Positions 1 through 64,000 of a DNA stretch of 64,000 nucleotides are shown one piece after another. The notes under the pieces were generated by a model, which had not been told where the DNA came from, searched no databases, and saw only the letters and a program-made list of their open reading frames with translations. Source of the stretch: Prochlorococcus marinus XMU1408 (GTDB lineage Bacteria > Cyanobacteriota > Cyanobacteriia > PCC-6307 > Cyanobiaceae); contig NZ_QJUE01000002.1 in the NCBI RefSeq assembly GCF_003208055.1, positions 682,001 through 746,000 of the forward strand, read 5' to 3'. Made by a program: the position numbers and the translations under genes. How positions within the stretch are numbered: position 1 is the first letter of the stretch; each line of letters opens with the position of its first letter.

Positions 1-80
1 GCTCGGTAAGTGGCAGTGTTAACGTAACCGTTGGTCAACCACATATAAAAGTAGATTCAATCACAGTAGGAGGTAGATAA
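1..80 (+). CDS. tldD: TldD C-terminal fragment (partial at window edge)
   Basis: Only the last 25 codons are in the window, in the frame beginning at base 3 and ending TAA at 78-80. The tail has the G-Q-x-H-I-K-V-D then V-G-G-R ending typical of TldD, the catalytic subunit of the TldD/TldE zinc metalloprotease. It lies 2 bases upstream of the tldE homolog in the same direction, the usual tldD-tldE pairing, which supports the call. Confidence 0.7.
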   Translation, partial: SVSGSVNVTVGQPHIKVDSITVGGR

Positions 81-82
81 AG

Positions 83-1471
83 ATGATGACTTCAGAAAAT
101 AAAACAACTATCGGAGAATTAAATCCAGCTTTACTAAATAATCTTTTAGAAAAGTATAGTAAAGAGTCTAAAATCTCAAAATGGGATCTTGGAGCATCAT
201 CAAGTAAAGATATATCAGTTCAAGTCCAAGATGGAAATGCTAAACAGCTTAAGGGTTCTCAACGTAATTCATTGACATTAAGAGTATGGAATACTAATAA
301 TAAAGTTGGAATAACGAGTACATCTGATTTAACAAGTGAAGGTATTAAAAAAGCCATGAAAGGTGCAATTGAAGCTAGCAGATTTGGTAATTATAAAGAG
401 ACTCCTGAATTTTCTAGTTTAGCAAAATCACCATTAAAAAATATTAAATCAACTGTTAAGAATAATCATAGAATAGATGAATTATTAAGTATTTTAAAAC
501 AAGCAGAAAAAAAGCTAATAGAAACACACAAATCTATAGATTCGGTTCCTTATAATGGGTTAAGTGAGAATTATATAGAGAGGTTATATATAAATAGTGA
601 TGGAGCAAATAGATATATGAAATTATCTCAATCATCAATATACTTATATGCTAAGGCGCAAGAAAAAAATAAAAAACCAAGAAGTGCTGGTGGCATAAGA
701 ATAAATTCAAACTTAGAGGAACTGGATATCGAGGCATGTATCGATGAAACATCAAATAAGTTAATTAGTCATCTTAATTATCAACCTATTGAAACTAAAA
801 AATATTTGATTTGTTTTACACCTGATGCATTTCTTCAATTGATAAATGCATTTAGTTCAATGTTTAATGCTCGTTCAATTATAGATGGATTAAGCTTAAT
901 GAACGAAGAATCCTTAGGTACACTAGTAGCAGTAAAGAATCTGAACATAAGCGACGAAGGATTACATCCAGAGAATGTTGGGGCATTCAGTTTTGATGGA
1001 GAAGGTACTCCTACACAAAATATTAATTTGATAAAATCAGGTGTTTTGCTTAATTTGATTCATTCTGAAGCAACAGCTAGAAAGTTTGGAGTTAATCCTA
1101 CCGGCCATGCAGGACTTGGAGCCAAAGTCTCTGTTTCTCCAGATTGGCTAGTTGTTAGCAAGTCTGATAATGAAATTGATAAAGATGAAACTTTAAGTGT
1201 AAAAACAACATTAAAAGAATATATTTTAATAGATGAATTATCTGCACTTCACTCCGGAGTAAAAGCAAGCCAAGGCTCATTTTCCTTGCCATTCGATGGA
1301 TGGATTGTTAAAGATGGCAAGAAGACATCCATAGAAGCTGCAACAGTTGCTGGAGATATATTAAAAGTACTTAAAAATATAATTAAAATTGAGAATGAAC
1401 AGATTGTTACTCATCAAGGGATAAGCCCACATATCTGGGTTGATAACATATCTATTACTGGAGAAGCGTGA
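83..1471 (+). CDS. tldE: TldE/PmbA family metalloprotease subunit
   Basis: A 462-residue PmbA/TldE family protein. In characterised bacteria TldD and TldE form a cytoplasmic heterodimer that degrades or matures small peptides; TldE is the subunit without the catalytic zinc site. The sequence shows the family's C-terminal half, with [13 protein letters not shown] near residue 310 and a long beta-rich end. There are two consecutive ATGs at 83 and 86; the first is used here, close behind an AGGAGGT-like sequence. The gene follows the tldD tail by 2 bases and its stop overlaps the fmt start, so the three are probably co-transcribed. The family is clear; the substrate in this organism is unknown. 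Confidence 0.88.
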
Positions 1472-2478
1472 AAATAATTTTTTGGGGAACACCAAAATAT
1501 GCAGCGGATAATTTATTAACTTTAATTAGTTCTGGTCACGAAGTAACTGCTGTAGTAACTCAACCTGATAGAAAACGAGGAAGAGGAAAAAATATGTCTC
1601 CATCACCAGTGAAAAAAGTGGCAGAAGAATATGACATTCCTGTATTTACAACTAAATCAATCAGAAATGATCAAATCACAAAAGATAAAATCATTAATTT
1701 GAATGCAGATGTTTATGTAGTTGTGGCCTTTGGTCAAATTCTTCCAATAGAGATATTAAAAAGGCCCAAACTTGGCTGCTGGAATAGTCACGCATCCTTA
1801 CTACCAGAATGGAGAGGAGCTGCTCCGATCCAGTGGAGCATAATTAATGATGACTCAAAGACTGGAGTTTGCATTATGGCTATGGAATCAGGACTAGATA
1901 CAGGTCCGGTTATTGCAAAAGAATCAACAGAAATTGATGATAAAGATAATCTCGAGATACTTACAAATAGATTATCTAAAATGTCTTCAGAGTTGATAAT
2001 TAAATCTCTAAGTAAGATTAAGCTTACCACTGGATTAAATGAAATTGATAGATTAAAAAAATTAAATGCAATTGAACAATCAAAACTTACAGGTATTCCA
2101 AGTTATGCAAGGCAAATCGTAAAAGAGGATTACTTAATTGATTGGAATCATACATCAAGAAAAATTTTTAAAAAGATTCAAGGACTATTTCCAAACGCAT
2201 ATACTATATTTAACGGTAAAAGAATTAAGATTTTTAAAGCCTGTATAATAATTAATTATGAAGATTATATGGATAGTGAATTAATTGAAAAAATATCAAA
2301 AAAGAAATATAAAACAGGTGAGATAATAATGATAAAAAAAGAAAGTGGAATCTTTATAATGTCTAATGATTATCCTCTAATAATAAAAGAAGGACAATTA
2401 GAGGGTAAAAATAAAACTGATTCTTATACCTTATCAATTCAATGTAATTTAAAAATAAAAAATTGCTTTGGAATTTAA
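1468..2478 (+). CDS. fmt: Methionyl-tRNA formyltransferase
   Basis: This enzyme formylates initiator Met-tRNA using 10-formyl-tetrahydrofolate. The 336-residue length is normal. Near residues 106-120 the signature N-S-H-A-S-L-L-P-x-W-R-G-A-A-P carries the expected catalytic Asn106 and His108, and Asp144 follows in SGLDTGPV. The C-terminal OB-like tRNA-binding domain is present. The start is GTG at 1468, inside a GTGA overlap with the tldE stop, indicating translational coupling. The end overlaps the convergent TerC gene by 4 bases. Confidence 0.95.
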
Positions 2479-3197
2479 ACTTCCCCAAAATCATTCACTT
2501 TACTTGAAAAACCCCAAAGAAAAACGCAAAGCATAATTAAAAAGAATAGATACTCTGGAATAAAAATATTATATAAAATTAATTGTAAAATTAATTTTAT
2601 ACCAATTAGTGCAACAGCTATATATCCAGCTTTCTCTAAATTTATATATATTTCAAGCCATTTAATGAATAATCCGGATGTAAATCTTAGGGCAATTACA
2701 CCGATAATTGCTCCAGTAATTACTAAAAGAAATTGATCGCTTATTGCAACTGCAGCAGTAATGCTATCAATTGAAAATGCTAAATCTGTTAAAGATAATA
2801 GTAAAATAACATTAAATAATGAAAAATTCTTTTTCAAATCACTCTTATCTTTATTTTCAGAGTGAGTTTCTTTATTGATATTAATAAATTTAGAAATAGA
2901 AAGTGAGATCAAATAAAGTCCACCAGCGAGCTTGAATGGCCAAAAATTTAAAAAGAATTGTGCTGTAAGAATTACAACAATTCTAAGTAGTAAAGCAATT
3001 AATATTCCAATATTTAAAGCTTTTTTTTGTTGATCAAGATTATTTAGATTTTTTGTAATGGATGCAAGTGCTACTGCATTATCAGCAGACAAAACAAGCT
3101 CAAGTGAAACAATCACAGGTAAAAGAGGAGCTAGCTCGACCCACCTGTCAATTCCATCAAGTAACGGAGTTAAGGATCTAAGAGATGCTGAATCCAT
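2475..3197 (-). CDS. TerC family integral membrane protein
   Basis: A 240-residue polytopic membrane protein with about seven hydrophobic segments. It has the TerC-family [11 protein letters not shown] motif near residues 33-43 and a second acidic membrane motif, DLAFSIDSI, near 137-145; these paired motifs are the presumed metal-binding core. Characterised TerC relatives export Mn2+ or act in metal homeostasis and membrane-protein metalation, but the substrate cannot be read from sequence. It is convergent with fmt and divergent from the next gene. Confidence 0.85.
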
Positions 3198-3281
3198 TAA
3201 ATTTAAAAAAAAGTGCTATGTTTTGAAGTGACTGATATATGTTAACTCTAATAATTATAATTAGGGTCACTTAAAAAAGTT

Positions 3282-3950
3282 ATGAGAATTGAATCTGAAC
3301 TATGCCATTTATCGGAAGACAAGGCCATCGTTAAGGTAAGTGGATGGGAGAATGAAAAAAATATAGGAAGTGCACTGGGAGAAGGCTCAACTGTAGAACT
3401 GGCAGAAGATAAAGCAATATCAAGATTAAAAGATAGGGTTAGCCTTAGTACTAAAAATAAAGATATTACTAATATAAATAAAAGTAAGGATAGAAATATT
3501 TCAAATACAAATAATAGCGAATTATCTAATAATCAAATAACTATTAATCAGAATCAAAACCAAGAACCAAAAGATTGGAGCACCGACTTGGCTGCAATAG
3601 ATCAAGAAATAAAAAGATTAAGGTGGTCTCGAGAAGATGAAATAAAATATCTACAAAACGAACTGGGATATAATAATAGAAATAAAATTACTAAATATGA
3701 TGAGCTACAAAATTATTTATCTAAATTAAAAATAATTAAGAATAATAATTCATCTACATCAAAAATAATAAGCTCAGATAATCTAATTGATGAATCTGAA
3801 ATTATACTTAAGCAATTATCATGGGATCACAAAAAAGGAAGAGAATTCTTACAAAGAGAATTTAATGTGTCGACAAGGAAAGAACTGAATGAACAACAAT
3901 TAATATCATTTGTTTCTAAGCTGAAATCAATTAAAAATAAACTTATTTGA
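3282..3950 (+). CDS. Conserved cyanobacterial hypothetical protein
   Basis: A 222-residue soluble protein. The N-terminal 55 residues form a compact block (start MRIESELCHL, with VKVSGW) that resembles a known picocyanobacterial conserved domain. An Asn/Ser-rich linker follows at about 60-100, then two copies of a short helical module around 107-150 and 163-215, each with a W-[SD]-x(3)-x-[EG] pattern (RWSREDE, SWDHKKG) and ending in a leucine-rich helix. The duplicated module looks like a small helical fold. Function is unknown. It sits between a TerC gene and mfd. Confidence 0.75.
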   Translation: MRIESELCHLSEDKAIVKVSGWENEKNIGSALGEGSTVELAEDKAISRLKDRVSLSTKNKDITNINKSKDRNISNTNNSELSNNQITINQNQNQEPKDWSTDLAAIDQEIKRLRWSREDEIKYLQNELGYNNRNKITKYDELQNYLSKLKIIKNNNSSTSKIISSDNLIDESEIILKQLSWDHKKGREFLQREFNVSTRKELNEQQLISFVSKLKSIKNKLI

Positions 3951-4018
3951 AAACAATACTTCACCAGAAGACATTATCAATGTTAAACTTATAAATAATT
4001 AAAATATATAAACAAATA

Positions 4019-7000
4019 GTGTCACTTGAGTCAATTGCAAAAAAAATTGAAAAACATCCTTTAACGAATGAATTATTAGACAGGTCAAATAGAAGTGAAA
4101 GATTAATATTAACTGGTGCATCGCGTACAGCTAAGGCATTAATTACTACATCATTAGCCAAGAAAGTTAGTAATAAACTTCTAATAATTGTTCCAACTTT
4201 AGAAGAAGCAACAAGGTGGTTTCCATTAATTAAAGATTGTGGATGGTCTAAAACATGTTTATATCCAACTAGTGAGGTATCTCCATATGACTCTGTTAAG
4301 ATAACATCAGAAATAATATGGGGTCAATTACAAGTTCTTAGCGATATATTAGAGTTAAATGATGATGATGATATAGCTATAATTGCCACTGAGAGATCAC
4401 TACAACCTCATTTACCACCAATCGAATATCTAAAGTCTAAATGTATTAAATTAAAAGTAGGAGATGAAATTAATTTAGAATCTCTATCGTTAAAATTAAG
4501 TGAATGTGGTTATCAAAAAACAAATAACATAGATCAAGAAGGTACTTGGACCCGACGTGGAGATATTCTTGATATTTATCCAGTAAGTAGTGAACTTCCA
4601 ATTAGATTAGAATTATTTGGTGACCAATTAGAGAAAATCAAAGAATTTGATCCACTTTCTCAAAGATCTTTAGACAAAATTGATAATGTATGTATTACTC
4701 CAACTGGATTTGATCCTATTATTCTTGACAGGCTTTTATCAATTAAAAATAAAGATATAAATAATATATTCTCTGAGCAAGAATATGATGAAATAACTAA
4801 TTCAAAAACATTGTCTTCGGCAAAGAAATATCTAGGATTAGCATTTGAAAATCCGTCTTCCTTATTAAATTATTTAGATACTAATACCTTTATTGTAGTA
4901 GAAGAAAGAAATCAATCTATTTCTCACAGTAATGCTTGGAATAAAATTGTTAGTGAAAGTTTTGAAGAATCACTTAAATTACATAAAACCAAAGAATTTA
5001 AAAATATCAGATATGAACCAAATCTTCATAAAGATACGAAAACTCTTTTTGATAAACTAAATCTATATAAAGGTTTAGATACTTCTGATTTTGAAAACTA
5101 TAGTTCGCAAAATAATATATTTAATCTTTCAAGTAAAACTCATAATTGGCTTCCTAATCAATACGGTAAAATCAGTTCAAATGTAAGGGAATATATTAAT
5201 CAAAAATATTCAGTATGGATTATCTCGGCACAACCTACACGAGCCAAGTCACTATTAGATGAGCATGATTGTATTGCAAAATTTATCCCTGATAGTGATG
5301 ATTTAAATGGTATAAAAAGCATTATAGATGACAATCTGCCAGTAGCTATTAAAAACAAGAATGATGGTGAAATAGAAGGGTTTCTTTTACAACCATGGAA
5401 AATAGCGTTGATTACCGATAAAGAATTTTTTGGTCAAATCAATATTACAACAACAGGTTATGTAAGAAGAAGAAAGCAAGCCATTAGTAAAAAGATCGAC
5501 CCAAATAAAATGAAACCTGGTGATTATGTTGTTCATAGAAATCATGGAATAGGATTATTTCAAAAAATAGAAAAATTAAATATTAATGGTGAATCTCGTG
5601 ATTATCTAGTAATAAAATATAGTGATGGAAAATTAAGTGTTGCAGCAGATCAATTAGGTAGTTTAGGCAGATATAGAAACTCAAATTCAAAGATACCCAT
5701 AATAAACAAATTAGGAGGTAAAAACTGGAATAGAATTAAGGATAAAGCCAAAAAATCTGTTAAGAAAGTAGCTATAGATTTAATTAAGTTATATGCACAG
5801 AGATCTAAAGAGAAAGGATACAAATTTCCACATGATGGCCCCTGGCAAATAGAATTAGAAAATTCTTTTCCTTACGATTTAACCCCAGATCAAGCTAAAG
5901 CAACTAAACAGGTTAAATCAGATATGGAAAGTGATAAACCAATGGATAGATTAGTATGTGGAGATGTTGGCTTTGGTAAAACTGAAGTTGCAATAAGAGC
6001 AATATTTAAAGCTATTACTTCAGGCAAACAAATAGCTTTTTTAGCTCCAACCACAGTATTATCCCAACAACATTGGAGAACTATCTCTGATAGATTTGCA
6101 CCATATCCAATTAAGGTTTCACTACTTAATAGATTTAAAACAAATAGCGAAAGAAAAGATATATTAAGTGGACTTAAAGAAGGAATAATTGATGCAGTTA
6201 TTGGTACCCATCAACTTTTAAATAAAAATTTATCTTATAAGGATTTAGGGCTTTTAGTAATAGACGAAGAACAACGTTTTGGTGTTAATCAGAAAGAAAA
6301 AATCAAGGAATTAAAAAAAAGTGTTGATGTATTAACACTATCAGCTACACCAATACCACGAACTTTGTATATGAGTCTTTCTGGTGTTCGCGAAATGAGT
6401 TTAATAACTACACCACCGCCATTAAGAAGACCGATTAAAACACATTTAGCTCCACTCGATAATGAAATTATAAGAAGTGCAATTTCTCAAGAAATAGATA
6501 GAGGTGGACAGATTTTTTATATTGTTCCTCGCATAAAAGGTATAGAAGATGTAGCAGAAAAATTAAACATGATGATTCCAAATGTGAAATTACTTATTGC
6601 TCATGGTCAAATGGAGGAGGGTGTTCTAGAGAATGCAATGTTAGCTTTTAATGCTGGAGAGGCAGACATTTTACTCTGCACAACTATTGTTGAAAGTGGA
6701 TTAGATATACCTAGAGTAAATACTATCTTAATTGAAGATTCTCACAAGTTTGGTTTATCTCAACTTTATCAATTAAGAGGAAGAGTCGGTAGAAGTGGGG
6801 TCCAAGCTCACGCATGGCTTTTTTATCCAAACAACGAAAAATTAAATGATGCCTCTAGGCAAAGATTAAAGGCTATTCAAGAATTCACCGACTTAGGTAG
6901 TGGTTATCAATTAGCAATGCGGGATATGGAAATCCGAGGAGTAGGAAATATTTTAGGAATTGAACAAAGCGGACAAATGGAAACAATAGGATTTGATTTA

Positions 7001-7525
7001 TATATGGAACTATTGCAAGAAACTATTGCTGAGATTCAAGGACAAGACATACCATCTGTGGAAGACACTCAAATTGATTTACCAGTTACAGCCTTTATAC
7101 CTGGTGATTGGATTACGGATCCAGATGAAAAAATAAATGCTTATAGACTTGCCACACAATGTGAAAGTAATGATGCTTTAGTTCAATTTGCTAGCAACTT
7201 AGTCGATAGATATGGAACATTACCTAAGGCGGTTGAGTCATTAATTGAAGTAATGAAGTTAAAAATAATCGCTAAAAAATGTGGTTTTTCAAGAATTAAG
7301 TTGAGCAAACCGAATATAGAGCTTGAAACGATAATGGATGAGCCAGCTTTTAAGTTATTACGAAAAGGTTTACCGAGCCATCTTCATGGCAGGTTTATAT
7401 ATAAGAAAGGTGATATGTATTCAACGGTAATTATTAGAGGTCTTGGTATTTTGGATAGCGATAAACTTCTAGATCAATTAATAGAATGGTTATCGACAAT
7501 GAATTCTGAAATAAATAATCAATAA
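4019..7525 (+). CDS. mfd: Transcription-repair coupling factor Mfd
   Basis: Mfd displaces RNA polymerase stalled at DNA lesions and recruits UvrA. The 1168 residues match the family. Order: UvrB-like N-terminal module (about 1-450), CarD-like RNA-polymerase-interacting domain at about 497-560 (KPGDYVVHRNHGIGLF), a superfamily 2 translocase with Walker A GDVGFGKTE near 650 and DEEQ near 750, the TRG region, and a C-terminal UvrA-masking domain. The start is GTG at 4019, giving the normal MSLESI-type N-terminus; no upstream ATG fits better. Confidence 0.95.
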   Translation: MSLESIAKKIEKHPLTNELLDRSNRSERLILTGASRTAKALITTSLAKKVSNKLLIIVPTLEEATRWFPLIKDCGWSKTCLYPTSEVSPYDSVKITSEIIWGQLQVLSDILELNDDDDIAIIATERSLQPHLPPIEYLKSKCIKLKVGDEINLESLSLKLSECGYQKTNNIDQEGTWTRRGDILDIYPVSSELPIRLELFGDQLEKIKEFDPLSQRSLDKIDNVCITPTGFDPIILDRLLSIKNKDINNIFSEQEYDEITNSKTLSSAKKYLGLAFENPSSLLNYLDTNTFIVVEERNQSISHSNAWNKIVSESFEESLKLHKTKEFKNIRYEPNLHKDTKTLFDKLNLYKGLDTSDFENYSSQNNIFNLSSKTHNWLPNQYGKISSNVREYINQKYSVWIISAQPTRAKSLLDEHDCIAKFIPDSDDLNGIKSIIDDNLPVAIKNKNDGEIEGFLLQPWKIALITDKEFFGQINITTTGYVRRRKQAISKKIDPNKMKPGDYVVHRNHGIGLFQKIEKLNINGESRDYLVIKYSDGKLSVAADQLGSLGRYRNSNSKIPIINKLGGKNWNRIKDKAKKSVKKVAIDLIKLYAQRSKEKGYKFPHDGPWQIELENSFPYDLTPDQAKATKQVKSDMESDKPMDRLVCGDVGFGKTEVAIRAIFKAITSGKQIAFLAPTTVLSQQHWRTISDRFAPYPIKVSLLNRFKTNSERKDILSGLKEGIIDAVIGTHQLLNKNLSYKDLGLLVIDEEQRFGVNQKEKIKELKKSVDVLTLSATPIPRTLYMSLSGVREMSLITTPPPLRRPIKTHLAPLDNEIIRSAISQEIDRGGQIFYIVPRIKGIEDVAEKLNMMIPNVKLLIAHGQMEEGVLENAMLAFNAGEADILLCTTIVESGLDIPRVNTILIEDSHKFGLSQLYQLRGRVGRSGVQAHAWLFYPNNEKLNDASRQRLKAIQEFTDLGSGYQLAMRDMEIRGVGNILGIEQSGQMETIGFDLYMELLQETIAEIQGQDIPSVEDTQIDLPVTAFIPGDWITDPDEKINAYRLATQCESNDALVQFASNLVDRYGTLPKAVESLIEVMKLKIIAKKCGFSRIKLSKPNIELETIMDEPAFKLLRKGLPSHLHGRFIYKKGDMYSTVIIRGLGILDSDKLLDQLIEWLSTMNSEINNQ

Positions 7526-7634
7526 ACGAAATTACAAATGAAGAATAAGAACACATGGCAATTTATCAATTGGTTGCTTGGTAAACCTCAAAAATAAATA
7601 CTTGCTATAGTCTCCAAAATTTGGATTTTTTCAA

Positions 7635-7802
7635 TTGGGAGAAGTAATAGAAATCAGCACAAACCAATATGGCCTAAGTTTATTTAGCGGATTTGTAAGT
7701 CTGTTAGCTCTAGGTGTATATACTCTATTAACCGTAGATACAGGGAATGATGATGATGACTCAGATTCAGGAAGTGGAGGTTTAATGCAACCTGTAAATT
7801 AA
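7635..7802 (+). CDS. Small single-span membrane protein with poly-Asp tail
   Basis: A 55-residue ORF with TTG start. A short N-terminus precedes one hydrophobic segment (LFSGFVSLLALGVYTLL), then four consecutive aspartates, a Ser/Gly-rich stretch with GG-L-M, and a short end. The same layout occurs in the genes at 54582-54758 and 57193-57369, and the first residues (GEVI versus GEI) match the latter. The size and composition resemble small thylakoid proteins, but I do not recognise a named family. The start could differ; a slightly upstream ATT is also possible. Confidence 0.6.
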   Translation: MGEVIEISTNQYGLSLFSGFVSLLALGVYTLLTVDTGNDDDDSDSGSGGLMQPVN

Positions 7803-7810
7803 TTAGCCCT

Positions 7811-8119
7811 TTAATCAGGTAATAATTTTGAAAGTCGCTCTCTATAATCACCTTTAGATATTCCCCCTTTCAGCTCACCGATAATTTCAAATTCCCCCTC
7901 AGGGTCGTTTACTAATAAATATGTTGGCCATCCCATCCCTTCTTTAGTGGGGTATTGCGTTAATAGTATTGGGCGATATTTTCTATAAACCAAAGTATCC
8001 TGAAGCTTCACACTAATAAATTCAAGACCTAATTCATTCGCAACTTTAGAATCAAAGAAGCTCATCCGGTGACAAGTGCCACAATCTTCAGAACTAAATT
8101 TAATTAGAGAATAGGTCAT
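7811..8119 (-). CDS. Thioredoxin-like protein
   Basis: A 102-residue thioredoxin-fold protein with an active-site C-G-T-C at residues 13-16 (SEDCGTCHRM) and the cis-proline region GWPTYLLV near 63-70. The CGTC dithiol indicates a thiol-disulfide reductase or a thioredoxin-related redox carrier in the cytoplasm. It ends 8 bases from the convergent small membrane protein gene. Its partner is not evident. Confidence 0.8.
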   Translation of the reverse strand: MTYSLIKFSSEDCGTCHRMSFFDSKVANELGLEFISVKLQDTLVYRKYRPILLTQYPTKEGMGWPTYLLVNDPEGEFEIIGELKGGISKGDYRERLSKLLPD

Positions 8120-8172
8120 AAAAAAATAAAGTTATACACATATCCTAAATAAACAAATAAATAAAAACAACT

Positions 8173-8823
8173 TCAGTTGTTAGACTTATTGTTTCTAGCA
8201 ACAACTGAGAAAAATGGATCACTCTCTGCATTATAAAAACCAAATAGCTTATTTACATATGTTTTTTCATTTAATACCTTTTCAATGTTCCATCCATTAG
8301 CATTTAGTACACTTTTTACATATTCGATTCTTTCCTCTTCTGATGAATTACACCAAATATTTGGAGCTTTTGACCAGAATGCACGATTAGTAAATGAAAT
8401 AATTAATAAAGAGTGTGATTTAATAATTCTAGATAATTCTAGTGAAACTTTCTCTGGGTATTGAAGATATTGCCAACCAGCAACAATTAAACCTATATCA
8501 ACTGATGAATCATCTAGAGGAATATTTTGTGATTGATTAAAATTTTGAACCCAAAAACAATCAAGTCTCTTATTAGCACTTAACTCGGATTTATTCATAC
8601 CATGCCCGATGACTTTTTTAAATCTAATGTTGTATGGCAAATGACTAACCCAGCTACTCATTAAATCTAGAATAATATCTTCATTAGAGAGATATTCTGA
8701 ATACAATTTTGTGAGCCTATTCCTAAATGGCTCACTAAGATGATGGACATATCTAGGATGTTGATAAAATATTTGATCATTATTAATATCCATTTTCATT
8801 CTATCAATACTTGAAAGTTGCAT
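8173..8823 (-). CDS. SAM-dependent methyltransferase-like protein (type 11)
   Basis: A 216-residue class I methyltransferase-like protein. After an N-terminal helical region (YQHPRYVHHL), residues 51-56 give ILDLMSSW at the usual SAM-binding motif I position. Motif IV/V follows as DIGLIVAGWQYL and a LIISFTNR strand. The classical GxGxG loop is replaced by MSSWVSH, as in a recognised group of cyanobacterial and plant proteins annotated as type 11 methyltransferases. The start may instead be the ATG at codon 9 or 11. The substrate is unknown. Confidence 0.75.
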   Translation of the reverse strand: MQLSSIDRMKMDINNDQIFYQHPRYVHHLSEPFRNRLTKLYSEYLSNEDIILDLMSSWVSHLPYNIRFKKVIGHGMNKSELSANKRLDCFWVQNFNQSQNIPLDDSSVDIGLIVAGWQYLQYPEKVSLELSRIIKSHSLLIISFTNRAFWSKAPNIWCNSSEEERIEYVKSVLNANGWNIEKVLNEKTYVNKLFGFYNAESDPFFSVVARNNKSNN

Positions 8824-8981
8824 CTTAAAAAAATATTTTAATATATTTTATATGGTTATTGTCGGATATGAGAAATTCTATGAACTATAAAGTTATTAAA
8901 AAAATGTTTAGATTAACTATATATATTAGTAAATTTAATAAATTAAAATTACTAATAATGAATCGAATATATATTTAAGTC

Positions 8982-9590
8982 TTAGTTAATCTGTTCTGTT
9001 AAGCTAGATGAACTTTTTCTACCTTGCTCTGGTTCATAATTATTATTAATTGGAATCAATAGTAAAAGTGAACTACTTAATGTAAATATAATAAAAGCAT
9101 ATAATAAATTAAAGTTCTTCTTTACTTTGTTGGAATTATTTATGATAAACCTTTTCGTAAAAGGTCTATCAATATATATATCCCATTTAATACTCAATCT
9201 AGAATCAAATCTTAAAAGATCAAGGCATTGAGTAAGATCCGACAATTCTGAGTCATCTAAAAAAATTTCTAATGGCTTAACACCTTTTCTTGTACTTTTA
9301 AGTAATAGTTTATGGTTATTGCCACTAGGTGAAATTGAAACAATATTCTTTTCAGATACAAAAGTTTTTCGAATTCCAGAAATATAAGAACGGGAATATT
9401 GAAGAACAACTTGCATCAAGTTATCAAGATGAACTTTTTCTCCTTCCAATAAAGGTGAGCCAATAATTTTTAATGACCACGAAGATAAAATACCAATTGT
9501 AGTTGTTGAATCTCCATTAGAAACATCTGGCATACCAGAAATTTCTAACGAAGAAGAGTTCTGAGCAAATTTATAAGATAAATTAATCAT
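8982..9590 (-). CDS. DUF4335 family protein
   Basis: A 202-residue protein whose first about 130 residues form a beta-rich domain (YKFAQNSSSLEISG; FVSEKNIVSISPSG) that I recognise as cyanobacteria-restricted DUF4335. One hydrophobic segment at about 165-182 precedes a Ser-rich C-terminus, suggesting membrane anchoring. It begins 9 bases after the DUF3038 gene in the same direction, the usual neighbour of this family, so the two probably act together. Function is unknown. Confidence 0.75.
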   Translation of the reverse strand: MINLSYKFAQNSSSLEISGMPDVSNGDSTTTIGILSSWSLKIIGSPLLEGEKVHLDNLMQVVLQYSRSYISGIRKTFVSEKNIVSISPSGNNHKLLLKSTRKGVKPLEIFLDDSELSDLTQCLDLLRFDSRLSIKWDIYIDRPFTKRFIINNSNKVKKNFNLLYAFIIFTLSSSLLLLIPINNNYEPEQGRKSSSSLTEQIN

Positions 9591-9599
9591 TTATATAAA

Positions 9600-10196
9600 C
9601 TAAGTTTGATAATACAAAGAAGCTTTTAAACGATCAGCTCCACCCTTTCCACATGATAGGGAGAGAATCAATAATAACTCTCTAAAAAATGTATTATTTT
9701 CATCACTCAAAAGTGATACAACATAACTTCTTTGCAAATTCATCCTTTCCCTAATAAGTGACTTAAGACGATTGCTAAACAAAAACCAACGTTCTTTATT
9801 CAGTGTCTCAGATTCTTTCGAAGAAAGAAGTTGTCTAATCAAGGGATAAAGATTATCAGCCATAGAAGAAATAAGTTTAACGAGCGAATCAATCTGATCA
9901 GTAGAAAGTGATGAAAATGCATAAGATTTTCTTAATGGGTTAGAACATCTTATTTTCCAGAATTCTACTCGACTGGAAAATTCATCTGATAATCCTATAT
10001 TTTTTGCTTTCAAGAATAGAGTATCAGCGGCATTAATCTGTAGTGTTTCTATTACTAAAAACAAAAAATCAAGTTTTTTTGGCGTATCACTAGCTATTTC
10101 GCAATTTAAATAAGTAGTATCATCTACACGATTTACTAGAGAAGATTTTTTATTGTCGTTTTCTTTCTGGAAAGACACTAAAGAGTTGGATTTCAT
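9600..10196 (-). CDS. DUF3038 family protein
   Basis: A 198-residue, mostly helical soluble protein with the features of DUF3038, a cyanobacterial family: LDFLFLVIETLQINAADT near residue 42 and FWKIRCSNPLRK near 80. It lies directly upstream of the DUF4335 gene, 9 bases apart, an arrangement seen widely in cyanobacteria. No catalytic motif is visible. The exact DUF number is from memory and should be confirmed by profile search. Confidence 0.7.
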   Translation of the reverse strand: MKSNSLVSFQKENDNKKSSLVNRVDDTTYLNCEIASDTPKKLDFLFLVIETLQINAADTLFLKAKNIGLSDEFSSRVEFWKIRCSNPLRKSYAFSSLSTDQIDSLVKLISSMADNLYPLIRQLLSSKESETLNKERWFLFSNRLKSLIRERMNLQRSYVVSLLSDENNTFFRELLLILSLSCGKGGADRLKASLYYQT

Positions 10197-10281
10197 AAAT
10201 TAAATAATGACAGGACTTTGAAGATTAGCTAGCTTTATTGTTGGTTTAATAAAATTGCACAACGCATAATTTGAATTTTTT

Positions 10282-10800
10282 ATGGAAAATCTGAAAGATT
10301 ATATACCTGAAATATACAATTTTCCCAATGAAGGGATAGTCTTTAAAGATATTAATCCGATATATAATCAGCCCAAATTATGGAATCAAATAACATTACC
10401 TATCCAAGAGCTAATAACTACTATCAAACCAGATTATATTGCTGGTGTAGAAGCTAGAGGATTTATAACTGCTTCAGCATTAGCCTTTAAAAATCAGATT
10501 GGTTTAATAACAATTAGAAAGCCTAATAAATTACCTGGAAAAGTAATAGGGGTTAACTATCAACTTGAGTATGGAGAAGATCGTTTGGAAATTCAGCAGG
10601 ATTTAATAACTAAACAGAGCAAAATCCTCATAATTGACGACTTATTAGCTACTGGTGGAACAGCGTCTGCCGCAGGAGAATTAATAATTAAAGCTGGAGG
10701 TAACTTAATAGGATATGGATTTCTTGTTGAATTAACTAAACTAGAAGGGAGAAAAAGACTAGAAAATAACCTATATATTAAAAGTTCAGTTAAATATTAA
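10282..10800 (+). CDS. apt: Adenine phosphoribosyltransferase
   Basis: Apt converts adenine and PRPP to AMP in purine salvage. The 172-residue length is normal. The N-terminal PNEGIVFKDI motif and the PRPP-binding loop ILIIDDLLATGGTA (about residues 115-128) are both present. The gene starts at an ATG with no strong ribosome binding site and is divergent from the DUF3038 gene. Its 3' end overlaps the convergent DUF2949 gene by 4 bases. Confidence 0.95.
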   Translation: MENLKDYIPEIYNFPNEGIVFKDINPIYNQPKLWNQITLPIQELITTIKPDYIAGVEARGFITASALAFKNQIGLITIRKPNKLPGKVIGVNYQLEYGEDRLEIQQDLITKQSKILIIDDLLATGGTASAAGELIIKAGGNLIGYGFLVELTKLEGRKRLENNLYIKSSVKY

Positions 10801-11006
10801 TGGTCTTTTTGCCAGGAAAGTATTATTTTTAATTGATCAAGATTAAGCAAACCATAACTCCACATAACTATTGGTAAGGGAGAATTTTCCAGAGAAGCCC
10901 TCTTAATTCCTAATTCCAAAGCGCTTCGACTTATTCCAAGTTTATGAATAATAAAATCGCAAAGTTCTTCTGAGGGAGGATTAATTTCTTTACTGCTGTT
11001 AATCAT
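10797..11006 (-). CDS. DUF2949 family protein
   Basis: A 69-residue cyanobacterial protein. The body has the DUF2949 pattern: LCDFI, LGISRSALELGIKRA, then PLPIVMWSYGLLNLDQL near the C-terminus. It is soluble and predicted helical. It lies 9 bases downstream of the UbiH-like gene start region in the same direction, so it may be transcribed with the hydroxylase. Function unknown. Confidence 0.75.
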   Translation of the reverse strand: MINSSKEINPPSEELCDFIIHKLGISRSALELGIKRASLENSPLPIVMWSYGLLNLDQLKIILSWQKDH

Positions 11007-11015
11007 TTAAAATAA

Positions 11016-12128
11016 TTAGATTCCATTTGTCATTATATTTATAATGATTTTTCTAGCAGTGATTGATTTTCGTAAAATAAAAAATATAAATAATCTAGGT
11101 ATATAAAATAGATTACTATTTGATCTTGAATACCTAACTAGACAATCTGTTAAAATAGATATAGATAAGACATCAAATAGTCTTGATAATGAGTACATAA
11201 TTGGAATAAGCCATTTATAATTAGTTAATATTGGAGACGAAGCTATTTTTGTGAGTGAATTTACATCTCGCCAGCATAAATTTAATCCTTGCCCTCCAAC
11301 GGGATGAAATATATGAGATGTCTCGCCTAAGAAAATATATTTTCCAGAATGAAAAGAATAATTTAGTAGGAATTTTATTGGATAAGATTTAGTCTCATTA
11401 ATAATCGTATCTGCAATTATACCGTCGGGTAGAATTGTTGATAAATAATCTAAAAATGATGATTTAGGAAGATTAAGAATTTGAGAAGCATTTTTTTTAG
11501 ATTGACTACATATTATTTGAAATAAATCTCCTCCAAGAGGTAATACAGCAAATGGACCCTCAGAGCTTAATATCTCAAAGGCTTCGTTAGATTTGATACC
11601 TCTTAATAGAACCTTTGCAGTAATACATACTTGATCATAACTAAATTCAAAGGATGGTTTTTTTAAAATTTTTTTTGTAGTTGAATTAGAACCATCTGCC
11701 GCAACAATAAGATCATAGTTATTTTTATTAGGAATCACAGAGGTTGGGATTTTATTGATATTATCTAAAATTGAAATATAATCTAATATAGCTGACATTA
11801 TTTTCTTATGATCTGCAATCCAACCTACTGCTATATACTTACTATCTTCAAGACTTAAGTCATCAGTTATAAATTGAACCTTATTATTTAGATCATAATC
11901 TATAACATTTAGATATTGAAAAGGAATTAAATGACTTACTATATTAGACCATATTCCATTTTTTTCTAAAATTTTTCTTGAAGAATGTGTAATAGCATAG
12001 CATCTATCTCTATCAACAAGTTCTTCGTAAGATAACCTCTCGTATAAATCAATATTGCAGCCCACTTTCGCTAATGAGATAGCAGCTAATGAACCAGTTA
12101 AACCAGAACCAATAATAGCTATATTCAT
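11016..12128 (-). CDS. UbiH-like FAD-dependent monooxygenase
   Basis: A 370-residue aromatic-ring-hydroxylase-fold flavoprotein. The FAD-binding Rossmann motif GSGLTGSLAA is at residues 7-16, with LYER ending the second strand. A middle motif LIVAADGSNS appears near 135, and the second FAD motif FLGETSHIFHPVGGQGLNL near 270-288. UbiH/VisC relatives hydroxylate quinone precursors; in cyanobacteria a plastoquinone or tocopherol-related substrate is plausible but unproven. The GD pair usual in the second motif is replaced by GE. Confidence 0.8.
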   Translation of the reverse strand: MNIAIIGSGLTGSLAAISLAKVGCNIDLYERLSYEELVDRDRCYAITHSSRKILEKNGIWSNIVSHLIPFQYLNVIDYDLNNKVQFITDDLSLEDSKYIAVGWIADHKKIMSAILDYISILDNINKIPTSVIPNKNNYDLIVAADGSNSTTKKILKKPSFEFSYDQVCITAKVLLRGIKSNEAFEILSSEGPFAVLPLGGDLFQIICSQSKKNASQILNLPKSSFLDYLSTILPDGIIADTIINETKSYPIKFLLNYSFHSGKYIFLGETSHIFHPVGGQGLNLCWRDVNSLTKIASSPILTNYKWLIPIMYSLSRLFDVLSISILTDCLVRYSRSNSNLFYIPRLFIFFILRKSITARKIIINIMTNGI

Positions 12129-12160
12129 TACTAAATTATATCATTTAATACATAAAAGAG

Positions 12161-12808
12161 TTAATTCAAAATTCTTCTATTTACAAATTCTTCAAAAGCT
12201 GGACGAAGAAGAAATGGATAAAAACCAACCCATAAATTAATTTCTGGACACCATGCATCGCTTATTGCCTGAATACTACTGAAATCTCTTCTATTACTAA
12301 AAACCACGCAATTAATTCTCATCCCTTTTGTTAGTATATTAAATTTGTTTTGTAATGGAAAACTTATATTGCCAATAAAACCGTCCTCATCTTCAATGTC
12401 TATGACTACCCAGGTCCTCTTTTTTTCTATAACCTGTAACCTACCATCCTTGTTTGCTTGCTCCTGTTGATTTTCCACTCTATCTTCTACATAAACATCT
12501 GAAATATAACCATCAACTAATGCTGAAAATGAATAACTTTTAAACTTAGAGTTCTTTCTACTAGCTTCAAGAATTGGCCCCCACAAAATGTATAAAAGGA
12601 AAATTACACCTAAAACCAACCACAAAGAATAAAACTGACTAGTGACCTGACTTTGACTAATTAGCAAAGTTATTACTCCTCCAATAGCTGAAATCATAAT
12701 CCTTTGAAATATTTTCTGTGGATTACCTAAAGCCGAATTAAACTGCTTTCCAGTTGCTACAGATGGAATTAACTTATTAATTTCATTTTGCTTAATTGGA
12801 AATAACAT
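12161..12808 (-). CDS. Conserved cyanobacterial membrane protein
   Basis: A 215-residue protein with two hydrophobic segments at about 38-52 and 61-78, followed by a soluble C-terminal half rich in beta strands (TWVVIDIEDEDGFIG; FNILTKGMRINCVVF). Relatives are often labelled phosphate ABC transporter permease, but nothing here resembles a permease core, so I do not adopt that name. It begins 10 bases after dapB in the same direction and probably shares its transcript. Confidence 0.7.
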   Translation of the reverse strand: MLFPIKQNEINKLIPSVATGKQFNSALGNPQKIFQRIMISAIGGVITLLISQSQVTSQFYSLWLVLGVIFLLYILWGPILEASRKNSKFKSYSFSALVDGYISDVYVEDRVENQQEQANKDGRLQVIEKKRTWVVIDIEDEDGFIGNISFPLQNKFNILTKGMRINCVVFSNRRDFSSIQAISDAWCPEINLWVGFYPFLLRPAFEEFVNRRILN

Positions 12809-12818
12809 TTTTATATAA

Positions 12819-13715
12819 TTATAAAATTTTCTCTAATCCATAAACTAACTTGTTAAATAATCTGATTTTTTTTACAACTAAAAGCACTCCAGGCATGTAA
12901 GCGGATCTATCAATAGTGTTGTGAGACAATTCAAATGTTTCTCCATTAGATCCAAACATAACTTTTTGATGAGCAACAAGGCCAGGTAATCTAATTGAAT
13001 GAAGTCTTAAACCACTAGATCTACATCCACCACGAGATCCTTTGATGAATTCTTCTTCGTTTACTAATGGTTTGTTAAAAGATGAGCGTTGTTCTTCAAT
13101 CAATTCAGCAGTTTTAATACAAGTTCCACTAGGTGCATCAGCTTTTCTATTGTGATGCATTTCAGTTAATTCAGCGAACTCATAAAAACGAGCTGCAGCT
13201 GAAGCTGCTTGTTGCAATAACACCATCCCAACTGAAAAGTTTGGAATAATGGCTGAACCAAGACAAGCTTTTTCTGCAAATTTTGAGAGATCATCTAATT
13301 GTTCTGATGTTATTCCTGTAGTACCAATAACAGGGTGAACACCGTAAGCAATGGCTGTGCGGGTGTGGTTATAAGCAACCTTCGGATGTGTGAAATCAAC
13401 TAAAACTGCGCCATTATTTGTTCCATCTTTAGGGACATTTTGACTAGCAGAACATAAAGAACCTTCGAAATCGCTTGAGATATAAACATCTAAAGGATCT
13501 AATCCAATAAGCGATCCTATATCTTGTCCCTCTTTGTCCTTCTGATTATCAATTGCGCCAACGAGTTGGTACTCATCGGAAGAATTAATTGCTCTAACAA
13601 CTTCCGATCCCATTCGACCTAAGGCACCAGCGACCAAAACTGGTATTGGTTGATTATCAGAACTCATTGTTTTAGATTTTTTAGAATCATATTTGATATT
13701 CCTTGTAACAGGCAT
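12819..13715 (-). CDS. dapB: 4-hydroxy-tetrahydrodipicolinate reductase
   Basis: DapB reduces dihydrodipicolinate in lysine and diaminopimelate synthesis. The nucleotide-binding motif VAGALGRMGSEV lies near residue 28, the substrate region EMHHNRKADAPSGT near 187-200, and the family's C-terminal sheet is present. An ATG at codon 17 (start at 13667, MSSDNQ) gives an N-terminus closer to most homologs and may be the real start. It is divergent from chlH, with only 65 bases shared for both promoters. Confidence 0.93.
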   Translation of the reverse strand: MPVTRNIKYDSKKSKTMSSDNQPIPVLVAGALGRMGSEVVRAINSSDEYQLVGAIDNQKDKEGQDIGSLIGLDPLDVYISSDFEGSLCSASQNVPKDGTNNGAVLVDFTHPKVAYNHTRTAIAYGVHPVIGTTGITSEQLDDLSKFAEKACLGSAIIPNFSVGMVLLQQAASAAARFYEFAELTEMHHNRKADAPSGTCIKTAELIEEQRSSFNKPLVNEEEFIKGSRGGCRSSGLRLHSIRLPGLVAHQKVMFGSNGETFELSHNTIDRSAYMPGVLLVVKKIRLFNKLVYGLEKIL

Positions 13716-13780
13716 TAACTAAATAACACAGTAAAGGGCCAGAAAACACTAGGCTTGGTCGAATTCCGATAGAAGAAAAG

Positions 13781-16700
13781 ATGTTTACACAGGTTCGCTC
13801 AGCCAATCGCAGAGTTTCACCTGTTGAGAATCACGAGCATAAGGCAGTGATGAAGGCTGTTTATGTGGTTCTTGAGCCTCAATACCAAAATGCTCTAACA
13901 CAGGCTGCTAACTCATTAAATTCACAAAATGGTCCAATTGGAATCGAATTAAATGGATATCTAATTGAAGAACTTAGGGACAATGTTAATTATGAAAACT
14001 TTAAAAAAGATGTAGAAAATGCTGATTTATTTATTGCGTCATTGATTTTTATTGAAGATTTAGCTCAAAAAGTTGTTGAAGCAGTAGAGCCTCATAAAGA
14101 AAAACTCAAAGCAGCAGTAGTTTTTCCATCAATGCCAGAAGTGATGCGCTTGAACAAATTGGGTACATTCTCAATGTCTCAGTTAGGTCAAAGCAAAAGC
14201 ATCATCGGTGATTTCATGAAGAAGAGAAAAGAGGCAGGAGGTGCTGGTTTTCAAGATTCAATGTTGAAGCTTCTTAATACTCTTCCCTCAATTCTTAAGT
14301 ACTTGCCTGTTGATAAAGCTCAAGATGCAAGAAGCTTCATGCTTAGTTTTCAATATTGGTTAGGTGGAACCCCAGATAATCTTAAGAACTTTTTATTGAT
14401 GCTTGGTGATAAATATGTTTTTCCCGAACTAAATAAAGAAGAAGAAAAAATTGAAGTCGCAGAGCCAGAAGTTTTTCCAGATTTAGGAATTTGGCACCCA
14501 TTAGCGCCAAATATGTTTGAAGATAAAAAAGAATATTTAAATTGGACTGCTAGTAGGGATGATCTTTCAACTAAGGCAAAAGAAGGTCCTGTAATTGGAC
14601 TTGTGCTCCAAAGGAGTCATATCGTGACAGGAGATGATGCACATTATGTAGCTGTAATTCAAGAGTTGGAATATAGGGGGGCAACAGTTATTCCAATTTT
14701 TTGTGGAGGATTAGATTTTTCAAAACCTGTAAACGAATATTATTACGACCCTATTGATCCTGAAAAACCAATTGTTGATGGGGTTGTATCTCTAACTGGA
14801 TTTGCCCTTGTTGGTGGCCCAGCAAGACAAGATCATCCAAAAGCAATTGAGTCATTAAAGAAACTTAATCGACCTTATATGGTTGCTTTGCCATTAGTAT
14901 TTCAAACAACTCAAGAATGGGAAGGGAGTGATTTAGGACTTCACCCTGTACAAGTAGCACTACAAATAGCTATCCCTGAATTAGATGGTGCAATAGAACC
15001 GATTGTTTTATCAGGTAGAGATGATGCAACAGGCAAAGCTCATACACTTCAGGATCGAGTAGATGCAATAGCGGAAAGAGCAATTAGATGGTCTTCTTTA
15101 CGAATTAAAAAACGTGACCAAAAGAAATTGGCTATTACTGTATTTAGCTTTCCACCAGACAAAGGAAATGTTGGGACAGCTGCCTATTTAGATGTATTTG
15201 GTTCTATACATAGAGTTCTTGAAGAAATGAAAGATCAAGGGTACGAAATAAGGAATTTACCTAAGAATCCCAAAGAACTCATGGAGTCATTAATCAATGA
15301 TCCAGAAGCTTTACAAGGGTCTCCAGAATTGTCGATAGCACATCGAATGAGTGTAAATGAATATGAAAAACTAACCCCATATTCTGAAAGATTAGAAGAG
15401 AACTGGGGCAAACCACCAGGGAATTTAAATAGTGATGGACAAAATCTTCTTATTTATGGAAAAGAATTTGGAAATGTATTTGTAGGAGTACAGCCAACTT
15501 TTGGATACGAAGGCGACCCTATGAGATTGCTTTATTCTAGAAGTGCAAGTCCTCACCATGGTTTTGCCGCTTATTACACTTATTTAGAAAAAGTTTGGAA
15601 AGCAGACGCAGTCTTACATTTTGGGACACATGGATCACTTGAATTCATGCCTGGCAAACAAATGGGTATGAGTGAGACTTGTTATCCGGATTCTTTAATA
15701 GGAGGGTTACCAAATCTCTATTACTACGCTGCAAATAACCCTTCGGAAGCAACAATCGCAAAAAGAAGAGGATATGCATCAACGATTAGCTATCTCACAC
15801 CCCCTGCTGAAAATGCTGGACTTTATAAAGGCTTAAAGGAACTAGGAGAATTAGTCGGTTCTTATCAACAATTAAGGGAGAGTGGGCGAGGTATTCAAAT
15901 TGTTAACGCAATTGTTGAAACATCTAAGAAATGTAATCTAGATGAGGATGTGAAACTTCCAAATCAAGATGCTTCTGAATTAGAAATAGATCAAAGAGAT
16001 TTGATAGTTGGTAATGTTTACAAACAGTTAATGGAAATAGAAAGTAGATTATTGCCTTGTGGATTACATACTATCGGTAAGCCTGCTACGGCTGAAGAAG
16101 CAATAGCAACATTAGTAAGCATCGCATCGATAGAAAGAGAAGATGATGGAATACGATCTTTACCTGGCTTATTAGCTGAATCAAAAGGTAAAACAATAGA
16201 AGAAGTATACGAAGGAAATAACAAAGGAAAATTAGATGATGTTGAACTAAATAAGTTAATTACTGAAACATCTAGAGAAGCTGTTAGTTCAATGGTTAAG
16301 GCTTTAACTGGAAGAGATGGAAGAGTAAATATGAAGAAGAATATATGGACTTTATTTATTGAGTTCTTAAGAAGTATTGGTTTTTCTATTCCTTCTCCCT
16401 GGCTAGCTTCAGCTAAGAAAGCTGGTTTTAAAAATGTAAATTCAACTTCATTAGATAAATTATTTGATTATTTGAGATTTTGCTTAGAGCAAATATGTGC
16501 AGACAAGGAGATGGAGAGCCTGTTAAAAGCATTAGACGGTGACTATGTTCTACCAGGTCCTGGTGGAGATCCGATTAGAAACCCTGGAGTATTACCTAGT
16601 GGTAAAAATATTCATGCATTAGATCCTCAATCGATTCCAACTGTTGCTGCTGTGGCATCTGCTAAAGGTGTTGTTGACAAACTAATTGAAAGACAAAAAG

Positions 16701-17794
16701 AGGAGCAAGGTAAATGGCCTGAAACTATTGCATGTGTTCTATGGGGTACCGACAATATAAAAACTTATGGAGAATCATTAGCTCAAATTCTTTGGTTTGT
16801 AGGTGTAAAACCAAAGCCAGATTCAGTCGGTAGGGTGAATAAATTAGAACTAATACCACTTGAAGAATTAGGACGTCCAAGGATTGATGTTGTTGTTAAC
16901 TGTTCAGGAGTTTTCAGGGACTTGTTTATAAATCAAATGGCATTAATTGATCAAGCAGTAAAAATGGCAGCTGAGGCAGAAGAGCCACTAGAGAAGAATT
17001 TCGTAAGAAAACATACACTTGAGCAAGCCGAAAAAGAAGGAAAAAGTATTAGAGAATCAGCTAGCAGAGTTTTCTCAAATGCAAGCGGAAGTTATAGCTC
17101 AAATGTAAATCTTGCTGTAGAAAATTCCACATGGGAGGAAGAAAACGAATTGCAAGAAATGTATCTATCAAGAAAAACATATGCATTCAATGCTGATAAT
17201 CCTGGTGAGATGAATCAAAACAGAGATGTTTTTGAATCAGTTATGAAAACAGCTGACGTCACATTTCAAAATCTTGATTCTTCCGAAATATCCTTAACAG
17301 ATGTAAGTCATTATTTCGATTCAGATCCAACAAACTTAATCAAGAACCTTAGAGATGATGGAAAAGCACCAAGTAGCTACATAGCTGATACAACTACAGC
17401 AAACGCACAGGTTAGATCATTAAGCGAAACTATCAGATTAGATTCAAGAACAAAATTACTTAATCCAAAGTGGTATGAAGGAATGCTCAAGTCTGGTTAT
17501 GAAGGTGTAAGAGAGGTTTCTAATCGCCTTAATTACACATTAGGTTGGAGTGCTACAAGCGGACAAGTTGATAATTTTGTATACGAAGAGTCTAATGAAA
17601 CATTTATAAACGATCCTGAAATGAGGAAAAGATTAATGGATTTAAATCCTCACAGCTTCAGAAGAATAGTTGGTACATTGCTAGAAGTTAATGGTAGAGG
17701 TTATTGGGAAACATCGGAAGAGAATATTGAGCAATTAAAAGAGCTATATCAAGAAGTAGAAGATAGAATCGAAGGAGTTAATACAGATAATTAG
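13781..17794 (+). CDS. chlH: Magnesium chelatase subunit H
   Basis: ChlH is the porphyrin-binding catalytic subunit of magnesium chelatase, which with ChlI and ChlD inserts Mg2+ into protoporphyrin IX as the first committed step to chlorophyll. The 1337-residue length is typical. CobN/ChlH-family blocks include [15 protein letters not shown] near 273, [18 protein letters not shown] near 614-631 and the C-terminal [16 protein letters not shown] region near 1228. The start at 13781 is the family-like one. It is divergent from dapB. Confidence 0.96.
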
Positions 17795-17802
17795 TAAGGT
17801 TT

Positions 17803-18654
17803 TTATATGATTGAATTAGTCATTTTTATAACTTGACTAATTTGTTTAACATCATGAACTCGTAGGAAATTAACACCAGCAATAACACATCTAGAGGCTA
17901 TCGCCGCCATTCCAAATATACGTTTTATAGGATCAATTTCATTAATAACTGATCCTATAAATCTCTTCCTAGAAGCTCCAATTAATATTGGAAATTCCAT
18001 TGAATCAAAAAGTTCTAAATTCCTAAGCAAAATTAAATTTTGCTCTACAGTCTTTGCGAATCCTATTCCTGGATCAATAATGATCTGTCTTCGATTAACA
18101 CCTGAAGACAGAGCTGAATCAATTTGAATAGACAACTCATTTTTAACATCAATGACAATATTTTTGTAATTAGTCAAAGAATCCATTGTCTTACTATTTC
18201 CTCGACTATGCATCAAAATGTAAGGACAACTAAAGTCAGAGATGACTTTAAAAATTTCTGGATCATGACGACCACCACTAATATCATTAATGCAATCAGC
18301 ACCAGCATTCAAAGCTTTTGATGCTACAGAATGATGATATGTATCAACAGAAATAGGAATATGAGGGTGCATTAATTTTAATTCCTTAATTAGTGGAATT
18401 AACCTATTAATCTCAACTTCAGCTCCAACCTCAGAGGCACCTGGCCTTGTACTTTGAGCTCCAATATCTAGGATTTGAGCACCTTTTTTGATACATAAAC
18501 ATGCGTGATTAATAGCAGATTCTAAATCGACAAAAAGTCCTCCATCACTAAAGGAATCATTAGTGATGTTTATAATAGCCATTACATTGGTATCTTTTTC
18601 CCAATATTCAGGCCAGTGAAAATTAGTTTGATTCGTAATTGGCAATTCTCGCAA
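17803..18654 (-). CDS. folP: Dihydropteroate synthase
   Basis: FolP joins p-aminobenzoate to hydroxymethyl-dihydropterin pyrophosphate in folate synthesis. All main motifs are present: [12 protein letters not shown] near 28, [13 protein letters not shown] near 61, the DTYHH strand, [11 protein letters not shown] near 190 and GASRKRFIG near 223. The 283-residue length is normal. Its first 32 bases overlap the 3' end of tpiA, so translation of the two is likely coupled. It is convergent with chlH, 8 bases apart. Confidence 0.95.
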
Positions 18655-19360
18655 AATTATTGGGATCTAATGAAGCACCTCCAACTAAAACACCATCTAT
18701 ATCTGACATAGACATAATTTCATCAATATTATTTGATTTAACTGAGCCACCATATTGAACAATCACGTCATCATAGCCAATCCATTTACGAATAAGTCCA
18801 CAAATTCTATTTGCCTCATTAGCTTCGCAAGTTTTACCAGTTCCAATAGCCCAAATTGGTTCATAAGCGACTATTAACCTTTTAACATCAATACCTTCAA
18901 GTCCCTGATCAATCTGACGTCGTATAACTCTCTCTGCTTCGCCTAACTCTCTTTGCTGAAAAGTTTCACCAACACAAACGATTGGAATTAATTGATGGTC
19001 CTGGGCTGATTGTGCTCTTTTGTTAATTTGTTCATCACTTTCACTAAAGTATTTACGTGGTTCACTATGTCCAACAATTGCACATTTAATACAAAGTTCA
19101 TTAAGCATTAGAGGAGAAACTTCTGCGGTATAAGCTCCACTGTCCTCCCAGTGGACATTTTGACTTGATAAAGAAAGATATTCACTTCTGCCCTTAATAA
19201 ACTCAGAGAGAGGGTAGAGAGCTGTAAATGGAGGAGCAATAACTACCTCTCTGTCTTTAGGTATATCTTTTAATAATGGGATAAATACGCGCATGTACTC
19301 AATAGCTTCAGTACAAGTCATATTCATTTTCCAATTCCCTGCGATGACCGGTTTACGCAC
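18623..19360 (-). CDS. tpiA: Triosephosphate isomerase
   Basis: TpiA interconverts dihydroxyacetone phosphate and glyceraldehyde 3-phosphate in the Calvin cycle and glycolysis. The 245-residue protein shows GNWKMN with catalytic Lys11, [11 protein letters not shown] with catalytic His near 96, and [12 protein letters not shown] with catalytic Glu near 166. The phosphate-binding GGSV and GVLVGGASL are near the end. GHSEPRK in place of GHSERR is a known cyanobacterial variant. Its 3' end overlaps folP. Confidence 0.95.
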
Positions 19361-19369
19361 GCTAGTTCC

Positions 19370-19588
19370 TCATTTTTCGCTTCTTGCCAACTTACGGCCT
19401 AGAGGATCAGAATTTGGAACAATGTATGTTTCATTAGCAAAAATAATCTGATCTCCATTATTTAATTTCCTCCCTCTTCTAATCTCAATCATGCCATTTA
19501 CTGATATTTTTCCTGACTTAATGATCATTTTGGCTTCTCCACCAGTTTGCACAACCCCAATAAACTTTAGAAATTGATCTAATTTCAT
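19370..19588 (-). CDS. S4-domain RNA-binding protein
   Basis: A 72-residue protein consisting of a single S4 domain (LDQFLKFIGVVQTGGEAKMIIKSG then VNGMIEIRRGRKL). Stand-alone S4 proteins of this size (YbcJ/RlbA type) bind structured RNA or ribosomes. It lies 9 bases upstream of tpiA in the same direction, so it probably leads a tpiA-folP transcript. Confidence 0.85.
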   Translation of the reverse strand: MKLDQFLKFIGVVQTGGEAKMIIKSGKISVNGMIEIRRGRKLNNGDQIIFANETYIVPNSDPLGRKLARSEK

Positions 19589-19626
19589 TTACGTGCTTTT
19601 AAATTAAACATTGATAGTTTGATGGA

Positions 19627-21363
19627 ATGAATCAAAAAAACAAAATTAATTTAAATTACCTCATAGGGAGGCTGAAGGGACATTTTGGAGTTTTGATGCT
19701 TGGTGGTATCAGCATGCTTGTTTACGTTAGTTGTTGGCCAATACTTGCTTGGTTAGCTGGGAAACTTATACCTGCTATTGGGCAAGGGAATACAAACAGA
19801 GTTTTATCAGTAATTGTTCTAGCTCTCTTTATTTTTATAATTCAAAAAACCGCTCAATACTTGCAAGACAGTTTGCTAGCAAAGCCAGCACTAGCACTAA
19901 GCCAAGATTTAAGAACAACCCTTTTCAGTAAACTTCAAAAGACAAATATTTTATTTATTGAAAAACTCTCCTCAGGAGATATTGCATATAGGCTCACGGA
20001 GGATGTAGACCGCGTAGGAGAAGTTATATATAAATCAATTCAAGATACAACACCATCAATATTTCAATTAATTGCAGTGCTTGGTTATATGATATTTATA
20101 GACTTGAATTTAGCGCTTGCAACTATAATACTAGCTCCTTTAATAGCATTATTAGTAAGTGATTTTGGTGGAAGAGTATTAAAAGCTGCAGACCAAAGTC
20201 AACACAAAATTAGTTCATTAGCAGGATTACTTTCAGAAGCAATACAAGGTCTTCCAATGGTTAAGGCATTTGCTGTTGAAGAATGGTTGCAAAAAGATTT
20301 TGATAAGCAAGTTAAATTACACAAAGAAGCTAAATATAAAATGCTTAGACTTGTAGCACTTCAGCATCCAATAGTCGGACTTATAGAAATAATTGGAATC
20401 TTAACTATTCTTACTATTGGAACGTTTAGAATACAAACAGGAGGAATTTCAAAAGAAGAGTTTGGAAGTTTTTTCACTGCATTAATTATGTTAATAGATC
20501 CGATAAGCCATATAACATCTAACTATAACGAATTAAAACAAGGACAAGCATCGCTAAGAAGATTAAACGAAATAACATCAAATCCCATAGAGTTCTCAAA
20601 TTCAATTACAGGTATATCACCTAATAAAATCCTTGGAAAAATAATAATTAATAATTTATCTTTTTCATATAATGAAAACAATAGAGTACTAAACAATATC
20701 AATCTAAATATAGATAGTGGGAAAATTATGGCATTAGTTGGTCCTTCTGGAGCGGGTAAAACAACAATCTTCTCTTTAATTTTAAAATTTATAGAACCAA
20801 GCAATGGAAATATATTTATTGATGATTATAACTTAAACAAATTAGATACGAACTCATTCAGAAAGTTAATTGCTATCGTACCTCAGAAAACATTTATATT
20901 TTCTGGTACAATCTCACAAGCTATTAGTTTTGGAAGAAATGCATCAGCTAAAAAAATCATAAATGCAGCAAAAATAGCTAATGCTCATGATTTTATTGAA
21001 CAACTTCCAAATGGTTACGATACACACATTGAAGAAAGAGGTGCAAATCTTTCAGGAGGACAATTACAACGAATATCTATAGCTAGAGCCCTATTAGGTG
21101 ATCCTTCAATTTTGCTATTAGATGAAGCCACAAGTGCGCTTGATCCAGAAGCCGAAGAATCTGTTCAGAAGGGGCTAAAACAAGCTATGCATAAAAGAAC
21201 GGTCTTAGTAATAGCTCACAGACTATCTACGGTTCAAAAAGCAGATAAAATAGCATTTATTGATAAAGGTAAAATATGCGAGGTCGGAAGCCACAATGAA
21301 TTAATAGGAAAAGAAGGAAGGTATAGAGACTTTTGCAAAAAACAGTTAATAGAAACTATTTAA
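19627..21363 (+). CDS. ABC exporter (fused membrane and ATPase domains)
   Basis: A 578-residue half-transporter of the MsbA/multidrug exporter type. Residues about 15-310 hold six membrane helices. The nucleotide-binding domain follows, with Walker A LVGPSGAGKTT near 372, Q-loop VPQKTFIFSG, signature LSGGQLQR near 477, Walker B ILLLDEATSALD near 497 and H-loop IAHRLST. Such proteins work as homodimers exporting lipids, peptides or drugs. It is divergent from the S4 gene with a 38-base gap. Confidence 0.9.
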   Translation: MNQKNKINLNYLIGRLKGHFGVLMLGGISMLVYVSCWPILAWLAGKLIPAIGQGNTNRVLSVIVLALFIFIIQKTAQYLQDSLLAKPALALSQDLRTTLFSKLQKTNILFIEKLSSGDIAYRLTEDVDRVGEVIYKSIQDTTPSIFQLIAVLGYMIFIDLNLALATIILAPLIALLVSDFGGRVLKAADQSQHKISSLAGLLSEAIQGLPMVKAFAVEEWLQKDFDKQVKLHKEAKYKMLRLVALQHPIVGLIEIIGILTILTIGTFRIQTGGISKEEFGSFFTALIMLIDPISHITSNYNELKQGQASLRRLNEITSNPIEFSNSITGISPNKILGKIIINNLSFSYNENNRVLNNINLNIDSGKIMALVGPSGAGKTTIFSLILKFIEPSNGNIFIDDYNLNKLDTNSFRKLIAIVPQKTFIFSGTISQAISFGRNASAKKIINAAKIANAHDFIEQLPNGYDTHIEERGANLSGGQLQRISIARALLGDPSILLLDEATSALDPEAEESVQKGLKQAMHKRTVLVIAHRLSTVQKADKIAFIDKGKICEVGSHNELIGKEGRYRDFCKKQLIETI

Positions 21364-21410
21364 TACCAAAACAATCAATGTTATAATAATAAATAACAAA
21401 TACTAAATTA

Positions 21411-21638
21411 ATGGGAAATACACCTTTAAATGAAAAGGAAGCAATTCTAACATTTGAGGATAAAAAATACGATCTAAAAAACTTACCAAAAGATATTCAG
21501 GAAATAATAAAAGGAATGCAAGTGGCAGATGCCCAGCTAAGAATGCACGAGGACACACTCAAAGTTTTAGCAGTAGGTCGCCAGCACCTTGCAATGCAAC
21601 TCAAATCTAGACTAGAATCAATAAATCCTATAAATTAA
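21411..21638 (+). CDS. Conserved cyanobacterial small protein (DUF6447-like)
   Basis: A 75-residue soluble protein with two parts: an N-terminal strand region (ILTFEDKKYDLKNLP) followed by a long helix (GMQVADAQLRMHEDTLKVL). This pattern recurs in many cyanobacterial and phage proteins of the DUF6447 type; the family number is from memory. It is 47 bases downstream of the ABC exporter, followed by a long perfect hairpin. Confidence 0.65.
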   Translation: MGNTPLNEKEAILTFEDKKYDLKNLPKDIQEIIKGMQVADAQLRMHEDTLKVLAVGRQHLAMQLKSRLESINPIN

Positions 21639-21683
21639 TTAATACATATAATTTATAAATTAATTTTATTAATTTTCTAGATA

Positions 21684-21724
21684 AATAACTAAGAATATAT
21701 TTTCCAAATATATTCTTAGTTATT
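21684..21724. terminator. Long perfect hairpin, probable bidirectional terminator
   Basis: Bases 21684-21702 and 21706-21724 pair perfectly (19 pairs) around a 3-base TCC loop. It begins 46 bases after the small-protein stop and ends 105 bases before the next gene. The stem is AT-rich and has no long T-run on either side, so it may be a weak terminator or an mRNA 3'-end stabiliser. Confidence 0.6.
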
Positions 21725-21828
21725 AAATGTAAATAGTAGAAGTACTCAATATCATAAAACATTAATTAATTACCTCAGATTTACAATTGAGCCCAATTCA
21801 TGGGAAAATCTAAAGAAAAAATTAAGAG

Positions 21829-22119
21829 ATGACAGCAAAAGGCTATTGGCTTAAGCAAGCCAAAATTGAAAGCACTGCTCAATTCATCGAATACGTGAAA
21901 ACAGTTGTTCCATGGCTTAGGTCTGTAGGCGGAACAATTATCGCTAAAGACGTAAACCAAAATTCGGATCTAAACGAATGGGATGGAGGGCAGTTGGGAG
22001 TAATTGTAGAATTCGAATCAAAAGCAGCAGCTCAAAAAGCCTTTAACTCATCTGAATTTCAAGAATACATAAAATATAGTGGGATTGAAAACCAATTATC
22101 ACTATCAATAATTGGTTAA
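21829..22119 (+). CDS. DUF1330 family protein
   Basis: A 96-residue dimeric alpha+beta barrel type protein. It begins GYWLKQAKIESTAQFIEYVKTV and continues VPWLRSVGGTIIAK and GVIVEFESKAAAQKAFNSSEFQEY, matching DUF1330. The family is soluble with no settled enzymatic role. It precedes a DUF2862 gene by 36 bases and may share its transcript. Confidence 0.8.
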   Translation: MTAKGYWLKQAKIESTAQFIEYVKTVVPWLRSVGGTIIAKDVNQNSDLNEWDGGQLGVIVEFESKAAAQKAFNSSEFQEYIKYSGIENQLSLSIIG

Positions 22120-22155
22120 TCAAAAGCCAAAAATAAATAATAAATCAATAGATTT

Positions 22156-22383
22156 ATGATTAAAGATTCTTCAACACTTAAAAAAGGTCAAAACCTAAAA
22201 ATTGAAATAGAAGAGGTCAAGGATCGCCTTCCAAAAACTGTCGTAGAAATTATAAAGAAGGAGCCAATTGTAGAATTAGTTGGCTATAAAATGGTTGATG
22301 GAAATCAATTTGGTTTAGTAGTTAAACTAAAAAGTGGTGAAATAAATTGGTTTTTCGAAAAAGAGCTATCCGAAATAATGTGA
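22156..22383 (+). CDS. DUF2862 family protein
   Basis: A 75-residue cyanobacterial protein. It begins with a polar stretch, then LKIEIEEVKDRLPKTVVEIIKK, VGYKMVDGNQFGLVVKLKSGE and ends INWFFEKEL, a pattern I recognise as DUF2862. It is small, acidic/basic mixed and probably a compact beta fold. Function unknown. Confidence 0.75.
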   Translation: MIKDSSTLKKGQNLKIEIEEVKDRLPKTVVEIIKKEPIVELVGYKMVDGNQFGLVVKLKSGEINWFFEKELSEIM

Positions 22384-22484
22384 TTTATACCTATAATTGG
22401 CTATTGACTTATATAAATAAAAGATACATATAAAGATAACAAATGAATAATAGCCTATATTAAAAATATACCTTTCTAAAGATT

Positions 22485-22607
22485 ATGCCTTACAATGAAA
22501 CCACTGTAGTACTTGGAGGACTTATGCATGTTCCAGTCATTATAGTACTTCTAAGATTTATCGAAAATAGATTCAATAAGAATTCTGTTGAATATAAAAG
22601 CAATTAA
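22485..22607 (+). CDS. Small putative membrane protein
   Basis: A 40-residue ORF with one hydrophobic segment (VVLGGLMHVPVIIVLL) and a basic C-terminus (RFIENRFNKNSVEYK). It fills the gap between DUF2862 and the P-loop gene in the same direction. It does not resemble any named photosystem subunit I know. The clean ATG and membrane-protein shape support it, but nothing else does. Confidence 0.5.
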   Translation: MPYNETTVVLGGLMHVPVIIVLLRFIENRFNKNSVEYKSN

Positions 22608-22687
22608 TTCAAATAAATAAAATTAAAGTAATTATTAATGATAAGCAAAAACTATAAATAGATTAATCTAAAAAGCAAACAATAATA

Positions 22688-23302
22688 ATGAATATTATTA
22701 TAATTACAGGACCAACATGCACTGGTAAAACAATTTTAAGTAATAAGATTGCTGAAATATTTAAAGATACAATTATAATTAAAACAGATTCATATTATAG
22801 AGATAATCTATATATAAAATTATTATCTACTTTCATAAATGACATCTATGATAGATTAATAAGTATTAAAAGTAGAGAACTAATGAATACAATAAACTCA
22901 ATATATAATAAAAAAAAATCTGTTCTTTTCTATAATTATGACTTTAGAACAAGGCATTCAAGTATATTATCAAGGCCTATAACATATAACAATAAATCTA
23001 GATTTGTAATATTAGAAGGAGTTTTTGCACATAGGTTGAACCTAGATTATAAAAAAACAATAAATATTATTTGCAAAGAAAACAAAGAATTATGTTATCA
23101 AAGAAGGTTAAAAAGAGATAAAACAGAAAGAGCAAGAAATACTAAAGAAGTTAATAACAGATTTAGTAAATCGTGGTCTTTATATTTTAAAAATGTAAAT
23201 AAATTTACAAATGATAATGAAATAATTTATATAAATCAATCCAAAAAAGAATCATTTAATAATCTTTTAAAAACATTAAAAACTATAAAAATAAAAAACT
23301 AA
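22688..23302 (+). CDS. Uridine-kinase-like P-loop protein
   Basis: A 204-residue small-molecule-kinase-like protein. The P-loop is GPTCTGKT at residues 8-15, followed by IIKTDSYYRDN in the uridine/phosphoribulokinase style, FVILEGVFAH near 105 (Walker B-like) and CYQRRLKRDKTERARN, an arginine-rich lid. The protein is very Lys/Asn/Ile-rich, more AT-driven than the core genes, and may be a diverged or acquired member. The substrate is not predictable. Confidence 0.7.
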   Translation: MNIIIITGPTCTGKTILSNKIAEIFKDTIIIKTDSYYRDNLYIKLLSTFINDIYDRLISIKSRELMNTINSIYNKKKSVLFYNYDFRTRHSSILSRPITYNNKSRFVILEGVFAHRLNLDYKKTINIICKENKELCYQRRLKRDKTERARNTKEVNNRFSKSWSLYFKNVNKFTNDNEIIYINQSKKESFNNLLKTLKTIKIKN

Positions 23303-23331
23303 GGAAAATATATAAAATAATTTCCTTAGTT
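23297..23331. terminator. Hairpin terminator between convergent genes
   Basis: Arms 23297-23307 and 23321-23331 are perfect 11-base complements (AACTAAGGAAA / TTTCCTTAGTT). On the minus strand the hairpin is followed by a T-rich run, so it should end the minus-strand small gene at 23359-23508; on the plus strand it overlaps the stop of the P-loop gene and can act as its terminator too. Confidence 0.7.
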
Positions 23332-23358
23332 ATATTATTTAGAATAAATTAGATTTTT

Positions 23359-23508
23359 TTACTTTTTAACCTCTGGAGCATTCATTCCTTCATAATCAGG
23401 ACCGACCATTAAGCCAACAATTGCAAACAATGCGATTGAGGCTACTCCCACTAAAACAGCTGTTGGCGCGGGTGTGCTAGTAAGACCAGCAAATAACAAA
23501 TTTCCCAT
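23359..23508 (-). CDS. Small membrane protein, tandem paralog 1
   Basis: A 49-residue protein: FAGLTSTPAPTA, then a hydrophobic segment (VLVGVASIALFAIVGLMVG) and P-D-Y-E-G near the end. The neighbour at 23752-23901 has the same length and design (FAGL-S-T-P-A-P-T-A, one span, GPNYDGFN), so the two are a tandem duplication. I do not recognise the family; the size suggests a thylakoid or photosystem-associated peptide. Confidence 0.7.
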   Translation of the reverse strand: MGNLLFAGLTSTPAPTAVLVGVASIALFAIVGLMVGPDYEGMNAPEVKK

Positions 23509-23699
23509 TAATGATATATATAGCTAGTTATAAATAGCAGAAAAAGAATTAAATTTTTCACTAATTGACTACTTATAAAACAAAAACAATTATAAATGAC
23601 GTATTGATACACGAATTAGAAGCTAATGTTCAGTTTAAAGTAAATATTCTATACAGGATATAAATTTCTTATGGAGTAGATAAATAAAGAAATTAAAAA

Positions 23700-23728
23700 G
23701 TGGGATGCTTCTAAAGAAGACATCCCAC
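23700..23728 (-). terminator. Rho-independent terminator
   Basis: Bases GTGGGATG at 23700-23707 pair with CATCCCAC at 23721-23728, with extra pairing in the loop. Read on the minus strand the stem is followed by CTTTTTAATTT. It lies 23 bases after the stop of the gene at 23752-23901 and separates that gene's transcript from its paralog. Confidence 0.85.
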
Positions 23729-23751
23729 TAGAAAAAAATTTTATAAGTGAT

Positions 23752-23901
23752 TTACTTAGATGTATTTGGATCATTAAAACCATCGTAATTAGGGCCAACA
23801 ACGACAGCCATAATTCCAAATAGAGCCATAAAAGCTATACCAATGATTGGTGCAGTAGGAGCTGGTGTACTTAGAAGTCCAGCGAAAGTTAAAGGGAGCA
23901 T
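23752..23901 (-). CDS. Small membrane protein, tandem paralog 2
   Basis: A 49-residue protein sharing the FAGL-x-S-T-P-A-P-T-A N-terminus, the single hydrophobic segment (IIGIAFMALFGIMAVVVG) and the GP-[ND]-Y-[DE]-G element with the gene at 23359-23508. It has its own strong terminator, so it is a separate transcription unit. Function unknown. Confidence 0.7.
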   Translation of the reverse strand: MLPLTFAGLLSTPAPTAPIIGIAFMALFGIMAVVVGPNYDGFNDPNTSK

Positions 23902-24230
23902 GTTCTTTAGTAAGACTCAATATAAATACCAGTCATCAGGGAATATGACCATTGTTATTTTACTTTGTAACATTTTATTCATGCAAAATAAAGCTATGAC
24001 AGGGTTTTGCAAAAGAATCATGAAGAAATCCTTATTTGAAATAAATTAGAAGATCGATCAGCAGATGGCTATTGGAGGTGAATCGTAAAACAGAATCAAT
24101 GAAAAGTAGAAATTCTTAAAAAAACAATAAATGTGCAACGTCAGAAAAATTATTAGACAAATATAATGAAAAAAACTTGATTACTAGAGGATAATAAAAG
24201 ATAATTTAAAAAAGTCTTATTATCGACAAT

Positions 24231-24620
24231 ATGCGTCCGATAACTCCTATAGATGAATTTGAAGAAGCATGCCTTAAAGCAAATTTAAATAATATAGAAC
24301 AAAAAATAATTGATCATATTAGATACGTTGGAGTTTTTACTCAACCATCACTAACTAAAGATTTAAAACTAAATACAAAGCCACCTATATTATCAATATT
24401 ATGTGATATTTGTAGAAAGATAGGTAAACATATGCCTGAACACTTTAAGAATGTAAGAAAATGGTCAAAAGAAATTAATGAGTATGATGTAAAATGGGAC
24501 GGAGAATTGATCTGCTCACTTGCTTGGAACAAAGATGGAGAAAGATTATCCCCTGAAAATGGCACATGCCTTTACCACACATTTGCAGTGCACAAAGAAT
24601 TATTCCAAGGTCTACAATGA
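24231..24620 (+). CDS. Conserved hypothetical protein
   Basis: A 129-residue soluble protein. The N-terminal half looks helical and resembles a winged-helix layout (IIDHIRYVGVFTQPSLTKDL), followed by a Cys-containing stretch (ILCDICRKIGKHMPEHF) and a beta region ending SLAWNKDGERLSPENGT. The two cysteines in CDIC could bind metal or be redox active. I do not recognise the family. Confidence 0.65.
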   Translation: MRPITPIDEFEEACLKANLNNIEQKIIDHIRYVGVFTQPSLTKDLKLNTKPPILSILCDICRKIGKHMPEHFKNVRKWSKEINEYDVKWDGELICSLAWNKDGERLSPENGTCLYHTFAVHKELFQGLQ

Positions 24621-24642
24621 ATTGATACTTAAAAATATAAGA

Positions 24643-24843
24643 TCAACCCTGACTTAAATACTCAAACAACACATTATTAAAACCTAATTCTTCAGCAGAA
24701 TATTCAAGCATAGAATTATCAGATTCTATCTGAGAACGAAAAAATCTAACTTCATCTGATTCATCCCCAGATGGAGGGATACCATCGACGACATCAAAGA
24801 TAATGTTTTGTCGATCCTTAACTGGAAGAACTTCATTTGCCAT
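24643..24843 (-). CDS. Hypothetical small acidic protein
   Basis: A 66-residue acidic soluble protein starting MANEVLPVKDRQN; an ATG six codons further upstream (24861) is possible but gives a hydrophobic tail less likely to be native. It is convergent with the 129-residue gene, 22 bases apart. No motif recognised. Confidence 0.55.
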   Translation of the reverse strand: MANEVLPVKDRQNIIFDVVDGIPPSGDESDEVRFFRSQIESDNSMLEYSAEELGFNNVLFEYLSQG

Positions 24844-25057
24844 AATGATCAAATTAAGCACTTATAAATACATAGCCATTATTTGAAAACAAATAAAGTA
24901 AATAAAACAATCCTTTACGAAACAATAAGAGTTTCTAACAATAAGTTGATACAACAAAGAAAATAAATGCTTTAAACAAATATCATTTCTAAAAAACCGA
25001 GCAACTTTACATAAATTCATTTATAGTTTACATTGCTTAACCTGTAGACAGGTAATT

Positions 25058-26098
25058 GTGCTAGATCAAAAAGTAATTAATGCCTCTGATATCAAGGAAA
25101 AGCCTTTGGTTGCAGTAACAATGGCAACCAGTAGACAAGGTGTTGGCGTAGTCAAAGAGCTTAGTAAAGAGAATAAATATCAAATACGAGCAATTACAAG
25201 AAATATAAAATCAGCAATGGCTATCGAATTATCAAGGCTGAAAAACGTTGAATTAGTTAAAGGTGATTTGATGGATCCGGAGAGTCTAAACAAAGCTTTT
25301 AATGGCGTTAATGCAATTTTCGGAAACACCACTCCAACAAAGGGTTGGAAGATATTTAGAGGAAGTATTGTTAGAGAGTATGAAATACAACAGGGTTTGA
25401 ATTTGGTAAATCAAGTAAAAATTGCGCATGAGCAAGGAAAGCTTAACCACTTCATTTTTAGTTCAATTAGCAAGTCAAAAGATCCATTAAAAAACGATCC
25501 AGCGCCAGGTCATTTCACGAGTAAATGGGACATAGAGGAATACATTAAGAAAATGGGTCTAAGAAAAATTACAACTGTACTTAGACCAGTTAGCTATTTT
25601 GAAAATTTTGAAAATAAACTGCCTGGTTACTCAATTTCAAAAAATATTTTTCCTGGAATAGTTGGCAAAAATTTCAAGTGGCAAACAATAGCGGTAGAGG
25701 ATATCGGGAAGTGGGTAAGAGGTGTTCTGTCCAAATCAGATGAATATAAAGATCAAGACATAAATATTGCAGGTGAAGAATTAACAGGACTAGAAATGGC
25801 AATGACACTTCAAAGAATCGTATCTTCGCAGGGAATTAAAACTAATTATTTAATGCTACCGAGACTAGTGATAAAGCTATTGGAATACGATATCGGTGTT
25901 ATGGCTGATTGGATAGAAAGGTCAGGATATGGGGCTGATATGAATAAATTAAAAAAGCTTCAAAAAGAATTGAACATAGTACCAACATCTTTAGAAGCTT
26001 GGCTAAAGTCTAAATTAGAAAATGAGAATAAAAATATTAAACCATGGTTATCACAATGGAAAGCATCGCAATGGAAATTACAATTGGATAAACAATAA
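25058..26098 (+). CDS. NmrA-like NAD(P)-binding protein
   Basis: A 346-residue NAD(P)-binding protein of the NmrA/atypical SDR type. The first strand and loop VAVTMATSRQGVGVVKEL (residues 18-35) replace GxxGxxG with TSRQGVG, as in NmrA relatives. LVKGDLMDPESL and VNAIFGNTTP follow, and HFIFSSISK near 147. The start is GTG at 25058. Such proteins are redox sensors or reductases; the substrate is unknown. Confidence 0.8.
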   Translation: MLDQKVINASDIKEKPLVAVTMATSRQGVGVVKELSKENKYQIRAITRNIKSAMAIELSRLKNVELVKGDLMDPESLNKAFNGVNAIFGNTTPTKGWKIFRGSIVREYEIQQGLNLVNQVKIAHEQGKLNHFIFSSISKSKDPLKNDPAPGHFTSKWDIEEYIKKMGLRKITTVLRPVSYFENFENKLPGYSISKNIFPGIVGKNFKWQTIAVEDIGKWVRGVLSKSDEYKDQDINIAGEELTGLEMAMTLQRIVSSQGIKTNYLMLPRLVIKLLEYDIGVMADWIERSGYGADMNKLKKLQKELNIVPTSLEAWLKSKLENENKNIKPWLSQWKASQWKLQLDKQ

Positions 26099-26133
26099 AA
26101 AAATATATTAGATAATAGTTTACTTAAATATAA

Positions 26134-26304
26134 TTATAAACCATTAAGCTCTATTGATTTTGCAATAGATCTAAGAAGTTCAACTATTTCATTATCATTA
26201 CAACTTGTATCTTCTTTTAGTTCTACGCAAAGGTCTCGAATAGAAACATTAGTAGACCACCATATGCCGGATGTCTCCGAATCATCAAATTGAAATTGGG
26301 TCAT
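26134..26304 (-). CDS. Small protein of the LKEDTxC family (member 1)
   Basis: A 56-residue soluble protein. Its second half contains C-V-E-L-K-E-D-T-S-C followed by N-x-E-I and two short helices. Similar cores occur at 32210-32392, 43356-43523 and 51323-51494, all on the minus strand. The fold looks like a small helical bundle with two conserved cysteines 9 residues apart. Function unknown. Confidence 0.65.
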   Translation of the reverse strand: MTQFQFDDSETSGIWWSTNVSIRDLCVELKEDTSCNDNEIVELLRSIAKSIELNGL

Positions 26305-26316
26305 AAAAATAGATAC

Positions 26317-26523
26317 TTACGATAGTTTTTGCGGATCTGTAGATGAATTATCTAATTGCTTTAATTCATCTGGTAACTCTATATCTAAATTTTCTAAAAG
26401 ATTCTTAAGGAGTATTTTATTATCTATATTGTTTTTATTAGACTTAAAGTTAAAAAATAAAAATAATAAAGAAAAAAAGGCTAGAGAAGATAAAATCAAA
26501 TATAGATATGTATTGTTAATCAT
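26317..26523 (-). CDS. Small single-span membrane protein
   Basis: A 68-residue protein with an N-terminal hydrophobic segment (YLILSSLAFFSLLFLFFNF) then a polar, Asn/Lys/Asp-rich tail. It lies 12 bases upstream of the small protein at 26134-26304 in the same direction and may be co-transcribed. No family recognised. Confidence 0.55.
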   Translation of the reverse strand: MINNTYLYLILSSLAFFSLLFLFFNFKSNKNNIDNKILLKNLLENLDIELPDELKQLDNSSTDPQKLS

Positions 26524-26844
26524 TAAAAAACATACCAGCTATTATATATTCATACCAAATTGGATAAAAATCAATAAAAATTAAAAAAATAATAATAAAA
26601 TGGTCGAATAAACACAATCAGAAAACAGAAAGATAAAATGACTAAGTATATATAGCTATAGTTTTACATTCATTATGATTTTAATGGTTTTTAAAAGGAT
26701 CAAGAGGGTAGGTGAATGATCATCAATAAAAATCAATCCGCTATGGTTTAACAAATAATACAAAAATTATTTATTATTAACTTTTAAATAGATAAAAACA
26801 AATAGATAAAATCATAATGTATTTTAAAAATTATTTACAAAATA
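26524..26844. other. Intergenic region without recognised gene
   Basis: About 320 bases of AT-rich DNA separating divergent small genes. I see no ORF above 15 codons with a credible start and no clear hairpin. It must hold the promoters of the flanking genes. A small RNA cannot be excluded. Confidence 0.4.
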
Positions 26845-27015
26845 ATGATTACTAACATTAGTTATTTAGTTTTAATCTCATTAATTTTAATTATTGGTGG
26901 ATGGGCATTTAAAGCCTTGATTGCAATAGCTCAAGGGAAACCTGTAGAAGTAAATCTCAGAAACCCACTTAATCTTAAAGCTAGATGGCCTAAGGATCCA
27001 AACAATAGTAAATAA
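26845..27015 (+). CDS. Small single-span membrane protein
   Basis: A 56-residue ORF: hydrophobic N-terminus (YLVLISLILIIGGWAFKALIAIA) then a polar tail with VNLRNPLNLKARWPKDP. The length, single span and basic tail resemble small photosynthetic or NDH-associated subunits, but no named one matches. ATG at 26845. Confidence 0.6.
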   Translation: MITNISYLVLISLILIIGGWAFKALIAIAQGKPVEVNLRNPLNLKARWPKDPNNSK

Positions 27016-27110
27016 TTATGCAAGAACTAAAACATATAGATGCCAAGTTGAAATAAATGCTTTTATTCAATTAATATTATAAGAATTTTATAAGTTTAAA
27101 TTAATTAAAA

Positions 27111-27269
27111 ATGCTTGAATCATTAGATCCATTCCAACAGCTTCTTTTAGGCGTATCTAGTATAGGTGTATTAATGATAATTTTAGTTATTTTTCTAACA
27201 GCAAGTCCAAGTTTTGAAAATACAGACAGATTAAAAAAAATCCTAGATTTTTTTGAAAAGAAAAATTAG
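27111..27269 (+). CDS. Small single-span membrane protein
   Basis: A 52-residue ORF with one central hydrophobic segment (LLLGVSSIGVLMIILVIFLTA) between a short acidic N-terminus and a Lys-rich C-terminal helix. It lies between two other small membrane genes in the same direction. No family recognised. Confidence 0.55.
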   Translation: MLESLDPFQQLLLGVSSIGVLMIILVIFLTASPSFENTDRLKKILDFFEKKN

Positions 27270-27391
27270 AAATCATTCCAATTTCGGCAAACACTGCAAG
27301 CAATCAAATAATCATTAATATTTACAAAAGATAACTTAGTTAGATTATTCTAAAAAATATAAGTAGTGTTATAAAAATAACTAATTTATTG

Positions 27392-27643
27392 ATGCTTAAA
27401 GAATTATTTGACAGTAACAAATTCCTTATTTGTGCTGGTTTAAGTACTTTTTCTCTAATATTCTCAACAATTTCGATTATTTCAATATCTAAATCAACAA
27501 AAGAGGTTTCAAAAGCTCTTGAGCCAATTTCAATCTGGGCAGATTCTCAAAACGAATGCATAACTAAAACGTTCCGTATTAATGGGAAAAATACGCAAGG
27601 AATTCCCTCAAAAGTATGGAGTTGTAATGGAGGTGGAGAATAG
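27392..27643 (+). CDS. Small membrane-anchored or secreted protein
   Basis: An 83-residue protein starting at the ATG at 27392 (a TTG directly precedes it in frame). An N-terminal hydrophobic segment (FLICAGLSTFSLIFSTISIISI) could be a signal anchor; the rest is polar with two cysteines (QNECI and WSCNGGGE). The C-terminal NGKNTQGIPSKVWSC is distinctive and may mark a picocyanobacterial family, though I cannot name it. Confidence 0.6.
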   Translation: MLKELFDSNKFLICAGLSTFSLIFSTISIISISKSTKEVSKALEPISIWADSQNECITKTFRINGKNTQGIPSKVWSCNGGGE

Positions 27644-27665
27644 ATTTACAAAGGGTATCTTTTGA

Positions 27666-27848
27666 TTAAGATTCACCCCATCTCTTACCAATATCAAATC
27701 CCCATTGGCTTGCTAGATCAACAACTTCTTGATGACTTTTGCATTTAATAAATAATTCATATTTTTCAGGCGAAGCTTTTATTAAATCAACTAATTTATT
27801 CAAATTTTCAATTTTTAATAAAAATCTTTCGAAGTCTTTTTTCGTCAT
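27666..27848 (-). CDS. Nif11-like domain small protein
   Basis: A 60-residue protein: a first helix, then LVDLIKASPEKYELFIKCKSHQEVVDLASQWGFDIG. This matches the Nif11 (nitrogen-fixation-11-like) leader domain, whose hallmark is the end ELA-x-x-x-GF. In picocyanobacteria this domain serves as the leader of lanthipeptide (prochlorosin) precursors but also occurs alone. No double-Gly cleavage site or Cys-rich core follows, so a lanthipeptide role is unlikely. Confidence 0.65.
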   Translation of the reverse strand: MTKKDFERFLLKIENLNKLVDLIKASPEKYELFIKCKSHQEVVDLASQWGFDIGKRWGES

Positions 27849-27950
27849 TTTCTCTAACTATAAAATCGATAATCATTAATTAGTAAAATAATAATATAAA
27901 AAAATAAATTTATATAGTTTATAATTGCCTTAAGAATTAAAATTAAATTA

Positions 27951-29162
27951 TTAGATATGCTTTGGTTGTTTCCAAACATACCTATCAATCTCATATTCTT
28001 TCTTTACAGCTACACAATTAGTGGCAATATGCCAAAGAGAGTTGTAGATAGGAGTGGGATTGAAAAGGTAAACTTTTGGAAACTTATTTTTTAATATACG
28101 AGTAGCAAGTCTTGCATGATAATGAGGAACTGTTGGTTCTATGTGATGTATTGCGTGAGTTGAACCAATAGAGTGATGGAGGAAGTCAAGAATTTTTCCA
28201 TAAGGCCTATCAATTGATAAGAAAGCACCTCTCATATAAGTAAATTCACTTGCGCCAAGGTGTGGCACATCAGTATCAGTGTGATGTAGCCATGTATAAA
28301 TTACCAACCAAATATTAACAACAATTAGGGGGCCTAAATAAAGACTAACCATTGAATAAATACCAAAATTTACTGTCCAGGAAATTAGGAAAATCAGCAT
28401 TAAAGCAATTCCCCAATCTGATATCCAAACCTTTTTTGCCCAAACAGATGGCCAGAGTTTTTTAGAGAATGGTGACCTAGGCCAAAAATGATTACTGGTT
28501 CCATAGCGAGGTCCACCGGTTTTACCAGCAAGAAGATATGCAGGCCACCCAAGTATTAAATGAAGAAACAATTGATTCAAGCCATAAAAAAATTTACCCA
28601 AGAACAAAGAAGCCTCCATTTCATTCTCTCCTCCTTTTTTCTCGTTTTTACCATCACCAGATATCACAACAGGAACATGCGTCTCTCCATCAGTTATGTG
28701 ATTAGTAAAGGCGTGATGAACTGAGTGAGACCTTTGCCATGAAAAATAGGGAACTAACAAAAACGAATGAAGAAAATAGCCAACAAATGTCTCTAGCTTG
28801 CGATTATCAGAAAATGCTCCATGGCCGCATTCATGGGCTAATACCCAAAGGCCCATTGAAGTCGTTCCTGAGAGAATTGCATAAAGAATCCATACAGGAA
28901 TCATCTCTTTAGAAAGAGGGATAGTTAGACCAAGAAACACAACAAAAATCTGTATCACTAATGTCCTAAAAAGGAAAAAAAGCGAACTACTGGTCTGGCG
29001 ACTAAAACAATGCTTAGGAATCGCTTCTCTAACCTCTTTTCTAGAAGGAATATCATCCAACGATATTTCTAAGGCTTTACCATTTAATCCCGATGGGAGA
29101 AAAGTCAGGTTGATATTGTCTTCATTGACTATTTCGAATTTAGTAAGCAATCTTTTTTTCAA
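27951..29162 (-). CDS. desA: Acyl-lipid Δ12-type fatty acid desaturase
   Basis: A 403-residue integral membrane desaturase. Three histidine boxes for the diiron centre are present: HECGHGA at 110-116, HSVHH at 146-150, and HAIHH near 338-342 with EPTVPHYHA following. The N-terminal motif DIPSRKEVREAIPKHCF resembles plant and cyanobacterial Δ12 desaturases. Hydrophobic stretches lie between the boxes. It introduces double bonds in membrane glycerolipid acyl chains; regiospecificity is inferred. Confidence 0.88.
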   Translation of the reverse strand: MKKRLLTKFEIVNEDNINLTFLPSGLNGKALEISLDDIPSRKEVREAIPKHCFSRQTSSSLFFLFRTLVIQIFVVFLGLTIPLSKEMIPVWILYAILSGTTSMGLWVLAHECGHGAFSDNRKLETFVGYFLHSFLLVPYFSWQRSHSVHHAFTNHITDGETHVPVVISGDGKNEKKGGENEMEASLFLGKFFYGLNQLFLHLILGWPAYLLAGKTGGPRYGTSNHFWPRSPFSKKLWPSVWAKKVWISDWGIALMLIFLISWTVNFGIYSMVSLYLGPLIVVNIWLVIYTWLHHTDTDVPHLGASEFTYMRGAFLSIDRPYGKILDFLHHSIGSTHAIHHIEPTVPHYHARLATRILKNKFPKVYLFNPTPIYNSLWHIATNCVAVKKEYEIDRYVWKQPKHI

Positions 29163-29353
29163 TTTTTTTAATATTTGAATTAATTTCCTATAAGACGTTA
29201 CTCTTCAATAGTCCAATGAGGCTATAGGTAGATCTAACTTTCACAAAAGATACATTATTGAGATCATAAAAAACCAAACTTAATGAGTCTGCTCACAACA
29301 TCTATTTCAAAAATGATAATGATAATTCATAAAAAAAAGATAGCTTTTATAAT

Positions 29354-29560
29354 TTAATTTTTCCCACTATCAGGATACTCAACTGAACCATCTGGTTTCC
29401 TAACTGGCTTCGAATAAAGGACTCGAAGTAAACCTTTTGTATCCATATTTGGACTGGTTATAAAAAAACTTATTAAAAAGAAACCTCCAAATATTACTAA
29501 TAAGATAATCAGAGGTAAGGTTAGTCCCATCTCTGCAAAAGTTAATAAAAAAAGAAACAT
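29354..29560 (-). CDS. Small single-span membrane protein
   Basis: A 68-residue protein with a strongly hydrophobic N-terminal half (LTLPLIILLVIFGGFFLISFFI) and a polar tail (VRKPDGSVEYPDSGKN). An ATG at codon 11 (29530) is an equally plausible start. It lies between the desaturase and an S51 peptidase gene. No family recognised. Confidence 0.55.
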   Translation of the reverse strand: MFLFLLTFAEMGLTLPLIILLVIFGGFFLISFFITSPNMDTKGLLRVLYSKPVRKPDGSVEYPDSGKN

Positions 29561-29648
29561 GAATGGAAGTTATAAATAAGTATTTAGATAAAATTAATAT
29601 ACTATAAGTTGATATAAAATAAATTTTTAAATATCAATTCGTTAAATT

Positions 29649-30341
29649 CTACAATTGCAACCCAGGATATGGACATTTAATGATTTCATTGTTCTCAAGA
29701 AACATATTATATGAATTTTTATTTTTTTCAAAGCTAACATTTTTATATGGATTACCGTCTATAAAATGCAAAGCTGCGCCACCTTCAATTGAAATACAGC
29801 TATTAACTTCCTTTTCTGTAATTACTTTATTAACGAAAGGAATACGTGATGGTTCCTCATCGTAATGAGGACAACAAGTCCCTTTAATAAAGTCTAAACA
29901 AGGTAAAATCCTTAGTTGTTTATCCCATGAATCAGTTATGCCAGAAGTGAACCAACAAATGGCCCCAGCACTAACGCCACTCATTATTACCCCTTTATTA
30001 TAAGCCTTTTTAAGAATCTCACTCATACCCCAATCACTCCAAACAGCGAGCATACTTTTAGTATTGCCACCTCCGACAAAAACAACATCTTGATTCATAA
30101 TATGATCGCTTATATCTATAGTTCTTTTGAACAACTCAATATGTGTAGGTATACATTTTAAATGTGTAAAAACTGAATAAAAACGAACTATATAAGAATC
30201 ATTGTCACCTGTAGCTGTTGGAAGAAAACAAATCCTAGGACAATCAATATTTGAAATACTAAGTATATATTTTTCAATTGAAGAAGAAGAGAGCTTTCTA
30301 CCAAAACCTCCACCTCCTATCGCGATGATATGCTTACTCAA
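29649..30341 (-). CDS. Peptidase S51 family (PepE/cyanophycinase-like)
   Basis: A 230-residue class I glutamine-amidotransferase-like serine peptidase. The nucleophile elbow GVSAGAICW puts Ser at about residue 124. The N-terminal AIGGGGFGR and VFVGGGNTKSML fit the family, with His in TCCPHYDEEPSR near 165-176. Relatives hydrolyse Asp-X dipeptides (PepE) or cyanophycin; dipeptidase activity is more likely here because the gene is alone. It is divergent from nothing close: the SDR gene follows in the same direction. Confidence 0.8.
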   Translation of the reverse strand: MSKHIIAIGGGGFGRKLSSSSIEKYILSISNIDCPRICFLPTATGDNDSYIVRFYSVFTHLKCIPTHIELFKRTIDISDHIMNQDVVFVGGGNTKSMLAVWSDWGMSEILKKAYNKGVIMSGVSAGAICWFTSGITDSWDKQLRILPCLDFIKGTCCPHYDEEPSRIPFVNKVITEKEVNSCISIEGGAALHFIDGNPYKNVSFEKNKNSYNMFLENNEIIKCPYPGLQL

Positions 30342-30431
30342 GATTTGAAAGAATAACTATCCCAATATAATACATCTTGATTATAAAATGTTATAAAAAC
30401 AAAAAAATATTATAGAAATAAAATACTAAGT

Positions 30432-31151
30432 CTACCAAGGTATAACGGAATTATCCCAAGCGATAAATTTACCTGAATCAGTAGGTTTTTGTTCAGAAAT
30501 AATATTAATCAAATATTCAGAAGCTTTAGCAGGAGTAAAAAGCCTATCTTTTAAAACACTCGATTGGAAAGGCTTAGAAAGCTTTGTATCACAGGTACCA
30601 GGATGCAATATAGTAACAACGGCATTAGGGAATTTACGGCGCCATTCAATGCTCAAAGTTTTTAAGAATTGATTCTGAGCAGCCTTAGAAGCCCTATATG
30701 AATACCATCCGCCTAAATTATTATCACCTATACTTCCTACTCTTGCACTTAAACTTGAAAATGAAAATGGGAGCTCAGGTCTAAGATAGTTTTCTATACT
30801 TTTGGCAATCAATATTGGTGCAATAGCATTAATAGAAAAGTTCTTATTTATATTAAGGCGATTAACATGTGAAAGTCTTTTTTCAGGTTTTATTTGATTA
30901 GAATGAAGGAAACCGCTTGTATTAATTACTAGTCTAAAAGGCTTATTAAATAAAGAAAGTTTTTTTTCAAAATAATTGAACGATTCATCACTCTCCAAGT
31001 CTAGATATATACCATTATTACTATTTAAATTACGACCACAGATGATAACATCCAATCTTGGTGCAATATTTGTCAAATAATCTGAAACATGATTCCCAAT
31101 ATCTCCTGATCCTATTATTAATGCAATACCTTCCCAATCTCGAATTTTCAT
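30432..31151 (-). CDS. Short-chain dehydrogenase/reductase
   Basis: A 239-residue SDR. The dinucleotide motif is IIGSGDIGNHV near 12-22 (a GxGxxG form), the catalytic Ser lies in SFSSLSAR and the YxxxK motif is in WYSYRASKAA near 146-151, with the HPGT strand later. Substrate unknown. It is in the same direction as the S51 peptidase with a 90-base gap. Confidence 0.85.
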   Translation of the reverse strand: MKIRDWEGIALIIGSGDIGNHVSDYLTNIAPRLDVIICGRNLNSNNGIYLDLESDESFNYFEKKLSLFNKPFRLVINTSGFLHSNQIKPEKRLSHVNRLNINKNFSINAIAPILIAKSIENYLRPELPFSFSSLSARVGSIGDNNLGGWYSYRASKAAQNQFLKTLSIEWRRKFPNAVVTILHPGTCDTKLSKPFQSSVLKDRLFTPAKASEYLINIISEQKPTDSGKFIAWDNSVIPW

Positions 31152-31281
31152 AGTACATTAAAAAGTAGAATAATCTTAGACAATTAAAAACTAAAGTGAG
31201 TGATAATAAATCACTCACACAAAGAACTATTGAAGAAATTTAATATATCAGTATATAATAAATAAAGGTCCTACTTCTAAC

Positions 31282-31386
31282 ATGGAAAATGATTGGCTTT
31301 ATGAATTTCAAAATTATATGAAAAAATTTGGAATTCTTATATTTGTAATCATTATTATATTTTTAGCAATATTTATTATTTATTGA
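31282..31386 (+). CDS. Very small membrane peptide
   Basis: A 34-residue ORF with a long Ile/Phe-rich hydrophobic C-terminal segment (ILIFVIIIIFLAIFIIY) after a polar, aromatic N-terminus. Such single-span peptides are common in picocyanobacterial genomes, but AT-rich DNA also generates them by chance. ATG at 31282. Confidence 0.4.
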   Translation: MENDWLYEFQNYMKKFGILIFVIIIIFLAIFIIY

Positions 31387-31457
31387 AAAACCAATACTAT
31401 CTAATAATTCTGTGCCACTAAGCAAACAAATATAAGTTATATTATAAGAAAATTCTA

Positions 31458-32198
31458 ATGACAATAAAAGCTACCTATTACGGTGCAAATGGTTGGCTGA
31501 TTGAATTTGATAAAATCAGAATTTTAATCGATCCATGGTTGAATGGTGATTTAACATTCCCCCCTGGAGACTGGCTTATTAAAGGTGAATTGCGTAAAGA
31601 ACTCGATCCTCCTGATAATATAAATTTCTTATTGCTTACCCAAGGTCAACCAGATCATGCCCATCCACCAACACTCCAAAAAATAAATAAATCTATATCA
31701 GTGGTAGCTTCTCATGCAGCAAGCAAAGTAGTTAGCCGCTTGGGGTTTAAGAAGGTAACAACACTCAAGCCTGGAGATTGTTTCACGTATAAAAGCTTAA
31801 ATATCAAAGCAACTTCGGGAGCATCAGTTCCAAATCTTGAAAATGGTTATATAATTGATAATGATTTAGATTCCATTTATATTGAGCCACATGGTTATCT
31901 TGATAAAAAAATCAAACCAAGAAATATTAATGTTTTAATAACACCAGTAATAGATTTCTCATTACCTTTCGCTGGTAAATTTATTAGGGGTAAAACTGTA
32001 TTACCTGAACTTCTTAAATTATTTAATCCAAGTACAGTACTAGCAAGCACTACTGGAGGTGATATAACATTTACTGGAGTAATAAATAATTTAATTAAAG
32101 TAGATGGATCTGTTGATGATAATAAAATATTCAATGATCTTAATACAAATTTAATAAACCCTGAACCATTAAAACAATATATCTTCAGTAATAGTTAA
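31458..32198 (+). CDS. Metallo-beta-lactamase-fold protein with degenerate metal motif
   Basis: A 246-residue protein with the start ATYYGANGWLIEFDKIRILIDPWL typical of MBL-fold proteins. The metal motif HxHxDH is replaced by TQGQPDH followed by AHPPT (about residues 61-71), as in a group of plant and cyanobacterial proteins. Loss of the first two histidines suggests altered or absent hydrolase activity. It probably binds a substrate or a single metal. Confidence 0.75.
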   Translation: MTIKATYYGANGWLIEFDKIRILIDPWLNGDLTFPPGDWLIKGELRKELDPPDNINFLLLTQGQPDHAHPPTLQKINKSISVVASHAASKVVSRLGFKKVTTLKPGDCFTYKSLNIKATSGASVPNLENGYIIDNDLDSIYIEPHGYLDKKIKPRNINVLITPVIDFSLPFAGKFIRGKTVLPELLKLFNPSTVLASTTGGDITFTGVINNLIKVDGSVDDNKIFNDLNTNLINPEPLKQYIFSNS

Positions 32199-32209
32199 TA
32201 TTTAAAAAA

Positions 32210-32392
32210 TTATTTATTGTTTTTTTCATCTTGCAATATATAAAAGTCTGCTACATCTTTTAGCATTTTAATGACGACCTCATTGCTACACTTAGTTCTT
32301 TCTTGAAGTCTCATACAGGCTTCTTTGATATTAACAAAAGCATCCTCTGACATCTCAGAAAATTGATCCTCGCTATATTCAGTTTTATTCAT
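32210..32392 (-). CDS. Small protein of the LKEDTxC family (member 2)
   Basis: A 60-residue protein with CMRLQERTKC and then NEVVIKMLKDVADFYIL. The two cysteines 9 residues apart and the helix that follows align with those of 26134-26304. Soluble and helical. It is convergent with the MBL-fold gene, 11 bases apart. Function unknown. Confidence 0.65.
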   Translation of the reverse strand: MNKTEYSEDQFSEMSEDAFVNIKEACMRLQERTKCSNEVVIKMLKDVADFYILQDEKNNK

Positions 32393-32442
32393 TAGTTGTT
32401 TAAAGATTTTTTTTATACTAGTATATTGTGACTAAATTCAAA

Positions 32443-32775
32443 CTAAGTATTAATTAAATCTGATAGTAATTTAATTTGCTTACGATACTTAACAAGGGTT
32501 TTCAGGTCTTGAAAACCATCACTAGTTAGTATTTTTAAAAAAGATTTATCCATTCCTAAAATTGATTGACTTGAATCCTTTTCATCATCAATTGAGAAAA
32601 ATTGTTTTGTTTTCTCAAATAGGTTTTGATAAACATCTAAATCAGATTGATTTTGAAATACAGATCCATCATCAGCAATGAATGAATTTTTGTTAACACT
32701 CTTAAACAAAAATATTGATAGAAACACTATTGCCAGAATTATAAAAGATACAATTGAAAGAAATGTAATATCCAT
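32443..32775 (-). CDS. Membrane-anchored helical protein
   Basis: A 110-residue protein with a hydrophobic N-terminus (FLSIVSFIILAIVFLSIFLFK) followed by about 85 polar residues with a helical tendency and Leu/Lys-rich end (LKTLVKYRKQIKLLSDLI). Likely bitopic, with its tail in the cytoplasm or periplasm. Same direction as the previous small gene. No family recognised. Confidence 0.6.
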   Translation of the reverse strand: MDITFLSIVSFIILAIVFLSIFLFKSVNKNSFIADDGSVFQNQSDLDVYQNLFEKTKQFFSIDDEKDSSQSILGMDKSFLKILTSDGFQDLKTLVKYRKQIKLLSDLINT

Positions 32776-32945
32776 AAAGTTAGTTATTGCTACTATACAT
32801 ATTAGATGAAAAAGAATAAAAATGGCAATAAGTTAAAATATTAGTGAATTTACTCACTTAAGCCAGAAAGAATAAAAATAATATTTAATATTTTATTATA
32901 TTTAATATATTGGATATAATAAAATATTAATGTTGTAAGCAAAAA

Positions 32946-33092
32946 ATGAATTTATTATTCATTCTATTAATACTATCCATATTAATTTTTTGCGTCATTA
33001 TTTATATAAAGAAGCAATCTAAGCGAATGACTTATCTTAAAGCCAGTAAAAAGTGGGAAAGTGTAGTAAAAGAATTAAGTAGAAGAAAATAG
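32946..33092 (+). CDS. Small single-span membrane protein
   Basis: A 48-residue ORF with a hydrophobic N-terminus (LLFILLILSILIFCVIIYI) and a strongly basic tail (KKQSKRMTYLKASKKWE). The positive tail predicts a cytoplasmic C-terminus. It is convergent with the Nif11-like gene, 5 bases apart. Confidence 0.5.
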   Translation: MNLLFILLILSILIFCVIIYIKKQSKRMTYLKASKKWESVVKELSRRK

Positions 33093-33097
33093 GATAT

Positions 33098-33313
33098 TTA
33101 GTTATATTCTCCTGGTACGTCATTTTTTTGTACTGTCACTTTGCCAACTTTCTTACCAGAAAATCGTAGCAATTCATCGCCTGAGAACTCATAACCACGT
33201 CTCATGGCAATTAGAGCAACATCATCAGCAGTAGAAGACGAAATGACCTCATTTTTTAACGAATCGTCATTTTGCATTTCCTTTAAAAATCCTCTTAATT
33301 GATCTAATGACAT
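33098..33313 (-). CDS. Nif11-like domain small protein
   Basis: A 71-residue protein: LDQLRGFLKEMQNDDSLKNEV, then TADDVALIAMRRGYEFSGDEL, which is the Nif11 leader pattern. The tail (FSGKKVGKVTVQKNDVPGEYN) contains no cysteine, so it is not a lanthipeptide core. With 27666-27848 it makes two Nif11-like proteins in 6 kb. Function beyond precursor-leader roles is unknown for these cysteine-free forms. Confidence 0.75.
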   Translation of the reverse strand: MSLDQLRGFLKEMQNDDSLKNEVISSSTADDVALIAMRRGYEFSGDELLRFSGKKVGKVTVQKNDVPGEYN

Positions 33314-33452
33314 TTAATGCTATAAATTTCTATACATTATATATTTGACAAGCTTAATTGAATATAAAAAAATAAAATAATAACTCAGTTAACTATTTTT
33401 TGATCATTAGAATAATAAAAGAGTATTATTAAATAAATTAATCTAAAACTAA

Positions 33453-33689
33453 ATGAAGATTTTTTTAATTCTCATATTTTTAATGTTCTCCTTTGTAGAA
33501 AGTGCTACTTCATACCCTGAGAGTCAAATGGAGGACTGTATTTCAAGTGCATTAAGTAATCCAGCAACTAAGTCAATTTCAAAAGATTTAATAACTAATT
33601 ATTGTGATTGTGCACTTAAAGCTATTTTTGATGAAAATAAAGACATAAGAGAATCCGGATATGAATGCGCTAAGAAAAATTTTAATTGA
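33453..33689 (+). CDS. Secreted small cysteine-containing protein
   Basis: A 78-residue protein with a signal peptide (MKIFLILIFLMFSFVESATS, cleavage probably near residue 20) and a mature part of about 58 residues with four cysteines (MEDCIS, NYCDCAL, GYECAK). The C-x(n)-CxC-x(n)-C arrangement suggests two disulfides in the periplasm. No family recognised. Confidence 0.7.
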   Translation: MKIFLILIFLMFSFVESATSYPESQMEDCISSALSNPATKSISKDLITNYCDCALKAIFDENKDIRESGYECAKKNFN

Positions 33690-33755
33690 AAAGCGTTAAA
33701 TCAAATACAAACTATTTAAGTAACTAGAAAATTTAAATCCCCAAATCAAATACAG

Positions 33756-33953
33756 CTAAAAAAAGTTAGAATCAGACTTCCCCCAATCATTTGGTAATGC
33801 TAAAACCCAATCATCTATAGATGATCCCATCCATTCCTTATACTCTTGAAATATACATCTTCTAGTCTTAGCCTCGCTAGCAGATTCCATTCTTAAGACA
33901 GCATTTGCGAGAACATGTTGAAGAGTTAACTTCAAATCATTATCTGTACTCAT
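33756..33953 (-). CDS. Hypothetical small helical protein
   Basis: A 65-residue soluble protein starting MSTDNDLKLTLQHVL; an ATG 11 codons upstream (33986) adds residues unlike a normal N-terminus. It contains one cysteine and a Trp-rich C-terminal half (EYKEWMGSSIDDWVLALPNDWGK). Function unknown. Confidence 0.6.
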   Translation of the reverse strand: MSTDNDLKLTLQHVLANAVLRMESASEAKTRRCIFQEYKEWMGSSIDDWVLALPNDWGKSDSNFF

Positions 33954-34038
33954 AAAATCTAGTTGATAACTTATATTTATACACATAGCAATAAATTAAA
34001 AAAAAACACATGTAGATCTTTCTACGAGCATAAAAATT

Positions 34039-34218
34039 ATGGTTTTTCATACAGCTAAATTGAGAGTAAAAGAACTCGCAGAGGCTATGAGCGTTGATCC
34101 CCCAGAAATAATTGCAACATGTATTATTCTAAAAATACCAGCATCAAGCCCACTCTCATCATTAACAATTGAGCAAAGCAAAAAAATAATTGATTATTTA
34201 AAAAAAAATAAAATCTAA
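34039..34218 (+). CDS. Stand-alone IF2 N-terminal-like domain protein
   Basis: A 59-residue soluble protein. LRVKELAEAMSVDPPEIIATCIILKIPASSPLSS followed by IEQSKKIIDYLKK resembles the IF2_N module found at the N-terminus of translation initiation factor 2 (R-V-x-E-L-A, then pairs of helices). Here it stands alone without the GTPase. It could bind ribosome or RNA, or be a reused helical module. ATG at 34039. Confidence 0.55.
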   Translation: MVFHTAKLRVKELAEAMSVDPPEIIATCIILKIPASSPLSSLTIEQSKKIIDYLKKNKI

Positions 34219-34286
34219 AACAACTGATACTCAAACCTAATTCAATCAATAATAATACATAAAAATATTAAAATGAATAAAAAAGG

Positions 34287-34508
34287 TTACAAATCATTTG
34301 CCTCTCTAAACAAGGCATCTTGGTAATCAGAATCTTTTTTTAAATTTTCCATCTTGACAGGGTCAAAGTGATTAATAAGTGACTTTCCAAAGTCAAATAT
34401 TTCCATGTCAGATAAGCCTTTATCTCGTAATCCTGCAAGAATTGCTGATATATCTTGATAAGCATCCTCAAATAATTCTTTTTTGTCCTCAGAGCTAAGA
34501 AGATCCAT
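34287..34508 (-). CDS. Hypothetical small acidic helical protein
   Basis: A 73-residue acidic soluble protein, MDLLSSEDKKELFEDAYQDI then ILAGLRDKGLSDMEIFDFGKSL and a C-terminal helix with YQDALFREA. The Leu-spaced pattern suggests a helical bundle or coiled coil. Convergent with the IF2_N-like gene. No family recognised. Confidence 0.6.
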   Translation of the reverse strand: MDLLSSEDKKELFEDAYQDISAILAGLRDKGLSDMEIFDFGKSLINHFDPVKMENLKKDSDYQDALFREANDL

Positions 34509-34681
34509 ATCAGATAATTAATAAATATGAATAAGATTGTATCTACTATAATTAAAAAATGAAGTCACTTCACTATTTAATTTAATCTATAAGATTAATA
34601 GCGGTACAAACTATGCATATAAATGCATAAAAGATTTATTACATTAATACTATACTATTATTATCATTTGAAGGGCATGAT

Positions 34682-35722
34682 TTGAAGCTACTGAAAGGCA
34701 ATAACTATAAAAGCTATTTAAAAGTATGGGCAGCTCCAATATCTTTACTGGTTTTATTGTTTTTTTTTGGCGCTATAGGTTATCGCATAACAGAAGGCTG
34801 GGATTGGGGAGATTGCTTATGGATGGTCTTAATTACAATTACAACTATTGGCTTTGGTGAAGTTGAGGTATTGAGTTCCTCTGGAAGAATAATAACTTTT
34901 CTAATTATTGGAGGCGGATTATTTGTAGTTCAATTAACTCTGCAAAGGTTTTTACAATTGTCTGAACTAGGATATTTCATAAAATTAGAAGAGCTAAGAT
35001 TAAGGAGATTAATTAGAAGAATGAAAAATCATGTAATCGTATGTGGATATGGTCGAACAGGAAAAGAAATTGCTGATCAACTTAAATCTGAAAAAATATC
35101 AACAATAATAATAGAAAATAACCTTACAAGAAAAAACGAAGCAGAAGAAAAAGGTTTTAATGTCCTTATGGAAGATGCCACAATGGACGAAACACTATTG
35201 CTTGCAGGAATTAAAAATTGTCGAAGTTTAGTGGTTACCTTGCCAAATGACGCAGCAAATCTATATGTGGTACTAAGTGCTAAAGCTTTAAATAATAGTT
35301 GCAGATTAATAGCTAGAGCAGCTACAGAAGAAGCAGCCAATAAGTTAAAACTTGCCGGAGCAAATGCAGTTGTTAGTCCATATGTAGCAGCAGGTAGAAC
35401 AATGGCAGCCTCTGCATTGAGACCAATAGCCGTAGATTTTATGGATTTATTGGCAGGCTCTGATTGTGAAATTGAGGAGTTTAAGTTAACGGAAAATATA
35501 GAAAAAATAGTTAATTTCACCACTCAAAGTGAAAAAGGGGTTGATTTTTCTAACCTTGACGGAGCCTTACTTTTAGCCACAAAGGTCTCTGGAAAGTTAA
35601 GTGGTAACCCAAAAGATAAGATCAACTTATCTCCAGGTATGATTTTAATATTCCTTGGAAGTCAAAAACAATTAGAGAACATCAGATACAAATTAAGTGA
35701 AATTTTGGTAAAAACAACTTAA
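34682..35722 (+). CDS. Potassium channel with TrkA-N (RCK) domain
   Basis: A 346-residue K+ channel protomer. Two membrane segments (about 14-30 and 66-88) flank a pore helix and the selectivity filter TITTIGFGEVEV near 52-63. The cytosolic RCK domain begins VIVCGYGRTGKEIADQL near 117 and ends in a TrkA-C-like region. Channels of this type are tetramers gated by nucleotide or Ca2+ binding to RCK. The start is TTG at 34682: the ATG just upstream (34678) is followed at once by a stop. Confidence 0.85.
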   Translation: MKLLKGNNYKSYLKVWAAPISLLVLLFFFGAIGYRITEGWDWGDCLWMVLITITTIGFGEVEVLSSSGRIITFLIIGGGLFVVQLTLQRFLQLSELGYFIKLEELRLRRLIRRMKNHVIVCGYGRTGKEIADQLKSEKISTIIIENNLTRKNEAEEKGFNVLMEDATMDETLLLAGIKNCRSLVVTLPNDAANLYVVLSAKALNNSCRLIARAATEEAANKLKLAGANAVVSPYVAAGRTMAASALRPIAVDFMDLLAGSDCEIEEFKLTENIEKIVNFTTQSEKGVDFSNLDGALLLATKVSGKLSGNPKDKINLSPGMILIFLGSQKQLENIRYKLSEILVKTT

Positions 35723-35822
35723 ATCTTCTCTTGGCTATCAGCCAATCGTGGGTTAACACTACAAAAAGGGAATAACAAAATGAATGATTTGTAGTTAGAA
35801 CAATTAAGAATAAATCCTAGAG

Positions 35823-36074
35823 ATGCAATTAGAAATTCAAAAAAAAAGAAAAATGATTGTCAAGAAATCTTGTGATCATACACAATTCAACGATCAACAT
35901 TTTACGAGAGATTATGTTGACTTCTTAAACGAGGCAGGATGGAGATTAGAGAAGAAACTACCATCTAATAGTAATCATTATTCAGATCTGCTAGAAGACA
36001 CAGAATGGAATTCTATTAATTCCAATATTAAGAAATTAAAGCACTATAGAAGGGATCTTGATGCCTTGAGTTGA
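35823..36074 (+). CDS. Hypothetical small basic protein
   Basis: An 83-residue soluble protein, basic at the N-terminus (MQLEIQKKRKMIVKKSCDH), with a Trp-Arg-Leu motif (GWRLEKKL) and a C-terminal helix (LKHYRRDLDAL). The central NDQHFTRDYVDFLNEAGW stretch may be a small DNA- or RNA-binding helix, but this is speculative. An ATG at codon 11 is another possible start. No family recognised. Confidence 0.55.
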   Translation: MQLEIQKKRKMIVKKSCDHTQFNDQHFTRDYVDFLNEAGWRLEKKLPSNSNHYSDLLEDTEWNSINSNIKKLKHYRRDLDALS

Positions 36075-36148
36075 GATAGTTATGTAAATAAAGCTTAAAA
36101 TCTTTGATTATATATAATAGGTAGAATAATAAACATTAAGGATATCTA

Positions 36149-36277
36149 ATGGAATCTACACAAAAAACAAGGAAGATATGGGTGTTTGTTATTTGCCTAA
36201 ACTTAACAGCTATATTAGGCGCATTCTATTTGAGATCAATTGGAATTGATCTTTATGCATTTAGAGGTGGTTCGTAA
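36149..36277 (+). CDS. Very small membrane peptide
   Basis: A 42-residue ORF with a basic N-terminus (MESTQKTRK) and a hydrophobic middle (IWVFVICLNLTAILGAFYL), so it is probably a type II single-span peptide. It starts 72 bases after the previous stop in the same direction. Confidence 0.5.
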   Translation: MESTQKTRKIWVFVICLNLTAILGAFYLRSIGIDLYAFRGGS

Positions 36278-36328
36278 GGTACCAAAAATCAATCACTATT
36301 GTTTAGCAAAACATTAAATTATTAAGCT

Positions 36329-36571
36329 ATGGACGAGCAAAAAGAAAGCAATTGGAAAAAAATACTTGATAATGTATTGATTTATAATCTATACATATTA
36401 ATAATAGGTGCGATATTTCTATTATTAAGTTTTATATTAAGCGTAAATGGAAATCCAAATCTATTCACTTTATTTCAAAGTCTATGGTATCCGATCTTTA
36501 TTCCTTCATTAAGTCTATTTTTTACAGCAATATCTATTGAGGCACTCTTCAACCGATTAAATAATGGATAG
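36329..36571 (+). CDS. Small two-span membrane protein
   Basis: An 80-residue protein with two hydrophobic segments, ILIIGAIFLLLSFILSV and PSLSLFFTAISIEALF, separated by a loop containing NPNLFTLFQSLWYP. N- and C-termini are polar and likely on the same side. No family recognised. Confidence 0.6.
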   Translation: MDEQKESNWKKILDNVLIYNLYILIIGAIFLLLSFILSVNGNPNLFTLFQSLWYPIFIPSLSLFFTAISIEALFNRLNNG

Positions 36572-36672
36572 CGCTAAAATAGATCCTCCGTGTTCAATTT
36601 GTTAACATATAAAAGGAAACAATTGCTATAAAAAAAAATATTATTATAAAATAGGAAAAATTAATAACAAAG

Positions 36673-36819
36673 ATGAGGTTTAAAGTCAGTTTGATTGACC
36701 CTGTAGGCAAATTATTCGAAGAGACCATTATCGCTAATAATGAAAACGAAGCTAAAGCGCATGTTCAGACAATTAATCCAAACTCAAAGGTAGTTGATGC
36801 AAAATGGGTTTATAAATAA
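36673..36819 (+). CDS. Hypothetical small soluble protein
   Basis: A 48-residue soluble protein with alternating strand and helix: FKVSLIDPVGKLFEETIIA, then NNENEAKAHVQTINP and a C-terminal strand KVVDAKWVYK. This looks like a compact beta-alpha-beta unit. No family recognised, but the composition is protein-like rather than random. Confidence 0.55.
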   Translation: MRFKVSLIDPVGKLFEETIIANNENEAKAHVQTINPNSKVVDAKWVYK

Positions 36820-36835
36820 ATACTAATCGAAGAAA

Positions 36836-37195
36836 ATGGAAGAACTTAGCTACAAAGATCTAACACAAGCCGAATTAGATTCCCTTAAAGATATATATAT
36901 ATCAAATCGGGTAACCTCAATGACAGAGGCTGATCTAAGGAAATTTGTAAGAGAAATAATTATTGATCAAATTAAAGGCACTGTTGGACATGCTGAAGAA
37001 AAAGAGGCTTGGGCAGAAATTAAAGAATATTTCTCAGATGACTTCAGTAAAAAGATTCTTGAAGTTAAAGAGAAAAGCGCCAAAAACCCAAAAAACGATT
37101 TAAAAAGTCCGGAAGAGATTGAATTTAATAAAAGACTTAGTCTTCTTAAGCGACAACAAGAGGAAAAATCAAGCAAAGATATGTGGGAAGATTAA
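36836..37195 (+). CDS. Hypothetical helical protein
   Basis: A 119-residue soluble, highly charged protein. LTQAELDSLKDIYISNRV, TEADLRKFVREII and then GHAEEKEAWAEIKEYF form successive helices; the last 45 residues are Lys/Glu-rich and likely coiled coil or disordered. The pattern recalls small picocyanobacterial proteins of unknown role. It starts 16 bases after the previous gene. Confidence 0.65.
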   Translation: MEELSYKDLTQAELDSLKDIYISNRVTSMTEADLRKFVREIIIDQIKGTVGHAEEKEAWAEIKEYFSDDFSKKILEVKEKSAKNPKNDLKSPEEIEFNKRLSLLKRQQEEKSSKDMWED

Positions 37196-37217
37196 TAATT
37201 CAGAGTAGCAGTATTTT

Positions 37218-37766
37218 TTAAAGTAAAAAAACCGAAGCAACCTTAAAGAATAAAGCAGATAGGAAAAATATAAATGTACTTGATAATCTATATTTTATTT
37301 CATTCCAAAAACTTAGATATTTATCCGATTTAAGAAATAAAGTAATAAAGGAAAAAAAATATGAAATCTTCTCCATTAGAGAAAGTGACCTATAAAGTAT
37401 GTTTTCTAAATCATTAACAGTTAAATACATAAAAGTAAGTACAATAAAAAACATACATAGTAATAAGCAGCATGATTTTATTAAATTTTCTAAAATAACC
37501 CTTTTAGAATATTTGATTTTATTAATTCTCCGTTTAATCTCTCTAATATGTTTTTGATCTAGTCGAAAATACTCAGTTTGAGGGATCCTCACATTTTTAT
37601 ATCTTTGATGGAATTCCTTCTCTAATTTCTTAAATTGGTCTGAATATAATTTTGCAACAATATAATCTGGTTTTAATTGACGCATCCTATTATCAAGATT
37701 TTTAGTTATTCCAATCTTATATAAGTTACCATTTTTAATTAAATACAACCAACCACTCATATACAT
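37218..37766 (-). CDS. GIY-YIG-like nuclease domain fused to membrane segments
   Basis: A 182-residue protein. Residues 4-85 form a GIY-YIG/T5orf172-type domain: WLYLIKN, YKIGIT, then NLDNRMRQL with the catalytic Arg, FHQRYKNVRIP and TEYFRL with the catalytic Glu. The remaining part holds two hydrophobic segments (about 106-124 and 158-182). The GIY-YIG domain is normally cytosolic and soluble; the membrane extension is unusual. The start may be the ATG two codons in (37760). Confidence 0.7.
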   Translation of the reverse strand: MYMSGWLYLIKNGNLYKIGITKNLDNRMRQLKPDYIVAKLYSDQFKKLEKEFHQRYKNVRIPQTEYFRLDQKHIREIKRRINKIKYSKRVILENLIKSCCLLLCMFFIVLTFMYLTVNDLENILYRSLSLMEKISYFFSFITLFLKSDKYLSFWNEIKYRLSSTFIFFLSALFFKVASVFLL

Positions 37767-37839
37767 TAATAATTTAATAAAATTATATTATTAAAAAAGA
37801 AACTTTATAATAATATTTTTATAAATATATATTATTTAA

Positions 37840-39138
37840 TTATGCTGCCTCAGTGTTGCTAATTAAGTTAAACTTCTCTCTCATAGTGGGGTTATTTCTA
37901 GTCAATCTCTTCACAGTGACATCTTGAGCTTTATCATTAGCCAAACGTAGATTTCTATCTGCACCAAGTAACGCATCTTTAGTTTTTTGCAAATGATTGA
38001 TAGATTTATCTATTTCAATAATAGCGGATTCGAAACGTTTTGAAGCGAGTGAATAATTTTTACCAAAAGCATCTTTAAATAATTCAAGACTCTTTTCAAA
38101 ATTAGTAATGTCTATATTTTGTTCTTTAATTAGTGCTAATTCGGCCTTATATTCTAGAGCTTTTATTGAGGTATTTCTTAATAAAGAAATAATAGGCATG
38201 AAACATTGTGGACGTACAACATACATTTTTGGATATCGATATGAAACATCAACAATACCAGAATTAAATAAATCATTATCAGATTCTAATAACGAAACTA
38301 AAACTGCGTATTCACAATTCTTTTCAATACGATCCTTATTTAACTGTTTAAAGAAATCCTCGTTTTTCTTCTTTGTAGATGTAGTATCACATTCATTTTT
38401 CATCTCAAACATAATGGATACGATTTCGTTTCCTTTATTATCGTTATCACGAAAAATATAGTCTCCTTTGGTTCCCTGGCTAGAATCATTATCTTTTTCA
38501 AAATATGCATTAGGAAAAGCGCTTGCACGCAAACGATTAAATTCATTTTCGCAATGTTGCTCCAGTGACTCACCTACCATTTTTGTAGAGAGTTTTATTT
38601 TCATATCTCGAAGACGTTCAATGAGATCATCACGTTCTTTTAACTTCATCTCATACTTCATTTTTATTGACCTTTCAGATAACTCTTTTTGTAATTCAAC
38701 TTTATCTAGATTATTCTTAATCTTTTCATAGTCTTCTTTAAATTCAGTAATTGCACTAGAAACAGCTATTTTTTTATCATATTCATTATTTTCTTTAGTT
38801 TTATCCAACAAAAAAGCTAGAGAATCTCGTTCTTTTTCCAAAGCGTGTTTTATTTTGTTGACGGCCATGTTTTTCTCAGCATCAGCTGCAAACAACTGCG
38901 ACTGAAGAGCCTGTAGTTTTTTTTCATATAAAAATGAAGCCTCTTGCATTTGAATGCGAATATTATTAACTGCAAGATCAATTGATTTATTTTTATCAGC
39001 TTCTAAGAGTTCTAATCTTTTGCTGATTTCTTCTTCAAACTCCTGATCTCTTACTTGCTTAATTATGTTGGAGTAACTATCTTCATCTATTCTTATGGAA
39101 CTCCCACATTCAGGACATTTAATTTCATTCATATCCAA
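37840..39138 (-). CDS. DUF2130 protein with PD-(D/E)XK-like nuclease motif
   Basis: A 432-residue protein. The N-terminus holds a CPECG pair that may bind zinc. Residues about 25-200 are a long coiled coil. The C-terminal DUF2130 region shows GTKGDYIF near 220 and then IMFEMKNE near 239, a D-x(n)-E-x-K pattern like a PD-(D/E)XK nuclease. Family members are soluble and widely distributed, without an agreed function. It is in the same direction as the GIY-YIG gene, 73 bases away. Confidence 0.8.
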
Positions 39139-39279
39139 TTAAAAAAAGAAAAAGCAGTTTAATAGATTCTTTTTATCTTCTTTATGCTTATCAAGCAACT
39201 AATATGTTAAACCCAAAAAGCAACAGATAACAAAGTTTTCAGAATAAAAATGTCTTCAATCGAGGCTTAAAATTAAAAA

Positions 39280-39549
39280 TTATTTTTTGGAGCATGGGTA
39301 AATGCTTGACAAATCAGCTTTATTTTCCTTGATTGCATCGGCTTTCCATTTGAGCCATTTCCGATTTCGTGAAAACTCTTCTTCTTCCCAAATTTGATTT
39401 TGAAATATTAATATGCCACAAATTAAAAAAAAGATTATCGCGCCAAATAAAAAATACGTATCAATCTTTAATGATGCATTTGAATAGCGTATATAGGAGA
39501 GGATTATCAACATAATGTCCTTTATGAGCGAATAGCTTCCAAAAAACAA
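39280..39549 (-). CDS. Small two-span membrane protein
   Basis: An 89-residue protein with a hydrophobic N-terminal segment (IMLIILSYIRY), a second span (YFLFGAIIFFLICGILIF) and a charged C-terminal tail with WEEEEFSRNRKWLKWK. An ATG at codon 13 is a possible alternative start. No family recognised. Confidence 0.5.
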   Translation of the reverse strand: MFFGSYSLIKDIMLIILSYIRYSNASLKIDTYFLFGAIIFFLICGILIFQNQIWEEEEFSRNRKWLKWKADAIKENKADLSSIYPCSKK

Positions 39550-39756
39550 ACGTAGTGTTAATACTAAAGAATTTTAGCGGTAAGTGAGGAATTATTAAAA
39601 ACAAAACATCAAAAATATTTGAATCAATCAAAGACTTAACAAATATATGTCATATAGTATGTGAAATATATATAAAATTTCATTAATAACTTTTACTACA
39701 TTATACAAACTTAGATACAAATTAACTTAATGTTGCTTCGTATTTATAGAAATGAA

Positions 39757-39930
39757 ATGTCCTATCTAAACTTTGCTCTTGCCCACTCTGAGCTAGGTAT
39801 AAGTCACTTCACTACTGATTTGATTCTAGTTCTTTCATTCGCTATAGTAACAGCACTTCCTATGTCATTATTACGACCACAGATACAAGAGGAAAACGTT
39901 AAGAGTAGTATATTTAAGAATACGAACTAA
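39757..39930 (+). CDS. Small single-span membrane protein
   Basis: A 57-residue protein from the ATG at 39757 (an in-frame ATG at 39730 would add 9 residues). It carries one hydrophobic segment (DLILVLSFAIVTALPMSLL) after an N-terminal stretch with HSELGISHF. No family recognised. Confidence 0.5.
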   Translation: MSYLNFALAHSELGISHFTTDLILVLSFAIVTALPMSLLRPQIQEENVKSSIFKNTN

Positions 39931-40302
39931 AATATATACTTATTTGTTATTTTAATTTTATAGAATTAGATTTAAAATCTATTGGAATAAGAAATAATAA
40001 ATATTTTATTTACTAAATTGTATTCAAATACAGGTTCATAGCATTAAATATGATTATTTATTGAAAATGACTTATTACTTTAGAATTCAATCATTGTGGT
40101 CTATATTAAACAAGTTATATTTATAACAACTATAAGATTAGAAATAATTATCTATTTAAAATAAGATTTAAAGTTAATGGACTTTAGAACTATTTGATAT
40201 AATCTATCATCTCTTGATTTTTTGAGATCACTAATAAAATCAATACCTATAAGCACGATTGCATTAACTCTATATGTAAGATGGTTTTAATCAAATATAA
40301 CC
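39931..40302. other. Intergenic region without recognised gene
   Basis: About 370 bases, very AT-rich, between two plus-strand genes. I find no credible ORF above 20 codons and no clear terminator hairpin. It probably carries the promoter of the DCC gene. Confidence 0.4.
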
Positions 40303-40704
40303 ATGTCCGATAAAAACTTATTTATATATGACGGTGAATGTCCTTTTTGCAATCACTTTGCTCAATTACTTGAGTTAAAAAGCAGTCTGCCATCGTTAAA
40401 AGTTTTAGACGGTAGAGAAAATCTCGATAAATTAACGGAACTGTATAAGCAAGGATATGATTTGAATAATGGAGCAATCCTTATAAGTAACGGAGATATC
40501 AAACATGGTGCTGAGGCTATAAACTGGATTTGCTCTGAGCTTAAAGATCCCAGTGACTCATTATTAGAAGTACTGAGGATTATTTTTACATCTAACAAAA
40601 GGACTAAAATTTTATTCCCTTTTCTTTTATGGGCGAGAAGATTGTCATTGTCACTAAAAGGCAAAGTTTGGCAACCAGTTAGCGAAAGCAACCAATACTA
40701 TTGA
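40303..40704 (+). CDS. DCC family thiol-disulfide oxidoreductase-like protein
   Basis: A 133-residue protein of the DCC/DUF393 family. The signature YDGECPFCNHFAQLL at residues 9-23 has the C-x-x-C pair, and HGAEAINWICSELKD near 68-82 is the second conserved block. Relatives are predicted cytosolic disulfide oxidoreductases with a thioredoxin-like fold. The C-terminal part is hydrophobic (LFPFLLWARRLSLSL), perhaps membrane-associated. Substrate unknown. Confidence 0.8.
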   Translation: MSDKNLFIYDGECPFCNHFAQLLELKSSLPSLKVLDGRENLDKLTELYKQGYDLNNGAILISNGDIKHGAEAINWICSELKDPSDSLLEVLRIIFTSNKRTKILFPFLLWARRLSLSLKGKVWQPVSESNQYY

Positions 40705-41034
40705 ATTAATCTAATATTAAACCGTAACACCGTTAGCAATTCTTGAAATGGGATTTTAGTTTGAATGACAGGTAACCCAGACTAGAAATTTACTATATGT
40801 AATGGGGGAGAGAACTAGTGCTGTAGATTTTTAATATTCCAAAAACTTATTTTTTAGACACCAGTAAATCACTACTTATCCTGTTATCAAACTAAAAGTT
40901 AATTATTCAAAGAATACTATCTAAAAAATCCGCTAGTTACATCAAAAATTTGTAACAGCAGTGTATATGAGAATAAATCTTATAGTTTGAGCGAGTTTAA
41001 ATAGCTAAAATATAATTTAAATATCGGAAAAGAT
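40705..41034. other. Intergenic region without recognised gene
   Basis: About 330 bases between the DCC gene and a small membrane ORF. No ORF of note and no strong hairpin. A purine-rich TAATGGGGGAGAGAACTAG stretch at 40799 stands out against the AT-rich background but I cannot assign it. Confidence 0.4.
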
Positions 41035-41139
41035 ATGCTTTTAGAAATCCTAGGAAATAGCAGTTCATTGCTTGTTGTCCTTTTAATAGGTTTATCCATT
41101 TATTTCGGGATACAATCCAGGAGCAAAACAAAAAAATAA
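41035..41139 (+). CDS. Very small membrane peptide
   Basis: A 34-residue ORF with a hydrophobic core (SSLLVVLLIGLSIYFGI) and a basic tail (QSRSKTKK). The design resembles small picocyanobacterial thylakoid peptides. ATG at 41035. Chance ORF cannot be excluded. Confidence 0.5.
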   Translation: MLLEILGNSSSLLVVLLIGLSIYFGIQSRSKTKK

Positions 41140-41177
41140 TTTTAGGTATGGTAATCAATAAGTAAATATATTAAAAA

Positions 41178-41414
41178 TTAAAAATCATTCATATAGTTTT
41201 TTTTTAAATCCTCGAGAGTATCACCTTCTCCCTTCTCAACAGATGAAATGGGAATCCAACTCCAATCAACAAACAATGTAAGCATCACAGCAGTAAAAAT
41301 AGAAAGTGGCAAAACAAGCTCAATAAAAAAATGTCGAGTAAAAAAAACGATTAATTCCGAGGTATTAGTAACAAGCTCATCATATAGGGGATCAAACAAG
41401 AAATTAGGATTCAC
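41178..41414 (-). CDS. Small single-span membrane protein
   Basis: A 78-residue protein with one hydrophobic segment (FIELVLPLSIFTAVMLTLFVDW) in the middle, an N-terminal region with FFTRHFF and an acidic C-terminus (VEKGEGDTLEDLKKNYMNDF). No family recognised. Confidence 0.6.
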   Translation of the reverse strand: MNPNFLFDPLYDELVTNTSELIVFFTRHFFIELVLPLSIFTAVMLTLFVDWSWIPISSVEKGEGDTLEDLKKNYMNDF

Positions 41415-41876
41415 TCTACATAGAAAAATATAACAAAGTCAGATATTGAAATGTGAATATAAAAATACAAACGTAAATCAATAAAAGTACTTAACGTATC
41501 AATAAAATGAAGGGGCAGAAGGAAAGCGAGAAGCTTGACAACGATTTATCTAAAATGCTAACGATGAAGAAAAAGTAAGATCTAATTTATTGAGATGACA
41601 AGAAAATGACTGAAATTACAAAAAGATGATAGTTAAAAATCAATTGAAAGACTATGAGGACGCTATAAAAATCAATAATTTACTAATGAAATATGCATTT
41701 TTTTTAATAGGACACAAACAGGAAAACTAAAAAAAATGAAAGTCCTGCCTTTTTAAAAGGAATAAAGCTGAAGAGAAAAAACAATAAAAGATTTGAAAAG
41801 GATGCTGTAAATGTAGTCGAGTAAATAAAATATAGATGATTAAACAAGGCTATTTATCATGGATTATTTAGACAAT
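41415..41876. other. Intergenic region without recognised gene
   Basis: About 460 bases of purine-biased DNA upstream of the cyAbrB terminator. A 23-codon ORF at 41507-41578 (Lys/Glu-rich, no other support) is the only reading frame I considered. No repeat or hairpin identified. Confidence 0.4.
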
Positions 41877-41908
41877 AAAAAAGCCACGAAGCATATTTGC
41901 TTCGCGGC
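41877..41908 (-). terminator. Rho-independent terminator of the cyAbrB gene
   Basis: On the minus strand, GCCGCGAAGC and GCTTCGTGGC pair around a short AT loop (one G-T pair), followed by TTTTTTATTG. It lies 35 bases beyond the stop of the cyAbrB gene. This is one of the strongest terminators in the window. Confidence 0.9.
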
Positions 41909-41942
41909 CATATCTAAATGATTTAGAAGAACTTTTAAGCGA

Positions 41943-42299
41943 TTAACCGTCTCCTTCTGGAACCAAACGGAAACCTTTACGTCCCATCTTAATCTCAAAA
42001 TTATCACCTGGTTTGAGATCTAAAAGAGCTGTATAGGCCTTTCCTATCAATAGGTTTCCATTTCCTTGAACAGTAGCCACGTAACTAAGTTTTCTTCCTC
42101 CCTTACCAATACCACCAGCACTTTCAGCGGCTAGGTTTACACCTTTAGCCTCAAGAAGTGCTTCATAAAAAGCAGTATAGTTAAGACGCTCTCCGCCTCC
42201 TTTCTTAGTGGATACATATCCACAAGCTTTAACAAGATCAGATTTTGAGACATCTCCCAAGTCTTTGACCTTGGCTAATAAATCCTTACCAGTGAGCAT
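41943..42299 (-). CDS. AbrB family transcriptional regulator (cyAbrB)
   Basis: A 118-residue cyAbrB regulator. The N-terminal part (LTGKDLLAKVKDLG, SKSDLVKACGYVSTKKGGGERLNYTAFYEALLEAKGVNLA) is diagnostic of the cyanobacterial family, and the C-terminal swapped-hairpin DNA-binding half has KLSYVATVQGNGNLLIGKAY and LKPGDNFEIK. cyAbrB proteins influence nitrogen/carbon and stress genes in other cyanobacteria. The gene is monocistronic with a strong terminator. Confidence 0.92.
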   Translation of the reverse strand: MLTGKDLLAKVKDLGDVSKSDLVKACGYVSTKKGGGERLNYTAFYEALLEAKGVNLAAESAGGIGKGGRKLSYVATVQGNGNLLIGKAYTALLDLKPGDNFEIKMGRKGFRLVPEGDG

Positions 42300-42714
42300 G
42301 ATAAATAAATGGTTGTACTTATAATACTAACTTATAATTAACAAACTTACAATATTTATATTAGTCCAAGACATTAAAGCTAAAAGTTATGGGAACAGAA
42401 GCTACTAGATGAAACTCAGAAATTCAAGGTTATGTGGAAAATTATTCAGAGATCTGGGCATAGATTTATAGGAAAGGTCGTTTTTGGCAAACCTTAAGGT
42501 GAATGATTCAGCCAATCATTTATCTATTAGAAAACGCTCAATCGCCAGCAATAGCAAGAAAAAGTTTATAAAATAATAAAAGATCTGTAAATTTTAAAGA
42601 CAGCTATGAACTCACCGAATAACTACTCCTATAAATCCGTTCAGTTTATAAAGCTTTACCCTTGAATAATCGATAAGAAATGAATCAGAATAAAATTACT
42701 TATTACAACAAAAA
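42300..42714. other. Intergenic region without recognised gene
   Basis: About 415 bases upstream of cyAbrB and of the small ORF at 42715. No credible ORF. It probably contains the cyAbrB promoter, perhaps with a longer 5' leader, but no box is clear enough to assign. Confidence 0.4.
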
Positions 42715-42807
42715 ATGAATCTCTCTAAAATCCTAGCTTTTTTTATCGTATCTATATTCATCCTTTCAGCATTTGCTGGATTATTTGGAACTCTATTAAA
42801 TTCCTAG
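42715..42807 (+). CDS. Very small membrane peptide
   Basis: A 30-residue ORF with almost entirely hydrophobic content (ILAFFIVSIFILSAFAGLFGTLL). It could be a single-span peptide or a chance ORF in an otherwise empty region. ATG at 42715. Confidence 0.35.
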   Translation: MNLSKILAFFIVSIFILSAFAGLFGTLLNS

Positions 42808-43355
42808 TATCAAAAAGAAAAAATAACTTTCAACCATTCCTTGAGATTTATTATTTTCCTTAAATCTGACTAAGTACTCAAGAACATAATATTTTAAACA
42901 TACTAGGAGGTGAAATCATCTGATTATAAAAGGCAAGCCTTTTAGATATATTCATCTTGATTATGGTTTAAAAGAGATCACCATTACATATCATCACAGA
43001 TAAAACATCCTACTTTGATCATTCATAATCAAAATAGCTTTGCTTATCTCAATGTCTTAGATTTTTTAAAAGTAAGGATTGAAGCTAAAAGCTAGCTTAG
43101 GCAGAGAAAATAATTGGAAATATGTATTAATAGAAAATGGATATAGTCCAAAACATTTCGTGAGAGAACAAATCATTATCAAGCTAATATCGCTTTTCCA
43201 TATAGGCGGTCAATTGTTATGGAGAGATGACCTTTAATACCACTTACAAATACAAAAACTTGTAATTAAATTGCGCCTGAATGATTACTGAAGCTTGATT
43301 AAATTGAATGAGTACAAATTAATATTGACTCAAATGCGAAATTTTAAATTTTAAA
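42808..43355. other. Intergenic region without recognised gene
   Basis: About 550 bases with no ORF that I can support on either strand. Short AT-rich stretches may be remnants of older genes, but I could not align them to anything. Confidence 0.4.
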
Positions 43356-43523
43356 TCAGTTCCACTTGCCAATTGCAAATTCAAGAAACCGATCCACATC
43401 AGCGTCAGGACAACCTGTACTACTTTTAAGCTCCTTGCATGCTTCCGAAATTTTTGTAAAGCAATCTTTGACATCCACATTTTTTTCTATTGCTTCAAAC
43501 ATTTGCTTATCAGTAAATGCCAT
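43356..43523 (-). CDS. Small protein of the LKEDTxC family (member 3)
   Basis: A 55-residue soluble protein: MAFTDKQMFEAIEKNVDVKDCF, then CKELKSSTGC, P-D-A-D and a C-terminal helix ending AIGKWN. The C-x(8)-C spacing and the following helix align with the members at 26134-26304 and 32210-32392. It is longest conserved around the cysteines. Function unknown. Confidence 0.65.
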   Translation of the reverse strand: MAFTDKQMFEAIEKNVDVKDCFTKISEACKELKSSTGCPDADVDRFLEFAIGKWN

Positions 43524-43644
43524 ATTAAGAAGATCATTATTTAAATAATATTTTCAATCAACTGTTTTGGCAATATTCATAAAAAAAAACAGAATAGGGA
43601 TAGTTAAGAAAGAATTGAAATAGCAAGAAAAAGCACTAACAATC

Positions 43645-44247
43645 TCATCGGGTTAATGCTAATGCCCAATTTGGGGAGGAGGAACTGACACCTAAAATAT
43701 TCTTTATCGAAGAAGAATTGCATTTAGCTACAATTCCGTTAGTAGGGAAATTTGAAAACAATTCCCTATTTATCCATTGAGAATGCCACCTTTTGACTTG
43801 TTTAGGATCATCAGTTCTTAGTGTAATAGGAACCTCAAATCCCCAATTCTGAAGTTGAGTCAAATCTGACAACTCATCACCATCGGAACAAAATATCTGC
43901 AAAGCTAAAAATAAAAGTTGATGCTGAGTATCATGCGTCTGATTTGAATTCGATAGCAATTGCTCTCGTAAATATTTGGAATTAGAAGTTGGAGAATATA
44001 AAATCCCCTCTAGCTCTACTTCAACTTTTAAAGAATCATCAATAGTCAATGGAATAGTATTGATAGTCCTTATATTTTCGATAATTTCTGTATTCTCGCG
44101 TGAATATGCATCTACTAATTGCCCATATTTATATCTCAAAGCTATTGCACACCCTTCAATTTTTGGTTGAACAACCATAGTTGTACCCTCTGGAAGTTTT
44201 GACCACCAGTTTGAAAAACAATCCTTATCGAGTCCGAGTAATCTCAT
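43645..44247 (-). CDS. LigA adenylation-domain-like protein, stand-alone (paralog A)
   Basis: A 200-residue protein resembling the nucleotidyltransferase domain of NAD+-dependent DNA ligase. The motif I region is QPKIEGCAIALRY (residues 27-39), with the lysine that is adenylated in ligases. IIENIRTINTIPL, then LEGILYSP at the motif III position (the usual RGE glutamate replaced), NWGFEVP near 127, and FPTNGIVAKCNS near 164 (motif IV D to N, Lys kept). The NMN-binding Ia, OB, zinc, HhH and BRCT domains are all missing. A paralog lies at 48726-49412. Confidence 0.75.
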   Translation of the reverse strand: MRLLGLDKDCFSNWWSKLPEGTTMVVQPKIEGCAIALRYKYGQLVDAYSRENTEIIENIRTINTIPLTIDDSLKVEVELEGILYSPTSNSKYLREQLLSNSNQTHDTQHQLLFLALQIFCSDGDELSDLTQLQNWGFEVPITLRTDDPKQVKRWHSQWINRELFSNFPTNGIVAKCNSSSIKNILGVSSSSPNWALALTR

Positions 44248-44626
44248 ATGTATATCATTACGAACAGGAAGAGCTAAGTAGCTTCAATAACTTTTTTTCT
44301 TAAGGAATCAAAAACAAATAAAAAATTAGAGAAGCAATTGATTAAAGAAAAACTAGGAAAATCAATTTTACTTCTGACAGTTTTAAGGAATTTTAAAAGA
44401 AAAATTCAATTTAAAAATAATAAATTCGGTTAGTATTATGAGAAAGGTTCATGAGTTATGTACTAACACTAATATTTATATATGTAAAATTAGTTAATAT
44501 CTAAAGTTTTACGATATTTTATTGAGAATATCAGTCACTAAATAAGTCGTTATTCACAAGATCCAGTATTTATTCTCATGTCTACAACGATTAGATATAA
44601 TAGTTTATGTAGGCATTAGGGATTAT
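44248..44626. other. Intergenic region without recognised gene
   Basis: About 380 bases of AT-rich DNA separating divergent genes. It should contain the promoters of the LigA-like gene and of the tandem pair at 44627. No ORF or strong hairpin is evident. Confidence 0.4.
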
Positions 44627-44878
44627 ATGACAATACTAGAGAAATATCCTGAAGATATTCCATGGGATTTGAATATAAACCATAGTAACTACAAAACGAT
44701 TCGATGGATGCTAACAAAATCAGATAACGTTTATACATTTACTAGAAGTCGTTTAAACGATAAATATGTATATATCCAAAAGAATGATGGAAAAAGGGAG
44801 GCCTTTAAAGAATATGAAGCAAGATTTACATATCAAAGATTGTTTGACGAAGGATATTCTTTAGCCGCCGTTTCCTGA
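44627..44878 (+). CDS. Hypothetical protein, tandem paralog 1 (PWDL type)
   Basis: An 83-residue soluble protein. It begins EKYPEDIPWDLN, has two strands (TIRWMLT, KYVYIQKNDGK), and ends EYEARFTYQRLFDEGYSL. The next gene shares EKYPE-x-x-PWDL, the strand pair and the A-R-[FL]-T-Y-Q-x-L ending, so these two arose by tandem duplication. Function unknown. Confidence 0.7.
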   Translation: MTILEKYPEDIPWDLNINHSNYKTIRWMLTKSDNVYTFTRSRLNDKYVYIQKNDGKREAFKEYEARFTYQRLFDEGYSLAAVS

Positions 44879-44943
44879 TTAAAGAATAATTCTTGACGTT
44901 GAAGATCATAAGTGTAGGCTAAAGATATAGTCACTTTCAATAC

Positions 44944-45198
44944 ATGCCAAGGGTTAAAAGAGAGAAGTATCCAGAGAAGGCTCCATGGGATTTAGGACCA
45001 TTATCCGAACATAAATCTCTAGATTGTTGGAGACTGGTAAGAGGATCTGAAATTGTTATCTTTGCGAGAAAAGGTGAAGACAACCACTATTTCATTATGC
45101 AAAGAGACGATAAAGAGCCAATTGAGATTCTTGCATTTCAAGCAAGACTCACATACCAACAACTATTAGATAAAGGATTCAAACTTGAAGTTTCATAA
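44944..45198 (+). CDS. Hypothetical protein, tandem paralog 2 (PWDL type)
   Basis: An 84-residue soluble protein beginning with a basic leader (MPRVKR) then EKYPEKAPWDLG, with CWRLVRGSEIVIFAR, HYFIMQRDDKEP and FQARLTYQQLLDKGFKL. It is a diverged copy of the gene 65 bases upstream. Between the copies the central strands have changed but the PWDL start and the Y-Q-x-L end are retained, suggesting those are functional. Confidence 0.7.
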   Translation: MPRVKREKYPEKAPWDLGPLSEHKSLDCWRLVRGSEIVIFARKGEDNHYFIMQRDDKEPIEILAFQARLTYQQLLDKGFKLEVS

Positions 45199-45234
45199 AT
45201 ATTTTAAAAATAATTCAGTTCTTATAAAAATATT

Positions 45235-45456
45235 ATGACTGAATTAGAAGAACTAGAAGACATAGTTGGTTCTTTAGAAAAGATAGAACCATTTGGCATA
45301 GAACCTGATTTCAGCTCACTGGGTTTAGAACCAGCAGATGTCTTAGGATTTAAAACAGAAGATGAGCTGGAACAAGCTATTGAACTTCTCACAATAGAAC
45401 TAAATCAGAGTCAATTTTGCTCTATAGATTCAAACAACCAAAAGAAGGCAGCATAA
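45235..45456 (+). CDS. Hypothetical small acidic protein
   Basis: A 73-residue strongly acidic protein (MTELEELEDIVGSLEKIEPFGIEPDFSSLGLEP), with a C-terminal helix and one cysteine. It follows the tandem pair by 36 bases in the same direction. No family recognised. Confidence 0.6.
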   Translation: MTELEELEDIVGSLEKIEPFGIEPDFSSLGLEPADVLGFKTEDELEQAIELLTIELNQSQFCSIDSNNQKKAA

Positions 45457-45534
45457 TTTATTTAATATTATTTACTCAAAACTATGGTTTAAAAAAAAAC
45501 TTATACTAAATATTAATAACAGGTTTATAACATT

Positions 45535-45723
45535 CTAAGGCTCTACCTTCTCTACAAATCCGGGTTCTGGATTAATCACCGGCTCGGACCAAATAGTCCA
45601 TAAGAAAAGAATCGTTAAAGGACAAAACATCATACCAAACAAGGGTGATAGATATTTAATCCATTGAATTTTTGTCGGAATCACTAATAAAAACAATTGA
45701 ATTTTAAATTCGATAATTAACAA
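45535..45723 (-). CDS. Small single-span membrane protein
   Basis: A 62-residue protein with a hydrophobic segment (YLSPLFGMMFCPLTILFLWTIW) and a polar C-terminal tail with proline-rich VINPEPGFVEKVEP. Its N-terminal 20 residues are also hydrophobic and may not be real coding sequence. No family recognised. Confidence 0.45.
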   Translation of the reverse strand: MLIIEFKIQLFLLVIPTKIQWIKYLSPLFGMMFCPLTILFLWTIWSEPVINPEPGFVEKVEP

Positions 45724-45856
45724 GATGTTAATTAAGAATTTATAAATTATTCACAACTGATGGTAAATAATTTATAAATTCAAGTTTAGTAAAAAATGCT
45801 GATTGTAAAACTGTATATATTAATACATAATTATCATTCTTGATCAAGGACTACTT

Positions 45857-46015
45857 ATGAATAAAATTGAAGACCTTAAAGAAGAGGAAAAAAGGGACGC
45901 AATCGACACGTACTTCGAATGTGTTACTGCTTGCTCATTAGATGAAGAGACAATTGAATGTACAACAAAATGTGTTGAGGTTCATTTAAAAGGTGAAGAT
46001 GTAAAAGTAATCTAA
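45857..46015 (+). CDS. Small twin CX3C protein
   Basis: A 52-residue acidic protein with two CX3C motifs, C-V-T-A-C and C-T-T-K-C, separated by 8 residues (ECVTACSLDEETIECTTKC). Twin CX3C arrays bind metal or form two disulfides, as in small Tim chaperones, though the spacing here is shorter and no relation is implied. It is one of the few tiny ORFs here with a clear structural signature. Confidence 0.65.
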   Translation: MNKIEDLKEEEKRDAIDTYFECVTACSLDEETIECTTKCVEVHLKGEDVKVI

Positions 46016-46131
46016 TTTTGATTTTTTTGTAGCTTTATAAAACATTGCTTGCATAAAATTAAACCTTTTCTCCTCCAGTATGATTCAAAAAAACTTTGTT
46101 TACATAGTTGACAATTAAATGTAGTTTGCAT
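46012..46131 (-). CDS. Very small zinc-ribbon-like protein
   Basis: A 39-residue protein on the opposite strand: CQLC near residue 7 and CKQC near 27 form a classic four-cysteine zinc ribbon or treble-clef set. It overlaps the last 4 bases of the twin CX3C gene. Such mini zinc proteins occur in cyanobacteria; a nucleic-acid role is possible but unproven. Confidence 0.6.
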   Translation of the reverse strand: MQTTFNCQLCKQSFFESYWRRKGLILCKQCFIKLQKNQN

Positions 46132-46153
46132 TGTCGATATTTATCAACTAATT

Positions 46154-46264
46154 TTAAGCCCAGTCAGTATCTTCTAGAAGACATGAATATTCTGAGATGT
46201 CAAAAAAAGTGTCTTCATTAAGAAGATCGTCTACTTCTGCGCGAAGCCAATAACTTAAAGCCAT
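46154..46264 (-). CDS. Very small acidic peptide
   Basis: A 36-residue ORF, MALSYWLRAEVDDLLNEDTF then ISEYSCLLEDTDWA. It lies at the downstream end of the HLIP cluster, 17 bases beyond the last hli stop in the same direction, so it may be co-transcribed. No motif recognised. Confidence 0.45.
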   Translation of the reverse strand: MALSYWLRAEVDDLLNEDTFFDISEYSCLLEDTDWA

Positions 46265-46281
46265 TTGATTAAAAAATTGTT

Positions 46282-46401
46282 TTAAATAAAGCCAGGAATA
46301 ATCCAGCCAGTAAATCCATAGTTAATAACAGCAGCTAATAAACCCATCATCGCGAGACGACCGTTCATCAATTCAGCTGTCTTCCAGTAATTGTTTTCCA
46401 T
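46282..46401 (-). CDS. hli: High-light-inducible protein (HLIP), cluster gene 6
   Basis: A 39-residue HLIP. The chlorophyll-binding motif is in AELMNGRLAMMGLL (E-x-x-N-G-R-x-A-M-x-G), followed by a hydrophobic span ending in the family's GWIIPGF. HLIPs are one-helix relatives of plant light-harvesting proteins that bind chlorophyll and carotenoid and protect photosystems. It is the last of six consecutive minus-strand hli genes. Confidence 0.88.
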   Translation of the reverse strand: MENNYWKTAELMNGRLAMMGLLAAVINYGFTGWIIPGFI

Positions 46402-46547
46402 CAAACAAATCCTGGAATAATTTGACCGGTAGTAAAATACGCGCCCATGAGAGCTGTGCATCCGAATAATGCTGCGTATCCATTCAACTTTTCAGCGATG
46501 ACTTTTTCCGGGTCTATTTTTTGTAAGTTGATAATCTCATTTGTCAT
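46401..46547 (-). CDS. hli: High-light-inducible protein (HLIP), cluster gene 5
   Basis: A 48-residue HLIP starting MTNEIINLQKIDPEK. The motif is AEKLNGYAALFGC, with the usual NGR arginine replaced by tyrosine, and the end TTGQIIPGFV is typical. A longer reading frame upstream is the antisense shadow of the previous gene. Its stop overlaps the next hli start. Confidence 0.85.
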   Translation of the reverse strand: MTNEIINLQKIDPEKVIAEKLNGYAALFGCTALMGAYFTTGQIIPGFV

Positions 46548-46693
46548 TAGACAATTCCAGGAATGATCTGACCTGTTGTTAGGTAAGCACCTATCAAGGC
46601 CCAGCATCCAATAAATGCTGCATATCCGTTGAGTCTTTCAGCAATAATTTTGCCTTCTTCAACTCTTACTGCTTGCTTAGTTTGTTTTTTCAT
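46547..46693 (-). CDS. hli: High-light-inducible protein (HLIP), cluster gene 4
   Basis: A 48-residue HLIP. It begins MKKQTKQAVRVEEGK, has the motif AERLNGYAAFIGC (again NGY in place of NGR) and ends TTGQIIPGIV. It is similar to the next gene in the cluster (46401-46547), probably by tandem duplication. Confidence 0.85.
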   Translation of the reverse strand: MKKQTKQAVRVEEGKIIAERLNGYAAFIGCWALIGAYLTTGQIIPGIV

Positions 46694-46812
46694 TAAACGA
46701 CACCAGGAATAAGTTGACCAGTAGTTAGATAGATACCTGTTAGAAGAACGAAAGCCATCATGGCAGGTCTGCCAATGCTTCGTTCTAATATTGTTTTGTT
46801 AGATGGTTGCAT
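46693..46812 (-). CDS. hli: High-light-inducible protein (HLIP), cluster gene 3
   Basis: A 39-residue HLIP variant: LERSIGRPAMMAFVLL gives E-x-x-x-G-R-x-A-M, with the Asn that helps bind chlorophyll replaced by Ile. The end TTGQLIPGVV is canonical. Loss of the Asn could change chlorophyll binding. Confidence 0.8.
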   Translation of the reverse strand: MQPSNKTILERSIGRPAMMAFVLLTGIYLTTGQLIPGVV

Positions 46813-46823
46813 GGTTAAGTTAT

Positions 46824-47027
46824 TTAGAAAATTCCAGGAATGATTTGACCGGTTGAGACGTATGCGCCTAAAAGGCTAATCATGCCAACCATGGCCCATC
46901 GACCATTTGTCTTTTCGGCTTCCTTGGGGTAATTGGTATAGTTCTCTACCAATTGAGGTGGAGTTTCGCGAGCAAATATATTTTGCTTGCCATACTCTGT
47001 AATTACTTGAGATGTAGAAGAGGACAT
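46824..47027 (-). CDS. hli: High-light-inducible protein (HLIP), cluster gene 2
   Basis: A 67-residue HLIP starting MSSSTSQVITEYGKQN. After a polar extension, AEKTNGRWAMVGMISLL carries the full motif and TGQIIPGIF ends it. A nearly identical design appears at 56436-56732, so the two are paralogs. Start set at the ATG at 47027, within the longer open frame. Confidence 0.87.
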   Translation of the reverse strand: MSSSTSQVITEYGKQNIFARETPPQLVENYTNYPKEAEKTNGRWAMVGMISLLGAYVSTGQIIPGIF

Positions 47028-47038
47028 TGCTGAAAAAC

Positions 47039-47146
47039 TTAAAAAATGCCAGGAATGATTTGACCTGTTGTCGCATACGCACCGAAGGCTGCAACAAAGC
47101 CAAGCATCGCTGCCCATCCGTTAAACTTTTCTGCTTCAGGAGTCAT
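47039..47146 (-). CDS. hli: High-light-inducible protein (HLIP), cluster gene 1
   Basis: A 35-residue minimal HLIP: MTPEAEKFNGWAAMLGFVAAF with the chlorophyll motif E-x-x-N-G-W, and TTGQIIPGIF at the end. Its counterpart is at 56741-56848. It is the first gene of the six-gene cluster, with candidate RpaB sites just upstream. Confidence 0.87.
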   Translation of the reverse strand: MTPEAEKFNGWAAMLGFVAAFGAYATTGQIIPGIF

Positions 47147-47160
47147 AATAAAAAAATATT

Positions 47161-47199
47161 TATGTAAATAAATGTAACACTATTGTTAACCAATGTAAA
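47161..47199 (-). promoter_or_regulatory. Candidate HLR1 (RpaB-binding) sites before the six-gene hli cluster
   Basis: On the minus strand, upstream of the hli start at 47146, GTTACATTTATTTACATA (47161-47178) fits the HLR1 consensus (G/T)TTACA(T/A)(T/A)NN(G/T)TTACA(T/A)(T/A) at every position. A second near-match, TTTACATTGGTTAACAAT, lies at 47182-47199. HLR1 is bound by RpaB and controls high-light genes in other cyanobacteria. Confidence 0.6.
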
Positions 47200-47385
47200 G
47201 GTCGATCTGTACGGCTTGCCTCATCAATCGATCATTCAGAATCAAATAATACAAAAAGGCTTTTAATTGCAAAGAGTTATAGCTCAAGAAAACAATGTAT
47301 AGAGCTTTAAGAACTAAATATAAAAAAACATTAGAATAAAAAAGGTGTGACACCTATTTATAATTTTCTCTTGGTAGCTTCGATT

Positions 47386-47673
47386 TTATTTGTAAAAGAA
47401 TTCTATTTCTTTCGGTCTTAATCCATCCCAACCAGCATTAAGTAAACGTGTATTGAGAGTTTCTTGATCTAAATGTTTAGACCCGGTTTTAACAATTCGG
47501 TTACGCATCGATTTCTTAACTCCAGTCCTTTTTCGTGCATTTTCTTTATCCATTACTTCTTTATAAAGAAATAGCATTTCTGAAGGGATTGGACTTCCGT
47601 CAAGATCAAAACCAGCTTCAATAGCCTTATCAATTGCATCAGGGCCAGAAAAATCCACATTAAATATGAGCAC
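47386..47673 (-). CDS. Hypothetical soluble protein
   Basis: A 95-residue soluble protein: an N-terminal strand (MLIFNVDFSGPDAIDKAIEAGFDLDG), a helix, a basic stretch (ARKRTGVKKSMRNRIVKTGSK) and a C-terminal helix ending RPKEIEFFYK. It appears to be a picocyanobacterial family but I cannot name it. Confidence 0.65.
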   Translation of the reverse strand: MLIFNVDFSGPDAIDKAIEAGFDLDGSPIPSEMLFLYKEVMDKENARKRTGVKKSMRNRIVKTGSKHLDQETLNTRLLNAGWDGLRPKEIEFFYK

Positions 47674-47742
47674 TATATCTATTGTCCTATCTAATCAGCT
47701 CTATATTGAAATTTGAAGTCAAAAATAATGAAAGAGAGTCTT

Positions 47743-48375
47743 TTACTTTAAGCGAAATATCACAGAAACATTATTAGCTGGCATCTCAATTATTTTATCT
47801 AGTTCAAATCCATTCTCAGAGGCAATATTATTAACTCTGCTTAAAGGACGAATTCCCCAAAGTGGGTTTTGCATTTTTAATGATTGGTCAAAATTCAAAT
47901 TACTCAGTGAAGTCTTTATACCCTTAATAAAAAATGGTCCATATAGAATCAAGAAATTATTTTTTTGCATATAATTTTTTGATTCCTCAAACAAAGCTTT
48001 CGTACAACTCCAAGGTGAAATATGAATCATGTTAATGCAAACAATTCCTTTTATTAAATCCCTGAGTTTATTCGTAATTGGCCAAGGTCTTTTTTCAACA
48101 TCAATGTCCAATGGTTTTGGCATCTTTAAGGAAAGACCGTAATGATCAATCCAAGAAACAATGCTTTTACGATGTATTAATTCAGGATCACTAGTCTGCC
48201 AAATAATGGAAGGAAATGACTTTTGAAAAAACACACCATGTTCCCCACTTCCACTTGCAATTTCCAGAATCAATCCATTATCAGGAATGTAATTACTCAG
48301 TACACTCAAAATATATTCACGGTTCCTTAATGTTGCAGGAAAATTGAGTCGATCATCAAAACTTACAGGTTTCAT
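47743..48375 (-). CDS. DUF938 family methyltransferase-like protein
   Basis: A 210-residue class I methyltransferase of the DUF938 type. SAM motif I is LILEIASGSGEHGVFF (about residues 35-50), DPEL follows, and an INMIHISPW block near 114 is the DUF938 hallmark. The protein is soluble. Its acceptor is unknown. It begins 4 bases after the end of the zinc-ribbon membrane gene upstream and shares its transcript. Confidence 0.85.
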   Translation of the reverse strand: MKPVSFDDRLNFPATLRNREYILSVLSNYIPDNGLILEIASGSGEHGVFFQKSFPSIIWQTSDPELIHRKSIVSWIDHYGLSLKMPKPLDIDVEKRPWPITNKLRDLIKGIVCINMIHISPWSCTKALFEESKNYMQKNNFLILYGPFFIKGIKTSLSNLNFDQSLKMQNPLWGIRPLSRVNNIASENGFELDKIIEMPANNVSVIFRLK

Positions 48376-48378
48376 TAA

Positions 48379-48639
48379 TTACTTAAAACTCAAGCGAACT
48401 AAAGGTTCAGAATTAGTGGGAAACTCATCAGTATTAATTTCTTCAATAACAAAAAGAATCATTATTAGTAGAGGAGCCAGAAAAGCTGATGCAGCAACTA
48501 GACCAAAAATTTTTTTTGAATTTATTAATGGACTTTTTATCAACGGTTCGTCGCATTGACCACATATCAAAACACCGTCACGCCTAGTCTTTGTAAGTTG
48601 ATAACGAGAAGAGCAGAAAGGACAATAATATCTACTCAT
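48379..48639 (-). CDS. Zinc-ribbon membrane protein
   Basis: An 86-residue protein. Residues 6-29 hold CPFC and CGQC, a four-cysteine zinc ribbon, and residues 47-66 a hydrophobic span (FGLVAASAFLAPLLIMILFV). Such ribbon-plus-span proteins are widespread in cyanobacteria. It directly precedes the DUF938 gene, separated by 3 bases. Confidence 0.75.
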   Translation of the reverse strand: MSRYYCPFCSSRYQLTKTRRDGVLICGQCDEPLIKSPLINSKKIFGLVAASAFLAPLLIMILFVIEEINTDEFPTNSEPLVRLSFK

Positions 48640-48725
48640 TCTTGAATTGAGAAATAAAATTTGTATATTCTTATTAAGGCTACCATTAAAGAAAGTTTAT
48701 TAGATCGAATGTGTAAGCACAAATC

Positions 48726-49412
48726 ATGAATAAGAATAAAGGAAAATTTGATCACCTAATAAAGAATCTTGAAAGGATCTCATCTCAAAATTCGATATTT
48801 AATTACAAATCTGGACAAAGAGCATTTTTATCATTAGGAAAAGGAAATCTTCGAGAATGGTTAGATAAACTTCTTCCAAACACTAGACTAATTTTAGAGC
48901 CCAAAATCATTGGATTAAGTATTGGTATTCAATATATCGATGGATACATAAATAAAGCTATAAATAAAAGAAGTGAAGACATAACAGAAAAGGTTATGAC
49001 ACTAGAGAGTGTTCCTAAAAACATCGCAATAAAAAAAAGGTTAGAACTAAGAGGAGTTCTATACGAGCCTGAGAATTCATCTAATAAAAACAAAAAGATG
49101 GGCAACAAGTGGCTTCATCAATCACTAGCTATGAAAAAAGCACTTAACTTCTGTGCTTTTCAAATATTTCATTGCAATATTAATCACTTCCAAGCTCTTC
49201 AAGAATTAAAAAACCTTAATTTTGAAGTTCCACATACACAATTTACTAACTACATTTCAGATATTGAAATTTTTCGTCAATGCTGGAAGGATGGCAAAAT
49301 ATTTAAAAGCTATCCAACCAACGGAATTGTATTGAAAATAAATTCAAGAAAATTGCAAAAGAGGCTTGGAGAAAATAATCTGTCATCACATTGGGCATAT
49401 GCCATAAACTAA
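48726..49412 (+). CDS. LigA adenylation-domain-like protein, stand-alone (paralog B)
   Basis: A 228-residue protein related to the gene at 43645-44247. FLSLGKGNLREWLDKL corresponds to the M-L-S-L motif that precedes motif I in LigA. Motif I is EPKIIGLSIGIQY, where the Lys is kept but the acidic residue (KxDG) is Ile. LELRGVLYEP is motif III without its Glu; NFEVP and YPTNGIVLKINS follow, with motif IV D changed to N and Lys kept; the end is GENNLSSHWAYAI, as in LigA. All other ligase domains are absent. Confidence 0.75.
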   Translation: MNKNKGKFDHLIKNLERISSQNSIFNYKSGQRAFLSLGKGNLREWLDKLLPNTRLILEPKIIGLSIGIQYIDGYINKAINKRSEDITEKVMTLESVPKNIAIKKRLELRGVLYEPENSSNKNKKMGNKWLHQSLAMKKALNFCAFQIFHCNINHFQALQELKNLNFEVPHTQFTNYISDIEIFRQCWKDGKIFKSYPTNGIVLKINSRKLQKRLGENNLSSHWAYAIN

Positions 49413-49558
49413 TGCTGTTAATAGCAACCAAAGATGTTTCACAAGTAATTGGAGGAGTAGACATATTTTCTCCAACAGGCTTGATGATCCTAATAATAGG
49501 AATACTATTTACAGTAGGTGTACCATTAACAATGATTTTAAAAGGGAGAAAAGATTAA
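49412..49558 (+). CDS. Small single-span membrane protein
   Basis: A 48-residue ORF whose ATG overlaps the stop of the LigA-like gene by one base (TAATG), suggesting coupled translation. One hydrophobic segment (GLMILIIGILFTVGVPLTMIL) is followed by a short basic tail (KGRKD). The junction makes this ORF more credible than most small ones here. Confidence 0.6.
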   Translation: MLLIATKDVSQVIGGVDIFSPTGLMILIIGILFTVGVPLTMILKGRKD

Positions 49559-49672
49559 TCTTTTTTGCCAATCATTATGAATAACTTCAATTTGTTATTA
49601 GCTAAACAACCAACTACAAACTATGGTTTTATATTAAAATTCAATAAAATCAAAATTTAATTAAAGAAATAT

Positions 49673-50110
49673 ATGATTAAAAATAATCGAAGTTCAAGAA
49701 CTAATTTCAATTATTTAAGAATTTTACTTCCATTTTCTTATAATAGATACATACTGTTATTTCTTTCAGGATTAATCTTGCTTCCAATTCAGCAAGCAAA
49801 CTCAGAAGAACTATTCCTTAAATGTACTGGTAAATTTGAAATAAATAGAGGTCCATTAATAAAACCAGACTGGGAAACAAGCTACCTAACAATTAATCTT
49901 GTTGGACTAAAATCTACCATTAACAATAAAGGTTTAAAAAAAGAAGGTCGGACTTTGATTAGAAGAAATTCATACACTATTACGCTTAGAGACAAAAGTA
50001 ATAGGATCAAAACGAAATATAAAATACATGGAACACTTGGAACCTACATAGTTGAATCTCCCATTAGAAATAGAACATTGATAGGGACATGTGAAAAAAG
50101 CAGGGGTTAA
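49673..50110 (+). CDS. Putative secreted protein
   Basis: A 145-residue protein with a long basic N-terminus and a hydrophobic segment (YILLFLSGLILLPIQQANSEEL), probably a signal peptide with cleavage near residue 45, followed by a beta-rich part (YLTINLVGLKSTI, YTITLRDK) with two cysteines. The ATG could be internal. No family recognised. Confidence 0.65.
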   Translation: MIKNNRSSRTNFNYLRILLPFSYNRYILLFLSGLILLPIQQANSEELFLKCTGKFEINRGPLIKPDWETSYLTINLVGLKSTINNKGLKKEGRTLIRRNSYTITLRDKSNRIKTKYKIHGTLGTYIVESPIRNRTLIGTCEKSRG

Positions 50111-50174
50111 TAATCTCTAAACATCAAAATATTCAGCGAAAAAACCTATAAAATTCCTTAGAGAAATTACAAAA

Positions 50175-50309
50175 TCACTTGTTTGATTTAGGATCAAGAC
50201 CTTGCGCCTCTCTATTTTGAGCTATACCACCCACACCTAACAACAGAAAGATCAAGTACAGAGATACCGTTGAAATAGCAATAATTATTACTATGTTGAA
50301 TAAATTCAT
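50175..50309 (-). CDS. Small single-span membrane protein
   Basis: A 44-residue ORF: MNLFNIVIIIAISTVSLYLIFLLLG, then VGGIAQNREAQGLDPKSNK. N-terminal span and polar tail. No family recognised, and the start is inferred. Confidence 0.5.
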   Translation of the reverse strand: MNLFNIVIIIAISTVSLYLIFLLLGVGGIAQNREAQGLDPKSNK

Positions 50310-50362
50310 ATAAGATATTTATTTGATTTAATTAATTTATTAAAATTATCAAATTACTGCAT

Positions 50363-50449
50363 TTATGAAAATATCACAGTAACACTACTTATAAAAATAC
50401 CAAAAGTAATCATAGCAATTGGTAAAACCTTGATTTTCTTACTTTCCAT
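50363..50449 (-). CDS. Very small membrane peptide
   Basis: A 28-residue ORF with a hydrophobic second half (IAMITFGIFISSVTVIF) after a basic N-terminus (MESKKIK). It precedes the gene at 50175 in the same direction. Low support beyond shape. Confidence 0.35.
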   Translation of the reverse strand: MESKKIKVLPIAMITFGIFISSVTVIFS

Positions 50450-50630
50450 AGCTAATAGTTTTTTAAATTTTATGAAATAAAAAAAGCGGACGAGAGACAA
50501 AAAAGACCGGGATCTGAGTGATAACCGACCTAAATTAAATTTTGCATTAAAAAGCTCTCAATAAAAATCCTTTTTAGCTCAAAAATTACTAGCTAGTATT
50601 TGTAGATAAATCGTTATTTTTAAAATTAAT

Positions 50631-50924
50631 ATGTGGGTAAGTATAGACCTTTGCTTGGTTCCAATAGGAGTAGGTATCTCATTATCTCCATATATAAAGG
50701 CATGCTTATTAATTATTGAGGAGTATAAGCTTGATTATGAACTAGGTCCAAATGGAACTGCAATTGAAGGAGAGTGGGATCAAGTTTTTGAATGCGTAAA
50801 AAAATGCCATGAGGTCGTTCATAGCAAAGGTGCTCCTCGCGTTTACACAACCTTAAAAGTAAATACACGTATAGATAAGAAGCAATTATTTAAAGAAAAA
50901 GTACAAAGCGTAAGAGCCCGATAG
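50631..50924 (+). CDS. Thiamine-binding MTH1187/YkoF-like protein
   Basis: A 97-residue protein of the MTH1187 (DUF77) family. It begins WVSIDLCLVPIGVGISLSPYIKACLLIIEE and continues YELGPNGTAIEGEWDQVFECVKKCHEVVHSKGAPRVYTTLKVNTR. Family members bind thiamine and form dimers of alpha+beta barrels. Both the G-I-G/N-G-T-A-I and K-G-A-P-R-V motifs are intact. Confidence 0.85.
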   Translation: MWVSIDLCLVPIGVGISLSPYIKACLLIIEEYKLDYELGPNGTAIEGEWDQVFECVKKCHEVVHSKGAPRVYTTLKVNTRIDKKQLFKEKVQSVRAR

Positions 50925-51046
50925 AAAAAAAAAATTAAAAGCATTGAGCAAAAGTCTGAAAACCTAAAACAAAAGAAAGATCCCAACAATTACCCATGCA
51001 TACTATTAGAAGTACTGATATAAAAGGGATAGCAGCACGGTAATTA

Positions 51047-51148
51047 ATGACTATCTTTGCTCGTCTAAGCAGATCAGAAGTTATTCACGGAAGAGCAGCT
51101 ATGTTTATCGTTGCTACCTGGTTATTCACAAACTATCTAATTCGTTAA
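51047..51148 (+). CDS. hli: High-light-inducible protein (HLIP)-like, short form
   Basis: A 33-residue protein with RSEVIHGRAAMFIVATWLF, in which E-x-x-x-G-R-x-A-M is the HLIP chlorophyll motif but with His in place of Asn. It lacks the GQIIPG tail. Such short HLIPs exist in picocyanobacteria. It is followed after 2 bases by another small gene. Confidence 0.65.
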   Translation: MTIFARLSRSEVIHGRAAMFIVATWLFTNYLIR

Positions 51149-51150
51149 GA

Positions 51151-51285
51151 ATGGCTAACCCTATTAAGACATGGTTTTTTGAATTAATCGAAGATGCGAT
51201 AGGAAGTAAAGCCATGGAGCGATTTAAAAAAGAAGAAGAAGAAAAAAAGAATCCAGAATCAAATAACGCGCCCAAAAAAGATTAG
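51151..51285 (+). CDS. Hypothetical small basic protein
   Basis: A 44-residue soluble protein: MANPIKTWFFELIEDAIGSKAMERF followed by a Lys/Glu run and NPESNNAPKKD. It begins 2 bases after the HLIP-like stop, so co-transcribed. The amphipathic N-terminus might attach to membranes. No family recognised. Confidence 0.55.
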   Translation: MANPIKTWFFELIEDAIGSKAMERFKKEEEEKKNPESNNAPKKD

Positions 51286-51322
51286 AAGTTAATAGGCTCC
51301 AGACTTTAAACTAACCACATAA

Positions 51323-51494
51323 TTAATCCCATTCTGCTGCTACGGCTCTTAAGCCACTAGCAATGATCTCGTTAGGGCAATTAGTATCTTCTTTTAAGGC
51401 CTTGGCCGCAAGATGGACGTTCTCCCAAAATGTGGAAACTGCTCCTATTCTTTGATCATCAGAGAATTTAAATTGCTCAAAAGCTTTGGGCATT
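51323..51494 (-). pseudogene. Small protein of the LKEDTxC family (member 4), frameshifted
   Basis: From stop 51323 upward the frame encodes a 45-residue segment with AAKALKEDTNCPNEIIASGLRAVAAEWD that matches the family core seen at 26134-26304. Its natural ATG at 51492-51494 (MPKAF) is in a different frame: the coding strand has GCTTTTTGAG with five Ts, and removing one T restores MPKAFEQFKF. The gene is therefore interrupted by one base, unless translation shifts or the base is a sequencing error. Confidence 0.5.
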
Positions 51495-51508
51495 TTTCTA
51501 TTTTATTT

Positions 51509-51679
51509 TATGTTCTAGCAAATAATTCATTCATCAACTTTTATTTTCACAGATTCAATGTAATTATCCTTGTTGTTCTCTGAAATTATTTTTAAGGTGA
51601 TAAAGCCTACAAAGGTCGTTAAAAATATAAAACCAAAACTTTGAATTAGATCAATATAGGTCGCCAACAAATGGTTCAT
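51509..51679 (-). CDS. Small single-span membrane protein
   Basis: A 56-residue protein with a hydrophobic N-terminal half (LIQSFGFIFLTTFVGFITL) and a polar C-terminal half (ISENNKDNYIESVKIKLMNELF). It lies just upstream of the broken small gene in the same direction. No family recognised. Confidence 0.5.
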
Positions 51680-51758
51680 TGCAAACTTGATTTCTTAAAA
51701 TGTAGAGAAAAAAAAATCAAATAACAAATTCAACAAAACATTGGTAAAAATATGTAAC

Positions 51759-51899
51759 CTAATAATCTGTTGAAGTAAAATAACTATCACCCATCACAGT
51801 GCCTGTTCCTAAATCATAAACATTATCCAAATCAGATAGCAGTTCTTGTAATTCCTCACCACTTATTCTTTTGATTTCTTGGTAGGTTTCTTTAGACAT
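51759..51899 (-). CDS. Hypothetical small acidic protein
   Basis: A 46-residue acidic soluble protein with an N-terminal helix (EIKRISGEELQELLSDL) and a polar, aromatic C-terminus (GTGTVMGDSYFTSTDY). ATG at 51899. No motif recognised. Confidence 0.5.
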   Translation of the reverse strand: MSKETYQEIKRISGEELQELLSDLDNVYDLGTGTVMGDSYFTSTDY

Positions 51900-52066
51900 A
51901 AAAAAATAATATCAAGCGTAAATTTAACCACTCCTAATCAGTCTCAGAGACCGTAAAGACCGATAGGGATAATTACTTTTCGGTATGTTCAACAAAAACA
52001 TAACTCTGTATAAAATTTTCTTATCAAATCTCGATACCTAATAACTATGACTAAAAGGATTAGATG

Positions 52067-52727
52067 TTAAGTAATTATTCCTACACGGCTGATAGAGGTT
52101 TGTTCTTATATTTTTTGAACTTCTCAGGACAACCTTCTTTTTATACTGAGCTTTAGAAGGTTGTTTCTTTGAATAAGAAACGTCAGTGCTCCCCCCCAGA
52201 AGCCAATCAATTGATGACCAATGCAATTGATTGCCTGACGTACATTAATACTAAAATTCCCTTTTCTTCCTTGGTTCTGTAGGACCGTACGTCTTAGGTA
52301 GGGAAACCGTAGAAAGAATAAATCTCTGTTAATTAGACATTTAAAAAGGGCCCTAGGGGGCCCTTTTTCTTTACCGATTCTTTGCAGAAGCTTCTGGATA
52401 TTGGTGGCCTGGGGCCAAGTGTCTAGTAGAAAGGCTTTTGTACTCCGTTAGGGCACCTAAACGATGCAGAGGAGCTTCGACTGAATTGACGCACCTATAT
52501 CATTGATCCTTGTCGCATCAGACGAATAGCCTACTTATTCATTGAGAATGTTGGAGCAGGAACCAGAATTCAGTTCGCTTCTCTTAAATACTCAGGTGGA
52601 GTGTCGACCATTAATGGTGCCTCTGAGCTCAACAAACGTATCTTTGCTCTATTCGCACCTCAACGCAATCAGCCTTAATGCCCATTGCATTTCCACTTAA
52701 CCTGATCAAAAATAGTAAGTTTGGGGT
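52067..52727. repeat. 660-base duplicated element, copy A
   Basis: This segment is about 95% identical by eye to 62941-63599 (copy B), with the same start (TTAAGTAATTATTCC) and end (AGTAAGTTTGGGGT). It contains several inverted repeats, including 52129-52138/52155-52164 and 52180-52186/52235-52241 with 52204-52213/52224-52233 inside, a GC-rich bidirectional terminator at 52343-52368, and a downstream reading frame (YIIDPCRIRRIA... through LFAPQRNQP) broken by a TGA in both copies. No transposase or tRNA is present. The likely content is structured RNA plus a decayed coding fragment. Confidence 0.8.
52343..52368. terminator. GC-rich bidirectional terminator within copy A
   Basis: AAAAAGGGCCC pairs with GGGCCCTTTTT around a TAGG loop. 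The A-run before and T-run after mean it can end transcripts from either side. Copy B at 63217-63242 preserves it with GAGG in the loop. Confidence 0.85.
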
Positions 52728-52759
52728 ATAAGAATTTTATCTCAAATCAAAACATCAAT

Positions 52760-53104
52760 ATGTCGAGAGAACAAACAAGTAAACAAGACCAAATAAGCAT
52801 TTTCGCAGAAATAGCTAAAGGATGTAGAACTGATCATCAAAAAATTGAATTTTTCGATTCATCTAAGGAAGCATTTTTTACTGATTCAGATGAATCAACA
52901 AGCTCGGTTAATGAAGATATCCCAAAAGACTTAGATGACGGGTTTTACGTATACGCAAATATGAAAAAACTTAGTGAAACGGAGCTTGAAGAGTTAATAA
53001 GTCTGCCATGGAAAGAATACCCAGAAAACTTTAAGATATTTTTATTCGATTTTTGCATCTTAAATGGTGATGCCTATTCAAAATACTTCCCCAATTCAAA
53101 GTAG
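52760..53104 (+). CDS. Hypothetical soluble protein
   Basis: A 114-residue acidic soluble protein from the ATG at 52760 (an in-frame TTG at 52721 is weaker). It starts MSREQTSKQDQISIFAEIAKGCR, has a Ser/Asp/Glu-rich middle, and ends ELEELISLPWKEYPENFKIFLFDFC. It follows copy A of the duplicated element by about 30 bases. No family recognised. Confidence 0.65.
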   Translation: MSREQTSKQDQISIFAEIAKGCRTDHQKIEFFDSSKEAFFTDSDESTSSVNEDIPKDLDDGFYVYANMKKLSETELEELISLPWKEYPENFKIFLFDFCILNGDAYSKYFPNSK

Positions 53105-53303
53105 TTTTAGCAATTTTCTAATACGATCCACTTAACGAATGAACGCGATAATTTGCTTGTGTGGCATAAGGAAAATTCCTCTAGCAAAGAATATTTAAAG
53201 ACATCCGATAATATATTTATTGCAGTCAGGCCACAAATATGATGCGTTATTGCAAGCAAGGTAGGAGCTTTTAAATTGAAGAAATATCCTTATTTCTCAC
53301 CTA

Positions 53304-53568
53304 ATGCTTGAAACAACTGTATGTACATTTGATGTCAATGTACCTGACGATTTGGGTGAAAAAGTTTGACATCGACGAGGCTCCAGCCAGATCAGCAAAA
53401 GGAATAAAGGTGATTTTCAGAGGTGTCAGCAAAGATAATCCTGAAAAAGCGATCGTTGTAGTTCAAGCTTTAGAAGGTGTCTTAGGAAAACATATACAAG
53501 AGAACATTGAAATATTTGAAAAAAATGGTGCAGTCATGAGTACGGCAGAACCTAGTCTCTGGTCTTGA
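53304..53568 (+). pseudogene. DUF3764-like protein interrupted by a frameshift
   Basis: From the ATG at 53304, MLETTVCTFDVNVPDDLGEKV runs into TGA at 53367. The +1 frame continues without a break as FDIDEAPARSAKGIKVIFRGVSKDNPEKAI to 53568. Together they make a full DUF3764-type protein (known pattern: ETTV, then FD-x-x-EA, FGIK, FRGVSKD). The junction GTT TGA C is the same type of slippery stop as the prfB +1 frameshift site, so this is a broken gene or a programmed shift. An earlier ATG at 53308 in the second frame is not a family start. Confidence 0.65.
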
Positions 53569-53635
53569 GGATCCAAATTGCTTAGGTATAAATAAAGAAT
53601 CAAATCAAAAGATTAGTCTCAATTAAATCTGAACA

Positions 53636-53905
53636 ATGATTAGAAATCTGTTTTTCTTAATTCTCGGAGCATTTAGCGGTCTTTGGTTTATATGGCCTCA
53701 AATCATTACGACCAAAGGTTGGGAATGCACAAAAGATGTTATTGCATCTTCTAATGAAGATTTAACAGATATTGAATCATTAGTTGAATCCTTGCCAAAC
53801 AGAATCAAATTAGGCTTGGCTGTTTCCCCAAAAACATTGCTAAAGAGAGAGAACCTTACTCGTATCGAGAAGCTCAGAATTGTTGGAGATGCTTGCTTTA
53901 GATAA
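53636..53905 (+). CDS. Putative membrane-anchored small protein
   Basis: An 89-residue protein with an N-terminal hydrophobic segment (NLFFLILGAFSGLWFIWP) and a polar remainder with two cysteines (WECTKDVI and GDACFR). Probably a signal anchor with an exported domain. Function unknown. Confidence 0.6.
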   Translation: MIRNLFFLILGAFSGLWFIWPQIITTKGWECTKDVIASSNEDLTDIESLVESLPNRIKLGLAVSPKTLLKRENLTRIEKLRIVGDACFR

Positions 53906-53959
53906 ATTAAAAGGTACAAGGAAAATTATCATTATTAACATCAACAAAAAGTTGGCGTC

Positions 53960-54463
53960 TTAACTTATCAAAGCAATTGCTTCTTTTAATTCGTTCGCAT
54001 GATTGATCTCATCTTGAGCAATTTCACGTATCCTCTGATCGTTTGGATTAACGGTTAGATACTTTGCATAAGTTTCATACGCATGCTCTTCAATTTTTAT
54101 ATTGATATCGTATGCATTTGATGGAGATAGCAAGTAATAAAAAACCATTACCCAGTAATAGAAGAGCACTAAATGCCTAGCAAGAAATCGATCAACCCAA
54201 TATCTATTGCCGCTTCGTGATTCCATCTCTTCTAAATGCTCCGTCTCATTGATTGCTTGGTAAAAATGAGCCTTCATAAGCTTGTTGCTTAAAGGAGTCT
54301 TTAGGCCAAGCGACTCTTGTAAATGCAAAACTGATAAGAATGCAAAATAAGGTGCTCTAGCGATTACCTCAAGAACCCAAAAACGTTGAATCGGTCTACC
54401 TTCGTAGATTCGATCAAGAATACTTACACTGAAATCTAAAACAAATGAATTAAAACCTTTCAT
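53960..54463 (-). CDS. ptox: Plastoquinol terminal oxidase (PTOX, alternative oxidase family)
   Basis: A 167-residue diiron alternative-oxidase protein. Expected iron ligands are all present: Glu32 (LEVIAR), Glu73 and His76 (N-E-T-E-H), Glu126 (EEHAYE) and Glu152/His155 (DEINH). PTOX oxidises plastoquinol and reduces O2 to water, relieving over-reduction of the photosynthetic chain. The short length and the motifs match cyanobacterial PTOX rather than mitochondrial AOX. It is probably monocistronic. Confidence 0.92.
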   Translation of the reverse strand: MKGFNSFVLDFSVSILDRIYEGRPIQRFWVLEVIARAPYFAFLSVLHLQESLGLKTPLSNKLMKAHFYQAINETEHLEEMESRSGNRYWVDRFLARHLVLFYYWVMVFYYLLSPSNAYDINIKIEEHAYETYAKYLTVNPNDQRIREIAQDEINHANELKEAIALIS

Positions 54464-54581
54464 AATTCCTTAGCTAACTATTTAAGTATAAATACTCAGC
54501 AAAAAATTATGAGTTATAACTTATTTATTTAACTATCGATAGCTACTGAAGCTGAATATGGAAGTAGGCCGAAGATTAAAT

Positions 54582-54758
54582 CTATCTTGCTCGGACAGGT
54601 TGGTAAGCAGGAATCATCTTTCCTCCACCAAAATCGTCATCATCGTCTGGAAGCGATCTTGAGATTAGTTCTACGAGAACTAGAGCAGCCATAGGATAGA
54701 AACACCATAAAACAGCTTTCCAGATGGGAAATGAGTCAACTAGCTGAAGCTCAGACAT
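54582..54758 (-). CDS. Small single-span membrane protein with poly-Asp tail
   Basis: A 58-residue protein: a hydrophobic segment (VLWCFYPMAALVLVELI), five aspartates, F-G-G-G-K-M and the tail IPAYQPVRAR. The layout matches the proteins at 7635-7802 and 57193-57369. It lies 118 bases upstream of ptox in the same direction. Function unknown. Confidence 0.65.
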   Translation of the reverse strand: MSELQLVDSFPIWKAVLWCFYPMAALVLVELISRSLPDDDDDFGGGKMIPAYQPVRAR

Positions 54759-54940
54759 GTATCAGAAAATTGTTTGAACAAACCTAACTGATCTAAAAAT
54801 ATTTAGTGTTACGGTTAGCACGAAGTGAATGTATATCTAATCGATCCTTCTGTAAAAAAATTACTTCAAGCCGTCTAAGTTTTCCACAGCTTCAGAGTCA
54901 CTAAATAACTCCAAGATCTAAATAAAAAGCAATTCCAATA

Positions 54941-55180
54941 AAAAAGACCCTAGGTATGGTGTCCTACGGGCCTGGGTGATGGGGATCTTATTTTTAACTG
55001 TTTTTCAAGCAAATTGCAACCCCTACCATATCTGGTGTTAGAAAGATTAAAAAAACAGAAAAAAAGACCCATATCTGGAATTATTAGCTTGCGTAATATG
55101 TACACAGCGAGTAGTATTTCGAAATTACTGGGTGATGGGGATCTCTCAGGATCTACTCCCTCAAATTTGAGGGTTTTTTT
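54941..55180. ncRNA. Possible structured RNA locus with repeated motif
   Basis: Two copies of AAAAAGACCC (54941, 55061) are each followed later by CTGGGTGATGGGGATCT (54972-54988, 55128-55144). The first unit also forms a hairpin (CCCTAGG/CCTACGGG with one bulge) that works as a terminator on the minus strand, while the second ends in a plus-strand terminator. There is no convincing ORF. This suggests one or two small RNAs, but the promoter and strand are not clear and it matches none of the Yfr RNAs I know. Confidence 0.4.
55158..55180 (+). terminator. Rho-independent terminator
   Basis: A perfect palindrome CCCTCAAATTTGAGGG (55158-55173) is followed by seven Ts (55174-55180). It sits at the end of the repeated-motif region with no plus-strand CDS ending just before it, implying that the upstream transcript is non-coding or very short. 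Confidence 0.85.
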
Positions 55181-55274
55181 ATGCCATGAATTTCTGCAGA
55201 TAATTTCTAAGATGGATTAAGGCAAAATTAGTGAAAAACTGCTTTGATCCTTATTTTTTTCCCAAATCGAGAAG

Positions 55275-55487
55275 ATGGAACAAGTAACTGATGCAATTGG
55301 TAATCCCACAGCACTCTTAGTAGAGAGAATTTTTTGGTTGGTGTTAGGTGCATTTTTAGGACTAGCAATAATTACTTCTTTACTAAGAGGATTAAAAGAA
55401 AGTAAAAACAAAACGACACCAATTTCACCTGATCAATTAGAAAATCTTGCAAAAAAAGCGATCCAACAAAACAGTGATAGCAATTGA
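55275..55487 (+). CDS. Small single-span membrane protein
   Basis: A 70-residue protein: MEQVTDAIGNPTALLVER, a hydrophobic segment (IFWLVLGAFLGLAIITSLL), a basic patch (RGLKESKNK) and a helical C-terminus (LENLAKKAIQQ). Its own gene start lies 94 bases after the terminator at 55158. No family recognised. Confidence 0.6.
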   Translation: MEQVTDAIGNPTALLVERIFWLVLGAFLGLAIITSLLRGLKESKNKTTPISPDQLENLAKKAIQQNSDSN

Positions 55488-55777
55488 TATTGGTTATCAG
55501 ATATTTTTATAGCCACAAACAAATTTACTTATGGTCGTTGGGGCGAGAACCGTACAATCAGCTACCACTGATTAGATGATGAGCATATATGCTTAATACA
55601 TATTCACAAAAACAATGAAATTAGTTCCTTACATATTCATGGCTGTTGCTATCTTCTCAGAAGTTTCAACAATTGCTACGACTCCTATTATCTAATTGAA
55701 TCTCATTAATTGAGTATTCAGACCTAACGCGTTCGGGTGAATACCGACGTTAGATTGTATATAACTGATTTGTATTC
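55488..55777. other. Intergenic region with a 5' leader hairpin
   Basis: A 290-base gap. A 26-codon ORF at 55615-55695 is too weak to call. At 55724-55753 a hairpin with CTAACG/CGTTAG outer arms and CGG/CCG inner arms lies 24 bases before the next gene's start, so it probably folds in that gene's 5' leader. Confidence 0.45.
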
Positions 55778-56038
55778 ATGCTCAAAAAGATATTTAGGGC
55801 TGCTAGTTTTTTAGCTTTGTCTGTTTTTTTAACTTCGACAACTATTTTTTCAGGAATTATTCCTGCAGACGCCGCTCAAATGGGTTCTGATATGAACGAA
55901 GATAACTCTATGGGTATTGTGATCGAAGAGTCTAGTGATGCCTTGGATGGTTCGAAAACTAGTGCTGCCCCAGACCTCGGAGATGATCAAGCGTTTCCTT
56001 TTATCCCAGGTTTTGGTAAAAATTCCGGTAAAGACTGA
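55778..56038 (+). CDS. Putative secreted small protein
   Basis: An 86-residue protein with a basic N-terminus and hydrophobic signal peptide (ASFLALSVFLTSTTIFSG), cleavage probably after A-D-A-A near residue 32. The mature part is acidic with Asp/Ser-rich SDMNEDNSMG and ends FIPGFGKNSGKD. No family recognised. A leader hairpin precedes it. Confidence 0.65.
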   Translation: MLKKIFRAASFLALSVFLTSTTIFSGIIPADAAQMGSDMNEDNSMGIVIEESSDALDGSKTSAAPDLGDDQAFPFIPGFGKNSGKD

Positions 56039-56140
56039 TTATCTTTTTATTGAAAAGTATTGATTGATAATAAATTACTAATTTTTTCGAAAGCTAGAAA
56101 AAATCCACAGTTATAAGAGCTAATTAGCTAAACCATTTTC

Positions 56141-56245
56141 ATGGAAAAATGGGAATCAAAAATAATCATATTTGTTATGTTTGCAGTACTTGCAATTGGG
56201 TCAATCGCGCCATTGATCAGGATGATCAGTGATCGTATTTCTTAA
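56141..56245 (+). CDS. Very small membrane peptide
   Basis: A 34-residue ORF: MEKWESK, then IIIFVMFAVLAIGSIAPLI and a short basic tail (RMISDRIS). The design fits a single-span thylakoid peptide. Not identified. Confidence 0.5.
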   Translation: MEKWESKIIIFVMFAVLAIGSIAPLIRMISDRIS

Positions 56246-56382
56246 GATTGAATTTGATTGGACAGGCTGAGATCATTGGAGTAATTATTTCTAACATGAT
56301 TACTTTTGGCATTTTTAGCTGATTAATTTTTATTTTGCAAAAAATGAAAAAAATGGATTAAATGCTCAAATGGAACAAAAAA

Positions 56383-56408
56383 AAATCTAGAGAAAGATCT
56401 CTAGATTT
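56383..56408 (-). terminator. Rho-independent terminator of the second hli pair
   Basis: AAATCTAGAG (56383-56392) pairs with CTCTAGATTT (56399-56408). On the minus strand the stem is followed by a run of Ts. It lies about 28 bases after the stop of the hli gene at 56436-56732. Confidence 0.85.
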
Positions 56409-56435
56409 ATATGAAGATTGATTTGTTAAAGCTAT

Positions 56436-56732
56436 TTAAAATATGCCAGGAATAATTTGTCCAGTAGTGATATAAGCGCCTAGTAAAGCAATCATTCCGA
56501 TCATTGCCCAACGGCCATTGGTCTTTTCCGCTTCTTCAGGATAGCTGGAATAGTTTTCAACTAATTGAGTTTGTACTTGGGTAGCAAACATGTTTTGCTT
56601 GCCATATTCAGTAATGATCTGGTTAGAAGCAGAACTGTAAGCAGGGATTCCTGTTGGATCAACAGATTGTCCTTCTGATTGATTATCAGTTGGATCTATT
56701 GATTGATCAGAAACTGGGTTACTAGAAGTCAT
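56436..56732 (-). CDS. hli: High-light-inducible protein (HLIP) with extended N-terminus
   Basis: A 98-residue HLIP starting MTSSNPVSDQSIDPTDNQ. A 30-residue extension with two similar segments (QSIDPTDN and QSVDPTGI) precedes SSASNQIITEYGKQN, which matches the gene at 46824-47027. The membrane motif is AEKTNGRWAMIGMIALL and the end TTGQIIPGIF. The duplicated DPT segment appears to be an internal repeat. Start inferred from the paralog. Confidence 0.87.
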   Translation of the reverse strand: MTSSNPVSDQSIDPTDNQSEGQSVDPTGIPAYSSASNQIITEYGKQNMFATQVQTQLVENYSSYPEEAEKTNGRWAMIGMIALLGAYITTGQIIPGIF

Positions 56733-56740
56733 ATAAGAAC

Positions 56741-56848
56741 CTAAAAAATGCCTGGAATAATTTGACCAGTAGTTGCGTAAGCACCGAAAGCAGCAATAAA
56801 GCCGATCATTGCCATCCAACCATTAAACTTTTCTGCTTCTGGAGTCAC
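56741..56848 (-). CDS. hli: High-light-inducible protein (HLIP), minimal form
   Basis: A 35-residue HLIP: V/M-TPEAEKFNGWMAMIGFIAAF with the motif E-x-x-N-G-W, ending TTGQIIPGIF. It matches 47039-47146 at almost every position. The start is GTG at 56848, where the paralog has ATG; the longer open frame upstream has no matching sequence. Confidence 0.85.
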   Translation of the reverse strand: MTPEAEKFNGWMAMIGFIAAFGAYATTGQIIPGIF

Positions 56849-56874
56849 GAGATTAAACTCAAATAATGCGCATG

Positions 56875-56903
56875 AATGTAAAGGAAAAGTAAAGGAATGT
56901 AAA
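56875..56903 (-). promoter_or_regulatory. Candidate HLR1-like sites before the second hli pair
   Basis: On the minus strand TTTACATTCCTTTACTTT (56886-56903) matches the HLR1 consensus with one mismatch in the second half, and another TTTACATT follows at 56875-56882. They lie 27-55 bases upstream of the GTG start. Together with 47161-47199 they suggest that both hli sets share a light/stress regulator. Confidence 0.5.
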
Positions 56904-57013
56904 GGGGTCACCCGTACACAGCAAAAGTTATCAGGGGTATTAGCTGAAGCAATATTTGTTATCCACGGTCTAAAGAACAATTCCACTAACTTTGTTGAAC
57001 TTAATTCAACTAG

Positions 57014-57190
57014 ATGGATTTAATACCTGGTGTAGTTCTTTTCTTTGGAGCCATTGGAACTGTGGCTTTACTTGGTTGGGATACTTTCCAAAATCGTAAG
57101 CCAATTACTAAAGCTGAAATGCAGCAGTCTCGTGGAACTAGAGCAGCTAAGCCACAACAAAAGAGAAGAGGGTTATTTAACAGAGGATAA
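57014..57190 (+). CDS. Small single-span membrane protein
   Basis: A 58-residue protein: MDLIPGVVLFFGAIGTVALLGWDTF, a polar linker and a basic C-terminus (AAKPQQKRRGLFNRG). It is 2 bases upstream of the gene at 57193, so the two are co-transcribed. No family recognised. Confidence 0.65.
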   Translation: MDLIPGVVLFFGAIGTVALLGWDTFQNRKPITKAEMQQSRGTRAAKPQQKRRGLFNRG

Positions 57191-57192
57191 TT

Positions 57193-57369
57193 ATGGGTGA
57201 AATTCAAACATACGCTTCAAACTCAGGAGATTTTAATTTCCTTTTCGTTCTAATTATTGTTGGGACTTATCTTCTTTATGAGGTTGGAAAGGCAATAATG
57301 GACAACAACGATGATGATGACATGGATGGAGGAATGACGATGCGTGTAGCAGATGGAGCACAGGCCTGA
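57193..57369 (+). CDS. Small single-span membrane protein with poly-Asp tail
   Basis: A 58-residue protein: MGEIQTYASNSGDF, a hydrophobic segment (NFLFVLIIVGTYLLY), then NNDDDDMDGGMTMRV and a hydrophobic/polar end. The D-run and G-G-x-x-M elements are shared with 7635-7802 and 54582-54758. It may be a small subunit or assembly factor, but the role is unknown. Confidence 0.65.
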   Translation: MGEIQTYASNSGDFNFLFVLIIVGTYLLYEVGKAIMDNNDDDDMDGGMTMRVADGAQA

Positions 57370-57476
57370 ATTGACTACCAAAACAATATGTACTAATTGA
57401 CAACAAAAATTTGTCGTCTTTAAACAGGTTTAGGGTGAATTGAATCTATAATTAGTCATCTATTTAATTAAAAATT

Positions 57477-57614
57477 TTGAGCGAAGAAAATATCAAAAGA
57501 AAAATAGATGCTTTATTAAAAGAACTTCAGGAGAAAACAGGAGTTTCGGATGAAGAGATGGACGAATTTAAAAAAATAATGGAACTAGCAGATTTTTCAC
57601 AAGACCAAGAATAA
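57477..57614 (+). CDS. Hypothetical small helical protein
   Basis: A 45-residue acidic, helical protein from TTG at 57477 (LSEENIKRKIDALLKELQEKTG, then DEEMDEFKKIMELADF). The heptad-like leucines suggest a coiled coil. The TTG start is inferred because no ATG fits. No family recognised. Confidence 0.45.
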   Translation: MSEENIKRKIDALLKELQEKTGVSDEEMDEFKKIMELADFSQDQE

Positions 57615-57643
57615 TTTATTTAAATGACGGGATGAATGAAGGT

Positions 57644-57808
57644 CTAGCGAGATGCGAGTTTTGACCAAATAAGTAGTACCAACACGTTAAGCAATGCATA
57701 TCCAACAGCAATTTGAAGTTGATAAAAATATCCAACAATCGAAGAGGATCCCACAATAATCAAACTAGTAATAAAATATCTCTTGAAAAATTCACCTAAA
57801 AAAATCAA
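57644..57808 (-). CDS. Small two-span membrane protein (inferred TTG start)
   Basis: A 54-residue ORF with two hydrophobic segments (YFITSLIIVGSSSIVGYFY and AVGYALLNVLVLLIWSKL). There is no ATG; TTG at 57806-57808 begins LIFLGEFFKRY. A chance ORF is possible. Confidence 0.35.
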   Translation of the reverse strand: MIFLGEFFKRYFITSLIIVGSSSIVGYFYQLQIAVGYALLNVLVLLIWSKLASR

Positions 57809-57838
57809 GCACTATAAATATTTAGATTGAAAATTAAA

Positions 57839-57997
57839 TCATGAAAGTCTTATTTGATTTTCAATCGAATAAGCATTGCTTGTGCAGGCCTCATTGCCTG
57901 TAACTTGAGAAACAGCAATAACGAGAAGGCTTAGAGAACCAACTGCTAAAGAAATTGTTCTAATAGCACTGGCTTTCTTAGAGATTTTCTTGCTCAT
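57839..57997 (-). CDS. Small membrane-anchored protein
   Basis: A 52-residue protein from the ATG at 57997: MSKKISKKASAIR, a hydrophobic segment (TISLAVGSLSLLVIAVSQV) and a short tail with one cysteine (GNEACTSNAYSIENQ). It might be a signal anchor. No family recognised. Confidence 0.5.
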   Translation of the reverse strand: MSKKISKKASAIRTISLAVGSLSLLVIAVSQVTGNEACTSNAYSIENQIRLS

Positions 57998-58147
57998 ATC
58001 AAAAAATCTTGATGTAATAAGAATATGATAACTATCCAAGCATAAAAGAGTATCCATTGATACCTACTAGAAATAATTACCTAAAAATTATTAGAACAAT
58101 TCTGAATAGAGCTAAATCAATTGGAAACTAGATTTAAATTAATTGCT

Positions 58148-58477
58148 TTATTTACAAACTTGCGATGGTTGTTGCGAGCTTTCTTTTAACAGTTCAATCC
58201 AATCTTGCAAAGAATTTAATGAGTCAATATTCAATTGGTAATAAACCCATCTACCAGTTTGCCTATCGGTAATCAAACCTGCGTCTTTTAAAACTTTTAA
58301 ATGAAAAGATATTTTCGATTGCGCCAATCCAATTTCATTAATCAAATCACAAACACATCGCTCTCCTCCTGAAAGAGACTCAATGATTTGCAATCGCAAT
58401 GGATCAGATAAAGCTTTTAGCAATTTCCTGGCCATTGCATTTTCAAGAACTACTTCGCTCTTTATCGCTGTGGCCAT
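58148..58477 (-). CDS. arsR: ArsR family transcriptional repressor
   Basis: A 109-residue winged-helix repressor. The first helices (LLKALSDPLRLQIIESL) lead to RCVCDLINEIG, where Cys41 and Cys43 form the As(III)-sensing C-V-C pair; a third cysteine near the C-terminus (QVCK) may complete the site. The recognition helix is SKISFHLKVLKDAGLI. The ATG at 58477 is used; a GTG codon just upstream is less likely. It is divergent from gapdh and arsJ and presumably controls them. Confidence 0.93.
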   Translation of the reverse strand: MATAIKSEVVLENAMARKLLKALSDPLRLQIIESLSGGERCVCDLINEIGLAQSKISFHLKVLKDAGLITDRQTGRWVYYQLNIDSLNSLQDWIELLKESSQQPSQVCK

Positions 58478-58546
58478 CACAGAAGGAAAAATATAATCAC
58501 ATGATAAAACAAACTTCAGAAAAGGCTTGCATCGACAAACCTCTAT

Positions 58547-58566
58547 ATATCAATATAAATTGATAT
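58547..58566. promoter_or_regulatory. Candidate ArsR operator
   Basis: The sequence ATATCAAT-ATAA-ATTGATAT (58547-58566) is a perfect 8-base inverted repeat with a 4-base spacer, a form typical of ArsR/SmtB operators (ATCAA-N6-TTGAT). It lies between the divergent arsR and GAPDH genes, 50 bases before the GAPDH ATG. Confidence 0.8.
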
Positions 58567-58615
58567 GAGGAATCTTATCCTTTATTGATTCACTCAATCA
58601 ACTCAATTACAGGTT

Positions 58616-59641
58616 ATGCGAATCGGTATTAATGGTTTCGGTCGAATAGGACGACTTGTTCTTCGAGCGATCTGGGGTAGAGAAAAAATCGAGATTACAC
58701 ATATCAACGATCCATTGGGTGATGCAAAGGGAGCTGCGCATTTAGTTGAATTTGATTCAGTACATGGTCGATGGAACAAAGCAATAAGCAACGACCAAAA
58801 CAACCTGAGTATTGAAGGTCAACCAATATCTTTTTCTCAAGAAAGTGATTTCACAAAAGTCCCATGGAAGGAAAAAGGAATAGAACTAATTCTCGAATGT
58901 TCAGGAAAATTCAAAACCCCTCAAACATTAAATCCATATTTCGATACTCTTGGAATGAAAAGAGTTGTCGTTGCATGTCCTGTTAAAGGTGAAATACAGG
59001 GAGAGGATGCTCTAAATATCGTCTACGGTATTAATCATGATTTATATGAGCCCAATAAACATCGCTTAGTAACAGCAGCATCCTGCACAACTAATTGCTT
59101 AGCTCCAGTCGTTAAGGTCGTTAATCAAACCTTTGGTATTAAGCATGGAAGCATCACTACACTCCATGACCTTACAAATACTCAGGTAATCGTTGATTCA
59201 TTTAAGCCAGATTTAAGAAGAGCCAGAAGCGGATCACAAAGCTTAATTCCAACAACGACAGGATCAGCAAAAGCGATAGGGATGATATTCCCTGAATTAC
59301 AAGGAAAATTAAATGGCCATGCAGTTCGAGTTCCTATCCTCAATGGATCTTTAACTGATGCTGTATTTGAATTAGAGAAAGAGGTAACGCAAGAAGAAGT
59401 CAATTATGTGTTCAAAGAAGCTTCAGAAGGAGAGCTAAAAGGAATACTTGGTTACGAAGAAAAGCCACTTGTATCAATCGATTATGTCAATGACTCGAGA
59501 AGTTCAATCATTGATGCTCTCTCAACCATGGTGGTCAATAAAACTCAACTGAAAGTCTATATTTGGTATGACAATGAATGGGGTTATAGCTGTCGAATGG
59601 CAGATCTCGTTTGCCATGTAATAAATCTCGAAAAAGGCTAA
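58616..59641 (+). CDS. ArsJ-associated glyceraldehyde-3-phosphate dehydrogenase
   Basis: A 341-residue GAPDH. The NAD-binding motif is [14 protein letters not shown] at residues 3-16 and the catalytic cysteine lies in [10 protein letters not shown] near 152. Paired with ArsJ, this enzyme uses arsenate in place of phosphate to make 1-arseno-3-phosphoglycerate, which ArsJ exports. The metabolic GAPDH is expected elsewhere in the genome. Located 10 bases upstream of arsJ and divergent from arsR. Confidence 0.93.
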
Positions 59642-59651
59642 AAATAAAAAC

Positions 59652-60914
59652 ATGCGATTAACGGCATTGCAACAATATGGAATCGTAACGACCAACTATT
59701 GGGCATTCACACTGACAGATGGTGCTCTAAGAATGCTAGTGATTTTTCACTTTCATAGCCTTGGATATACAACATTAGAAATTGCATTCTTATTCCTTTT
59801 TTATGAGTTTTTTGGCGTCATCACTAATCTCTATGGAGGTTGGATAGGAGCAAGGTATGGATTACGTCTAACACTTTGGGTAGGAACCCTTTTACAAATC
59901 GGCGCCTTATTGATGTTGATACCCGTTTCAAGTGGTTGGTCGAAACTTTTGAGTGTCATTCATGTCATGGTTGCGCAAGCGATTAGTGGTATAGCAAAAG
60001 ATCTCAATAAGATGAGTGCTAAAAGTGCCATCAAAACTGTCGTTCCAGACTCCTCAGAAGAAGATGGTGGAAATAATCAATTATTTAAATGGGTAGCCAT
60101 CTTAACTGGTTCAAAAAATGCACTCAAAGGAGTTGGCTTCTTTCTTGGTGGACTTTTGCTTACAAGTTTTGGATTTAATAAAGCAGTTGAATTAATGGCT
60201 ATCGGTTTAGGTCTGTCATTTCTAATGACATTAATTTTGCCTGGAGATATTGGACAGATGAAAAGCAAACCCATCTTAAAAGACTTATTCTCTAAATCTC
60301 AAGGGATCAACGTCCTATCTGTTGCACGTTTTTTTCTCTTTGGAGCAAGAGATGTATGGTTCGTCGTAGCACTTCCTGTTTTTCTTGAAACGTATCTAAA
60401 TTGGAATTTTTCTGAGATTGGAGCGTTCCTAGGATTGTGGGTTATTGGTTATGGCTTTATCCAAGCTTTTGCACCGTCTTTAAGAAATTTATGGGGAAAT
60501 AAAACAAGTCCAGGAGTCTCTTCTGTTCAATTTTGGAGTGCTGTCTTAACTGCGATACCTGCGCTAATAGCAATAGCACTATGGCGACAAAGCAATCCAG
60601 AAATAGCAATTACAGCTGGATTGATATTATTTGGGTTCATTTTTGCAATGAACTCATCAATACATTCATATATGGTTCTTGCTTATACGGACAAGGAAAA
60701 CGTGAGTCTAAATGTAGGCTTCTATTACATGGCAAATGCGGCAGGAAGACTGATTGGTACTCTCCTATCAGGAGTTTTATTCATGCTTGGAACTAATGCC
60801 TCTATAGGAATGCAACTATGTTTATGGTGTTCAAGCCTATTTGTATTTATCTCATTGTTGACTAGTTTACGACTACCTCCAGTATCAAGGACAAAAGCTA
60901 TAAAAAATTCCTAA
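59652..60914 (+). CDS. arsJ: ArsJ organoarsenical efflux MFS transporter
   Basis: A 420-residue major facilitator protein with 12 predicted spans. The N-terminus YWAFTLTDGALRMLVIFHFHSLGYTTLEIAFLFLFYEFFG is an ArsJ hallmark, and the first loop (GGWIGARYG) is preserved. ArsJ effluxes 1-arseno-3-phosphoglycerate, which then breaks down to arsenate outside. Encoded in an operon with the GAPDH and opposite arsR. Confidence 0.92.
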   Translation: MRLTALQQYGIVTTNYWAFTLTDGALRMLVIFHFHSLGYTTLEIAFLFLFYEFFGVITNLYGGWIGARYGLRLTLWVGTLLQIGALLMLIPVSSGWSKLLSVIHVMVAQAISGIAKDLNKMSAKSAIKTVVPDSSEEDGGNNQLFKWVAILTGSKNALKGVGFFLGGLLLTSFGFNKAVELMAIGLGLSFLMTLILPGDIGQMKSKPILKDLFSKSQGINVLSVARFFLFGARDVWFVVALPVFLETYLNWNFSEIGAFLGLWVIGYGFIQAFAPSLRNLWGNKTSPGVSSVQFWSAVLTAIPALIAIALWRQSNPEIAITAGLILFGFIFAMNSSIHSYMVLAYTDKENVSLNVGFYYMANAAGRLIGTLLSGVLFMLGTNASIGMQLCLWCSSLFVFISLLTSLRLPPVSRTKAIKNS

Positions 60915-60955
60915 GACCTTCAATTAAAAAAATTAAATATCAAGGGAAAGAAGGA

Positions 60956-61153
60956 CTACTGAACCTCTGATTCTCTGTCATATTCAAGTCCAACTTCATT
61001 CATCCAAGCTGATTTCGTTTTACAGTTTTTACCATGCTCAGCTAGATGTAATCCCTCAATCGAAATAAATAAAACTAGTAGTGAAACTGGAATCCACCAG
61101 ATGGGTGATCCAACTATTTCCTTCCAATTATTCATTGATTCTTTTTTTTTCAT
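60956..61153 (-). CDS. Small single-span membrane protein
   Basis: A 65-residue protein: a charged N-terminus (MKKKESMNNWKEIVGSP), a hydrophobic segment (IWWIPVSLLVLFISIEGL) and a polar C-terminus with one cysteine. Convergent with arsJ (41 bases). No family recognised. Confidence 0.55.
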   Translation of the reverse strand: MKKKESMNNWKEIVGSPIWWIPVSLLVLFISIEGLHLAEHGKNCKTKSAWMNEVGLEYDRESEVQ

Positions 61154-61210
61154 ATTAAAGAGCTTTTTTAAGCTTAAGTTAAGAAGTTACTAGCAAGCAA
61201 AAAAAGACAA

Positions 61211-61237
61211 AAAAAAGGAGGCTATTGCCTCCTTTTT
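61211..61237 (-). terminator. Rho-independent terminator of pstS
   Basis: AAAAAAGGAGGC (61211-61222) pairs with GCCTCCTTTTT (61227-61237). Read on the minus strand, the stem is followed by a long T-run. It lies about 20 bases after the pstS stop. Confidence 0.9.
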
Positions 61238-61255
61238 AATTTATAAGGAATTAAT

Positions 61256-62227
61256 TCACTTACCAATACGCTTTACAGCAGCGCGAGACTTGGAAAGAAT
61301 ATCACCTTTTAGAGGAACAAAGCCAAGAGAAGGAGCCTTAGCCTGGGCTTTATCACTTAGCAAGTAGTTAAGTGATTCTTGGACGGCTTTAGTATTTCTA
61401 CCATTACCAGTCTCGTAAGCAAGAATCCATGTAAGCGTAGCGATTGGATATGCACCCTTAGCTTTTGGGTTAGGATTTTTACCAGCTAAATTTTTATCTA
61501 GTTTTATACCATTAAGAGCTTTTGCTCCTGCTTCTGTTGTTGGCTTTAAAAACTCACCAGATAAATTTTGAAGAGCGGCAGGTTTAATTACACCTCTAAT
61601 ATATGACTGGTTTACATAACCAATTGCACCAGGAGTATTACGAATTACGCCTGCAACACCTGCGTTACCTTTTCCACCAACACCAGCAGGCCAAGCAATA
61701 GATTTACCTGTTCCTAAATTCCATGTCTTAGAGAAAGCTTGCATAGAGTTTGAAAAAGCCTTGGTTGTACCGGAGCCATCAGAGCGATGTGCCCATGTCA
61801 TTTTTCCTGCAGGACAACCAACTTCTTTCCAATTTGAGATTTTACCCATAGCAACGCGAACAGCTTGCTCTTGAGTAAGTTTAAGATCGCAGTCATAGTT
61901 GTATCCAAAGGCAATTGTTCCACCAACCATTGGGATTTGGACTAATCCACGAGTAACTTTTGCAATATCTGTTGCTTTCATTGGATCATCAGAAGCACCG
62001 AAGTTAACGGTTTCATCAATGAAAGCTTTACGGCCAGAACCTGAACCAACAGCTTGATAGTTGACTCGAGGTCCACCTTCTTTAGCTAAATCAGAAAACC
62101 AACGAGTGTAGATTTTAGCGGGAAAGGATGCACCTGCTCCACTAAGACGACTAGCTGCATTTGCGGACATGCCTGCGCCCACTGCAAGCAAAGAAGTAAA
62201 GATGAGGGCCTTCTTAGCGAAGGTCAT
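61256..62227 (-). CDS. pstS: Phosphate ABC transporter substrate-binding protein PstS
   Basis: A 323-residue periplasmic phosphate-binding protein. A signal peptide (MTFAKKALIFTSLLAVGAGMSANA) precedes the mature start SRLSGAGASFPAKIYTRWF. The phosphate contacts include VGSGSGRKAF near 60-69 and HRSDGSGTTKAF near 150. It delivers phosphate to PstCAB at low concentrations; PstS is strongly induced by phosphate limitation in Prochlorococcus. It is a single gene with its own terminator; pstCAB is not in the window. Confidence 0.95.
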   Translation of the reverse strand: MTFAKKALIFTSLLAVGAGMSANAASRLSGAGASFPAKIYTRWFSDLAKEGGPRVNYQAVGSGSGRKAFIDETVNFGASDDPMKATDIAKVTRGLVQIPMVGGTIAFGYNYDCDLKLTQEQAVRVAMGKISNWKEVGCPAGKMTWAHRSDGSGTTKAFSNSMQAFSKTWNLGTGKSIAWPAGVGGKGNAGVAGVIRNTPGAIGYVNQSYIRGVIKPAALQNLSGEFLKPTTEAGAKALNGIKLDKNLAGKNPNPKAKGAYPIATLTWILAYETGNGRNTKAVQESLNYLLSDKAQAKAPSLGFVPLKGDILSKSRAAVKRIGK

Positions 62228-62330
62228 GAGGCCTAATAAAAAACTTGCTCTTATTTCATAGCATCTAATTGATCAAAATATTTGTCATTAGAAATCAAAT
62301 TAGCAATTCATCAATTTTTCTTGATCTATT

Positions 62331-62359
62331 CTTAACCTTTCGATTAACCAAGATTAATT
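62331..62359. promoter_or_regulatory. Candidate Pho-box-like direct repeats upstream of pstS
   Basis: The plus strand has CTTAACC at 62331, ATTAACC at 62343 and ATTAATT at 62353, roughly 10-12 bases apart. Cyanobacterial Pho boxes are repeats of the form (C/T)TTAACC(T/A) at 11-base spacing. The spacing is imperfect and the orientation is opposite to pstS, so the support is modest. Confidence 0.4.
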
Positions 62360-62442
62360 TACTTTTTAAAAAAGAATTAACTCAAAATAACGCGAATTTT
62401 CTAGTTGATATGTCCTAATGTGCCTTGATAGCCCTATCCAGT

Positions 62443-62586
62443 ATGCAAATTAATTTTCGTAAGAAATTAATTAGAACAGTGGTTTTAACTTGCTCAATTA
62501 TTTTTTGCATGGGTTACTATTTCGATCAATATCCAAACCATGAAATCCGGAAACAGATATCAACAGATGGATTATTAATGGATTAA
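62443..62586 (+). CDS. Small single-span membrane protein
   Basis: A 47-residue protein: basic N-terminus (MQINFRKKLIR), hydrophobic segment (TVVLTCSIIFCMGYYF) and polar tail (DQYPNHEIRKQ). It is divergent from pstS and might share its regulatory region. No family recognised. Confidence 0.5.
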   Translation: MQINFRKKLIRTVVLTCSIIFCMGYYFDQYPNHEIRKQISTDGLLMD

Positions 62587-62682
62587 ATATAGGTATGGAG
62601 AAATAAAACGACTTAAAGATATTAGAGAAAGTATCAACTAAAATTATAAAAGTGCTAATTAATACCTCTACAAAGAAAGAAG

Positions 62683-62913
62683 ATGAGATGGCCACCGAAT
62701 GCAGCTTGGACCTCAGCCGTAAAAAGAGAAGGTTATCGACATTTTGAAGTTAAAAGCTATGGAGGCAAAAAAGATGAACGGTGGGTAGAACTATTTCCAG
62801 TTAACAACAACGAAATTCTTATAAGAGTTCCATGGTCGGAATTAAAAACATATTCAAAGTGGACGAGTGGATGGCTTCAGTTGCCAAAAGATGAAGATTG
62901 CGATGGCAACTAA
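62683..62913 (+). CDS. Trp-rich small protein (TIGR02450-like)
   Basis: A 76-residue soluble protein with six tryptophans. The sequence RHFEVKSYGGKKDERWVELFPV, VPWSELKTYSKWTSGWLQLP matches a cyanobacterial Trp-rich family I recall as TIGR02450. The role is unknown. It is close to copy B of the duplicated element (27 bases). Confidence 0.75.
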   Translation: MRWPPNAAWTSAVKREGYRHFEVKSYGGKKDERWVELFPVNNNEILIRVPWSELKTYSKWTSGWLQLPKDEDCDGN

Positions 62914-62940
62914 TCTTTAGAGAAAATAAAAAACAGCTAT

Positions 62941-63599
62941 TTAAGTAATTATTCCTACACGGCTGACAGTGGTTTGTTCTTATATTTTTTGAACTTCTCA
63001 GGACAACCTTCTTTTTATACTGAGCTTTAGAAGGTTGTTTCTTTGAATAAAAAACGTCAGTGCTCCTCCCCAGAAGCCAATCAATCGATGACCAGTGCAA
63101 TTGATTGCCTGACGTACATTCATCCTAGATTTTCCTTTTCATCAATAGTTCTGTAGGACCGTACGTCTTAGGTAGGGAAACCGTAGAAAGAATAAACCTC
63201 TTTTAATTAGACATTTAAAAAGGGCCCGAGGGGGCCCTTTTTCTTTACCGATTCTTTTGAAGCTTCTGGATATTGGTGGCCTGGGGCCAAGTGTCTAGTA
63301 GAAAGGCTTTTTTACTCCGTTAGGGCACCTAAACGATGCAGAGGAGTTTCGACTGATTTGACGCACCTATATCATTGATCCTTGTCGCATCAGACGAATA
63401 GCCCACTTATTCTTTGAGAATGTTGGAGCAGGAACCAGAATTCAGTTCGCTTCTCTTAAATACTCAGGTGGAGTGTCGACCATCAATGGTGCCTCTTAAC
63501 TCAACACACGTATCTTTGCTCTATTCGCACCTCAACGCAATCAGCCTTAATGCCCATTGCTTTTCCACTACACCTGATCAAAAATAGTAAGTTTGGGGT
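62941..63599. repeat. 660-base duplicated element, copy B
   Basis: Copy B of the segment at 52067-52727, about 95% identical by eye. All inverted repeats are kept apart from single mismatches, and the GC-rich terminator is at 63217-63242. The broken reading frame at the 3' end carries the same upstream TGA and an additional TAA. Copies lie in the same orientation 10.9 kb apart, each followed by an unrelated small gene. Confidence 0.8.
63217..63242. terminator. GC-rich bidirectional terminator within copy B
   Basis: AAAAAGGGCCC (63217-63227) pairs with GGGCCCTTTTT (63232-63242) around a GAGG loop. Same structure as in copy A, with one loop base different. Confidence 0.85.
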
Positions 63600-63630
63600 C
63601 TAGCTAAGATCTAATCAATAAATCAAAAAC

Positions 63631-63825
63631 ATGAATCAGTCTCCAGAGAAAGAGAAGGGAATGAGCTTTATTAAAAAAGCTGGTAAATGGGCTCCATTAG
63701 TTGGAGGAGCATGGATTGTTCTAAATATTGTTGTTCCATTAGCTCTTCTTCGTATTCCTGCAGTCCAAAAATACTTAGTAGTACTGGAGGACAAACTCCC
63801 TTTTGACATTCCAGGTATTGGTTAG
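63631..63825 (+). CDS. Small single-span membrane protein
   Basis: A 64-residue protein: MNQSPEKEKGMSFIKKAGKWAPL, a hydrophobic segment (VGGAWIVLNIVVPLALL) and a tail (RIPAVQKYLVVLEDKLPFDIPGIG). An internal ATG at codon 11 is a possible start. It lies about 30 bases after copy B of the duplicated element. Confidence 0.6.
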   Translation: MNQSPEKEKGMSFIKKAGKWAPLVGGAWIVLNIVVPLALLRIPAVQKYLVVLEDKLPFDIPGIG

Positions 63826-63838
63826 ATGGCAACAGAGA

Positions 63839-63931
63839 TTATTTGTTTTTTCTTGCTTGGTATTGCAGCACTGCTTCTAAATGCTGGACTCGACGCTCAA
63901 GTTCTTCCACTCTTTTGGCTAATTCTTCCAT
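63839..63931 (-). CDS. Very small coiled-coil protein
   Basis: A 30-residue ORF, MEELAKRVEELERRVQHLEA then VLQYQARKNK, forming a regular heptad coiled coil. The plus-strand frame across the same DNA, open to the window edge, is its hydrophobic antisense image. The regular heptads make the minus-strand reading more convincing. Short coiled-coil proteins of this kind occur in picocyanobacteria. Confidence 0.5.
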   Translation of the reverse strand: MEELAKRVEELERRVQHLEAVLQYQARKNK

Positions 63932-64000
63932 TAGTAATCAAATTAAGTTTCGACAATATAACCAGAAAGAAAGCACTCCTCATCAACAAAAAAACGAAAT

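Follow-up and report, generated by a model that had tools for sequence, protein, structure and literature searches.

Two genes of a Prochlorococcus genome encode LigA-type nucleotidyltransferase domains, P0001 and P0002, which stand alone and are altered in motifs III and IV. Both probably arose from mini-LigA through separate domestication and catalytic inactivation. Mini-LigA is a protein of tRNA-integrating satellite-like elements and marine phages that consists of a compact Ia-like segment and the nucleotidyltransferase domain of an NAD+-dependent ligase, standing alone and without an OB fold. The genes lie in a stretch of 64,000 nucleotides (G000:C2:682001-746000, part of a 1.8-Mb genome, presumably of low-light clade I), which is referred to as the window.

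Two stand-alone domains with altered motifs III and IV

As shown in Table 1, both open reading frames that the earlier note had read as stand-alone LigA-like adenylation domains are present in the window. The Pfam model DNA_ligase_aden matches P0001 with an E-value of 1.6e-20 and P0002 with an E-value of 5.8e-17, both above the curated cut-off, and the best PDB sequence matches of the two proteins are all DNA ligases. The PF01653 nucleotidyltransferase domain is present in each with the motif I lysine (PKIEG and PKIIG) and the motif V lysine (in PTNGIVAK and PTNGIVLK), as that note had said, and the two proteins are 31% identical over 199 aa. The segment N-[WF]-x-FEVP, which had been ascribed to both, holds for P0001 (N-W-G-FEVP) and not for P0002 (N-L-N-FEVP).

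Table 1. Coordinates and strands of the two genes, their motifs and a neighbouring gene in the window.
Feature	Position	Strand	Remarks
P0001	43645..44247	minus	200 aa, stand-alone LigA-type nucleotidyltransferase pseudo-domain, without Ia
P0001 motif I QPKIEG	44152..44169	minus	Lys29
P0001 motif III VELEG[IV]LY	43999..44022	minus	VEIRGELY in intact sisters
P0001 motifs IV-V PTNGIVAK	43723..43746	minus	Asn170 replaces Asp, Lys175 retained
P0002	48726..49412	plus	228 aa, stand-alone LigA-type nucleotidyltransferase pseudo-domain; short N-terminus without Ia signature
P0002 motif I EPKIIG	48897..48914	plus	Lys60; Ile62 replaces Asp of KxDG
P0002 motif III ELRGVL	49044..49061	plus	Val111 replaces catalytic Glu
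P0002 motifs IV-V PTNGIVLK	49314..49337	plus	Asn199, Lys204
SAM-methyltransferase-like neighbour of P0002	47743..48375	minus	label read from its sequence

The losses that had been described were borne out. The OB, Zn, HhH and BRCT domains are absent from both proteins; the Ia domain (NAD+/NMN) is absent from P0001, and its signature was not found in the short N-terminus of P0002. The motif III Glu is lost (ELEGIL in P0001, ELRGVL in P0002), the motif IV Asp is Asn in both, and the nick-contact segment is also gone. Lack of a ligase match, or homologs fused to complete ligases, had been named as observations that would refute this reading; both were examined, and neither refuted it.

The overlay on LigA that had been proposed was obtained with predicted models. 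Foldseek and VIA-align placed the AlphaFold2 models of P0001 (pLDDT of 89.3) and of an intact relative, P0003 from locus L077 (pLDDT of 90.4), on LigA nucleotidyltransferase domains. The model of P0001 matches this domain of M. tuberculosis LigA-NAD (7k72) with a VIA Z of 23.8 and an rmsd of 2.0 over 199 residues, and it begins at about LigA residue 74-87, which indicates that Ia is wholly missing.

Each gene has 27 orthologs in one genus, the window gene included (26 besides), at positions that are syntenic across the genus. The median dN/dS of P0001 is 0.128, with 62% of the substitutions at third codon positions, and falls inside the range of the neighbouring genes at the same loci (0-0.33); that of P0002 is 0.369, where a lower dS accounts for part of the higher ratio. 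P0001 behaves as a conserved protein under purifying selection, and P0002 is more relaxed, under weaker constraint than P0001. Conservation of the motif I lysine, which had been suggested as a check, is complete for P0001 (Lys29 in 26/26 orthologs scored at that position) and partial for P0002, where Lys60 is kept in 25/27 and lost in two. In P0001, motif III reads ELEG[IV]L in 27/27 orthologs, Asn170 and Lys175 are invariant in 27/27, and Arg50, Glu78, Glu80 and Trp194 are also invariant, while the Asp position of motif I is D in 15, E in 8, A in 2 and V in 2. In P0002, Ile62 is found in 25/27 orthologs, Val or Ile at the motif III Glu position in 26/27, Lys204 in 27/27, and position 199 is N in 18, S in 5 and another residue in 4.

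It is improbable that P0001 and P0002 are functionless, decaying remains of old mobile-element insertions. The relaxed state of P0002 and its two orthologs without the lysine would fit such decay, as would the stops in a few P0001-type matches, a degenerate P0002-like gene (L082) elsewhere in the Prochlorococcus genome G118, and the genomes of the genus that gave no match, many of which are incomplete. However, the great majority of the orthologs are open, their synteny is fixed, and the ratios of 0.13 and 0.37 are to be read beside those of the neighbouring genes. Chance open reading frames and assembly or frameshift fragments of LigA were ruled out by the 27 orthologous open reading frames of each gene, the third-codon-position bias and the separate full LigA of the host genome, a 692-aa frame elsewhere.

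The mini-LigA family and its genomic surroundings

Searches covered 200 genomes of the order, 390 genomes of the class and viral contigs. Stand-alone mini-LigA is present in the Prochlorococcus groups g1 and g2, in G118 (group g22) and in two Synechococcus-like genomes, G022 and G198, the latter with four copies; among the matches listed for the 390 genomes, other Cyanobacteriia gave only full LigA frames of 668-728 aa. The alignment scan of the viral contigs gave 24 loci, namely 22 complete stand-alone open reading frames of 241-289 aa, one cut-off stand-alone frame (L194) and one full ligase of 677 aa (L196), and a scan of these contigs with single proteins gave no matches. One Luminiphilus MAG contig was added by a scan of named genomes, and the seven annotated phage matches inspected from the searches with P0001 and P0002 were all full LigAs. 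PADLOC gave no match to an anti-phage defence family, and membership of such a family was set aside. No account of the mini-LigA family was found in the literature searched, the 2023 tycheposon study of Hackl et al. lying outside that search.

Outside the P0001 and P0002 groups, nearly all members keep PK-[IFL]-DG, RGE, DG and the motif V Lys, together with a segment similar to NPRNxxAGxLR of LigA and an Ia-like YRxGxxxxSDxxFDxL. RGE is varied to HGE, NGE or TGE in viral members; in the Synechococcus-like members and a few of the viral ones, Gln or Arg takes the place of the motif V Lys. In ten intact mini-LigAs sampled, the motif I Lys and Asp, the motif III Glu, the motif IV Asp and the motif V Lys are invariant, as are the Tyr and two Asp of the Ia-like segment. 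P0001 and P0002 fall within the mini-LigA clade as short stand-alone frames, apart from full LigA, and represent degenerate branches in which the full catalytic set and the Ia-like segment are missing.

Group g2 is presumably the high-light group, since contig 16 of G107 matches MIT 9401, which we take to be a high-light strain. Of the high-light copies, A is an intact, conserved gene with a dN/dS of 0.16, and B often has TNG but retains RGE. When g2 was scanned with the LigA of the window genome, a full LigA match was obtained in only 3 of 87 genomes, each at least 90% complete, and 84 had none. ATP-dependent ligase matches were found in 12 of 13 g2 genomes checked, and the remaining one (G197) has LigA.

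Many intact copies adjoin a tyrosine recombinase, assigned through phrog_1 (E-values of 8e-16 to 3e-10; Pfam integrase matches were just under the cut-off) and, at L075, through homology only. The recombinase gene overlaps mini-LigA by 4 nt (ATGA) at five loci (L077, L080, L093, L098 and L104), and the two genes lie head to head at 46-151 bp in three (L075, L076 and L084). Several copies are abutted by tRNA-Pro or its fragments or halves; the element at L077 contains an HK97-type capsid/protease fusion and VapE, and the viral neighbourhoods are of a replication type, with VapE, helicase, primase zinc ribbon, PD-(D/E)XK nuclease and RusA. The intact copy of G118 has a 108-aa remnant of a recombinase C-terminus 386 bp upstream and, near it, a homolog of the methyltransferase neighbour of P0002. 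Synteny between the two loci is loose, with extra genes intervening, and the degenerate L082 lies elsewhere in that genome. The recombinase and tRNA attachment site seen beside several intact relatives are absent beside P0001 and P0002, and neither a tRNA nor a recombinase remnant was found in the window. Since no element parts are left there, we infer the mobile origin of P0001 and P0002 by analogy with their relatives.

The intact mini-LigAs end at the nucleotidyltransferase boundary, which bears on whether P0001 and P0002 could be one half of a split ligase, similar to the T5-type subunit A and paired with a separate OB-domain subunit. T5-like phages encode a subunit A and a subunit B (256 aa) close together, and the heterodimeric ligase structures of PR1 phage match the fold with a Z of about 19. 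Such a pairing is nevertheless very improbable here: besides this boundary, the catalytic residues are missing from P0001 and P0002, and in the host genomes and viral records searched the OB domain PF03120 was found only in full LigA frames, although a divergent OB domain could be missed and the viral records may be fragments.

Origin of the motif losses and possible roles

The mini-LigA family forms a single clade against full LigAs, with support of 100/99 (100/100 in a second tree). The sister group of the P0001 clade is made up of intact copies linked to a recombinase (98/91), and P0002 falls in the other half of the tree, with the intact G118 and high-light copies. Forcing P0001 and P0002 together gave a tree 59.9 log-likelihood units worse (p-AU 6.6e-5). 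Because intact relatives stand beside each protein and the joint clade is rejected, the losses in motifs III and IV are convergent; the trees indicate that the two proteins derive from different intact branches and that the losses arose separately. The earlier note had argued from the shared changes to one ancestor; the common family origin stands, and inheritance of the changes from one altered ancestor was rejected. The deep branches, viral and cellular, are moderately supported (80-92), and long branches make their exact order unsure.

A sequence of events consistent with these results is as follows. An intact mini-LigA, probably co-translated with the tyrosine recombinase that it overlaps in several elements, would make enzyme-AMP from NAD+ and may serve nick processing in integration, excision or replication. 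Two copies would have become fixed in this Prochlorococcus genus and lost Ia and the acidic residues that contact metal and ribose; judging from the motif loss, P0001 and P0002 would no longer react with NAD+. P0001 has retained the fold and the two lysines of the pocket, and the pocket itself, though remodelled, is invariant.

The motif III Glu and the motif IV Asp are required for the chemistry in LigA. Since these residues, Ia and the nick-contact segment are gone, adenylylation of RNA or protein, which had been suggested for the two proteins, is unsupported and unlikely for them; for members with intact catalytic residues it is still conceivable. The broader suggestion of a non-ligase job is probable. 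As P0001 keeps Lys29, Arg50 and Lys175, some nucleotide chemistry is still conceivable, and P0001 might be an active adenylyltransferase with a re-engineered site, in which the Glu has moved two residues upstream (LEG[IV]) and Asn170 serves in motif IV; its substrate would be RNA, protein or another nucleotide. Its seven invariant residues, its dN/dS and the predicted intact fold would suit such an enzyme, which we nonetheless consider unlikely: NAD+ should be unusable without Ia, the acidic residues of motifs III and IV are lost, and the KxDG Asp varies among D, E, A and V.

The purifying selection (about 0.13) and the invariant Lys29, Arg50, Asn170 and Lys175 point instead to P0001 as a probable non-catalytic binder, most likely of nucleotides, nicks or proteins; P0002 seems to be a relative under looser constraint. 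Our best guess for P0001, a tentative one, is that it is a dominant-negative modulator of incoming elements. A bolder proposal, which we regard as doubtful, would make mini-LigA a new kind of adenylyltransferase, NAD+-dependent and coupled to a recombinase, that marine satellites and phages employ; P0001 would then be a form domesticated by the host and rewired, either towards some new activity or to act against elements.

Comparison with known systems

Ligases that depend on NAD+ are as a rule essential housekeeping enzymes built from several domains. Here, their catalytic domain travels alone, overlapping a recombinase gene in several elements; in an abundant marine photosynthesiser it became fixed on two occasions and seems to have been disabled each time. 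If intact mini-LigA takes up AMP from NAD+, marine mobile elements would have in it an accessory of integration or replication that has gone unrecognised, a question sharpened by the high-light lineage, where full LigA is missing and an intact mini-LigA is kept.

Bacterial LigA (PF01653; E. coli 2owo, M. tuberculosis 7k72) shares with P0001 and P0002 the motif order and the lysines of motifs I and V, and the predicted nucleotidyltransferase fold of P0001 is alike (VIA Z of about 23); unlike LigA, the two proteins have no OB, Zn, HhH, BRCT or Ia domain and neither acidic residue of motifs III and IV. The nearest precedent for mini-LigA is the split NAD+ ligase of T5-like and PR1 phages, whose subunit A (phrog_3359; PR1 9hu3/9i5i) is likewise a separate short adenylation protein of a mobile genome; however, this subunit is 323 aa long with a subunit B gene nearby, whereas mini-LigA ends at the nucleotidyltransferase domain, with no OB partner found.

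Tycheposons, the phage satellites of picocyanobacteria reportedly described by Hackl et al. in 2023, are tRNA-adjacent islands with a tyrosine recombinase. They resemble the mini-LigA elements in both respects, and some of the elements here contain VapE and capsid genes as well; unlike tycheposon cargo, P0001 and P0002 lie outside any recognisable element. The ATP-dependent ligase of Prochlorococcus, Pmar-Lig (6rar), has the same superfamily fold (VIA Z of about 15.7) but belongs to the PF01068 family and is a complete enzyme with DNA-binding and OB domains (PMC6698739). The nucleotidyltransferase and OB domains form the catalytic core of both kinds of ligase (PMC12133292), so that a nucleotidyltransferase-only protein lies outside the ligase classes described in that review.

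Surroundings of P0001

The stretch preceding the start codon of P0001, a LigA-type nucleotidyltransferase pseudo-domain, is conserved in the window and its orthologs and contains in-frame stops in most genomes; it may represent either a leader or a remnant of Ia, the NAD+/NMN-binding segment of LigA. The neighboring tandem paralogs are conserved across the genus at orthologous loci.

Positions of the features in the window and in the compared genomes
Feature	Position	Remark
Conserved pre-start stretch	window 44248-44350	directly upstream of P0001
Tandem paralog pair, 83-84 aa each	window 44627-45198	next to P0001
L082, P0002-like gene	G118:C1:147000-159000	broken
L077, satellite-like element	G085:C1:1190001-1203000

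Mini-LigA copies in other genomes

Besides the broken gene L082, G118 carries an intact mini-LigA copy. Four copies were found in the single Synechococcus-like genome G198 (loci L083, L084 and L099), two of which are immediately preceded on the 5' side by a small HTH-like protein. L077 carries a recombinase and a mini-LigA together with VapE, a DUF4214 cadherin-like protein and two fusions, one capsid/protease and one Mrr-ParA-like.

Ligase content of high-light genomes

When the LigA of the window genome was used as the query against genomes at least 90% complete, a full LigA match was missing in 84 of the 87 putatively high-light Prochlorococcus genomes of group g2 (e.g., G122, G129 and G007). 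Of 13 g2 genomes checked for ATP-dependent ligases, 12 had matches to these instead. Intact mini-LigA copies are still kept in this group despite the missing full LigA.
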